In this document: piece by piece, positions 1 through 39,133 of the stretch
Numbering within the stretch: position 1 is the first letter of the stretch
Layout of the letters: each line of letters begins with the position of its first letter
Assembly: GCA_040218145.1 (NCBI GenBank)
Contig: JAVJQK010000006.1
Location: 1-39,133 of the forward strand
Source of the DNA: Sandaracinaceae bacterium
GTDB lineage: Bacteria; Myxococcota_A; Polyangia; Polyangiales; Sandaracinaceae
Reading direction: 5' to 3'
Length of the DNA: 39,133 nucleotides
Notes under the pieces: model-generated
The model's database searches: none
What the model was told of the DNA's origin: nothing
The model's input: the letters and a program-made list of their open reading frames with translations, nothing else
Translations under genes and position numbers: made by a program

Positions 1-106
1 CTCCCGCTCCCGCTCCCGCTCCCGCTCCCGCTCCCGCTCCCGCTCCCGCTCCCGCTCCCGCTCCCGCTCCCGCTCCCGCTCCCGATCCCGATCCCGATCC
101 CGACCC
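1..106. repeat. Hexanucleotide array (CTCCCG)n then (ATCCCG)n
   Basis: The window opens inside a tandem array of CTCCCG units, about 14 copies, that passes into a few ATCCCG copies and ends in CGACCC near 106. Its left boundary is outside the window. The complementary strand reads GGGAGC repeated, that is G3 runs separated by three bases, which fits the canonical G-quadruplex pattern. It lies on the 3' side of the four-helix-bundle gene at 193-537. The period of six keeps reading frames open on both strands, so open frames across it are not evidence of coding. Confidence 0.95.
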
Positions 107-192
107 ATGACCGGGGCCCTTCTCGAAGGCGCGAGCCGCCAACAACTCGGGAGAAGAAGCGGGAGAGGGCCGCGAGCCCCCTCCCGCTCTCC

Positions 193-537
193 TCACCCAG
201 CCCTGTAGAGCCTCCGATGCGTCATCTGGGCGACCCGGGTCAGCCCGGCGACGACGAAGTCGGCCTTCTGGCCGTCACAGAACCCGAAGGCGCGCGCCAT
301 TCGCACCGCGGTGATCGCCTCGGCGCAAGAGCCGGCGGCGGTGCCGATCCTCTCCTTCCGGTGTCCCTTCCGGACTCCGTCCGCCTCAGAGAGATTGAGC
401 GCGACCGACTTGGCGGCGCGGAACAGCTCATCGGCGAGAAACTTGTCGTGCACTCGGACCTCGACCACCAGCGCGTGGATGTGCGGCAGGAGGTTCATCA
501 TGAGGTCGAGTGCGGTGCTTGCGTAGGGGATGGTCAT
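193..537 (-). CDS. Four-helix-bundle protein (23S rRNA intervening-sequence protein family, Avd-like)
   Basis: Small helical protein of 114 residues. The signature is the helix containing FRAAKSVALNLSEADG, followed by KGHRKERIGTAAGSCAEA, which matches the family's pattern of RAA-SV--N-AEG followed by a second helix. Known relatives are encoded inside 23S rRNA intervening sequences or serve as accessory proteins (Avd) of diversity-generating retroelements; no reverse transcriptase or rRNA is visible here, so the role is unknown. I start it at the ATG at 537 because GGGGAGGG stands three bases upstream. The open frame continues to about 1107 through repeat DNA and would add a Gly/Ser/Arg tail, which I regard as an artefact. 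Hexamer arrays lie on both sides. Confidence 0.8.
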   Translation of the reverse strand: MTIPYASTALDLMMNLLPHIHALVVEVRVHDKFLADELFRAAKSVALNLSEADGVRKGHRKERIGTAAGSCAEAITAVRMARAFGFCDGQKADFVVAGLTRVAQMTHRRLYRAG

Positions 538-746
538 GCACCCTCCCCGGCGCCTCCGTGTGTGATGCAAACCGTCGTTCCGTTTGTATCGCGCGCGGTG
601 GTGCCATTGTGGGGGGGCGGGGCCATCCCCGGTGCAAGCACCGCGCGCGACCGAGCGACCTCGGGACCCGCGTGCGCTTGCCGTCCCGTGCCCCACGGTC
701 TGCGTGGCATGGGCGCGGCTCTCGCGGCTCGATCCTCGGCCTTGGG
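538..746. other. Non-coding leader between array and four-helix-bundle gene
   Basis: About 210 bases with no convincing gene separate the four-helix-bundle start from the hexamer array. The stretch contains a perfect 14-base palindrome, CGGTGC-AA-GCACCG, at 630-643, next to a run of seven G at 611-617. The right-hand four-helix-bundle gene has a leader of nearly the same length (38757-38966) that also carries hairpins, although the two leader sequences are not obviously similar by eye. Confidence 0.5.
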
Positions 747-1087
747 GCTTCCGCTTCCGCGCCGAGTCTGCCTCCGAGTCCAAGTCCGCTTCCCGCTTCC
801 GCGGCCGCTTCCGCTTCCGAGTCCGCGCCCGAGTCCGCGCCCGAGTCCGCGCCCGAGTCCGCCTCCACTTCCGCTTCCGGGTCCGCTTCCGAGTCCGCCC
901 CCGACACGGACCCCGCCCCCGCTCCCGACCCCGACCCGACCCCGACCCTGACCCCGACCCCGATCCCGATCCCGATCCCGATCCCGATCCCGATCCCGAC
1001 CCCGCTCCCGACCCCGCTCCCGACCCCGACCCTGGACCCCGCCCCCGACCCCGCCCCCGCCCCCGACCCCGACCCCGACCCGCTCGA
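747..1087. repeat. Degenerate hexanucleotide array (CTTCCG / GAGTCCGCGCCC / CCCGAT / CCCGAC blocks)
   Basis: This stretch is built from period-6 units arranged in blocks. It begins with CTTCCG-like units, then CGAGTCCGCGCC 12-mers at 826-864, then CCCGAC units, about seven perfect CGATCC units at 960-998, and CCCGAC/CCCGCC units to about 1087. The complementary strand has G3-G5 tracts separated by about three bases in the distal half. The block pattern suggests repeated expansion by slippage of variant units. Dipeptide-repeat open frames (PD, GR, SG, RD) run across it on both strands and are treated as artefacts. From 1088 to 1158 there is no recognisable feature. Confidence 0.95.
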
Positions 1088-1158
1088 GAGGCTCGCGAGA
1101 TGAACACGCGTCCTCCACCACCGACGCTGCGCCTCGGCGAGCCTCGCCCGCGGCCGGG

Positions 1159-2478
1159 TCAGCTACCGCCCGGGGCGCCGATGAAGAGGAAGAGGAGCTG
1201 CCCGAAGAACGGCGCGAAGGCGAACCACGCGAGGACGTCGGCGGTCAGCTGGCGCGTGTCCGCGATGCGGGCGTGATCCGCCTGGAGCGAGGCGCGAGTG
1301 CCCGCGACGATCTCGACATCCGGACGCTCGACGTGACGGTAGTCGGCGACATCGGGCCCCAGGCCGAACACGAGCACGGGGCCGGGGGGTGTGCCGCTCG
1401 GCGCTCGCGGGCGGGCCGAGTGGCCGTGCACGTGCACCACGCCGAGGGCGTCCGCGTGTCCTTCGTGCACGTCGGTGCGCTCGAGGTGAGCCTTCCCACG
1501 GACCGTCGGTCGGCGCAGGAAGCGGCTCGCGGCGAAGGCGAGCACACACCAGCCGATCCAGGTCCAGGGGGGCGGCGTGTGGCGCAGGACCTCGGCGGCG
1601 CGGGCGGGCTCGAGGGTCCAGCCCGCGTCGGTGTGGTGCAGACGATGCGTCACGACACCTTCACGCGCGACCCAACGGTCGCCGCCCGCGGATCGGAGCG
1701 TGAGTCGATCCGCGGCGGGGACCGACACCGCCCAGCCGGCCGAGCGCTGGGGATCGGGGCGTAGGACGCAGCGGTCCGAGCGCGCCGGGCACACAAGGCA
1801 CACGCGCGGTCGATATTCCCTGGAGCAACCGACGCGACCCGGGGCGACGACCCACTCCGCAGGATCGATGCGCTCGCTCGTCGCTCCTGCCGCCGGCGCG
1901 AGGAGCTGCGAGGGGAGCTCGAGCGAGCGCTCGGGTCCGAGGACCAGCGACTCGCTCCGTCCGACGTGGGGGAGGAGCAGGCAAGCGATGACGGCGCCGA
2001 TCCCGAGTCGCGTGATCACGGGCGTCGCCGCCCGCCAGCTCGGCGGGGGAGGGCGCCGGATGACGAGGTAGCTCGCGACGCAGAGCGCGATGCAGAGCAA
2101 TGCCCAGCTCGCGGTCCGCACCCAGAGCGCGTCCGGGTCGGTCTCGGTCGCCGACGAGAGCAGCGGCTCCGTGAGCAGAAGCGGCGCGCTGCTCCAGGCG
2201 AAGAGTCGCCCCGCCCGTGGGGCGCTCGTGGGCGCGAGTCGAGCGCGCTCGACCATCACGGTCAGCGCGGTCGCCATCAGCCCGAGGAGGCAGCCGAGCG
2301 GCGCGGCGAGCGGCCTGGCGAGCTGCAGGTCTTCGAGGCCCGGCCGAGCGAGGAGGCCGCCCGCGCCGACGAGGAGGGTGACGGCGATGGATCCAGCGAG
2401 GGCGGTCTCGATGCGCCCGCGCCTCGCGGTCCAGCGCGCGGACGATCTCGCGGGGGTCGTGGGGGCCGGGCGCGCCAT
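1159..2478 (-). CDS. Multi-pass membrane protein of unknown function
   Basis: A 439-residue protein that I do not recognise. Hydrophobic segments lie roughly at residues 26-46, 55-76, 92-110, 122-142 and 155-173, followed by a soluble region of about 130 residues, one more segment near 305-325 and a last one at the C-terminus (AWFAFAPFFGQLLFLFIG). The soluble region has four closely spaced cysteines in the pattern C-x8-C-x2-C-x6-C, which could bind metal or form disulphides. A basic Pro/Arg-rich N-terminus precedes the first segment. The last soluble part contains several His (HVHGHS). It is divergent from the lipoprotein pair, with 75 bases between starts. Confidence 0.7.
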   Translation of the reverse strand: MARPAPTTPARSSARWTARRGRIETALAGSIAVTLLVGAGGLLARPGLEDLQLARPLAAPLGCLLGLMATALTVMVERARLAPTSAPRAGRLFAWSSAPLLLTEPLLSSATETDPDALWVRTASWALLCIALCVASYLVIRRPPPPSWRAATPVITRLGIGAVIACLLLPHVGRSESLVLGPERSLELPSQLLAPAAGATSERIDPAEWVVAPGRVGCSREYRPRVCLVCPARSDRCVLRPDPQRSAGWAVSVPAADRLTLRSAGGDRWVAREGVVTHRLHHTDAGWTLEPARAAEVLRHTPPPWTWIGWCVLAFAASRFLRRPTVRGKAHLERTDVHEGHADALGVVHVHGHSARPRAPSGTPPGPVLVFGLGPDVADYRHVERPDVEIVAGTRASLQADHARIADTRQLTADVLAWFAFAPFFGQLLFLFIGAPGGS

Positions 2479-2553
2479 CGCGTGTACCGAGCATGCCAGC
2501 TTTCGGGGGCTCGCACACGAGAGCCGGCTGGTATGCTCGCCGGGGAGGTGGAC

Positions 2554-2820
2554 GTGGCCGATGACGACGAGAGGCGCGCGGGGCGAGTGCTGCGGTTCGC
2601 GGTGACGGGGGCGCTGCTCGCGGCGCCGCTCAGCGGGTGCGGGGACGGCGCGCCGGTCGAGGTGAACGAGCCGGCGCCCGAGCAGCCGACGATCAACGAG
2701 CCGGCTTCGCCCGATCCGGAGCCCGTGGCGGAGCCTCCCGAGCCGCGTGGGCCGACACCGAACCTGCCGGCGCCAACCGACGAGGAGACGCCCCCGCCCG
2801 AGCCGCCGGAGGCCGAGTGA
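2554..2820 (+). CDS. Small NEP-motif lipoprotein, first of a tandem pair
   Basis: 88 residues. Basic N-terminus, then a signal segment LRFAVTGALLAAPLSGCG with lipobox LSGC, then a mature part almost entirely Pro/Glu/Asp with two copies of the motif NEP (VNEPAPEQ, INEPASPD). I chose the GTG start at 2554 because GGGGAGG stands five bases upstream and because it aligns with the start of the second copy; an in-frame ATG at 2533 is the alternative. The signal segment is nearly identical to that of the next gene, so the pair arose by tandem duplication. The stop TGA shares one base with the next ATG. The function is unknown; an acidic lipoprotein next to a ferritin-like protein could concern metal handling, which is inference. 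Confidence 0.75.
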   Translation: MADDDERRAGRVLRFAVTGALLAAPLSGCGDGAPVEVNEPAPEQPTINEPASPDPEPVAEPPEPRGPTPNLPAPTDEETPPPEPPEAE

Positions 2821-3038
2821 TGGGAGACGGGCGTCGTGGAGGGCGTGTGTTGCGCTTCGCGGTGACCGGGGCGCTGCTGGTGACGCCGCTCGTGGGCTGC
2901 GGCGAGGACGAGTCGCCCGAGGGCACCGAGACGATCAACGAGCCGCCGGATCCCGAGCCGGAGCTGCACGTCAACGAGCCGCCCGACGAGCCGGCCGAGG
3001 AGCCGACGGCCGAAGACACGCAGCCCGAGCCCGAGTGA
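2820..3038 (+). CDS. Small NEP-motif lipoprotein, second of a tandem pair
   Basis: 72 residues beginning MGDGRRGGRVLRFAVTGALL, with lipobox LVGC and an acidic Pro-rich tail again carrying two NEP motifs (INEPPDPEP, VNEPPDEP). Paralogue of the preceding gene, shorter by about 15 residues in the tail. Its ATG overlaps the upstream stop as TGATG, and its own TGA overlaps the GTG of the ferritin-like gene as GTGA, so the three genes are probably translationally coupled in one operon. No known domain. Confidence 0.75.
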   Translation: MGDGRRGGRVLRFAVTGALLVTPLVGCGEDESPEGTETINEPPDPEPELHVNEPPDEPAEEPTAEDTQPEPE

Positions 3039-3928
3039 GCGGACACCCGAGCCGGACGAGCAGCGCGCGGCTCGAGAAGATCTGCCGCGCGCAGATCGAT
3101 CGCGCGCCCTGGCCCGACTTCGAGGCCTTCGACGCGTCGGCGTACCCGCTCCCGCTCCGCGAGCGCGCCGCGCGTCAGTGGTGGCGCCGCGCGCGCGAGG
3201 AGTACGGGTCCATTCACGAGTTCACGCAGGTCGCGCACGCGCTCACCACGCTGCGCGCGCCGATCGGGGTGCTCGGCGCCCTCGCGCGTCTGATCGGGGA
3301 CGAGGTGCGCCACGCGTCGCTCTGCGCGCAGATGGCCGAGGCGACGCTGCCGGAGCGCGCGCCGGGCGAGGTCTACGACTGGACGCCGCCGCGCGCTCCG
3401 TGGCCCGCGCCTCCGAGCGACGCGGCGCACACGCTGCGCTGGGCCGCCGACGCGGTGCTCTGTTCGTGCTGCATCGGCGAGACGATCTCGCGGCCGCTCT
3501 TCGAGGCGCTCGCGACGCTGGTCACCGATCCGGTCCCACAGGCCGTGGTCCGGCAGATCCTCCGCGACGAGCACCTGCACGCCACCTTCGGCTGGGAGGC
3601 GCTCGGCTGGATGCTCGGCGAGCTCGGCGAAGGCGACCGCGCCTGGCTGCAAGGTCGGCTCGCGAAGCGCCTCGGCGCGTTCGAGCGCAGCTGCGTGGTC
3701 GGCGGCGTGACGCTCGCCGACCTCGCGGGGGAGGACGCGGTGGTCGCGCCGCCGGGACCCGACGCGCCGCCGAACCTCGGCCACCTCGACGCGCGCCTCT
3801 ACGCGATGATCTTCTACAGCACGCTCGAGTCGGAGGTGCTGCCGCGCTTCGCCGCGCTCGGGTTCGACACGGACCGCGCGTGGCGCGAGCGCGGCCTCAC
3901 TCGGGAACCGGCCGCGCCGTCAACGTGA
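3035..3928 (+). CDS. Ferritin-like di-iron protein
   Basis: 297 residues from the GTG that overlaps the upstream lipoprotein stop. Two helix pairs carry the ferritin-like ligand pattern: E56 in EEYGSIHEF, E90 and H93 in DEVRHA, E149 in CIGETIS, and E179 and H182 in DEHLHA. Spacing of about 30-34 residues between paired ligands fits a four-helix bundle binding two metals. A cysteine cluster CSCC lies just before E149. No signal peptide is visible, so it is probably cytoplasmic although coupled to two exported lipoproteins. Substrate unknown; it could be an oxidase or oxygenase rather than an iron store. Its 3' end overlaps the converging beta-helix gene by 32 bases. Confidence 0.8.
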   Translation: MSGHPSRTSSARLEKICRAQIDRAPWPDFEAFDASAYPLPLRERAARQWWRRAREEYGSIHEFTQVAHALTTLRAPIGVLGALARLIGDEVRHASLCAQMAEATLPERAPGEVYDWTPPRAPWPAPPSDAAHTLRWAADAVLCSCCIGETISRPLFEALATLVTDPVPQAVVRQILRDEHLHATFGWEALGWMLGELGEGDRAWLQGRLAKRLGAFERSCVVGGVTLADLAGEDAVVAPPGPDAPPNLGHLDARLYAMIFYSTLESEVLPRFAALGFDTDRAWRERGLTREPAAPST

Positions 3929-5369
3929 GCGGGACCGCGCTCGCGTCGCTCGGGCCCGCGTAGGCGCCGACGTAGCCCTCCGTCCGGACGCGGCCGTCGA
4001 AGTCCCGGTCGGCCCCCGGCAAGTCGGGGAGCTCCGCCACGTCCACGCTCGCCGTGAGCATGCCGGCGAGAGGATGCAGGTCCAGGCCGCTGCCCGGGTC
4101 GCCCGAGGGCATCGCGAGCATGCCGGCCGCCGAGTCGCCCGTGACGTTGCCCGCCTCGTCGTCGGCCGAGAGCGGCATGGGGCCGAACACGGCGTTGTAG
4201 CGGACGCGCTGCGCGAAGCCGGCGTCGCCGCCGGTGACGCGGAGGCCCCGGCCCTCGGCCACGATGGTGTTGAAGAAGACGTCGACCCGGCGAGGGGTTC
4301 CGTTGTGTGGCTGCACGGTCAGCGCGCCGCCGTGCGGGTTGACGAAGACGTTGGCGTAGATGGCCAGGTTGCCCTCGGCCTGCATCAGCATCTCGGTCGA
4401 GTTGTCGTAGAAGAAGTTGCCGTAGACGAGGTAGGTGTCGTCGGCGCCGACGCCGCCGCCGGGGAGGTGCCCGAGCAGGAGGTTCGGCCGGGCGCTGCCT
4501 CCCGTCGACGCGCCGCGCGTCTTGGCGAAGACGTTGTGGCGGATGATCGTGTGGCTCTCGCCGGTGGGCATGCCGGGCAGATCGGGGCGCGCGTTCTGGT
4601 GCTTGATCTGCATGCAGTAGCCGATCGGGTCGAGCACCGTGTTGAGCTCGATGACGCCGCGGATGAACGGCTGGTTGCCATCGGAGTTGCCGAGGTAGAG
4701 GCCGGTGCCCGCGCCCTCGATGCGGTTGCCGCGGATCACCCAGTCCCACGCGGGGCTCTTGGTCGAGACGCCGACGATCTGCTGGTCGCCGCCGAGCCCG
4801 GTCATGGTGAGGCCCTCGATGACGACGTGGTGCGTCGGCGCGTCGGTGCCGCCCTGGGACGCGACGCCGAAGCCCGCGCGCCCGAGGCCGTCGACGTCGA
4901 GGTGACGCACCTTGATCCAGCTGGCGCCGTGCACGGCGATGATGTTGAAGGCGTCGCTGCCCTCGAAGCGCGGTCGGTCGGCCGCGTCGGCCGCCTCGAT
5001 CACGATGCAGCGGCCCTCTTCGCCCGACCGGCGCAGCGGCAGCCCGCGCACGTAGTCGCCCGGGGCGAGCCGGAGCGTGTCGCCGGGCTCGAGCGTGTCG
5101 AGCACGTCGCGGTAGTCGTCGGGGCCTGCGCTCAGGGTGCGCCCTCCGCCCTCGCAGTCCTCCCAGGGCTGAGGCGCCCAGTCCGAGGGAGGCTGCGGCG
5201 TCCCTCCGTCTTCGGTCGGCGTCTCGGCGTCACGACCGTCGCCACCGGCGTCGCGAACGGCCCCGTCCGGGGCGGGCGTGCTCGCGTCCGGGTCCGAGGC
5301 CCCGTCTCCGCAGCCGAAGAGCGCCATGGCACACGCCGCGCAGAGCCAGAGTCGAAGGAAGCGTTTCAT
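3897..5369 (-). CDS. Right-handed parallel beta-helix lipoprotein
   Basis: 490 residues with an N-terminal signal ending in the lipobox LFGC, then an Asp/Ala/Gly linker (about 30-75), then a region typical of pectate-lyase-like beta-helices. LEPGDTLRLAPGDY opens the fold, and repeated short turns such as HHVVIEGLTMTGL, WVIRGNRIEGAGTGLYLGN and VIELNTVLDP follow. Such proteins bind or cleave polysaccharide, but I see no family-specific catalytic residues, so I assign no activity. The ATG at 5369 was chosen because it begins MKRFLRLWL with the signal segment directly after; an in-frame upstream start at 5405 exists. The 3' end overlaps the converging ferritin-like gene. Confidence 0.75.
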   Translation of the reverse strand: MKRFLRLWLCAACAMALFGCGDGASDPDASTPAPDGAVRDAGGDGRDAETPTEDGGTPQPPSDWAPQPWEDCEGGGRTLSAGPDDYRDVLDTLEPGDTLRLAPGDYVRGLPLRRSGEEGRCIVIEAADAADRPRFEGSDAFNIIAVHGASWIKVRHLDVDGLGRAGFGVASQGGTDAPTHHVVIEGLTMTGLGGDQQIVGVSTKSPAWDWVIRGNRIEGAGTGLYLGNSDGNQPFIRGVIELNTVLDPIGYCMQIKHQNARPDLPGMPTGESHTIIRHNVFAKTRGASTGGSARPNLLLGHLPGGGVGADDTYLVYGNFFYDNSTEMLMQAEGNLAIYANVFVNPHGGALTVQPHNGTPRRVDVFFNTIVAEGRGLRVTGGDAGFAQRVRYNAVFGPMPLSADDEAGNVTGDSAAGMLAMPSGDPGSGLDLHPLAGMLTASVDVAELPDLPGADRDFDGRVRTEGYVGAYAGPSDASAVPLTLTARPVPE

Positions 5370-5458
5370 GTGGCGAACGGTACACTTGGCCGTCGCGGGC
5401 CCCAAGCTGGGTGAAATCTCCGGGGTCAGTCCGGCGTAGAGGGGATCGGAGGACGCGA

Positions 5459-5881
5459 ATGAAGAGACCCGACGAGCGCAGCGACAGTCACTCTCTGTGG
5501 ATGGGCTACGCCCTGTGGGTGCTCGGCTTCCTGGGCGCGCACCGCTTCTACTACGGCAAGCGCACGACCGGCGTGATCTACCTGTGCACGCTCGGGCTGC
5601 TCGGGGTCGGCTGGGTCTTCGACCTCTTCTGGATGCCCATGCTCTGTCGCTCGGCCGAGCGTCGCTACTTCGACGGGCCGTACAGCTACGACTTCGCGTG
5701 GATCCTCCAGACCTACCTCGGCGTCTTCGGCCTGCACCGCATGTACCTCGGCAAGTGGCTGACCGGCCTGCTCTGGCTCTGCACCGGCGGCCTGCTCGGC
5801 GTGGGCTACGTCTGGGACTACCTCACGCTCAACGAGCAGATCAGCCTGGCCAACCAGGCAGCGAAGACCGTGGCGGGTTAA
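5459..5881 (+). CDS. Membrane protein with two TM2 domains
   Basis: 140 residues. Two successive TM2 units are visible: FLGAHRFYYGKRTTGVIYL...WVFDLFW at about 25-65 and VFGLHRMYLGKWLTGLLWL...YVWDYLT at about 88-130. Each has the family's pattern of G-HRFYLGK, a first membrane segment, a short turn and a second segment ending in D. The duplication gives about four membrane segments. The ATG at 5459 has GGAGGA five bases upstream; an earlier in-frame start at 5411 lacks this. TM2 proteins have no defined biochemical role in bacteria. The DUF2277 gene begins nine bases downstream, probably in the same transcript. Confidence 0.85.
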   Translation: MKRPDERSDSHSLWMGYALWVLGFLGAHRFYYGKRTTGVIYLCTLGLLGVGWVFDLFWMPMLCRSAERRYFDGPYSYDFAWILQTYLGVFGLHRMYLGKWLTGLLWLCTGGLLGVGYVWDYLTLNEQISLANQAAKTVAG

Positions 5882-5889
5882 CGTTCGGC

Positions 5890-6186
5890 ATGTGCCGGAA
5901 CATCAAGCTCCTCTACAACTTCGAGCCGCCCGCGACCGAGGACGAGATCTACGCGTCCGCGCTGCAGTACGTGCGGAAGGTCAGCGGGATGCGGAAGCCG
6001 TCCAAGCAAAACGAGGACTGCTTCCAGCGCGCCATCGACGAGATCACGGAGATCACCAAGCGTCTGCTGCTCGAGGAGCTGGAGACGAGCGCGCCGAGCC
6101 GCGATCGCGAGGAAGAGAAGGCCCGCGCGAAGGAGCGTGGCCAGCAGCGCGAGGCGCGCATGAGAGCGCAGCTCGCCAGCGAGTGA
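5890..6186 (+). CDS. DUF2277 family protein
   Basis: 98 residues starting MCRNIKLLYNFEPPATEDEI, the highly conserved start of the DUF2277 family, followed by ALQYVRKVSGMRKPSKQNED and an amphipathic helix. The family is small, cytoplasmic and uncharacterised. The C-terminal 30 residues are a charged Glu/Arg/Lys helix. It starts nine bases after the TM2 gene and converges on the DUF302 gene with 15 bases between stops. Confidence 0.9.
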   Translation: MCRNIKLLYNFEPPATEDEIYASALQYVRKVSGMRKPSKQNEDCFQRAIDEITEITKRLLLEELETSAPSRDREEEKARAKERGQQREARMRAQLASE

Positions 6187-6201
6187 GCCTCGCGGCCCGC
6201 G

Positions 6202-6579
6202 TCAGACCGCGGCGACGGCCTTCGCGAGCTGCTCGCGGACCTCTGCGGCCAGGCTCTTCAGCTCCTCCGAGTCACCCGGGAGCATCTGCTCCGGGTCGAC
6301 GGCGCTGATCACCGTCGCGCCGTCGTCCTCGTAGACGACGACGTTGCACGGCAGGAGCGTGCCGACCTCGAGCTGCGCGCTCAGCGCGCGGTGCGCGAGC
6401 TTCGGGTTGCAGGCCCCGAGGATCTGGTAGCGGCGGAAGTCGACGTCGATCTTCTTCTTCAAGACGTCATGCACCGCGATCTCGGTCAGGACGCCGAAGC
6501 CCTGCTCCTTCAGCGTGCCCGTCACCTTCTCGATGGCCTCGTCGAACCCGAGGTCGACCCTTCTCTTCAGCTGGCTCAT
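6202..6579 (-). CDS. DUF302 family protein
   Basis: 125 residues, cytoplasmic, matching the usual DUF302 length. Recognisable parts are the N-terminal FDEAIEKVTGTLKEQGFGVLTEIAV, the central YQILGACNPKLAHRAL and the LLPCNVVVYED strand. The family forms a compact alpha/beta dimer of unknown role. The Cys in GACNP and in LPCNV are the conserved positions. The gene ends 15 bases from the converging DUF2277 gene. Confidence 0.9.
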   Translation of the reverse strand: MSQLKRRVDLGFDEAIEKVTGTLKEQGFGVLTEIAVHDVLKKKIDVDFRRYQILGACNPKLAHRALSAQLEVGTLLPCNVVVYEDDGATVISAVDPEQMLPGDSEELKSLAAEVREQLAKAVAAV

Positions 6580-6610
6580 GCGCGCAGAGCTACGCGCGGC
6601 GGGCTGGAGA

Positions 6611-8602
6611 TCAAGGCAGGCTCAGCGCCTCGATCACGTTCGCGTGGTCGTCGGTCCAGGGGCTCACGCTCGGGAGCTCCGACAAAGGAGACCAGCCGCG
6701 CGCGCGCAGCGGCGAGAGGCGCTCCGCGTCCCGGGCGACCGCGACGTACTGCGAGGGATCCTGGTCGGTCGCGAGCCGGTCCACGCGGGCGACGTGCACC
6801 GCGGGGAGCGACAGCGTCTCGAGGGTCGCCCGGAGCGCGGGCCGCAGGTCGTAGTAGCGGTTCGAGACGTGGAGCAGCAGCACGCCGTCGGGCGCCAGGT
6901 GCTCCATGTACAGGGCGAGCGCCTCGCGGGTGAGCAGGTGCGTGGGGATGGCGTCGCCGCTGAACGCGTCGATGAAGAGCAGGTCGAAGCGCTCGTCGTC
7001 GCGCTCGAGCGAGAGGCGCGCGTCGCCGGTGCGGAGCTCCACCTCGCCGCGCGCGCCGGAGAGGTACGTGAAGTGGGCGCGGGCCAGCTCGACCACCGCG
7101 GGGTCGATCTCGTAGAAGCGCGCGCGGTCTCCCGGCTCGAGGTGTCCCGCCGCGGCCCCGACCCCCAGGCCGACCACGCCGAGGTGGCGGGGCGGCTCGA
7201 TCAGCGTCAGCGCGTCCCCGAGCGGGCCGGCCGGGTGGTAGTAGCTCAGCGGGGTGAGGTCGCCGACGCGCTGGCGGCCGTGGCGGGTGCTGCCGCTCAT
7301 CATGTCGCGCACGCGCCCGCCGGTCTCGGTGACGCGGTAGATGCCATAGAAGCTGCGGCGCACGGCCAGGGTGTCCGTGCCCGTCTGGGCGGAGAGCGCG
7401 CCCGCGATCTTGACGAGGATCACCACCACGAGCGCGGCGCTCACGATGAGCGCGAGCTTGGGCGCGGTCTTCACCCACTCGGCCAGGGCCGCGCGGCGGC
7501 CGACGCCCATGGTGAGCGCGAGCGCCGCGAGCGCGAGCGGGTACTCCCAGAGCCCCGTGAACGCCGCCGGCGCGACGAGCGCGACGAAGGCTCCACCGAG
7601 CCACCCGCCGAGGGCGATCACGAGATAGAAGAGGGTCAGGTGCTTCGGCGCGGGGCGCGCCCGATGCAGCTCCCCGTGCGCGGCGAGGGTCACGAAGGCC
7701 AGCACCGCGTAGTGCACGAGGACGTCGATCCAGCCGCCGCCCGCGTCGCCGCCGCTGAAGAAGAACGCGCCCACCGCGGCGACGTGAGGCCAGAGCCGCC
7801 GCACCGCGCCGGGCACGCGGGTCGCCTCCCCCGCGCGCGGCGTGGCGAACGCGACCACGAAGCTGGCGAGGTAGATCGCGAGCGGCAGGACCCAGACGAG
7901 CGGCACGTTGCCGACCTCGAGCGCGACGAGGTTGGTCACCGCCATCAGGAACGCGGACGGGGCGGCGCTGAGCAGCAGCCAGTAGACGAGCCGGGCCGGA
8001 CGCGGACGGGGGCCGGGCGCGTCGCTCTCTGGCAGGGGGCGGGTCGCGGCCCCGCGCTGGCGCCACGCGAGCCAGGCGAGCCCGACGTAGATCACATAGC
8101 CGCCCGCCCAGACCCAGCGCTGCGTGCGGAGCCCGATCTGCGGCTCGATGACGATGGCGTAGAGCAGCAGGGCGCCGAGCGAGCCGAGGTTGCTGACCGC
8201 GTAGAGACCCCAGGGCTCGCGGCCCGCGTCCGCCAGCCAGCGCTGGGTGACGACGGCGGTGGTCGCGAGCACGCCGAAGGGGACGGCCACGTGCAGGCTG
8301 AGCCGCGTGAGGATCGCGAGGGTGCTCGCCTCCGCCACGCCCGCGCCGCCGACCTCGGGGGGCAAGAACAGCAGCGGCAGCGCGACGACCGCGAGGTGCC
8401 AGCGGCCGATCCGGGGCGCGAGCAGATGCGCGTAGAGGTAGGCGCAGAAGAGCGCCCCCTGGAAGAACATCAGGGCGGTCGTCCACACGTGGAACGCGCC
8501 GCCGAAGAGCGGGAGCAGGAGGCGCCCGACGAGGGGCTCGAGGCTGAAGAGGAGGACCGCGCCGACGAAGACGAAGGCGACGGCGGCCGAGGATCGCAAC
8601 AC
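6611..8602 (-). CDS. Fused membrane transporter-like / spermidine synthase-like protein
   Basis: 663 residues. The N-terminal ~430 residues form about ten or more membrane segments, beginning VAFVFVGAVLLFSLEPLVGRLLL, as in the family annotated as fused MFS/spermidine synthase. The C-terminal ~220 residues are a Rossmann methyltransferase-like fold of the SpeE type, with VVGLGVGAAAGHL, the acidic YEIDP loop and LLFIDAFSGDAIPTHLLT. Whether it makes a polyamine is unproven; many such fusions lack a demonstrated substrate. The start is GTG at 8602, 12 bases after the stop of the TerB-like gene, so the two are likely co-transcribed. Confidence 0.85.
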   Translation of the reverse strand: MLRSSAAVAFVFVGAVLLFSLEPLVGRLLLPLFGGAFHVWTTALMFFQGALFCAYLYAHLLAPRIGRWHLAVVALPLLFLPPEVGGAGVAEASTLAILTRLSLHVAVPFGVLATTAVVTQRWLADAGREPWGLYAVSNLGSLGALLLYAIVIEPQIGLRTQRWVWAGGYVIYVGLAWLAWRQRGAATRPLPESDAPGPRPRPARLVYWLLLSAAPSAFLMAVTNLVALEVGNVPLVWVLPLAIYLASFVVAFATPRAGEATRVPGAVRRLWPHVAAVGAFFFSGGDAGGGWIDVLVHYAVLAFVTLAAHGELHRARPAPKHLTLFYLVIALGGWLGGAFVALVAPAAFTGLWEYPLALAALALTMGVGRRAALAEWVKTAPKLALIVSAALVVVILVKIAGALSAQTGTDTLAVRRSFYGIYRVTETGGRVRDMMSGSTRHGRQRVGDLTPLSYYHPAGPLGDALTLIEPPRHLGVVGLGVGAAAGHLEPGDRARFYEIDPAVVELARAHFTYLSGARGEVELRTGDARLSLERDDERFDLLFIDAFSGDAIPTHLLTREALALYMEHLAPDGVLLLHVSNRYYDLRPALRATLETLSLPAVHVARVDRLATDQDPSQYVAVARDAERLSPLRARGWSPLSELPSVSPWTDDHANVIEALSLP

Positions 8603-8614
8603 CCGCAGAGGCCG

Positions 8615-8926
8615 CTACGAGAGCAGCGTCTCCACCCGCTCCAGGAAGTACTTCTCCGAGTTGGTCATCTCGCCGTCGACGACGAGCGCCTTCTTCACCT
8701 CGGTCAGCAGGGTCTTCTTCGCCTCTTCGCCGAGCCCCGCCACGCGCTCCTCGACGGGGCTGTCGATGCTGACGCCGCGGAGCGCCTCTGCGCGCTCCTG
8801 CTCGGGCATGTCGAGGCCGTCCATCACGGTGTCGAGGTGGGCGCGCTCCTCGTCGGCGAGCACACCGTCCGCGATGAGCATCTGGGCGAGGATCTGGACG
8901 TAGAGCTTGCGGTCCTGGGGTTCCAT
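8615..8926 (-). CDS. TerB-like small helical protein
   Basis: 103 residues, all-helical, with the TerB-type pattern of an acidic loop: QILAQMLIADGVLADEERAHL near 11-31 and a second similar stretch KKALVVDGEMTNSEKYFLERV near 78-98. TerB-like domains are linked to tellurite resistance and metal sensing, but most stand-alone copies have unknown function. First gene of a two-gene unit with the transporter/spermidine-synthase fusion downstream. Confidence 0.75.
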   Translation of the reverse strand: MEPQDRKLYVQILAQMLIADGVLADEERAHLDTVMDGLDMPEQERAEALRGVSIDSPVEERVAGLGEEAKKTLLTEVKKALVVDGEMTNSEKYFLERVETLLS

Positions 8927-9016
8927 GGCGGCGATAGGATGCGCTCAAACGCACCGCGGGTCCATGCCCTGGTCTTGACCCACCCCCCGGTCGACCTACA
9001 CCTAGTACTCGCAGTC

Positions 9017-9319
9017 ATGGCACGAACGCGACCCGACCTGATCGAGAAGGAGATCGAGCGGCTCGAAGAGCAGGCTACGCTCCTCGAGAAAGACTGGAAG
9101 CGGCTCCCCTACCTGTGGGGAACGCTCCTCCTCGTCGGTCCGATCTGGCTGATCTGGGGCCCCGTGGTCGGCCTCTACGCGTTCCTGTGTGTGCCGTCGC
9201 TGTTCTTCACCGCGCTCTACCTCGTGGGCGTGCGGCGCTCGGAGAACCGACAGACGCTCGAAGAGCTGCGCCGCCAGCTGCGCCGCATGCAGGCTCCCAG
9301 CTCCCAGCCCGCGGCCTGA
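9017..9319 (+). CDS. Small membrane protein with flanking coiled coils
   Basis: 100 residues starting MARTRPDLIEKEIERLEEQ. An N-terminal charged coiled coil (about 7-32) is followed by two hydrophobic segments (about 36-70; TLLLVGPIWLIWGPVVGL and FLCVPSLFFTALYLVGV) and a second charged helix (ENRQTLEELRRQLRRMQ). No known family recognised. Its stop codon lies in a 14-base palindrome shared with the converging lipoprotein gene. Confidence 0.7.
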   Translation: MARTRPDLIEKEIERLEEQATLLEKDWKRLPYLWGTLLLVGPIWLIWGPVVGLYAFLCVPSLFFTALYLVGVRRSENRQTLEELRRQLRRMQAPSSQPAA

Positions 9320-9329
9320 GCCGGCTCAG
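9316..9329. other. Perfect 14-base palindrome covering two converging stop codons
   Basis: CTGAGCCGGCTCAG is its own reverse complement. The TGA of the upstream plus-strand gene (9317-9319) and the TGA of the minus-strand lipoprotein gene (9326-9328) occupy symmetrical positions in it. It may act as a short bidirectional terminator or be chance from the shared stop context. Confidence 0.5.
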
Positions 9330-10288
9330 ATCAAGTCATACGGCGCGCAGGTGGAGACGCCCGCGCCGATGATCGTCCCGGGCACCTCGAGCGCGGTGTC
9401 GATGGTGTCGATGACCTCGCCCGTCTCCCAGTCGAAGCGCGCCACGCGGGCGCTCCCGTCGGGGGCCTCGGTGAAGAGCCAGAAGTCGCCGCCCCACTGG
9501 GCGAAGGCGAAGCCGGAGCGGGCCTCGAGGTTCACGCGCTTCCGCTCGAGGGTCGCCGCGGTGTCCGCGTCGAGCAGCTCCACCGTGATCACGAGGTTCC
9601 GGAGGTCGCGCACATCGACGACCATGCCGAAGAGCCGTCCATCGCCCGTGCCGGTCAGCTCCATGTTCGCGGGCGTCGGCGCCTCGAGGGCCCCGATGTC
9701 CGAGACGACATACGCGCCGGTGTCGATGCTCAGGAGGCGGCGGTAGGGCGTGGTCTCGTCGCGGTACCAGCTCCCCGTGGCGGTGATGTAGAGGCGCTCC
9801 TCCGTGGTGTCGCCGAGGGTCGCGTACCCCATCCCGAAGTTTCTGACGCCCTCCTGCTCGGTCTCCATGTCCGTCGCGCGACAGCTCGCGTCGTCGGTGT
9901 CGACGGCGAAGAGGTTGCCGCGATTGTCCGTGGCGTAGGCCACGCCATCACGGCTCACGGCCATCGAGCGCAGGAACCCGCCGTCGAGGGGGCAGCTCAC
10001 CTCCCCTACGACCGTGTAGCGCAGCGCCTCGGGATCGAAGCGCAGCAGGTGGCTCTGCGCGCTCCCGCCGAGGTCCGTCACCAGCACGAAGACCTCGTCG
10101 AGCGCCTCGCCCAGGCAGTCGGTGGGCGCGGGAGGGCCGCCATCGCGCGGGACGAAGGGGCCTGCGTCCACGCGCCCTGCGTCGCTCCCCGCCGCGTCGG
10201 TGACGGTCGAGGCGTCGCCCAGGGCGGTGGGATCTTCGGCGCATCCGAAGAGGAGGAGGAGCGCGAGGGTGAACGCGGGAGACTTCAT
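9326..10288 (-). CDS. Secreted lipoprotein, probable beta-propeller-like fold
   Basis: 320 residues. Signal segment AFTLALLLLFGC with lipobox LFGC, an Asp/Ala/Gly linker (about 17-55), then repeated strands such as SHLLRFDPEALRYTVVGEV, SMAVSRDGVAYATDNRGNLFAVD, LLSIDTGAYVVSDIGAL and ARFDWETGEVIDTIDT, like blades of a WD/NHL-type propeller. No catalytic motif. It starts 37 bases after the oleD stop on the same strand, so it could be the last gene of that operon. Confidence 0.7.
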   Translation of the reverse strand: MKSPAFTLALLLLFGCAEDPTALGDASTVTDAAGSDAGRVDAGPFVPRDGGPPAPTDCLGEALDEVFVLVTDLGGSAQSHLLRFDPEALRYTVVGEVSCPLDGGFLRSMAVSRDGVAYATDNRGNLFAVDTDDASCRATDMETEQEGVRNFGMGYATLGDTTEERLYITATGSWYRDETTPYRRLLSIDTGAYVVSDIGALEAPTPANMELTGTGDGRLFGMVVDVRDLRNLVITVELLDADTAATLERKRVNLEARSGFAFAQWGGDFWLFTEAPDGSARVARFDWETGEVIDTIDTALEVPGTIIGAGVSTCAPYDLI

Positions 10289-10325
10289 CGGGCGAGGCTC
10301 TCCGATGAGGAGCGTGGCCGCAATT

Positions 10326-11318
10326 TCATGCGGTGCGCGAGTGGGAGGCGCGAAGGCGCTCGAGGCCCTCGGCGATGGACACGCGCGGGGCCCAGCCGAG
10401 GTCTCGCTTCGCGGCGTCGATCGAGAACCAGTGCGCGGTGGAGAGCTGCTCGGCGACGAAGCGGGTCAGCGGCGGCTCGCGCTCGGCCTTCGCGAGCCGG
10501 AAGGCGCCCTCGAGCAGCGCGCCCGCGGCGTGGGCGAGCCGCGGCGGGATGGCGACGACCTTCGCGTCGACGCCGTGCGCGCTCAGGATGCCGAGCACGA
10601 TCTGGCGCAGCGGGACCGGCTCGCCGTTGGTGATGAAGTACGCCCGGCCGGCGCAGGCCGCGTCCGGCGCGAGCGCGTCGAGCGCGGCGACGTGCGCGTC
10701 GGCGGCGTTGTCGACGTAGATTGTGTCGACGCGGTGCGTCCCGCCAGCGGGGAGCGCGATCCGGCCTCGTCGGCCGCGCGCGACGATGCGCGGCACCAGG
10801 TGCGGGTCGCCCGGACCCCAGATGAGGTGGGGGCGGAGGGCGACCACGGCGAGCGTCGCGGACCCCGCGGCGAGCACCTCGCGCTCGGCCGTGGTCTTGG
10901 TGGCCTGGTACGCCGTGCTCGGGTGGGTCGTGTAAGGGAGCGACTCGTCGCCGCCCTCGAGGTGACCGCCCACGTGCACCACGCTCGGCGTGCTCGTGTA
11001 GACGAGCTTCGGGACGCCGGCCTCGCGGCACGCCGCGAGCACGTTGCGCGTGCCGACGACGTTGGCGCGGTGGTAGTCGGCCTCGTCCCCCCAGACGCCC
11101 GCCTTGGCCGCGGTGTGCACCACGGCGTCGCAGCCCTCCGCCGCCGCGACCACGGCCGCCCGGTCGGCGAGGTCCCCGCGCGCGTGCTCGACCCCGAGCG
11201 CCTCGAGCGCGGGGTAGCGGCCTCGGCTGTAGCTCCGGACCGTGTCGCCACGCCGGGCCAGGCGCTCCGCGATGGCGCCGCCGAGGAAGCCGCCGCCGCC
11301 CGTGACGAGGACCCTCAT
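10326..11318 (-). CDS. oleD: OleD, 2-alkyl-3-ketoalkanoate reductase (extended SDR)
   Basis: 330 residues. NAD(P)-binding VTGGGGFLGG at residues 5-14, catalytic Tyr137 and Lys141 in YQATK, and VYTSTPSVVHVGG supplying the Ser/Thr position. The enzyme reduces the beta-keto acid made by OleA to a beta-hydroxy acid in head-to-head olefin synthesis. The identification rests on the sequence type and on direct overlap (ATGA, 11315-11318) with oleC. Other 3-beta-HSD-like epimerases look similar, so the context matters. It is the last clear ole gene of the sulfatase-ggt-oleC-oleD chain. Confidence 0.85.
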   Translation of the reverse strand: MRVLVTGGGGFLGGAIAERLARRGDTVRSYSRGRYPALEALGVEHARGDLADRAAVVAAAEGCDAVVHTAAKAGVWGDEADYHRANVVGTRNVLAACREAGVPKLVYTSTPSVVHVGGHLEGGDESLPYTTHPSTAYQATKTTAEREVLAAGSATLAVVALRPHLIWGPGDPHLVPRIVARGRRGRIALPAGGTHRVDTIYVDNAADAHVAALDALAPDAACAGRAYFITNGEPVPLRQIVLGILSAHGVDAKVVAIPPRLAHAAGALLEGAFRLAKAEREPPLTRFVAEQLSTAHWFSIDAAKRDLGWAPRVSIAEGLERLRASHSRTA

Positions 11319-13051
11319 CGGAGCAGCTGGTCGCGCGCCCAGACCGCGAGCTCTTCGCGCCGGATCTTCGCGTTGTGACGGATGTCGACGGGGAAGTCGT
11401 CGTGGAAGAGGAACGTCTCGATCGCCTCGGTCATCGGTTGGGCCCGCGCCAGCTCGCGCAGCTCCCGCGACAGCTCCACCGGAGACAGGCGCGCGTCGGG
11501 CTCGCGCTGCACGCAGAGGACCGGGTCGGTGCGCCCGCCGCGCGGCACGCCTACCAGCGCGCTGCGGAACACGTCGGCGTGGGTGTCGAAGACGCGCTCG
11601 CACGCCACGGTGAACCAGGTGCGGTCGCCGTCCACCACGCGCTGGGTCTTGCGGCCGCAGAACCAGAGCCGGCCGTCGGCGTCGAAGTAGCCGAGGTCGC
11701 CCATGCGGTGGAAGAAGCCGCCGTCGTCGGTCGGGATCTTGGCCAGGCGGGTCTGCGCCTCGGCCTCCCAGTAGCGCGCGGTCGCCTGGGGCGCGCGCAC
11801 GATGATCTCGCCCACCTCGTCGGTCGCGCAGGCGGGCGCCTCGTCCAGGCTGGCGATCGGCGCGTCGGTGATCGGGATCACCCGCACCTCCGCCGAGGCG
11901 ACGGGGCGACCCACGCACACGCCCGCCCCCTCCGCGGTGAGCGCGGCCGCGTGGTCGATCACCTCTCGGCTCTCGATCACCGCCACGGGCAGGCACTCGG
12001 TCGCGCCGTAGGGGGTCCAGACCTCGGCGTCGTCGGGGAGCATGGCGCGCATCCGCGCGAGCACCGCGGTCTGCACGGGCGCCCCGGCGCTGAAGACGCG
12101 GCGCAGGGTCGGGAGGGTCTTGCCCGTGCGCTCGCCCCACCGACTCAGGCCGTCGAGCAGCGCGGGGGAGCCGAACATGCACGTCACGCCGAAGTCCTCG
12201 ATGGCCTCGACGAGCTTCTCGGGGCTCGCCTTGGCGGGGCGCGTCGGATCCATGTCGGGGATCACGGTGGTCATGCCGAGCGCGGGATCGAAGAGCGCGA
12301 AGAGCGGGAAGGTGGGCAGGTCGATCTCGCCCGGCTGGATGTCGAAGGTCTCGCGCAGCGCGTCGACCTGCGCGGCGAAGTTGCCGTGCGTGTAGACGGC
12401 GCCCTTCGGCGCGCCGGTGCTGCCGCTCGTGAAGAGGATGGCGGCGAGATCCTCGGCCCGGGTGGGCGCGAGCGCGTCGCCGTCCCCCTCGCCGTGAGAG
12501 GCGCCGCGCGACATCACCTCGTCCAGCGTCAGCCCACCCCACGGCGCGCGCTTGCCGACCGTGATGGTGACCGAGGAGCTGCGCGCCCAGCGGAGCACCA
12601 GCCGGGCGACCTGCGCGGTGGGGATCCCGATGAACGCCTCGGGGCGCGCCTTCGCGAGGCACGCCTTCATGTTGGCCAGGCCGATGCCCGGGTCGACCAT
12701 CACCGGGACCGCGCCCGCCTTGAACAGACCGAAGACGAGCGCGAACAGCTCGAGGGAGGGTTTGACCATCAGGGCGACGCGCGTGCCGGCCGGGACCCCG
12801 CTCCGATGCAGCCCGCGCGCGATCCGGTCCGACGCCTCGTCGAGCTGGCGGTAGGTGTAGTGCGTGTAGCGGACGCGGCCGTTGTCGGCGCGGCCGTCCG
12901 GGAAGTAGATGGCTGGCGCGAAGGGCCGACGCGCCGCCATGGCCGGCAGGTGGCTGGCGATGTTGACGACGGCCGGGGGAGTCGTGGCGGCGGGGTCGAG
13001 CGCGGGCATCGCGTGGGCCGTACTACCAGCATGCCGCGCCGATGTCTTCAT
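11315..13051 (-). CDS. oleC: OleC, AMP-dependent beta-lactone synthetase
   Basis: 578 residues. ANL-superfamily ligase with the phosphate loop LFTSGSTGAPKGAVYTHGNF, the A5 motif TPYGATECLPVAV and the A8 region GDLGYFDADGRLWFCGRKTQRV. PYGATECLPV, the CACERVFDTH-like C-terminal part and the length fit OleC, which activates the OleD product with ATP and closes it to a beta-lactone. The ATG at 13051 overlaps the ggt stop (ATGA); an internal ATG at 13009 is an alternative start without a better ribosome site. The gene overlaps oleD by four bases. Confidence 0.88.
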   Translation of the reverse strand: MKTSARHAGSTAHAMPALDPAATTPPAVVNIASHLPAMAARRPFAPAIYFPDGRADNGRVRYTHYTYRQLDEASDRIARGLHRSGVPAGTRVALMVKPSLELFALVFGLFKAGAVPVMVDPGIGLANMKACLAKARPEAFIGIPTAQVARLVLRWARSSSVTITVGKRAPWGGLTLDEVMSRGASHGEGDGDALAPTRAEDLAAILFTSGSTGAPKGAVYTHGNFAAQVDALRETFDIQPGEIDLPTFPLFALFDPALGMTTVIPDMDPTRPAKASPEKLVEAIEDFGVTCMFGSPALLDGLSRWGERTGKTLPTLRRVFSAGAPVQTAVLARMRAMLPDDAEVWTPYGATECLPVAVIESREVIDHAAALTAEGAGVCVGRPVASAEVRVIPITDAPIASLDEAPACATDEVGEIIVRAPQATARYWEAEAQTRLAKIPTDDGGFFHRMGDLGYFDADGRLWFCGRKTQRVVDGDRTWFTVACERVFDTHADVFRSALVGVPRGGRTDPVLCVQREPDARLSPVELSRELRELARAQPMTEAIETFLFHDDFPVDIRHNAKIRREELAVWARDQLLR

Positions 13052-14754
13052 CGCCCGGCCACGCCGCCCGTGGTGCGCGCGTCGCTGGCGGGGCGGAGAC
13101 CGTCCTCGTCGATCCGGATGAGCTGCACGGCCGCGAGGTTGCTCACGCGCGTCATGAGGTGTCCGCGCGCGCCGAGCCCGCGCACCAGCTCCGGGTCCAG
13201 CCCCTCCTCGACGAGCACGTCGTCGGGATCGCCCTGGTGGTGGACGCGGCGGCTCGCGACGGCGTCGACGGGCGAGCGCCCGAGGACGAGCGCGAGGAGC
13301 GCCGCCTGCTCGGTGGCGGTGATGATGCGGCTGCCGCCCGAGCCGCCCGCGCACAGCACGGGGACCCCGTCGCGCAGCACGATGAGCGGGGTGGCGGAGG
13401 ACACGGGGCGGCGGCCCGGCCCTGGAAGGTTGGGCGCGCCGCCGCGCAGGCCGAAGGCGTTCGGCTCGCCGCCGGGTCGCGCGAAGTCGTCGAGCTGGTC
13501 GTTGAGCGCGTAGCCGGCCGCGCTGAAGCGCGCGCCGAAGCCGAGGTTGATCGACGTGGTCACCGACGCGACGTTGCCCTCCGCGTCCACCACGCAGACG
13601 TGGGAGGTGCCGCCCTCCGCGCCGGGAACCGACGCGGCGGTCGCCTCGAGCGGCAGCGCCCACGCTTCGGTCGGCTGCGCGCGCGCGGGGTCGAAGCGGG
13701 CCGCGCGGGCGTCGAGGCGCGCTGGCGCCCTCAGCCGCGCCAGGGGCACGTCCACGTGGTCCGGATCCCCGAGCGCCTCGCGCCGGTCCCGGTAGGGACC
13801 CTTCCACGACTCGATCAGCGCGTGCCGTAGCGCGGCGTCGTCGGTCGGCGTCGGCAGCCAGCGCTCGAGGAGCGCGAGGCTGGTCAGCAGCGTGTGTCCC
13901 CCCGCGCTCGGCGGGCCGGGCGCCACCCACGTCAAGCCGTAGGCGTCGGCGCGGAGCGGCTCGCGGGCGCGCACCTCGTAGGCCGCGAGGTCGTCCATCG
14001 TCAGCAGCCCGCGCCGCGCCGTCACCTCCGTCACCAGGGTCCGGGCGATGGCGCCACGCATGAAGGGCGCGGCGCCCTCCTCGGCGAACGCCCGGAGGCT
14101 CCGCGCGAGCGCGGGATTGGTCAGACGCGCGCCCTCCGGGATGCGCGCCTCGCCGTCCGGGAACCAGGCGCCGAAGACCGCGTCGGTCCGGAGCGCGTCG
14201 GCGAAGATCGACGCGTAGTGTGCGGTGAGCGCGCTGGCCTCCCAGCCTCCCTCTGCGATGCGGATGGCGGGGGCGGCGACGGCGCGGCGGTCCACGCGAC
14301 CCGAGCCGAAGCGCTCGAGCAGGGCCTCGATGCCCGCCGGCTCTCCCGGCACGCCCACCGACAGGCCCCCCGCGCGCGAGGCCTCGGGGTCCTCGCCGAA
14401 CATGTCGGCGTGCGCCGCGGCGGGCGCCTCCTCGCGGAAGTCGAGGTGGGTGAGGCTGCGGTCGGACGCGCGGTAGTAGAGGGCGAAGCCGCCGCCGCCG
14501 AGCCCGCTGGACCCGGGGCGGAGGACGCCGAGCGCGAGCAAGGTCGCGGCGGCCGCGTCGGCCGCGTTGCCCCCCGCGGCCAGGATCTCGGCGCCCGCCG
14601 CGGCCGCGCGAGGATGCTCGGTCGCCACCGCGTACTCGGCGTAGACGGCCTCGGCCTCGGCCTCGGTTGGCTCCGGCGCGCGGTCCGACGCCGCGGGCTC
14701 GCAGGAGCTGCAGCCTCCGAGGAGGGCACAGAGGAGCAGCCAGGCGGCCCTCAT
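13048..14754 (-). CDS. ggt: Gamma-glutamyltransferase-like lipoprotein
   Basis: 568 residues. Signal with lipobox LGGC at the N-terminus, then the Ntn-hydrolase fold: GGNAADAAAATLLALGVLRPGSSGLGGGGF, and the autocatalytic Thr of GGTSHVCVVDAEGNVASVT near residue 383, which begins the small subunit, followed by SGGSRIITA. The enzyme family cleaves or transfers gamma-glutamyl groups of glutathione in the periplasm after self-processing; this one would be membrane anchored. It overlaps the sulfatase stop (14751-14754) and the oleC start (13048-13051) by four bases each, so it is tied to an olefin operon, an unexpected partner. Confidence 0.85.
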   Translation of the reverse strand: MRAAWLLLCALLGGCSSCEPAASDRAPEPTEAEAEAVYAEYAVATEHPRAAAAGAEILAAGGNAADAAAATLLALGVLRPGSSGLGGGGFALYYRASDRSLTHLDFREEAPAAAHADMFGEDPEASRAGGLSVGVPGEPAGIEALLERFGSGRVDRRAVAAPAIRIAEGGWEASALTAHYASIFADALRTDAVFGAWFPDGEARIPEGARLTNPALARSLRAFAEEGAAPFMRGAIARTLVTEVTARRGLLTMDDLAAYEVRAREPLRADAYGLTWVAPGPPSAGGHTLLTSLALLERWLPTPTDDAALRHALIESWKGPYRDRREALGDPDHVDVPLARLRAPARLDARAARFDPARAQPTEAWALPLEATAASVPGAEGGTSHVCVVDAEGNVASVTTSINLGFGARFSAAGYALNDQLDDFARPGGEPNAFGLRGGAPNLPGPGRRPVSSATPLIVLRDGVPVLCAGGSGGSRIITATEQAALLALVLGRSPVDAVASRRVHHQGDPDDVLVEEGLDPELVRGLGARGHLMTRVSNLAAVQLIRIDEDGLRPASDARTTGGVAGR

Positions 14755-16157
14755 TCGATGTAGCCGAGCGCGCGGAGCCCCTCGAGCGTCTCCTCGGAGA
14801 GCTGCTCGGCGGCCGCGGGGTCGAGGTGCCGCGGCGGGTTGTCGCGAATCCACGCGGCCAGGATCGGGCGGAGCCGCGCCACGACGGCCTCGTTCGCGTT
14901 CGCGACGTCGGTCAGCTCGCCCGGGTCGGCCTCGAGGTCGTAGAGGCGGCAGCCCTCGAGCGCCGCGTCGCAGATCAGCTTGTGCGGAGGCTCTCGGATC
15001 GCGATCTCGTTGCCGCCGAGCGTGTAGGAGATGCCGAAGGCCGGCCGGCTCGCGCACTCGCCTCCACGAAGGCAAGGTGTCTGGTCGGTGCCGACCCAGC
15101 GCTCGGGGGCCTCGAGCCCGAGCAGCCCGAAGGTGGTCGGCGCGATGTCGACGGCCATGACCTGCGCCTCGACGCGTCGATCGGCCTGGACCACGGGTGG
15201 GTACCTCACCACCCAGGGGATCTGCATGATGGTGTCGTAGACCTGCTCGGCGTGGGACAGGTACAGGTCGTGCTCGATGAGCGAGTGGCCGTGGTCGGCG
15301 AAGAGCATGAAGACCGTCTCGTCCAACACGCCCGCCTCGCGGTAGCCGTCGACGAGCCGCCCGACCTCGCGGTCCGCGTAGGCGATCTCTCCGTCGTAGC
15401 GCGCGATGTACCAGTCGAGATCGGTCCGGCCGTCGACCACCGCGCGCTGCGGCAGGCCCCCACGCCCCACCCAGATCCGCTCGCCCGGCCCGGCCGAGAG
15501 GCCGGTCACGACGAGCCCGTCGCCCACGAACTGACTGTCGAAGGGGGGCGGCGCCTCGTAGGGGAAGTGCGGGTCGAGGTAGTACGCCCAGAGGAAGAGC
15601 GGCCGCTCGCCCCGGTGCGCGCGGAAGACCTCGAGCGCGCGGCGCGTGACCTCCTCGGCGGGCCAGTCGCCGATCTGACACTCGTCGAACCGCTCGCAGA
15701 GCCCCAGCACGCCATCGAGCACGCCGTGGCCGGTGACGAGGACCGTGCGGTAGCCCTCCTGGCGCAGCCGCTCCGGGATCCAGTCGGCGTCCGGCGGGGG
15801 ATGGGAGACGGGGCGCTCGCCTTCCCAGTGCAGGACATATTGCTGCGCCCATTCGCTGGTCATGATCGAGGGCACGCTCTGGAAGGTCCACATGCCCTGA
15901 ACGGACGCGTTCTCGAAGAGCGCGCCCTCCGCCGCGAGGCCGGTGAGGCGAGGCGAGGTCTCCCGGGCGTAGCCGTAGGCGCTGAGGTGGTCGGCGCGCA
16001 GGGTGTCGATGGTCACCCAGAGGAGCCCGGGCGGCGCGCTCTCCTCGGCCGGACGCTCCTCCTCGGCCGCGGGCTCTCCGACCTCGGGCTCCTCGGAGCA
16101 GTTGCAGCCAGGCACGAGGAGACACGCCGAGAGGGCGAACGCGTGGAGGCGGAGCAT
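14751..16157 (-). CDS. Sulfatase-superfamily lipoprotein with atypical active site
   Basis: 468 residues. Signal with lipobox VPGC, acidic linker, then the alkaline-phosphatase-fold core. The metal site is D51 in WVTIDTLRADH plus FADHGHSLIEHD. The nucleophile region reads TFQSVPSIMT (about 91-100): Ser94 and Pro96 fit the S/C-x-P-x-R start of sulfatase sites but the Arg at +4 is Ile98. Formylglycine formation is therefore doubtful, and a hydrolase or transferase acting through Ser/Thr is equally possible. First gene of the overlapping chain leading to ggt, oleC and oleD. Confidence 0.8.
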   Translation of the reverse strand: MLRLHAFALSACLLVPGCNCSEEPEVGEPAAEEERPAEESAPPGLLWVTIDTLRADHLSAYGYARETSPRLTGLAAEGALFENASVQGMWTFQSVPSIMTSEWAQQYVLHWEGERPVSHPPPDADWIPERLRQEGYRTVLVTGHGVLDGVLGLCERFDECQIGDWPAEEVTRRALEVFRAHRGERPLFLWAYYLDPHFPYEAPPPFDSQFVGDGLVVTGLSAGPGERIWVGRGGLPQRAVVDGRTDLDWYIARYDGEIAYADREVGRLVDGYREAGVLDETVFMLFADHGHSLIEHDLYLSHAEQVYDTIMQIPWVVRYPPVVQADRRVEAQVMAVDIAPTTFGLLGLEAPERWVGTDQTPCLRGGECASRPAFGISYTLGGNEIAIREPPHKLICDAALEGCRLYDLEADPGELTDVANANEAVVARLRPILAAWIRDNPPRHLDPAAAEQLSEETLEGLRALGYIE

Positions 16158-16213
16158 CGCGGCCGAACCATAGACGCTCGACGCGCGGCCTTCGAGGGCC
16201 CAGCGTTGGGCGG

Positions 16214-16921
16214 ATGGACACGGTCACCGAGCGAATCCGGCAGCAGGGCTTCGCCTTCACGCGGGGCGAGACGATGCGGCGTCGGCTCGAGGAGACGGGC
16301 TCCCTCGCGGACTGGGAGCGCTTCGCCGAGAGCTGGGATGCCCTCGAGCCCGACCCCTACCTGGCCGTGGTGGGGCGCGAGCGCCGTCGGCGTCACGGCG
16401 TCTTCGACGTACGGCTCGGCGCGGCGGCGCAGGCGGCGGATCGTCCCCACTTCCAGACCCTCGAGCACAACCCCCTCCAGGGCGGCATCGAGCGGCGCTT
16501 CGCCCCCCTCGAGCCCGAGGTGGCGAACAGCGAGAGCCTCCAGACGATCTTGCGCGAGGGGGCGCGCACCTTCGCGCCGCTCTCTCCCCCCGAGCCTCGG
16601 TGGGAGGTCGAGGTGCATCAGTTCCGGATCGAGGCGCGGCGTGGACAGACCGGCGCGCCGACCCCCGAGGGCGTGCATCGCGACGGCGTCGATCACGTGC
16701 TCGTGCTGATGATCCGACGCGTGAACATCCGGAAGGGCACGACCTCCATTCACGACGCCGGCGACCGGCGGCGGCTCGGCGCCTTCACGCTCGCGCAGCC
16801 CTTCGACGCGGCGCTCGTCGATGACCGCCGCGCGCTCCACGCGGTGACCGCGGTCGAAGCGGTCGAGGCCGATCGGCCCGCCTACCGCGACGTGCTCGTC
16901 GTGACCTACGCGCTCCGCTGA
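16214..16921 (+). CDS. 2-oxoglutarate/Fe(II) dioxygenase family protein (2OG-Fe_Oxy_2 type)
   Basis: 235 residues, cytoplasmic. The iron ligands are H155 and D157 in EGVHRDGVDHVLVLMIRR and a distal His near 208 in LHAVTAV, followed by an Arg in YRDVLVVTY that would bind 2-oxoglutarate. The arrangement matches the family that includes the free L-isoleucine hydroxylases and BsmA-like proteins. The substrate cannot be read from the sequence. It diverges from the sulfatase gene with 56 bases between starts; ribosome site weak. Confidence 0.8.
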   Translation: MDTVTERIRQQGFAFTRGETMRRRLEETGSLADWERFAESWDALEPDPYLAVVGRERRRRHGVFDVRLGAAAQAADRPHFQTLEHNPLQGGIERRFAPLEPEVANSESLQTILREGARTFAPLSPPEPRWEVEVHQFRIEARRGQTGAPTPEGVHRDGVDHVLVLMIRRVNIRKGTTSIHDAGDRRRLGAFTLAQPFDAALVDDRRALHAVTAVEAVEADRPAYRDVLVVTYALR

Positions 16922-17043
16922 CAGGCTGTCGTTCGCCGCGACTCGCCTTCGCCGAGATGTCTCGCGCGAGGCCTCCTGGGCGCCGCGTCGACGCCGATCC
17001 GCGCTCGGCACGCGGGTTGCGGTGCGAGGACGCAGGAGGACTC

Positions 17044-17562
17044 ATGTCGCTCGAACCCGTCCGCACCGATGCACCCCTCGTCAACGCCCCCTTCAACCCC
17101 CGCATCGACCTCGGCCCCGCCAGCGCCTGGGCCGGAGACCTCGCCCTCGTCGGCGCGATCACCACGGTGGCGCTGGGGCTCGTCACGCCGATCGGCGTGA
17201 AGGTCGCCCTGGTCACGGCCGCGCTCGCCGCGCTCGGGGGCGGCCTGCTCGGCGCGGTCGTGCCCTGGCTGCTGAGCTTCCGTGTTCGCCGCAAGCCGTG
17301 GCTGGTGCTCGCGCTCGCGGCGGCCGGGCTCGGCGCGTGCTGGGGCGGCGCCGCGGGCCTCCTCGCGTCGGAGCTCACCGGCCATCACGGCTTCCGTGCG
17401 AGCGCCAGCGCCGCCACCGCGCTCGCGCTCCAGCTCGGCTGGCTCTGGCTCCCCCTCACCGTCGGTCGGGCGCGCGGCGGCGACGTGCACGGCTGGGTGG
17501 CGTTCGCCGGCGTGCTCGCCCCGCTCGTCGCGTGGGTCGCCTACCAGCACGTGACCTGGTGA
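17044..17562 (+). CDS. Small multi-pass membrane protein, unknown
   Basis: 172 residues with four or five hydrophobic segments (about 30-48, 50-80, 85-108, 118-138 and 148-168), rich in Ala, Leu and Gly. No family recognised. The ATG at 17044 has a very strong AGGAGGA three bases upstream (17034-17040), which fixes the start. It stands alone on the plus strand between the 2OG oxygenase and the converging pseudo-receiver gene, with nine bases between stops. Confidence 0.75.
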   Translation: MSLEPVRTDAPLVNAPFNPRIDLGPASAWAGDLALVGAITTVALGLVTPIGVKVALVTAALAALGGGLLGAVVPWLLSFRVRRKPWLVLALAAAGLGACWGGAAGLLASELTGHHGFRASASAATALALQLGWLWLPLTVGRARGGDVHGWVAFAGVLAPLVAWVAYQHVTW

Positions 17563-17571
17563 GCGGGTCGG

Positions 17572-18372
17572 TCAGCTCGCCTCGCGCAGACGCTCGAGGA
17601 TGGCGAAGAGCCCCTGCGTGGGCTCGCGATCCGACCAGCGGAGCGTGCCGAGACCGCCCTCGAGCTCGATGGCGCCCGGCTCGTGCGCTTCGAGCTCGTT
17701 CTCTTCCAGCACCACCAGCTTCGAGCGCCACCGCTCGTCGACGCGGATGGCGGTCTTCATGATGATGTCGCAGCGGAGGTCGGCCAGCGACGTCCCGATG
17801 AGCGCGGCGCGCGGCGGGTCGGGAGAGCAGATCAGGCGGAGCGCCTCGGTGCCGCTGTCGGTCACGTGGCAGGTCAGGCTGCGCTCCAGGTCACCGAGCC
17901 GCTCGCGGGTCCGCGGGTCGCACGCGATCAGCACGTAGCCGCCCATCTTCTTGAGGCGGGTGCCCGACGGTGTGCGCCGCTTGGGCGGCGCCGACTCCGA
18001 CTTGCTCGCGCGCGGGAGGAAGCGCCGCACCGCGGCGAAGAGCGCGTCCCCGCCGCCCGAGACGTGCCCGTCCGCGCCGCACGACTCGGCCTGCGCTTCG
18101 AGCTCTTCGCCGCCCTCCGGACCGTAGAGGAGGACCTTGGCCCCGCGGCCGGCCCAGCTCCGCTTGACCGCCTCGACGACGTCGCGACCGGGCACGAGCG
18201 GCATGCCCGCGTGCACGATGGTCACCGCGGGACGCTCGCGCACCACGGCCGCCGCGGCGCCGATGCCGACGGTGCGCTCGATGACGCCGTGGCCGCTCTC
18301 CTCGAGCCGCGCGCCGAGCTCCACGAGCTCCATGCACTCGGGATGAACGATGAGGATCTTGTCGTCTGCCAT
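17572..18372 (-). CDS. Double pseudo-receiver protein
   Basis: 266 residues made of two response-regulator-like halves joined by a basic linker (KRRTPSGTRLKKMG). In the first half KILIVHPE, TIVHAGMP and GADGHVSGG take the places of the acidic pocket, the phospho-acceptor and the conserved Lys: His54 stands where Asp should be and the Lys is missing. In the second half YVLIACDP and AALIGTSL likewise lack the Asp. Neither half can be phosphorylated in the normal way, so a scaffold or binding role is more likely. It starts three bases after the STAS-like gene, in one operon. Confidence 0.75.
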   Translation of the reverse strand: MADDKILIVHPECMELVELGARLEESGHGVIERTVGIGAAAAVVRERPAVTIVHAGMPLVPGRDVVEAVKRSWAGRGAKVLLYGPEGGEELEAQAESCGADGHVSGGGDALFAAVRRFLPRASKSESAPPKRRTPSGTRLKKMGGYVLIACDPRTRERLGDLERSLTCHVTDSGTEALRLICSPDPPRAALIGTSLADLRCDIIMKTAIRVDERWRSKLVVLEENELEAHEPGAIELEGGLGTLRWSDREPTQGLFAILERLREAS

Positions 18373-18375
18373 CGT

Positions 18376-18810
18376 CTATCCCGTGGCCATGCCGGCGGCC
18401 GAGAGCTGCGACCGGACGCTGTTGGGGTCGAGCCCGATGTCGCCCGCCGCGAGCGAGAGCACCTCGTCGAGCGACTTGACCACCTTGACCTTGTTGCGGA
18501 GCTTGCTCACCAGGAGCATCCCGGCGAGCGCCGAGCGGTGCACGCTCCCCATGAAGCCTCCCGTGTCGATGACGACGTAGAGCTTGGCGAGCACGGGCAT
18601 CAGCGACTCGGCGGAGCGGACCATGGCCTTGCGCACGTCGTCGTCTGGCGGCTTGCTGCCATCCTCGGTGATCGAGACGTAGACGACCGGTTTCCCGAGC
18701 TCCCGGTGGAACTGGTTGACCTCGTCGCGCACGGCGGTGATGTCGCCGAGCGTCATGTCCTGCCAGCGCACCACGAGCATGCTGCCGACCTTGTTGACCC
18801 TGTAGCCCAT
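18376..18810 (-). CDS. STAS/SpoIIAA-like single-domain protein
   Basis: 144 residues with an alternating strand-helix pattern: VGSMLVVRWQDMTLGDITAVRDEV, PVVYVSITEDGS, LAKLYVVIDTGGFMGSVHRSAL and KVKVVKSLDEVLSL. This resembles the STAS-like proteins common in myxobacteria, often next to regulators. I use ATG 18810 because AGGAGAG lies eight bases upstream. An alternative ATG at 18828 overlaps the upstream stop as ATGA and would add six residues. It lies between the synthase-acyltransferase fusion and the pseudo-receiver. Confidence 0.7.
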   Translation of the reverse strand: MGYRVNKVGSMLVVRWQDMTLGDITAVRDEVNQFHRELGKPVVYVSITEDGSKPPDDDVRKAMVRSAESLMPVLAKLYVVIDTGGFMGSVHRSALAGMLLVSKLRNKVKVVKSLDEVLSLAAGDIGLDPNSVRSQLSAAGMATG

Positions 18811-18824
18811 CGAATCGTCTCTCC

Positions 18825-21299
18825 TCATCCGAGTCCAACCTCTGCCGCGGCCTCGCGGAGCAGACTCGCCCGATAGGAGTCGTCTGCCTGTACGTACATG
18901 CACGTCGTGCGCGGCCGTGAGCCCCAGCGGCGCTTCTCCAGGTCCGCGTCCATGCCCAGGTGCACTCGCTCCATGCCGAGCGCGCGGGCGCGTCGAAGCA
19001 CCTGGAAGAGCAGCTGCTTGTAGCTGCCGTGGGAGCCGACGTAGCGATAGTCCAGCCCGCCGAAGAGGGGCGCGTAGTGTCCACCCGAGCGGTGCGCGGC
19101 CCAGAACGCGACGGGGCTGCCGTCCGACGGACCGCCCTCCGCCGCGTCGAGGTGAAGGGTCATCACCTCCCACGCCTCCGAGTGCACGAGCTGCTTCACG
19201 AGATCGGGGGGAAGGTAGAAGGTGTTGAGCCGCACCTTGCGCTCCGCGATCTCCAGGTAGAGCCGGTGGAGCCGCGCGCACGCGAAGTCGAGCCCGGGCG
19301 CCTCGGGGGTCAGCTCTCGCACTTCGTACATGGCCTTGCGCTGCAGGCTCTGCTTGGACGCGCGCCGGTAGCGGCTGGCGGGGAGGCGCCGCACGAGGTC
19401 GTCGTCGTCCGCCCAGTCCACGTCGACCACGTGGCTGTCGAGGCCCGGCACCATCGCGAAGCCCTCGCGCAGCATCGCCTCCTCGAGCTCGGGGTCCTCG
19501 CCGATCAGATCGCGGATCACGAGCGCCGTCGCGTTCGCGTCTCTCTGCACGCGCGCGCCCTCGGCGAGGAGGACGCGGAGCGCCTCCTTCCACCGCGGCG
19601 ACGCGCGGTCGAGGTAGAGGTGATCGCCCTCGCTCAGCCCCGTGCCGGTCATGGTGATCAACGACGTGAGGTAGTACGGGTCGGCCTCGCGCCGGGCCTC
19701 GAGCCGCTCCGAGACGGCGGCCCGCATGTACATGTCGTCCTTCTGCAGGAGGGTGGTGAACACCGTCGCGGCGAGCGGCTTGCCGCCGACGTCGCGCACC
19801 ACCACGTAGTCGAAGCGCCAGCGGTGCTCGGGCTCGCGGTCGGCGCGGAAGACGGCCTCCACGTCCCGGAGCGACGCGGCCGACGTGCACCCCGCGCGGC
19901 CGAGCATCTCGTCCCACTCCTCGGCGTCGAGCGACTCGATGGTCGAGGCCCGCTGCACCTCGAGATCGAGCTTGAGGCGTTGCCCCGAGGCGGGCGTGCG
20001 CCGGGCTCGCGGCGGGCGCGACGGGCGGCCCTTGCCGAGGTCGGCCACGACGCTCTTCTCGAAGAGCCGGTCCAGCTCCTCCGCGTCGATGCCCTCCTGG
20101 TCGAGGACCTCGTGGAAGCAGCCGGCGAGCGCGTCGACGGCCCGGTCGACGTCCGCGCGGGTGTGCGCCGCCGTGAGGCTGACGCGGATCCCGCTCCGGC
20201 GCATCGGCACCGAGGGGTACATCGAGACGTTGACGTAGACGCCCGCGGCCGCGACCCGCTGCGCGACCTCGTTCGAGACGCGCGGCAGCCCGCAGCGGAT
20301 GAACTTGATCGGGGTCTCGTTGGCCGTGAGCAGCGGCAGCCCCGCCTCGAGGAGGCGCGCGTTGGCGTGCGCGATGATGGAGGCGAGCTTGTCCTGCCGG
20401 TCCGTGATCTCGCGGCTCAGGTGCACGTCCGCGCTCGCCACCGCGGCGCCGAGCATCGGGGGCTGCACCGGGCCGCTGAAGGTCATCGGGCCGCCGCACA
20501 TCCGGACCCGCTCGCGCTCCTCGCGCTGCGGGAACACGAGCGCGCCGCCGCCCGCGCTGAACGCCTTGTTGAGCGAGGTCGCGATGACCATGCGGGGGTC
20601 CAGCGCCATGCGCGAGAGGAAGCTCCCGCGCCCGTGCTCGCCGGCCCAGCTCATGCCGTGCGCGTCGTCGATGTAGAGTCGGACGTTGTCGCCGAGATCG
20701 AGCAGCTCCTGCAGGAGCGCGATGGGCGCGACGTCGCCGTACATGCTGGTCACGCCGTCGGTGGCGAACCAGACCGTTCGCCGCTCGCGCCGGAGCTTCT
20801 GCACGACCTCGACCACGCGGCCCAGGTCCTCGTGATGCACCATCTCGACCTTGGTGCCCGAGGCGCGCGCCAGCGTGGCGGCGCGGTGCACGCTCGCGTG
20901 GACCTGATGGTCGAGCACGATCGCGTCCTTCTCCGTCATCAGCGCGTCGAACGCGGCCTGGTGGCCGAGCGTGGTGCTCGAGGTGACGAGCGCGTGGGCG
21001 CCGAAGATCTCACCCAGCTTCTCCTCGAGCGTCGCGTAGAGCGGGATCGAGAGGTAGCCGCGCGAGACGGAGAACTGGGTGCCGTAGCGCCGTACGGCGT
21101 CGATCGCGGCGCCGACCAGCGCCGGATGCGTCTCCAGGCCGAGGTAGCTGCAGGAGGCGAAGCTGATGAGCGGCGCCCCGTTGATGTGCAGGTGGCGGCC
21201 GCGGACCGATTCGTCCTCACAATACTGGAAGAAGAGCCCGCGGCGGCGGGCGTCGGCGTGCAGGGCTTCGACGGAGGCGATGAACTGCGAGACTTCCAA
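18825..21299 (-). CDS. Alpha-oxoamine synthase fused to GNAT-like acyltransferase
   Basis: 824 residues. Residues 1-430 are a PLP alpha-oxoamine synthase like AONS, serine palmitoyltransferase and CqsA: DHQVHASVHRA (130-140), YIDDAHGMSWAGEHG (209-223) and the PLP Lys245 in TSLNKAFSAGGG. Such enzymes condense an amino acid with an acyl thioester. A basic Pro/Arg linker (about 432-455) leads to a GNAT/BioF2-like domain (about 455-824) with EEWDEMLGRAGCTSA and the acyl-CoA-binding end GSYKQLLFQVLRRARALGMERVHLGMDADLEKRRWGS. Ceramide synthase of bacteria belongs to a GNAT-like group, so a one-protein ketosphinganine plus N-acylation route is possible but unproven. It starts 15 bases after the lipoprotein gene. 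Confidence 0.85.
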   Translation of the reverse strand: MEVSQFIASVEALHADARRRGLFFQYCEDESVRGRHLHINGAPLISFASCSYLGLETHPALVGAAIDAVRRYGTQFSVSRGYLSIPLYATLEEKLGEIFGAHALVTSSTTLGHQAAFDALMTEKDAIVLDHQVHASVHRAATLARASGTKVEMVHHEDLGRVVEVVQKLRRERRTVWFATDGVTSMYGDVAPIALLQELLDLGDNVRLYIDDAHGMSWAGEHGRGSFLSRMALDPRMVIATSLNKAFSAGGGALVFPQREERERVRMCGGPMTFSGPVQPPMLGAAVASADVHLSREITDRQDKLASIIAHANARLLEAGLPLLTANETPIKFIRCGLPRVSNEVAQRVAAAGVYVNVSMYPSVPMRRSGIRVSLTAAHTRADVDRAVDALAGCFHEVLDQEGIDAEELDRLFEKSVVADLGKGRPSRPPRARRTPASGQRLKLDLEVQRASTIESLDAEEWDEMLGRAGCTSAASLRDVEAVFRADREPEHRWRFDYVVVRDVGGKPLAATVFTTLLQKDDMYMRAAVSERLEARREADPYYLTSLITMTGTGLSEGDHLYLDRASPRWKEALRVLLAEGARVQRDANATALVIRDLIGEDPELEEAMLREGFAMVPGLDSHVVDVDWADDDDLVRRLPASRYRRASKQSLQRKAMYEVRELTPEAPGLDFACARLHRLYLEIAERKVRLNTFYLPPDLVKQLVHSEAWEVMTLHLDAAEGGPSDGSPVAFWAAHRSGGHYAPLFGGLDYRYVGSHGSYKQLLFQVLRRARALGMERVHLGMDADLEKRRWGSRPRTTCMYVQADDSYRASLLREAAAEVGLG

Positions 21300-21314
21300 C
21301 GAGTTCTCCCGGGG

Positions 21315-22514
21315 TCAGCGACGGTGAAAAGGGATGACCTTCGCGACGACGAAGGGCAGGCGGAATTGGTCTTCGGTGAGCGCGGCGTTGATGCCGGTCC
21401 AGCGATGCTCCTGGTCGCTCACCACGACGAGGGGGCTGAGGCCGAACACGGGCGGCAGCTGCGTGGCGCAAACCGGGAAGTCGAAGAGCACCGCGTCGGG
21501 GCCGATGAGCCGCTCGCGCGCGCCCGTGACGAGATCGATGCGCAACACCTCGAGCGCGATCGCGTCCATGGCGTAGAGCGTGTCGGGCTCGCCGTAGCGG
21601 TCGACGACCAGGCCCTTGAGCACGTCCGTGACGCTGCCCGGCGGAGGAGGGGAGAGCAGCTCGATGTCGGCGCCGCGCAGGTGGGGCGCGCGCCCATCGG
21701 AGAGGGCGGCGATCGGGAGCCGCCGCAGCCCGCCCGCGCACGTGTTGCCGAAGTAGACGTAGGTGTCGTCGGCGGCGAGGAAGCCGACGCCGGGCGCGAA
21801 CATGCCGGCCGGCTCGAAGGGGATGCCGTCGACGCTCACCCCGGCCGGGAACCCGCAGGGGGCGAGCCCGGGGATCGCGTCGCTCGGGGCGAAGCCGGCC
21901 GGGACGACGCCGGGGCGGACGGTGCCGTCGGGCTCCACGATCCAGAGCGCGCCGAGGATGGACTCGCTCACCACGTAGGAGCCGTCGGGGAGGACCTCGA
22001 AGTCCTCGACGAAGAGGGTGATCGCGCCCGTCATCGGCAGGCTGCGCACGTGGTCCGCCTCGAAGCGCCGCGCGCGGCGGTCCCAGCGGTACTCGTACTC
22101 GTGAATGGACGCGGTGGGCGGCGGCGCGGTCGGGTCCGGGAAGCCGCCGGGATCGAGCACCGCGAGCGTGCCGACGCCGGTGCTCCGCAGCGCGAACGGG
22201 AGCACGAAGCCGCCAGGCGGCGCGGGCAGCTCACCCAGCTCGCGCCCGGTGTAGCGGCTGAGCGCCACGACGCGCCCCGTCAGCGGCTCGGTCAGGAAGA
22301 CGAAGCGCTCGTCCCCCGCGACGCCGTGCGGCATCGCGTCCCGCGTCGTCCAGTCGTAGGCGATCGCGCGCCGCTCGACCCGGACGCGCAGCGCCTCCGA
22401 CGACGCCGAGACCTCGTCGGTCGCCTCCGCCGGCACGTCTGCGCAGCCGGCGAGCGAGGAGATCCATAGAGCGCACCCCATCAGGGCGCGCAGCCCAGTG
22501 CACCGCTTTCCCAC
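21315..22514 (-). CDS. Secreted lipoprotein, beta-propeller-like
   Basis: 399 residues. N-terminal signal ALMGCALWISSLAGC with lipobox LAGC, then a short Ser/Ala/Glu linker ending SSEAL, which is typical of myxobacterial lipoproteins. Repeated strands such as ERFVFLTEPLTGRVVALSRYTGREL, SYVVSESILGALWIVEPDGTVRPG, TYVYFGNTCAGGLRRLP and LYAMDAIALEVLRIDLVTGARERL suggest propeller blades. No catalytic residues recognised. It sits 231 bases downstream of oleB behind a repeat-rich gap and 15 bases upstream of the synthase-acyltransferase fusion. Confidence 0.75.
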   Translation of the reverse strand: MGKRCTGLRALMGCALWISSLAGCADVPAEATDEVSASSEALRVRVERRAIAYDWTTRDAMPHGVAGDERFVFLTEPLTGRVVALSRYTGRELGELPAPPGGFVLPFALRSTGVGTLAVLDPGGFPDPTAPPPTASIHEYEYRWDRRARRFEADHVRSLPMTGAITLFVEDFEVLPDGSYVVSESILGALWIVEPDGTVRPGVVPAGFAPSDAIPGLAPCGFPAGVSVDGIPFEPAGMFAPGVGFLAADDTYVYFGNTCAGGLRRLPIAALSDGRAPHLRGADIELLSPPPPGSVTDVLKGLVVDRYGEPDTLYAMDAIALEVLRIDLVTGARERLIGPDAVLFDFPVCATQLPPVFGLSPLVVVSDQEHRWTGINAALTEDQFRLPFVVAKVIPFHRR

Positions 22515-22559
22515 GGGGGTCGACAGAGCAAGAGCCGGGCCGGAGCGTGCTCCGTCGGG

Positions 22560-22565
22560 ATTATC
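22560..22565 (-). promoter_or_regulatory. Candidate -10 element upstream of the propeller lipoprotein
   Basis: On the minus strand GATAAT stands about 45 bases before the start at 22514, in a locally AT-rich patch (22560-22580) unusual for this window. At 17 bases upstream TACACG is only a weak -35. Sequence resemblance only. Confidence 0.3.
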
Positions 22566-22634
22566 CCCTACAAACTAACCTGCGTGTACGAGAAGTGCGC
22601 AGTTTGCCGGTTGGGCGATCCGGATGATGGAGCG

Positions 22635-22725
22635 CGGGTGTTCGCGACGTCGAACGCCGGGTGTTCGCTCCGCGCAACGATCGTTCGGTGCGTCGAACAC
22701 CCGTGGGGGAAATCCCGTGGGGGAA
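22635..22725. repeat. Inverted/direct short repeats between oleB and the lipoprotein gene
   Basis: CGGGTGTTCG occurs at 22635-22644 and 22658-22667, and its exact reverse complement CGAACACCCG at 22694-22703. Next to it CCCGTGGGGGAA is repeated at 22700-22711 and 22714-22725, period 14. The two direct copies are 23 bases apart. The spacing and orientation look like operator sites, for a regulator of the lipoprotein-synthase operon transcribed to the left. Confidence 0.6.
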
Positions 22726-22745
22726 GTCCACCTCACGCAACGCTC

Positions 22746-23636
22746 TCACCCGAGGGGGTTCGCGGACAGGAACTGGCGGACGCGCGGGAGGATCTCGTCC
22801 GACGCGTCCTCGAGCACGTAGTGCCCACAGTCGGGAAAGCGAACGACCTCGGCCTGCGGGAGGAAGCGCTCCCATTCGCGGAGGAACGGCGCGTCGAAGA
22901 CGAAGTCCTTCTCGCCCCAGCAGATGAGGGCCGGCTTGTCCTGGAACAGGTGCAGGCGATCGGCCGTCTCGCGCACGATGGCGTGGCCGGGGTCACGGGG
23001 CGAGAGCGGGATGTCCTGCACGAAGCGCAGCGTCGCGATGCGGTTGGCCGGCGTGTCGTAGGGCGCTGTGTACGCCTTGCGCACGTCGCGCGGCATCGGC
23101 TTGCGGGTGACGCAGGTCCGCGCCGCGACCTCGCTGAACGCGTTGAGCCGCTCCACGAGCAGCCCACCGATCGGCGTGCGGGTGAGCTTCAGCGGCCAGT
23201 GAAAGGGGCGCTCGGTGGGCAGCGGGAACGCCGCCGTGTTGAGGATCACCAGGCGCGCGACGCGCTCGGGGTGCCGCGCCGCCCAGGCCATGCCGATCAT
23301 GCCGCCCCAGTCGTGCACGACGAGGGTGACGTTCTGATTCACCTCGAGGTGCTCGAGCAGGTCCTCGAGGTCGTCGACCCGCTGGGCGAGCGTGTAGTCG
23401 TAGTGGGCGTCCCCGGGCTTGTCGCTCTTGCCCATGCCGATGTGGTCGGGGACGACGCAGCGGTGGTCGGCCTTCAGCGCGTCGACGAGGTTGCGGTAGT
23501 AGAAGGACCACGTGGGGTTGCCGTGCACCATCACCACGGGGTCGCCTTCGCCCTCGTCGAGGTAGTGCATGCGGTGGCGTCCGAGCTGGTGCCAGTGCGG
23601 CTCGAAGGGGAACAGAGATCGCGGGACGGCCCTCAC
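22746..23636 (-). CDS. oleB: OleB, beta-lactone decarboxylase (haloalkane dehalogenase-like)
   Basis: 296 residues, alpha/beta hydrolase. HGNPTW (38-43) forms the oxyanion hole, the nucleophile is Asp109 in VVHDWGGMIGMAWA, and the catalytic His272 lies in PDCGHYVLED. Asp rather than Ser in this place is the dehalogenase/OleB type. OleB decarboxylates the OleC beta-lactone to a cis-olefin. The start is GTG at 23636 with GAGGTGAT eight bases upstream, and that ribosome site is itself a copy of a 15-base repeat at the oleA end. It follows oleA with 43 bases between. A true haloalkane dehalogenase is the alternative; the neighbour oleA argues for OleB. Confidence 0.88.
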   Translation of the reverse strand: MRAVPRSLFPFEPHWHQLGRHRMHYLDEGEGDPVVMVHGNPTWSFYYRNLVDALKADHRCVVPDHIGMGKSDKPGDAHYDYTLAQRVDDLEDLLEHLEVNQNVTLVVHDWGGMIGMAWAARHPERVARLVILNTAAFPLPTERPFHWPLKLTRTPIGGLLVERLNAFSEVAARTCVTRKPMPRDVRKAYTAPYDTPANRIATLRFVQDIPLSPRDPGHAIVRETADRLHLFQDKPALICWGEKDFVFDAPFLREWERFLPQAEVVRFPDCGHYVLEDASDEILPRVRQFLSANPLG

Positions 23637-23694
23637 CAGATCACCTCTTTCAGCGGGTCTCGTGTCACCAGATGACCTCTCACCAGATGACCTC
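23633..23694. repeat. Three copies of a 15-base repeat at the oleA end
   Basis: TCACCAGATGACCTC occurs at 23665-23679 and immediately again at 23680-23694, with a one-mismatch copy at 23633-23647. Read on the minus strand each unit is GAGGTSATCTGGTGA, encoding Glu-Val-Ile-Trp-stop in the oleA frame. The first unit met by the ribosome holds the true oleA stop, and the last one holds the oleB ribosome site and GTG start. Confidence 0.9.
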
Positions 23695-24696
23695 GGCCAT
23701 CGCGCAGTTCAGCCCGCTGCCGATGCCCATCAGGGCCACGCGGTCGCCCCGCTTCACGCGTCCCTCGGCCGCCGCCTTGGCGAGCGTCATCGGCACCGAC
23801 GCCGGCCCGACGTTCCCGTGCTCCGGGTAGATCACCGGCACCCGCCCGAGATCCAGCCCCAGCGCGCGCGCGAGGTGCTCGGTGTGCGGCTTGCTCACCT
23901 GGTGCAGCACCGCGTGGTCGAGCGCGTCGGCCGACCAGTCCAGCTCGTCCGCGGCGCGCGCCCAGGTCTGCGTCGCGAGCTCGAGCCCCGCCGCGAGCAG
24001 CCCCGTCGTGTCCGTCTTCATCCAGTCCACCTGCCCGCGGCAGAGGTGGTTGTGCTGGCTGGCCGCGAGGCTGACGAGCCCCGTGAAGCGATGTCCGTCG
24101 GGGGCGAGGGCGCTCCGGGTCAGGACGGCCGCGGCGCCGCCGCTCCCGAGCGTGAGCGTGGCGATGTTGTCGCGAAAGGTCTGCGGGCTCGCGTCGGGCG
24201 CCTGGAGCCGCTCCAGGGTTTTCTCGACCACGAAGCGCGAGCTCTCCCCATCGACGACCAGCCCGTAGTCCACCTGGCCGCGCTCGATCATCTGCGCGAC
24301 GAGGTCCATCCCGTTGAGGAAGCCGAGGCAGGCGTTGGAGAGATCGAAGTTCAGGCAGGTCGCGGGCAGACCGAGGTTGCCGTGCACGAGGCACGCGGTG
24401 GAGGGCTCGATGTAGTCGCGGCACACGCTGGTGTTGATCAGCACGCCGATCCGGCCGCGGTCCACGCCCGCGTCGGCCAAAGCGCCCTCCGCCGCGCGCG
24501 TCGCCGCGTCGCTCGGCGCGAAGTCCGCATCCCAGAAGCGTCGCGCGACGATCCCACTCAGCGCCTCGAGCGTCCCGGGCAGCAGGCCCAGCCTCGGCAG
24601 GTGCGCGGACAGCTGCGCCTCCAGATCCGCGGTGCGGACCCGGTGCGTCGCCTCCACCGCGTGCAGGGAGGCCAGGACGACGTCGTCATAGCGCAT
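23680..24696 (-). CDS. oleA: OleA, thiolase-fold acyl-CoA condensing enzyme
   Basis: 338 residues. Thiolase/KAS-III fold with catalytic Cys123 in FDLSNACLGFLNGM, His265 in HQVSKPHTEH and Asn295 in EHGNVGPASVP. The segment INTSVCRDYIEPSTACLVHG carries Glu97, the position used as a base in OleA condensations. OleA joins two fatty acyl-CoAs head-to-head to a beta-keto acid, the first step of olefin or ketone synthesis. Start at ATG 24696. It is the first gene of the oleAB pair; oleC and oleD lie about 9.7 kb further downstream. Confidence 0.9.
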   Translation of the reverse strand: MRYDDVVLASLHAVEATHRVRTADLEAQLSAHLPRLGLLPGTLEALSGIVARRFWDADFAPSDAATRAAEGALADAGVDRGRIGVLINTSVCRDYIEPSTACLVHGNLGLPATCLNFDLSNACLGFLNGMDLVAQMIERGQVDYGLVVDGESSRFVVEKTLERLQAPDASPQTFRDNIATLTLGSGGAAAVLTRSALAPDGHRFTGLVSLAASQHNHLCRGQVDWMKTDTTGLLAAGLELATQTWARAADELDWSADALDHAVLHQVSKPHTEHLARALGLDLGRVPVIYPEHGNVGPASVPMTLAKAAAEGRVKRGDRVALMGIGSGLNCAMAEVIW

Positions 24697-24821
24697 GAGC
24701 CCCGAAAGGGAGCGCAGCGGGGACCCACCGTCAAGCCGCACCGTACGGGCGCCCGAAGCGCTCCCCTCGTGTGAGACAACCCCTTTGACGAACGCGGGAA
24801 TCGCTCGCGCTCGCCGGAGCT

Positions 24822-26060
24822 TCAGTCTCGACCGAGGCGCCGCCGCAGCAGCGCCTCGACCGCGGGCGTGGGTGCGGCCTCGAGCGCGTGAGCCCGATGC
24901 CGCGCCGCCTCCTCGACCCGTCCGGCGCGTCGGTGCAGGTCGGCGTGCACCGCGGCCCACTGGTAGGACGCCGCGAGCGCGGGGGAGGGTGCGAGGGCAT
25001 CCAGGACCCGCAACCCCGCCGCCGGGCTCTTCCACTCCGCCACCGCAACCGCTCGGTTCAGCTCGTGCACTTCGGACGGCGCGATGCGGCGCAGGAGCCC
25101 GTAGAGCTCGACCACACGATCCCAGCGCGTCTCGGCGAACGAGGGCGCGAGGCAGTGCTCCGCCGCGATTCCGGCCTCGACGTGGTAGCGCGACAAGACG
25201 TCGCCGTCGGAGGATGCGGCCAGCCAGGACAGGCCCTCGCTCACCTGCGCGGCGTCCCACCGGGATCGATCCTGCTCCTCCAGGAGCAGCAGGCTGCCGG
25301 CGGCGTCGACGCGCGCGTCCATTCGTGCCCCGTGCAGGTGCATCAACGCGACGAGCGCGAAGGTCTCCGGCCTCCGACCGACCGGGTGCGCCGCGAGCAG
25401 GGTGGCCAGGCGGATGGCCTCGTCCGAGAGCTCCCGGCGGATCGCGTGCTCGGCGTGATGCGAGAGGTAGCCCTCCGTGAACAGCAGGTGGAGGATGGCG
25501 AGCACCGCCGGCAGGCGGGCGGCGTGCTGCGCGGAGTCGAGGGCGTCGAGCTCGAGGGGCCGGCTGCGCAGCCGGGCGCGGGCCCGGGTCAGGCGCTTGT
25601 AGACGTTGGCCTCGCTCGTGAAGAGCCGGAGCGCGATCTCGCGCACGTCGAAGCCGGAGAGGACCTTCAGAGCCAGCACGAGCTGCGATCGCTGCGGGAT
25701 CGCGTCATCGCAGCACACGAAGAGCATGCGGAGAAGATCGTCCTGCATCTCCCCGGAGAGGGTCGGGATCGGCTCTGGATCCGTGGGTGAGGTGGGGCCG
25801 AGCCGCTCCAGGATGCGCCGTCGGCGCGCGCCCTTGCGCAGCCCTCCCAGCAGCTCGTTGATCGCCGCACGAAAGAGCCACGCCGACGGGTTCGCCGGCA
25901 GCTCGGACTTCGTCCAGGTCTCGAGCGCGGCCATCAGCGCCGACTGCGCGGCGTCCTCGACCGCCTCGAGGTGCTCCACTCCCACCCGGCGCGAGAGGGT
26001 CGAGACGAGGCGACCGTACTCGTGCCGGAAGAAGTGATCGATCAGCGCGCGGGAGCTCAC
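24822..26060 (-). CDS. ECF sigma factor, ECF42 type with C-terminal helical extension
   Basis: 412 residues, far longer than an ordinary ECF factor. Sigma region 2 covers about 5-75 (HLEAVEDAAQSALMAALETW, NPSAWLFRAAINELL), region 4 about 110-170 (RSQLVLALKVLSGFDVREIALRLFTSEANVYKRLTRARARL), and a helical repeat-like extension follows (about 185-412), as in ECF42/SigJ-like factors linked to DGPF proteins. There is no anti-sigma factor; in this group the extension controls activity. GTG start at 26060 overlaps the DGPF gene stop (GTGA), so the two are coupled. The extension contains the TEGYLSHH segment typical of the group. Confidence 0.88.
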   Translation of the reverse strand: MSSRALIDHFFRHEYGRLVSTLSRRVGVEHLEAVEDAAQSALMAALETWTKSELPANPSAWLFRAAINELLGGLRKGARRRRILERLGPTSPTDPEPIPTLSGEMQDDLLRMLFVCCDDAIPQRSQLVLALKVLSGFDVREIALRLFTSEANVYKRLTRARARLRSRPLELDALDSAQHAARLPAVLAILHLLFTEGYLSHHAEHAIRRELSDEAIRLATLLAAHPVGRRPETFALVALMHLHGARMDARVDAAGSLLLLEEQDRSRWDAAQVSEGLSWLAASSDGDVLSRYHVEAGIAAEHCLAPSFAETRWDRVVELYGLLRRIAPSEVHELNRAVAVAEWKSPAAGLRVLDALAPSPALAASYQWAAVHADLHRRAGRVEEAARHRAHALEAAPTPAVEALLRRRLGRD

Positions 26061-26398
26061 CCTCCCGGCGTGTGGATCGCGACGACCTCGACGCCGGAGC
26101 CGGGGCGCACGAGACCGGGGCACGTGCGCGCGACCTCGATGGCGGCGGAGAGGCTCTCCGCCTGGACGATCATGTAGCCGCCGATCAGCTCCTTCACTTC
26201 GACGTAGGGGCCGTCGGTCGGGGGCTCCGCGCTGACCAGCTCACCCTCGCCGAGCTTGCCGCCGAGGTCGACGAGGTTGTCCGCGAACTGCGTCCGCCAG
26301 GCGTCGAACTTGGCGTACATCTCCTGCATCTGGGCGGGGGAGGGCTTCTCCTGGCTCTGGGTGGGGAGGCTGCGCTGCATACAGAGAAACTTGGGCAT
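26057..26398 (-). CDS. DGPF/YCII-related partner protein of the ECF42 sigma factor
   Basis: 113 residues, YCII-related fold (PF03795). Recognisable parts are MQEMYAKFDAWRTQFADNL, TDGPYVEVKELIGGYMIVQAES with the DGPF-like signature DGPYVE, and AIEVARTCP. Genes of this family are the constant neighbours of ECF42 sigma factors and are among their targets. Start ATG 26398 with AAGGAG about five bases upstream. First gene of the two-gene unit. Confidence 0.9.
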   Translation of the reverse strand: MPKFLCMQRSLPTQSQEKPSPAQMQEMYAKFDAWRTQFADNLVDLGGKLGEGELVSAEPPTDGPYVEVKELIGGYMIVQAESLSAAIEVARTCPGLVRPGSGVEVVAIHTPGG

Positions 26399-26440
26399 CT
26401 CGGCTCCTTCAGGTTCGGTGGTCGAAGCGACCGACCCCAT

Positions 26441-26467
26441 GACGCGTGAGCCGCCCCGGGTTGGACA
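26441..26467 (-). promoter_or_regulatory. Candidate ECF42-type promoter
   Basis: On the minus strand TGTCCA (26462-26467) and CGTC (26441-26444) are separated by 17 bases, about 43 bases before the DGPF start. Published ECF42 target promoters carry TGTCGA at -35 and CG(A/T)C at -10, so this differs by one base. Autoregulation would fit the family. Confidence 0.4.
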
Positions 26468-26594
26468 CCCCCTGCACGAATTCGGACGTGGTCAGCAGTC
26501 GTCGTCCCAAACTTCTCAGCACGTGACCGAGGAAGCAACGCAGGCCAGGAATCGCGGGGGACGGCAGGCGACGGGAGGTAAGTGGATCAACTCT

Positions 26595-26757
26595 CTAGGA
26601 CTACTTGGTCACATGTCGGCGGATGATCGCGACGGACAGTGGTTTCGGGCGCGCCGCGACGACGAAGGAGGGGCTTTCAGCCCCTTCGAGGAGGAGCGAC
26701 GTGCCCGTCACCGCTGAACGAGCGAGGGCCGTCGTGAATGTGACCAAGTAGTCCTAG
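26595..26757. mobile_element. 163-bp element with perfect 20-bp terminal inverted repeats (MITE-like)
   Basis: CTAGGACTACTTGGTCACAT at 26595-26614 is repeated exactly inverted at 26738-26757. The interior of 123 bases encodes no protein of its own and holds a strong hairpin GGGGCT-TTC-AGCCCC at 26670-26684. The right half forms the 3' end of the lipase-like gene; its stop codon lies in the hairpin loop. I see no clear target duplication (flanks ...AACTCT and CTCGAT...). The structure fits a non-autonomous transposable element; no transposase is in the window. Confidence 0.7.
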
Positions 26758-28062
26758 CTCGATCCCGGCCTGGGTCCGCGTGCAGGCGCTCAGGATCTGC
26801 GCGTACACGGCCGGGTGGTTCTGGAGCTGGTGGTGCATCACGCCGCCGTATCGGCGGGTCTCGATCGCGAAGTGGGTCTCGCGCTGGCGCGGCCCGTCGG
26901 CGCTGGGGACGCGGACGAGGAGGTCGCCGATCAGGCGGCCGACGGCGTGACCGGGGTCCTCCGTGATGGTGGCCGAGACGAAGAAGTGGCTGGCGTGAGG
27001 GAGGAGCGGGGCGTCGGACGCCACGTCGGGAGGGGCCGACAGCCAGTCCTCATCGACGACCGAGCCGAGGCTGAGGTCCTTGATGCCGTCGCTCCGGCTG
27101 GCGAGGATGCGCGCGACGATCTTCGTCCCGGGGAGGTCGACCGTGTCGAGCATGTCCGTCATCGCGTGCCCCAGCTTCGCGAGCGGCGCGCCCTGGTGCG
27201 GGGTGCCGAGGTAGAAGACGCGGCGGACGAGCGCGGGCCAGGCGTAGCCTGCCTCCACGCCGTAGTGGCACGCGCTGCGGGCCACGAGGCCGCCCATGCT
27301 GTGCCCGAGGATCGTCAGGTCGTCGATCTCGACCGGGTACGCCTCGACGAAGCGCTCGAGCAGCTCGGCGAGTCGGCGACCGCTCTGTGAGACGCGGCGG
27401 CCGGTGTTGTAGCGGAGGAAGACCGGGGTGTAGCCGAGGTCCCTCGCCATCAGCACGCCGAAGCTGATGGACGGGTCTCCGTGGTAGGCCTCGGCCTCGA
27501 GGCACCACGACCACTCGGTCGTGCCCAGCCCGTGCACGAAGAGGGCGACCTTCTTCGACGGCGGATCGAGCTGCGCCTCGATCGTCTCGCGGTCCAGCGC
27601 GACGTAGCGGTCGCCGATGCGAAAGGCCATGTCGAGGTCCAGCCCGTTGGCGCGGGCGCCCAGATGATCACCGACCGCCGCGTTGACGAGCCCCAGCGCC
27701 GCGTCGGCGATCCAGGCGCCGCTCGAGGTGGTGTCGGAGCGCATGGGGAGGGCGTCGACCACGCCCGGCTCGTCGTCCAGGCGCCGCTCGACCGCGTCGA
27801 GCGCGACGTCGGACACCGCCTCCACCGTGCGGTTGACCAGCTTGATGGTCCCGAGCACGCCGCGCGTACCGAGGCGGCGGACGCCATCCACGACGCGCGC
27901 CGGGGTCCTCAGCGGGGGGAGCCGATCCGTCACCCCCGTGACGTTGCGCGCGGTCGACTCGTGCCCGAGCTCCACCAGCTCGCTCGTCGCGTCGATCGCG
28001 TCGTGCACGAGCGACTTCAGGCCGCGCCAGCGTCGGAGGTCTCTCTTGCCGATCTTGCCCAT
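26677..28062 (-). CDS. Lipase-like alpha/beta hydrolase with C-terminus from an inserted element
   Basis: 461 residues. About 170 N-terminal residues of helical, non-catalytic sequence are followed by an alpha/beta hydrolase: VALFVHGLGTTEWSW (oxyanion), DLTILGHSMGGLVARSA with the nucleophile Ser in GHSMGG, and YLGTPHQGAPLAKLG, as in PGAP1-like or triacylglycerol lipases. A His for the triad may be in the GGVMHHQLQNHP region. The last 27 codons, from LGLLGHIHD onward, come from the 163-bp inverted-repeat element, so the original end was probably near GIEL. Substrate unknown. Confidence 0.8.
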   Translation of the reverse strand: MGKIGKRDLRRWRGLKSLVHDAIDATSELVELGHESTARNVTGVTDRLPPLRTPARVVDGVRRLGTRGVLGTIKLVNRTVEAVSDVALDAVERRLDDEPGVVDALPMRSDTTSSGAWIADAALGLVNAAVGDHLGARANGLDLDMAFRIGDRYVALDRETIEAQLDPPSKKVALFVHGLGTTEWSWCLEAEAYHGDPSISFGVLMARDLGYTPVFLRYNTGRRVSQSGRRLAELLERFVEAYPVEIDDLTILGHSMGGLVARSACHYGVEAGYAWPALVRRVFYLGTPHQGAPLAKLGHAMTDMLDTVDLPGTKIVARILASRSDGIKDLSLGSVVDEDWLSAPPDVASDAPLLPHASHFFVSATITEDPGHAVGRLIGDLLVRVPSADGPRQRETHFAIETRRYGGVMHHQLQNHPAVYAQILSACTRTQAGIELGLLGHIHDGPRSFSGDGHVAPPRRG

Positions 28063-28115
28063 GGCTCGCGCTTCGAGCCTACAGCTCCTGGGTCGCCCGA
28101 AGTACCTCCTGACGC

Positions 28116-28958
28116 TCAGGGCGCGAGGCGCTCGGGCGGGCCGGCGCCGTCGGGGACGTAGGCGTCATCGAGGGTGAGGATCACCTTGTCGAGCTCGAAG
28201 CCGTCTTCGCGCATCGACAGCTGGATGAGGTGCTCGCCGGCGCTCGGGACGTCGATGAAGATGGTGTGCTCGACGCCGCAGGCGCTGCCCCCGGAGTCGC
28301 GCTGCGCGCTCGACCAGGTCCAGCGGTTCTTGCCCGAGCACCACTGGATGCGCCGGCCGCTCGCGGGCCAGGTGTCGTCGACGCCGACGTGCACGCCGTT
28401 GTCCTCCGTGCCGGTGCTGTAGGCGCGGGCGTGCACGTAGTAGCGGCCCGGCGTGGAGAACACGACGCGGTAGGTGAGCATCGGCCCGTCGCCGCCGTCG
28501 TCGAAGAAGCTGTCGCCGTTGCGGATGGGATCGTCGTGCGTGACCCGGGTGTCCGGGAGGCCCTCGAGGTAGGCGCCGCCGCTCGCGCTCTCGTGGTGCG
28601 GCTCGTCCGGGTCCGGCGTGACGCCGGGGATCGTGCCCTCGGCCGTCAGGTACCAGGCGCGCGGCGTGCCCTGGTCGTCGTTGGTGGAGAAGTGCTCGGC
28701 CTCGAACGCGACCAGCCCATCGACCTCCTCGAACACCCACGCCGGCGGGCCGGCGTCGAGGTCGGCCGGGCCGGCGTCGTCGATCAGGGGCCCGCCGTCA
28801 GCGGGTCGCGACCCGGAGTCTCGATCTGCGCCGGCGTCGTCGTCCCCCGCGATGGAGGAATCGACGCGCGCCACCGCGCCGTCCGGTTCACCCACGCCGC
28901 CGTCGCACGCGCACGCCAGGACCATCGCGCCGACCACCCACCACGCCTGTCGTCTCAT
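28116..28958 (-). CDS. Lipoprotein with carbohydrate-binding-like (GH115 C-terminal type) domain
   Basis: 280 residues. Signal ending in the lipobox region ACACDGG, a long Asp/Ala/Gly/Ser linker (about 20-75), then a beta-sandwich-like domain: GLVAFEAEHFSTND, GDGPMLTYRVVFSTPGRYYVHARAYSTGTEDN, HTIFIDVPSAGEHLIQLSMREDGFELDKVILT. The pattern resembles the C-terminal domain of GH115 proteins and CBM6-like modules. No catalytic module is present, so it would be a surface binding protein. It ends 53 bases upstream of the lipase-like start on the same strand. Confidence 0.7.
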   Translation of the reverse strand: MRRQAWWVVGAMVLACACDGGVGEPDGAVARVDSSIAGDDDAGADRDSGSRPADGGPLIDDAGPADLDAGPPAWVFEEVDGLVAFEAEHFSTNDDQGTPRAWYLTAEGTIPGVTPDPDEPHHESASGGAYLEGLPDTRVTHDDPIRNGDSFFDDGGDGPMLTYRVVFSTPGRYYVHARAYSTGTEDNGVHVGVDDTWPASGRRIQWCSGKNRWTWSSAQRDSGGSACGVEHTIFIDVPSAGEHLIQLSMREDGFELDKVILTLDDAYVPDGAGPPERLAP

Positions 28959-29070
28959 GAGGCCATCGTAGACGACGGCCGCCCGCGCCCTCCGTTACGA
29001 CGGTGTCGCCGATCGGCCCGCGGAGACGCGAGGGTGGCGGGCGGCGCCCACACGCCCCACGATCACGGTG

Positions 29071-29574
29071 ATGCGAGACGCCCACTGCATGCGCTGCGGC
29101 ACGAAGCTCGAGACGCGCGACATCGACGACGAAGGCACCCCGCGCGCGCGACAGGTCTGCGCCGACTGCGGCTGGATCTTCTACGACAACCCGACGCCGG
29201 TCGTCGCCGCCATCGTCGAGCACCGCAGCGACGTCATCCTCGTCCGCCAGCCCGGCTGGCCGGCGAAGTTCTTCGGGCTCGTCACGGGCTTCCTCGAGAA
29301 GGACGAGGATCCGTCCGAGGCCGTCGTGCGCGAGGTGAAGGAGGAGCTCGGGCTCGACGCCGTCGTGCAGTCGTTCGTCGGGCACTACCCGTTCTCCATG
29401 CGGAACGAGTTGCTCATCGCGTACCACGTGCGCGCCGAGGGAGAGATCGCGCTCGGCGCGGAGCTCGAGGCCTTCAAGCGCATCCTGCCCGAGAAGCTGC
29501 GCCCCTGGCCGATGGGCACCGGGCACGCGGTGCGCGACTGGCTCGCCTCGCGCGCGGCTTCGATTCAGGGCTGA
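29071..29574 (+). CDS. NUDIX hydrolase with N-terminal zinc ribbon
   Basis: 167 residues. Four cysteines, CMRCG near residue 6 and CADCG near residue 30, form a zinc ribbon as in NADH pyrophosphatase-like NUDIX proteins. The Nudix box runs from GFLEKDEDPSE to REVKEELGL at about 78-100 and has every required residue (G-x5-E-x7-REUxEExGU). Likely a nucleoside-diphosphate-type pyrophosphatase; substrate not determined. A GTG codon directly before the ATG is an alternative start. The 3' end overlaps the converging thioesterase gene by ten bases. Confidence 0.85.
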   Translation: MRDAHCMRCGTKLETRDIDDEGTPRARQVCADCGWIFYDNPTPVVAAIVEHRSDVILVRQPGWPAKFFGLVTGFLEKDEDPSEAVVREVKEELGLDAVVQSFVGHYPFSMRNELLIAYHVRAEGEIALGAELEAFKRILPEKLRPWPMGTGHAVRDWLASRAASIQG

Positions 29575-29972
29575 ACGATCGCCGTGAGCGCGGACGGCGG
29601 GAGCCGCACCAGCTTCTTGTCCGCGTCGACGCAGACGAGGTGGATCTTCGCGTCCACGAGCAGCTCCTCGCCTCGCAGCGCGCGCTGGTGGAAGATCGCG
29701 CGGTAGGCGCTCTCCATCTCCACCTCGGTGCGGATGGTGACCTCGTCGCCGAAGACCGCGCCCTGTCGGTAGGTCAGATCGGCCTTGTAGACGACGAAGC
29801 CCACGCCGTCCTCCTCGAGCAGCCGCCTCAGCTCCCGGACGCCGATGAGGTGCTCACGCGCGCGCTCGAAGTACTTCAGGTAGTTCGCGTGGTAGACGAC
29901 GCCGGAGTGGTCGGTGTCCTCGTAGTAGATGTGAACCCGATGCTCGTGCACGGGCGGGGGACTGGAGCACAT
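29565..29972 (-). CDS. YbgC-type hotdog acyl-CoA thioesterase
   Basis: 135 residues, hotdog fold. The active-site region YYEDTDHSGVVYHANYLKYFERARE (about 16-40) has the conserved Asp and the HANYL turn of the YbgC/4-hydroxybenzoyl-CoA thioesterase family. It would hydrolyse acyl-CoA. ATG at 29972 has GGGAGAG seven bases upstream. That start codon lies inside the left arm of an imperfect inverted repeat spanning 29966-30122. Confidence 0.88.
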   Translation of the reverse strand: MCSSPPPVHEHRVHIYYEDTDHSGVVYHANYLKYFERAREHLIGVRELRRLLEEDGVGFVVYKADLTYRQGAVFGDEVTIRTEVEMESAYRAIFHQRALRGEELLVDAKIHLVCVDADKKLVRLPPSALTAIVQP

Positions 29973-30122
29973 CTCAAAACTCTCCCGTCGCCTGGCCGGC
30001 GGGACGGGCCCCAGCCGCGGCCGTTCGCTCCTCGAAAATACCCGGCATTTCCTCGTCGCGCCCAGCCACGGCTGGGACCCATCGCGCTCGGCCGTGTTCG
30101 GTCCGAGATTTTGAGGTGTGCT
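29966..30122. repeat. 157-bp gap bounded by imperfect inverted repeats
   Basis: AGCACATCTCAAAACTC at 29966-29982 matches the inverted right arm AGCACACCTCAAAATCTC (30122-30105) with one substitution and one extra base. Inside are hairpins: CCCGTCGCC...GGCGGGACGGG at about 29984-30008 and CCCAGCC-AC-GGCTGGG at 30061-30076. The left arm holds the thioesterase start codon and the right arm touches the msrB stop at 30123. It may be a second small mobile element or a structured intergenic unit. Confidence 0.5.
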
Positions 30123-30650
30123 CTACTCCTCGGTGGCTTCGAAGTCGAGCGAGGCGCTGTTGATGCAGTAGCGCAGCCCCGTCGGGGCCGGGCCGTCGCG
30201 GAAGACGTGCCCGAGGTGGCCGCCGCAGCGCGCGCACTCGACCTCGGTCCGCGCCATGCCGAGCGAGCGGTCGGTGACCTCGCGGACGCGCCGTCGGTCG
30301 ACGGGGCGCGTGTAGCTGGGCCAGCCGGTGCCGCTGTCGAACTTGTCGCCGCTGCGGAAGAGCGGGGCCCCGCATCCCGCGCAGCGGTAGACGCCGTGCT
30401 CGTGGTGGTCGTGGAACCGGCCGGTGAAGGCGCGCTCGGTGCCCTCCTCGCGGAGGACGTGGAACTCCTCCGGCGTGAGCCGCTCGCGCCACTCGGCCTC
30501 GCTCAGCGAGAGCCGCTCGCCGACGGGCGGGTCGCTGAACCGAGCCGGTCGCTCGCGGTCCTGTCGCGCGCCGTCCTGCGCCGAAGCGCTCGGGCCGCCG
30601 GTGCAGCCGGCGAGGAGGCCGGCCAGCAAGAGGGGGATGAATCGCCGCAT
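30123..30650 (-). CDS. msrB: Lipoprotein methionine-(R)-sulfoxide reductase B
   Basis: 175 residues. Lipobox LAGC after a hydrophobic signal, a short linker, then the complete MsrB fold: zinc CxxC pairs CAGC and [17 protein letters not shown], and catalytic Cys in [11 protein letters not shown] at the end. It reduces methionine-R-sulfoxide in proteins; the lipobox places it on the periplasmic or outer surface side of a membrane. It starts at 30650; the preceding gene to the right diverges with 43 bases between starts. Confidence 0.93.
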
Positions 30651-30693
30651 GCCTCACGTATGTAGGGCCGCCTCGTGCGTTACGCTCGAGGTG

Positions 30694-31701
30694 ATGGATC
30701 CGGTGACCTTGATCGCGGTCCCCGCCGCGCTCGCCGTCGCGGGCGGGGTCGCCTGGTACGGCCATCGGCAGAAGAAGGCGCGCGAGGCGACCTGGCGCGC
30801 GCTCGCCGCCGAGCGGGGCGGCACGTACCACCCGGCCAAGACGAGCCTGTTCAAGCAGCAGCACGCCGCGGTCGAGGTGCAGGTGGGGCAGGCGCTGGTC
30901 TACCTCGACACCTACGTGGTCTCCTCCGGCAAGAGCTCGCAGACCTACACGCGCGCCCGAGCCCGCTTCTCGCTCCGCGACGCGCCCAGCTTCAAGGTCT
31001 CTCCCAAGGGCGTGCTCGCCACGGTCGGCGCGATGATCGGCTTCCAGGACGTGTCGCTCGGCCACGCCCGCTTCGACGACGACTTCGTCGTGAAGTGCGA
31101 GGACGCCGACGCGGTCCGCGAGGTCTTCTCCACCGAGACCATGGAGCGCCTGGTCGGGGGGCTGTGGCCGGCGCGCATCGAGTCCACGGGCGGACTCGTG
31201 ACGCTGACCACGACCGGCGCGCTGCGCGATCACGCGAAGCTCGAGGTGATGCTGGACGTCACCGGCGCGCTCGCGAGCTACGGGCCGGCGACGCTCGCTC
31301 GCTACGCGGAGCACCCCGACGCGCGCTTCACGCCCGTCTCGGGTCGCTGGGAACGGCCCAGCCCGGCGCGTTTGTCGGTGGAGACGAAGGAGGGCCGGGT
31401 CGACGTGCGGGCCCGGCTGGCGACGGGCGGCGTCATCCTGCGCGCGGCGCGCAAGCTCGAGCGCGACGACGTGGAGCCCTTCGACGGCGCCCTCCCGAGC
31501 GGGGAGGGGATCCCACGCGGCCTCGTGCCCGAGCCGGCGCGTCGTCACCTGAGCGCGGTCGGTGAGTGTCTCCTCGAGGCCGACGAGCGCCGGCTGCTCC
31601 TCACCTGGGAGCTGCTGCCGACCCGAGAGGCGTTCGCGGCCGGCGTCGCGCTCCTGGACGCGTGCGCGACCCCGCCGCGCTCGCTCGGCGCGTTCCGGTA
31701 G
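30694..31701 (+). CDS. Membrane-anchored protein of unknown function (DUF3137-like in parts)
   Basis: 335 residues. A single N-terminal membrane segment (about 4-22, LIAVPAALAVAGGVAWYG) with a basic stop, then a soluble region. The part DDDFVVKCEDADAVREVFSTETMERL resembles DUF3137 proteins; the rest I do not recognise. Chosen ATG 30694 because upstream frame sequence has no signal and lies over msrB. Ends three bases before the converging coiled-coil/HhH gene. Confidence 0.65.
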   Translation: MDPVTLIAVPAALAVAGGVAWYGHRQKKAREATWRALAAERGGTYHPAKTSLFKQQHAAVEVQVGQALVYLDTYVVSSGKSSQTYTRARARFSLRDAPSFKVSPKGVLATVGAMIGFQDVSLGHARFDDDFVVKCEDADAVREVFSTETMERLVGGLWPARIESTGGLVTLTTTGALRDHAKLEVMLDVTGALASYGPATLARYAEHPDARFTPVSGRWERPSPARLSVETKEGRVDVRARLATGGVILRAARKLERDDVEPFDGALPSGEGIPRGLVPEPARRHLSAVGECLLEADERRLLLTWELLPTREAFAAGVALLDACATPPRSLGAFR

Positions 31702-31704
31702 GCG

Positions 31705-32985
31705 TCAGCCGATCGCGCCCGCCGAGCGGATCCACGCGCGGACGCGCCCGGCCTTGACGCCGAGCTGGGTGGCCGCGCGGTGCACGTCGTCGTCCTGCCA
31801 CGAGGCGACCTGCGCGATCCGGGTCACCCCGATCGCGTACAGCGCCTTGGCGTACTTCGGACCGACGCCCTTGATGCGCGTGAGGTCGTCGCCGTCCGGC
31901 GGCGGCCCCGCCGCGGGCGGCGCGATGCTGTCTCGGATCTCGGTCAGCTGGCGCCCCTGCGCCTCGATCCGCTCCCGCAGCGCCTTCTCGTCGTCGCCCG
32001 TCTTGAGCACGAGCGCGCGCATGTCGTCGAGCTGGGCGCGCAGCTCGTCGACCAGGTCGCCGCTGCGGTCGTGACGGAGCTCCTCGGCGAGCTCCTCGAA
32101 GAGCGACTCCAGCCGCTCCACCCGCGCCGTCATCGAGCCGCGCTCGTCGAGGGCCTCGCGCAGCTCGCGCTGCTCGCCCGCCACCTGCTCGACCCGGCCT
32201 TCGATCGCGCCGAGCTGGTGGCCGACGCGCTCCAGGCGCATGCGCACCCGCGCGATCTCGCCGCCCTCCTCGAGGTGGTCGAGGCGATCCTCGAGCGACG
32301 CGAAGCGAGAGGCCTGCTCCGCCTGGGTGAGGTCGGCCTCGGCGAAGCGGCGGCGCAGCTCCTCGGCCAGCGAGTCGCGGCGCTGCTCCATGTCGCGGAG
32401 CTGACCCTCGACGCCGTCGGGCGACGTGGCGCCCTTCTCGGCGAGCTCGGCGAGCAGGGCGTCGAGGCGCTCCTCCTTCGCCTCGAGCCGCGTGCGGAGC
32501 TCGTCCAGCTCGTGCCGCTGGCGGGCGACCGCGCTGCGGGCCTGGTCGAGCTGCGTGTCCATCTGCGCGAGGCGCTGGCGCTGCGGAGGCCGCGCGCTCG
32601 GGTCACGGCGCGGCGGAGGCGGGTCGCTCGGCTTGGGCATGCTCGCCGGGGGCACGCTGTTCGGCCGCGGCTGGCTGGGAGGCCGCGAAGGCGAGGGCGC
32701 CGACGACGAGGCTCGCGCCGACGCGGCCCGCGACACGGGGGGTGACGATCGGGGCGGCGCCGGCGGCGACGAGCGCGGGGGCGCCGGAGCGCGGGGCGGG
32801 ATGCGCGAGCTCGGCGTGGACGGCGGCTTCGACGCGGGCCGGGGCCGAGGCTCGGGCAGGTCGAGCCCCGCCTTGCGCAGCTCGGGTAGGAGGACCTCCA
32901 TCGTGCCCTCGATCGTCGGATCCTCGCCGTCGTCCGGGATCGCGACGTTCGGGTCGGTCTTCTCTTCCTCGCTGGGCCCGCTCAT
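31705..32985 (-). CDS. Coiled-coil protein with C-terminal helix-hairpin-helix domain
   Basis: 426 residues in three parts. An acidic N-terminus (1-45) and a Pro/Ser/Arg-rich disordered stretch (about 45-140), then long heptad-type coiled coil (about 140-340, e.g. LDQARSAVARQRHELDELRTRL), then a helix-hairpin-helix end DLTRIKGVGPKYAKALYAIG (about 370-390) and AATQLGVKAGRVRAWIR. The end is similar to the HhH/DUF4332 tails seen on coiled-coil proteins, which can bind DNA. It starts 18 bases before the NUDIX gene end on the same strand. Confidence 0.75.
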   Translation of the reverse strand: MSGPSEEEKTDPNVAIPDDGEDPTIEGTMEVLLPELRKAGLDLPEPRPRPASKPPSTPSSRIPPRAPAPPRSSPPAPPRSSPPVSRAASARASSSAPSPSRPPSQPRPNSVPPASMPKPSDPPPPRRDPSARPPQRQRLAQMDTQLDQARSAVARQRHELDELRTRLEAKEERLDALLAELAEKGATSPDGVEGQLRDMEQRRDSLAEELRRRFAEADLTQAEQASRFASLEDRLDHLEEGGEIARVRMRLERVGHQLGAIEGRVEQVAGEQRELREALDERGSMTARVERLESLFEELAEELRHDRSGDLVDELRAQLDDMRALVLKTGDDEKALRERIEAQGRQLTEIRDSIAPPAAGPPPDGDDLTRIKGVGPKYAKALYAIGVTRIAQVASWQDDDVHRAATQLGVKAGRVRAWIRSAGAIG

Positions 32986-33003
32986 GCTCGGCGCGGGAGC
33001 ATA

Positions 33004-33540
33004 TCACCAGATGCGGTGGCTCCGGGCCCAGGAGACGAACCAGCGCACCGAGGGCGTCACGAGGTCGTCCGAGCCGACGAGCGCGTCGAACGCCTCGGGG
33101 GTGAACCGCGCGACCTCCGCGACCTCGCTGGGCTGCGCCACGAAGGGGCCGTCGCTCTGCCCCTGGTAGAGCACGAGGTGCTCGTAGTGCACGCCCGGCT
33201 CCGGCCCGAAGGCGCCGAGGCGCGTCAGCGGGCAGCGCACGCCCAGCTCCTCTTCGAGCTCGCGCGCCGCGACCGCGTCGTACACCGCGTCGAGCCCGGC
33301 GTCGGGGGCCTCCAGGTCTGGGTAATCCGGCGCCTCGACGTGTCCGGACGCCGAGATGTCCCAGTGGCCGGGGTAGGTGCGCTTGGCCGCGTGTCGGCGC
33401 TGCAGCACGAGCCGCCCCGCGGGATCGAAGAGCAGGACCTGTACGCTCCGATGCGGCAGGCGTCGGTCGTGCACCTCGGCGCGATCGGTCCAGCGAAGGA
33501 ACCGGTTGTCCGCGTCGACGACGGCGACCTGCTCGGGCAT
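33004..33540 (-). CDS. NUDIX hydrolase of isopentenyl-diphosphate-isomerase-like type
   Basis: 178 residues. VDADNRFLRWTDRAEVHDRRLPHRSVQVLLFD and RRHAAKRTYPGHWDISASGHV match the N-terminal half of IDI-like NUDIX proteins (YfcD type). The Nudix box is interrupted by about ten extra residues but its second part AARELEEELGV is intact. Not a proven isomerase: many such proteins are pyrophosphatases. I use ATG 33540; a longer start at 33585 would overlap the divergent gene. 43 bases separate the two starts. Confidence 0.8.
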   Translation of the reverse strand: MPEQVAVVDADNRFLRWTDRAEVHDRRLPHRSVQVLLFDPAGRLVLQRRHAAKRTYPGHWDISASGHVEAPDYPDLEAPDAGLDAVYDAVAARELEEELGVRCPLTRLGAFGPEPGVHYEHLVLYQGQSDGPFVAQPSEVAEVARFTPEAFDALVGSDDLVTPSVRWFVSWARSHRIW

Positions 33541-33583
33541 GCTCGGCTTGATAGCATCGCGAGCGAGGGGATACAGACAGCTC

Positions 33584-36500
33584 ATGGCCAAGCGAAAGCG
33601 TCGCTCCGCGCTCGGACGGACCCTGAAGGTGCTCCGCCGCAGCTATGCGAACGCGGCCGAGATCGTGCGCGTCGGTCGGCTGACCGCGCCTCACCGCACC
33701 GCCTACGACGTCGTGCACAGCGACCGCATGTACTCGCTGCGCCGCTACGAGGGCATCGAGCGCGACGAGGCCGTGGACCGGGTGCCGCTCCTCCTCGTGC
33801 CCCCGCTCATGGTCACGAGCGAGATCTACGACATGTCGCCCGACGTGAGCGCGGTCAGCTACCTGCTGGGGCAGGGCGTCGACGTGTGGCTGATCGACTT
33901 CGGCGCCCCCGAGCAGATCGAGGGCGGGATGAAGCGCACCCTCGACGACCACGTGCGCGCCTGCGACGACGCGATCCAGCGCGTGCGCGACGCGTGCGAC
34001 CGCGACGTGCACCTCGCCGGCTACTCGCAGGGCGGCATGTTCTGCTACCAGGCCGCGGCCTATCGTCGGACGGAAGGCCTCGCGTCGATCATCACCTTCG
34101 GCAGCCCCGTCGACATCCGGAAGAACACGCCGGTGCCGATGAGCGATCAGGTGGCGGAGAAGCTCATCGGCGGTCTGCGCACCGTGATCGAGCGGCCGCT
34201 CAACGAGCTCGAGGGGCTCCCCGGGTTCCTGACCAGCATCGGCTTCAAGATGGTCAGCCCGAAGAAGGAGCTGCAGCAGGTGGTCGACTTCGTGGCCAAG
34301 CTCCACGACCGACAGGCGCTCGAGAAGCGCGAGACCCGGCGCCGCTTCCTGGGCGGCGAGGGCTTCGTCGCCTGGCCCGGGCCCGCGCTCCGCACCTTCA
34401 TCGACGAGTTCATCGTCGCCAACCGCATGGCCTCGGGCGGCTTCGTCATCGACGGCCGCACCGTCACCCTCGCGGACCTGACCTGCCCGATCCTCTTCTT
34501 CGTCGGGCTCACCGACGACATCGCGAAGCCCGCCGCGGTGCGCGCCATCACCGGCGCGGCGCTCAACGCCGACGTTCGCGAGGTCGGCCTGCGCGCCGGT
34601 CACCTCGGCCTGGTGGTGGGCAGCAAGGCGCTCGCGCAGACGTGGCCCACCGTGTCGGGCTGGATGCGCTGGGTCGACGGCGGCGGAGAGCTGCCCGAGC
34701 TGCTCCGCGAGCAAGAGGCGCAGGCGCCCATCGACGACATCGACGACGTCGCGTTCGACGAGCTCGATCTGGACGTCGAGGACTTCTACGACTTCGCGAC
34801 CGACGCGGTGGAGGAGGCGGTCAAGAGCCTCGGGCGGGTGAGCGAGGACGTCAGCTCCGCCATCGACACGCTGCGCTGGCAGCTCCCGCGGTTGAGCCGA
34901 CTCCGCAAGATCCGGAGCGACACGCTCGTCAGCCTCGGTCGCGAGCTCGCGCAGAAGGCCGAAGAGATGCCCGACGCCACGTTCTTCCTCTGGAAGGGGC
35001 GCGCGTTCAGCTACGCGGACGCCGACCGGCGCGTGGACGCCATCGTGCGCGGGCTGTTCGAGATCGGCGTGCAGCCGGGCGACCGGGTCGGCGTGTTGAT
35101 GCGCAGCCGCCCGACGTACCTGTCCATCGTCGCGGCGCTCAACCGCATGCGGGCCACGGCGGTGCTGCTCAGCCCCGAGATGAAGCGCGCGTCCCTCGAG
35201 CGCGCCCTGAGCGTCGGCCAGGTCAAGCACCTCATCGCCGACCCGGAGAACGTGCGCGCGGCCCGGGACGCGTTCGAGGGCCCCGTGTTCGCGCTCGGCG
35301 GGCCCTACGGCGCCGCGCGCGAGATCCCCGACGGCGTCGGCGACATGGAGGACATCGACCCCGCGAAGGTGCATCTGCCGCCGGACTACGAGCCCAACGC
35401 GGGCCGCGCGAGCGACGAGGCGATGATCTTGCTCACCGCGGGGCGCGCCGAGGAGCCGCGCGCGGCCCGCATCACGAACCGGCGCTGGGCGTTCAGCGCG
35501 CTCGGCGCGGCGGCCGGCGCGAGCCTGGATCCGAACGACACCGTGTATTGCGTCCTGCCGCTGCACCACGCGGCGGGCATCCTGGTCTCCGTCGGCGGCG
35601 CGCTCGTCGGCGGCTCGCGGCTGGCCCTCGGCGCGCGCTTCGCCCCCGAGCACTTCTGGAACGAGGCGCGCCGCTACGGTGCCACCGTGGTCTTCTACGC
35701 GGGCGAGATGTGCCGGGCGCTGGTGGACGCGCCGCCCGAGCTCAACGACGTCAAGAACCCGGTGCGCCTCTTCGCGGGCAGCGGCATGCGGCGCGACGTC
35801 TGGGAGCGCCTTCAGCAGCGCTTCAAGGTCGGCGTCATGGAGTTCTACGCCACGACCGAGGGCAACGCGGTCCTCGCCAACGCGAGCGGCAAGAAGGTCG
35901 CCGCGCTCGGCCGTCCGCTCCCGGGCGCGACGGACATGTCGGTGGCGCTCTACGCGTTCGAGACCGACGACTTCGTCCGCGACGAGCAAGGCTTCGTGCA
36001 GCGCGCGGGCGTGGACCAGCCCGGGATGCTCATCGCGCGCGTCGACCGCGGCCACCCCATGGCGGGCTTCGACGGCTACCTCGACGAGGCGACCACCCGC
36101 GAGCGGATCGCGCACGACGTCTTCGAGCGTGGCGACGCCTGGTTCAAGACGGGCGACCTCGTGCGTCAGGACGCGGACGGGGACTTCTGGTACGTCGACC
36201 GGGTGAGCGACACGGTCCGGACGTCCGGCGGCCCGGTCTACACGCGCGAGATCGAGGACCTGCTCTACCGCCGCGGCGACGTGGCGATGGTCGCGGTGTC
36301 GGGTCACCGCCTCCCGGGCGAAGACGGCGAGGTCGTCGTGGCCACCATCGTGCCGCGCGATGGCGAGCTGGACCTGCGCCGGCTCGAGCGCTTGGTGGAC
36401 GAGAAGCTCCAACCTCACGAGCGGCCGCGGCTCGTCCGCCTCGTCGACGCCATCCCGATGACCGACGGCTATCGGCCGCTCAAGCGCGCGCTCCGCGGGC

Positions 36501-36592
36501 CGGCGGCCCAGCCGCGGGCCGTGTACGCCCGCACCGACGGCGCGTACAAAGAGGTCGCCGATCCGCCCCGGCCCGAGGCGCGGGCCAAGTAG
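33584..36592 (+). CDS. PhaC-like alpha/beta hydrolase fused to AMP-dependent acyl ligase
   Basis: 1002 residues. Residues about 1-370 are PHA-synthase-like: VPPLMVTSEIYDMSPDVS, VWLIDFGAPE, the nucleophile elbow LAGYSQGGMF with Ser148 where PhaC has Cys, GLTDDIAKP (Asp) and AGHLGLVVG (His). An acidic linker (about 385-430) leads to an AMP-ligase (about 460-990): MEFYATTEGN near 752, GDAWFKTGDLVRQDADGDFWYVDR near 850, and Lys in YRPLK near 966. The phosphate loop near 614 reads ILLTAGRAEEPRAARI and lacks the usual Ser/Thr-Gly-rich pattern and Lys, so ligase activity may be altered. Ser instead of Cys argues against true polymer synthesis. Probably makes or hydrolyses acyl esters. Confidence 0.85.
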   Translation: MAKRKRRSALGRTLKVLRRSYANAAEIVRVGRLTAPHRTAYDVVHSDRMYSLRRYEGIERDEAVDRVPLLLVPPLMVTSEIYDMSPDVSAVSYLLGQGVDVWLIDFGAPEQIEGGMKRTLDDHVRACDDAIQRVRDACDRDVHLAGYSQGGMFCYQAAAYRRTEGLASIITFGSPVDIRKNTPVPMSDQVAEKLIGGLRTVIERPLNELEGLPGFLTSIGFKMVSPKKELQQVVDFVAKLHDRQALEKRETRRRFLGGEGFVAWPGPALRTFIDEFIVANRMASGGFVIDGRTVTLADLTCPILFFVGLTDDIAKPAAVRAITGAALNADVREVGLRAGHLGLVVGSKALAQTWPTVSGWMRWVDGGGELPELLREQEAQAPIDDIDDVAFDELDLDVEDFYDFATDAVEEAVKSLGRVSEDVSSAIDTLRWQLPRLSRLRKIRSDTLVSLGRELAQKAEEMPDATFFLWKGRAFSYADADRRVDAIVRGLFEIGVQPGDRVGVLMRSRPTYLSIVAALNRMRATAVLLSPEMKRASLERALSVGQVKHLIADPENVRAARDAFEGPVFALGGPYGAAREIPDGVGDMEDIDPAKVHLPPDYEPNAGRASDEAMILLTAGRAEEPRAARITNRRWAFSALGAAAGASLDPNDTVYCVLPLHHAAGILVSVGGALVGGSRLALGARFAPEHFWNEARRYGATVVFYAGEMCRALVDAPPELNDVKNPVRLFAGSGMRRDVWERLQQRFKVGVMEFYATTEGNAVLANASGKKVAALGRPLPGATDMSVALYAFETDDFVRDEQGFVQRAGVDQPGMLIARVDRGHPMAGFDGYLDEATTRERIAHDVFERGDAWFKTGDLVRQDADGDFWYVDRVSDTVRTSGGPVYTREIEDLLYRRGDVAMVAVSGHRLPGEDGEVVVATIVPRDGELDLRRLERLVDEKLQPHERPRLVRLVDAIPMTDGYRPLKRALRGPAAQPRAVYARTDGAYKEVADPPRPEARAK

Positions 36593-36633
36593 ACGCGCTT
36601 CAGGGTCTCCCGCCGCTGCCGTTCGGCTCCCGT

Positions 36634-37518
36634 ATGGATGCCGCTCGCAACGATCAGAACTACGGGCGGGGCGTCGCCTCGGTCTCGCACGGGGGCTGGC
36701 TGAGCCCGGAGGAGGTGGGAGAAGACCTGCGGCGCGTGTTCGGCGCGCCCGACTACCACCCGCCGGTCCTCCCCGCGGTGGCGCTCGAGGTGCACGGCCT
36801 CGTCAAGCGCGCCGACGTCGGCATCCCCGAGGTCGTGTCGGTGATCGAGCACGACGCGATGCTGGCCGCCGAGGTGCTGCGCGTCGCCTCGTCCGCCGCC
36901 TACGCCACCAAGATGCCGCCCCGCTCTCTCCAGGACGCCGCGGCGCGCCTGGGGCTGTCGGGCCTGCGCGACGTGGTGTGGCAGGTCGCGATGGGCAAGG
37001 TCTTCCGCGTCCAGGGCTACGAGCGCACGATGGACGGGCTGCGCAAGCACAGCGTCGCCGTCGCGACCCTCACGCGCTTCGTCGCGTCGCACACCTCGGT
37101 CGCGATGGAGTACGGCTTCCTGCTCGGGCTGCTGCACGACGTCGGGCTCGTCGCGATGATCCACGCGCTCGCCGAGCGGGGCGCGACGCCGCCCGATCTC
37201 GGAGATCTCGCGGTGGAGCTCGACGCCTACCACTGCGAAGCGGGCGAGACCGTGGCGCGCCTGTGGGGGCTGCCGGTCGAGCTGCAGTGGATGATCGGCG
37301 CGCACCGTCACCCCGACCTCGGCGGGTTCCGGCACCCGGTCATCGCGTGCGAGTGCCTGGCGCACTACCTCGCGGACCAGGCGGGACGCGGGCCAGGCCT
37401 CCCGGGGCAGCACGACACCGTCAGCCCCGACGCGGTCGACGTCGCGCTCGCGGAGCTGCGGATCTCGGAGCGTGACCTCGTCCGCCTGGGCGAAGAAGGA
37501 CGCGCGCTGCTGGAGTAA
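36634..37518 (+). CDS. HDOD domain protein
   Basis: 294 residues. HDOD domain from about 35 to 240: PPVLPAVALEVHGLVKRADVGIPEVVSVIEHDAMLAAEVLRVASSAAY, AARLGLSGLRDVVWQVAMGKVF, and YGFLLGLLHDVGL, where the His-Asp pair is kept. HDOD proteins are regulatory and most lack phosphodiesterase activity. The ATG at 36634 begins MDAARNDQ. It lies 41 bases after the fusion gene and nine bases before the methyltransferase gene. Confidence 0.85.
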   Translation: MDAARNDQNYGRGVASVSHGGWLSPEEVGEDLRRVFGAPDYHPPVLPAVALEVHGLVKRADVGIPEVVSVIEHDAMLAAEVLRVASSAAYATKMPPRSLQDAAARLGLSGLRDVVWQVAMGKVFRVQGYERTMDGLRKHSVAVATLTRFVASHTSVAMEYGFLLGLLHDVGLVAMIHALAERGATPPDLGDLAVELDAYHCEAGETVARLWGLPVELQWMIGAHRHPDLGGFRHPVIACECLAHYLADQAGRGPGLPGQHDTVSPDAVDVALAELRISERDLVRLGEEGRALLE

Positions 37519-37527
37519 TCTCGGGGG

Positions 37528-38262
37528 GTGACCGAGCCGCAGCTCTACCGAGACCTCTCGACCTGGTACCGGCTCCTCACGCCGAAGGAGGAGTACGAAG
37601 ACGAGGCGGAGATGTACCGCGCCATCTTCGCGCGCGCCGTGCCGGGCGCCTCGACCCTGCTCGAGCTCGGCGCGGGCGCGGGGCACAACGCGTTCCACCT
37701 GAAGGCGCACTACGAGTGCACCCTGACGGACCTGTCCGAGCCGATGCTGGCGCTGAGCCGTGACCTGAACCCGGACTGCGAGCATGCGCTGGGCGACATG
37801 CGCACGCTGCGGCTCGATCGCGTCTTCGACCTGGTGCTGATCCACGACGCCGTCATGTACATGCGCACGCGGAGCGACCTGCGCGCCGCGGTCGAGACGG
37901 CGCTGTCGCACCTTCGGCCTGGAGGCGCGGCGCTCTTCGTGCCCGACTACGTCAAGGAGACGTTCGTCGGGGGTCGGCAGGTGTTCGAGCGAGAGGAGCC
38001 GGGCCGGAGCATGGTCTGCGTCGAGTGGGACTGGGACCCCGACCCAGAGGACGATACGTTCATCGGCGACTATGTCTTCGTGCTCCAGGAGGGCGGCGGC
38101 GAGGTCAGGGTGGTGCGAGACCGGCACGAGGTGAGCTGCTTCCCGCGCCGGGTCTGGATGGACACGCTGCGCGCGGTCGGCTTCGAGCCGGAGCTGCTGA
38201 TCCAGGCGAACGCGGCGCCCTACGATGCGCAAGAGGTGTTCTTGGGCGTGAAGGGAGGCTGA
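37528..38262 (+). CDS. Class I SAM-dependent methyltransferase
   Basis: 244 residues. TLLELGAGAGHNAFHL is the SAM-binding motif I (about 43-58), TLTDLSEPML gives the acidic loop, ALGDMRTLRLDRVFDLVLIHDAVMYM is motif II/III and LRPGGAALFVPDYV follows. Substrate unknown; the C-terminal RRVWMDTLRAVGFE segment occurs in small-molecule methyltransferases of this class. GTG start at 37528 with a G-rich ribosome site directly upstream. Last gene before the right-hand repeat array. Confidence 0.85.
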   Translation: MTEPQLYRDLSTWYRLLTPKEEYEDEAEMYRAIFARAVPGASTLLELGAGAGHNAFHLKAHYECTLTDLSEPMLALSRDLNPDCEHALGDMRTLRLDRVFDLVLIHDAVMYMRTRSDLRAAVETALSHLRPGGAALFVPDYVKETFVGGRQVFEREEPGRSMVCVEWDWDPDPEDDTFIGDYVFVLQEGGGEVRVVRDRHEVSCFPRRVWMDTLRAVGFEPELLIQANAAPYDAQEVFLGVKGG

Positions 38263-38310
38263 AGAGAGCGCCCGGCGTGGGTGGACCTCCCTCGGTGATC
38301 GCGGCCTGCG

Positions 38311-38753
38311 TGTCCGCATCCGCCTGTGCCTGTGATTCCGCCTCCGCCTCTGCTTTCGCCTCCCCTGCCGCTCCCGCTCCCGACTCCGCCTCCGCTGCCG
38401 CTTCCGCGCCCGCTTCCGCTTCCGCTTCCGCTTCCGCGCCCGCTGCCGCTTCCGCTGCCGCTTCCGCTTCCGCTGCCGCTTCCGCTGCCGCTTCCGCTTC
38501 CGCGCCCGCTGCCGCTTCCGCTTCCGCTGCCGCTGCCGCTTCCGCTCCCGTTCCCGCTCCCGCTCCCGCTCCTGCTCCCGCTCCCGCTCCCGCTCCCGTT
38601 CCCGCTCCCGTTCCCGTTCCCGTTCCCGTTCCCGTTCCCGTTCCCGTTCCCGTTCCCGTTCCCGCTCCCGCTCCCGCTCCCGCTCCCGCTCCCGTTCCCG
38701 TTCCCGTTCCCGTTCCCGTTCCCGTTCCCGTTCCCGTTCCCGCTCCCGCTGGC
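38311..38753. repeat. Long hexanucleotide array (CTTCCG, CTGCCG, CTCCCG, TTCCCG blocks)
   Basis: Over 400 bases of period-6 units. The first third is degenerate (tccgcatc, tccgcct units), then CTTCCG and CTGCCG units alternate (about 38398-38540), then CTCCCG units, about a dozen TTCCCG, about five CTCCCG, and finally about nine TTCCCG. Blocks of identical variants next to each other point to successive local expansions. The complement has GG runs in the early part and GGG runs in the later part, so the later part fits a G-quadruplex pattern. Frames on both strands encode dipeptide repeats (PL/PF, AS, GN/GS) and are not considered genes. 38263-38310 shows nothing. Confidence 0.95.
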
Positions 38754-38756
38754 TCT

Positions 38757-38966
38757 AAGAGAGCAATGTGAATGGCACTCGTCCTCCGCCATCGACGGTG
38801 CCGGACGCGGGCGGGCGAGTAAAGGAGGCCTGCGGCCCCAGCCTGCGGCTGGCTTCGGGCCCTCCGGGCCCTCGTCCTTGACTAGCCCACCCGCGCCCAG
38901 CGGCGGGCGGGGTGAGGACGAAGGGTGTCAGGTCGACTTGCGGGTTGTCTCCGACGGAGGGGCGAG
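38757..38966. other. Hairpin-rich leader before the second four-helix-bundle gene
   Basis: About 210 bases without a gene. Three successive hairpins are visible: CCAGCC-TGC-GGCTGG at 38838-38852, GGGCCC-TCC-GGGCCC at 38857-38871, and a longer one whose outer arms CGTCCT (38873-38878) and AGGACG (38915-38920) enclose CACCC/GGGTG. Next to the gene is GGAGGGGCGAG, the ribosome site. It corresponds in length to the leader of the left four-helix-bundle gene. Confidence 0.6.
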
Positions 38967-39133
38967 ATGCTCCGGATCACCGAAGAAGCGATCGTTTGGC
39001 TGCGCTCGATGAAGCCGATCTGGGAACAGGTGGCGAAGCACGACAGGAACCTGGCTCGGCAGATGCGCGACAGCGCGGCGAGCGTGGTGGGGAACCTGGC
39101 CGAGGGTGAGAAGCGGGTCGGCGGGCACGAGCG
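38967..39133 (+). CDS. Four-helix-bundle protein, truncated by the window end
   Basis: First 55 residues of an open gene that runs off the window. MLRITEEAIVWLRSM begins it, followed by the family's signature RQMRDSAASVVGNLAEGEKR. It is a diverged paralogue of the protein at 193-537, whose matching part reads FRAAKSVALNLSEADG. The family covers 23S rRNA intervening-sequence proteins and Avd. Start ATG with GGAGGGG six bases upstream-adjacent. The gene follows the long hexamer array and the hairpin leader, the same order of parts as at the left end but in opposite array polarity. Confidence 0.75.
   Translation, partial: MLRITEEAIVWLRSMKPIWEQVAKHDRNLARQMRDSAASVVGNLAEGEKRVGGHE

Follow-up and report, generated by a model that had tools for sequence, protein, structure and literature searches.

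A fused alpha-oxoamine synthase–GNAT acyltransferase from a Sandaracinaceae bacterium as a candidate synthase of a two-component lipid signal

The window analysed here is the whole of a 39,133-nucleotide stretch of DNA from a Sandaracinaceae bacterium (contig JAVJQK010000006.1, assembly GCA_040218145.1). An open reading frame check of the window returned an 824-residue frame with exactly the boundaries listed in Table 1 for a protein that joins an alpha-oxoamine synthase (AOS) half to a GNAT half. The gene begins with TTG, with GGGAGAA just 5' of it, and this start is supported because relatives of the fusion begin at the same position, mostly with ATG (M-E/D-x-S). A chance reading frame is ruled out because full-length relatives at 33–71% identity occur in several phyla; the fusion is real, with AOS and GNAT in one protein.

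The fusion lies in a tight four-gene operon, ordered lipoprotein, fusion, STAS-like protein and receiver-like protein, and there is no kinase beside it in the window. The closest relative (G178) keeps all four genes, at 70, 69, 55 and 42% identity in operon order by BLASTP (71% for the fusion in the relatives search), with the receiver-like homologue in the same place. The lipoprotein gave zero matches in a Pfam search, and its beta-propeller reading comes from inspection; G178, G009 and an Archangium MAG each have a homologue next to the fusion, and two solo AOS genes also have one as a neighbour. Homologues of the small STAS-like protein adjoin other fusions, as well as solo AOS genes on both sides. 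Its STAS assignment is a weak one. The possible match to DUF7793 (PF25056), the small protein beside the Bacteroidota fusions described below, has an hhalign P of 8e-5 and a probability of 60% with only 25 columns aligned, and a DUF7793 profile gave sub-threshold matches only against members of the window protein's family. OleA-/OleB-like genes lie upstream of the fusion (window 22746–24753) and OleC-/OleD-like genes at ~10–13 kb (window 10326–13000). The two Ole-like pairs are thus split by about 10 kb, with the AOS–GNAT operon and sulfatase-like and gamma-glutamyltransferase-like genes between them.

Table 1. Coordinates of the fusion gene, its parts and its operon partners in the window.
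Feature	Position	Strand	Remarks
AOS–GNAT fusion gene	18825..21299	-	824 aa, TTG start
Alpha-oxoamine synthase (AOS) domain, residues 1-400	20100..21299	-	PF00155; invariant columns; structure matches
PLP lysine K245	~20565-20567	-	Invariant column
Disordered linker, residues 421-442	19974..20039	-	pLDDT <50; gappy unconserved columns
GNAT / Acetyltransf_6 domain, residues 443-824	18828..19973	-	PF13480; 14 invariant residues
Beta-propeller-like lipoprotein, lipobox-like LAGC	21315..22514	-	15 bp upstream of fusion
Putative small STAS-like protein, ~150 aa	18376..18828	-	ATGA overlap with fusion stop
Receiver-like protein, 266 aa	17572..18372	-	3 bp downstream of STAS-like gene; Response_reg sub-threshold, E 0.087

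The preliminary description had read the protein as an AOS followed by a GNAT acyltransferase, and the domain searches bear this out. PF00155 (Aminotran_1_2) matches residues 44–391 (E 1.8e-28), and PF13480 (Acetyltransf_6) matches residues 664–788 (E 7.9e-10), at 39.5 bits against a Pfam gathering score of 22. The residues that mark a fold type I, PLP-dependent AOS are all in place: K245 together with H134, D211, H214 and R372 is invariant across 27 relatives, with roles that we take from knowledge of the AOS family. In the same alignment the linker is the least conserved stretch, and the AlphaFold model of the fusion (pLDDT 91, pTM 0.87) leaves it disordered. The AOS half resembles the structures of ThAOS, KBL, Alb29 and serine palmitoyltransferase (SPT), with VIA Z scores of 45–47; this search was run with the whole fusion, and AOS entries filled its match list. 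A sequence search of the PDB with the GNAT half returned zero relatives. Among 34 sequences from several phyla, 14 residues of this half are invariant.

The best NCBIfam match of the fusion is PRK07505 (NF005697), at 252 bits and under the curated cut-off of 342. Matches to other AOS families fall further short: 138 and 152 bits for the SPT models NF047599 and NF047600 (cut-offs 500 and 640), 171 bits for BioF and 165 for KBL (426 and 460), and 73.8 bits for the CqsA/LqsA autoinducer synthases (NF005526, cut-off 428). A maximum-likelihood tree of 77 AOS halves gives the same picture, with all fusions and the solo PRK07505-like proteins forming one clade (100/100, inner branch 1.58). This clade is separate from SPT-like proteins (the SPT reference rows being SPT-like Myxococcota proteins that are themselves below the SPT cut-off), from BioF and KBL, and from four above-cut-off NF005526 members, which form a clade of their own. 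The preliminary description had itself named a grouping with BioF or KBL as counting against its reading; none was found, and the genome has separate BioF-like and KBL genes.

At least five phyla carry one and the same fusion architecture, with relatives in Myxococcota, Bacteroidota, Cyanobacteria, Acidobacteriota and Gammaproteobacteria. A scan of named genomes located full-length fusions in a Sandaracinaceae MAG (an identical protein) and Nannocystis, in Pontibacter, Fulvivirga, Flavivirga and other Bacteroidota, and in Cyanobacteria, an acidobacterial MAG and gammaproteobacterial MAGs. Across the phylum of the window, 41 of 377 genomes hold a strong match, mostly a full fusion at 35–71% identity. 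The genome of the window itself (11.06 Mb in 148 contigs) encodes a single fusion; its three remaining AOS genes are a KBL, a BioF-like gene and one without assignment. Some solo AOS copies nest within the diversity of the fusions, which makes more than one loss or gain of the GNAT half probable.

Several individual copies stand apart. On the complete chromosome of G165 (L069, 9196–11618) the AOS half is in a different reading frame from the GNAT half, which may reflect two genes or a frameshift. A same-clade solo AOS is encoded on the Klebsiella variicola plasmid pKP187 (L237), flanked by an MFS transporter and an aromatic amino acid transporter, with relatives on further Klebsiella and Escherichia plasmids. 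A Mesorhizobium plasmid (L238) has a solo PRK07505-like AOS in the neighbourhood of genes for an AHL synthase, an autoinducer-binding regulator, a response regulator and a GNAT encoded separately.

Clustering of the genes beside the Myxococcota fusions brought out hybrid histidine kinases, REC-GGDEF proteins and AMP-ligase/ACP proteins. The kinases share an N-terminal sensor domain of 200 residues that returned zero matches in Pfam and NCBIfam searches. A model of this domain (pLDDT 89) resembles H-NOX (VIA Z 13.8, rmsd 3.5 over 168) and Bet3 (VIA Z ~10); Bet3 is a palmitate-binding family. No conserved heme-ligand histidine was found, with His reaching at most 5 of 16 sequences in any column, and the domain thus lacks the conserved proximal histidine of the heme-binding H-NOX proteins. 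It occurs in 97 of the 377 phylum genomes, usually in one or two copies each. A histidine kinase with this domain lies ≤1.7 kb from the fusion in 19 of 36 Myxococcota loci, or 19 of the 26 in which the genome has the domain at all, in three placements: downstream co-directional, upstream divergent and upstream co-directional. The sensor profile was built from fusion-adjacent copies and its ranking is biased accordingly; copies from loci outside profile building (G438, G334, G187 C497) are adjacent to the fusion too. The profile gave no matches in a set of seven genomes (cyanobacterial, gammaproteobacterial, acidobacterial and Archangium) that had no positive control. In four loci a fatty-acyl ligase gene takes the place of the sensor kinase directly downstream of the fusion, and the two ligases scanned carry an ACP domain. 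Such a pairing is consistent with acyl-ACP as the donor, the case reported for SPT (PMC9386255). In the genome of the window, two H-NOX/Bet3-fold sensor-domain proteins are encoded far from the fusion (L191, G000:C104:161661-162329; L192, G000:C115:5217-5933) and are possible trans-acting receptors.

The Bacteroidota fusions have a different set of neighbours. Of 39 loci whose flanks are long enough, 34 have DUF7793 ≤1 kb from the fusion and 28 have a kinase ≤2.5 kb away. These kinases are concentrated near the fusion, with 40 per 95 side windows at 0–2.5 kb vs 3 per 78 at 5–7.5 kb, and 18 loci also have a NarL-type regulator nearby. In 12 isolates DUF7793 is present in one or two copies, the best of which adjoins the fusion. 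The kinases scanned combine PAS with HisKA_3, HisKA or HATPase domains, and hydropathy predicted no membrane helices in them. Two Bacteroidota loci (L105, L141) have four to five tandem DUF7793 genes adjoining the fusion. In a cyanobacterium (UBA8530, L087), the fusion is flanked by a pair of oppositely oriented histidine kinase genes, of which the one checked looks membrane-bound; another contig has a further copy of the fusion (L089). In several Myxococcota lineages, Nannocystis and the gammaproteobacterial copies, neither a kinase nor DUF7793 is found beside the fusion.

Combined, these observations lead us to a tentative reading, to which we give just short of an even chance: that the fusion is a bifunctional lipid synthase whose acylated amino-ketone product is a signal for a two-component sensor. 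Both activities would reside in one cytosolic chain. In the AOS half, decarboxylative condensation of an amino acid and an acyl-CoA or acyl-ACP thioester would yield an alpha-aminoketone, and the tethered GNAT half would then move a second acyl group, probably onto the new amine. The product would serve as an intercellular or intracellular signal and, in most relatives, be read by the neighbouring, mostly soluble histidine kinase. The putative reader would be the H-NOX/Bet3-fold sensor kinase in Myxococcota and, in Bacteroidota, a PAS-type kinase accompanied by DUF7793 and often also by a NarL-type regulator. In the lineage of the window, the fusion has the STAS-like and receiver-like proteins as its partners in the operon, and a kinase, if involved, would act in trans. 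The domain make-up, the intact catalytic residues, the separate clade and the conserved neighbours are observed; the order of the two reactions, the N-acylation of the amino-ketone, the identity of the product and its role as a kinase ligand are inferred. The gene neighbourhoods in relatives also lend support to the earlier suggestion of a possible signal pathway. Kinase types differ between the phyla, and the partner is therefore not one orthologous receptor. A broader version, which we consider possible but hold with rather less than even confidence, is that Bacteroidota and Myxococcota share a widespread, undescribed form of signalling, independent of acyl-homoserine lactones and of Cqs/Lqs. 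It would consist of a one-protein synthase of doubly acylated amino-ketone lipids and dedicated soluble receptors, either a heme-free H-NOX/Bet3-fold kinase or DUF7793 with a PAS kinase. To our knowledge, small-molecule signals are poorly known in both phyla; the linkage of the fusion to sensor kinases in each offers a concrete candidate signal with candidate receptors, and a clue to what DUF7793 and an unannotated sensor domain do.

Regulation without product sensing is a serious rival to this reading. Histidine kinases often adjoin genes that they regulate without sensing the product, and the fusion may make a structural or secondary-metabolite lipid (an N-acyl aminoketone or a reduced derivative) whose production the kinase and STAS-like genes merely adjust to another cue. 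The lineages with a fatty-acyl ligase-ACP and no kinase beside the fusion are in line with this, as are the variation of kinase types between phyla and the STAS-like and receiver-like partners in the window, which suit the regulation of an enzyme. The linkage to one rare sensor domain of ligand-binding type, whose fold relatives bind hydrophobic ligands, and to a near single-copy DUF7793 is nonetheless tighter than generic regulation would lead one to expect, and we regard a non-signal lipid as a real but somewhat doubtful option. It is also conceivable that the target of the GNAT half is not the aminoketone but a protein such as the STAS-like partner, or the amino acid before condensation, in which case the fusion would not make an N-acyl aminoketone. 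PF13480 covers a broad range of substrates, the sequence search of the PDB gave the GNAT half no relative, and the STAS-like partners are tightly linked; however, the AOS–GNAT fusion persists as one covalent unit across phyla, which favours a shared intermediate, and we consider such a target unlikely.

Two further alternatives would place the fusion in an established pathway. As a joined SPT and bacterial ceramide synthase (bCerS), it would be a sphingolipid enzyme. The general chemistry is the same and SPT has the same AOS fold (Z ~45), yet the AOS half lies outside SPT in the tree and far under both SPT cut-offs, and a published survey regards AOS proteins beyond the SPT clade as likely to be alpha-oxoamine synthases of other kinds (PMC11334938). 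SPT-like genes of the phylum have a different GNAT-like neighbour in 5 of 12 loci; against five such SPT-adjacent proteins, used as a proxy for bCerS, the GNAT half scored an hhalign probability of 0.4%, and the genome of the window encodes a protein of this type on a different contig from the fusion. The sphingolipid analogy of the preliminary description is not upheld, a sphingolipid role is very improbable, and a protein combining AOS and GNAT should not be annotated by default as sphingolipid synthesis. The fusion also sits between OleB-like and OleC/OleD-like genes on the same strand, and could on that ground be assigned to the ole (long-chain olefin or beta-lactone) pathway of the window. 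Its location inside a split ole locus, as previously described, is literally correct, but the association is not conserved in relatives: none of 20 relative loci keeps the full ole set beside the fusion. Membership in the ole pathway is rejected because in the closest relative the operon is intact but no ole genes accompany it; the ole neighbourhood is coincidental, and we give the pathway hardly any credence.

The signalling reading is best placed by comparison with known systems. A search of open-access papers for AOS/GNAT fusions, DUF7793 and stigmolone biosynthesis gave no match. The best NCBIfam match is to the solo PRK07505 AOS proteins, which share the clade of the fusion and in some copies are flanked by the same STAS-like family; they lack the GNAT half and form an uncharacterised subfamily. 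Alb29 and ThAOS are among the closest solved structures to the AOS half; both are stand-alone enzymes with ~26–29% identity to it. SPT with bCerS follows the same logic of an AOS and a GNAT-type N-acyltransferase, with acyl-ACP supply genes in some fusion loci, but differs in AOS clade, in an SPT-adjacent GNAT without detectable relation to that of the fusion, and in having no shared locus. On the receptor side, the Myxococcota kinase sensor domain has the fold of H-NOX and Bet3/TRAPP, at ~7–15% identity and with neither a conserved heme-ligand His nor a Pfam family. The Cqs and Lqs clusters, in which an AOS-family synthase is paired with its own sensor kinase (PMC3376566), have a comparable layout: in CqsA/CqsS and LqsA/LqsS an AOS-fold synthase gene adjoins a histidine kinase, often with a response regulator, and a kinase gene stands near the fusion in 19 of 36 Myxococcota and 28 of 39 Bacteroidota relatives, but not in the window itself. 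CqsS and LqsS are membrane sensors, whereas the kinases beside the fusion are mostly soluble, with H-NOX/Bet3-fold or PAS sensors, and the fusion loci have an extra STAS-like/DUF7793 partner. Our best reading, by analogy, is a signalling system that would follow Cqs/Lqs logic without being a member of it, since the synthase clade, the fused GNAT, the receptors and the partners all differ.
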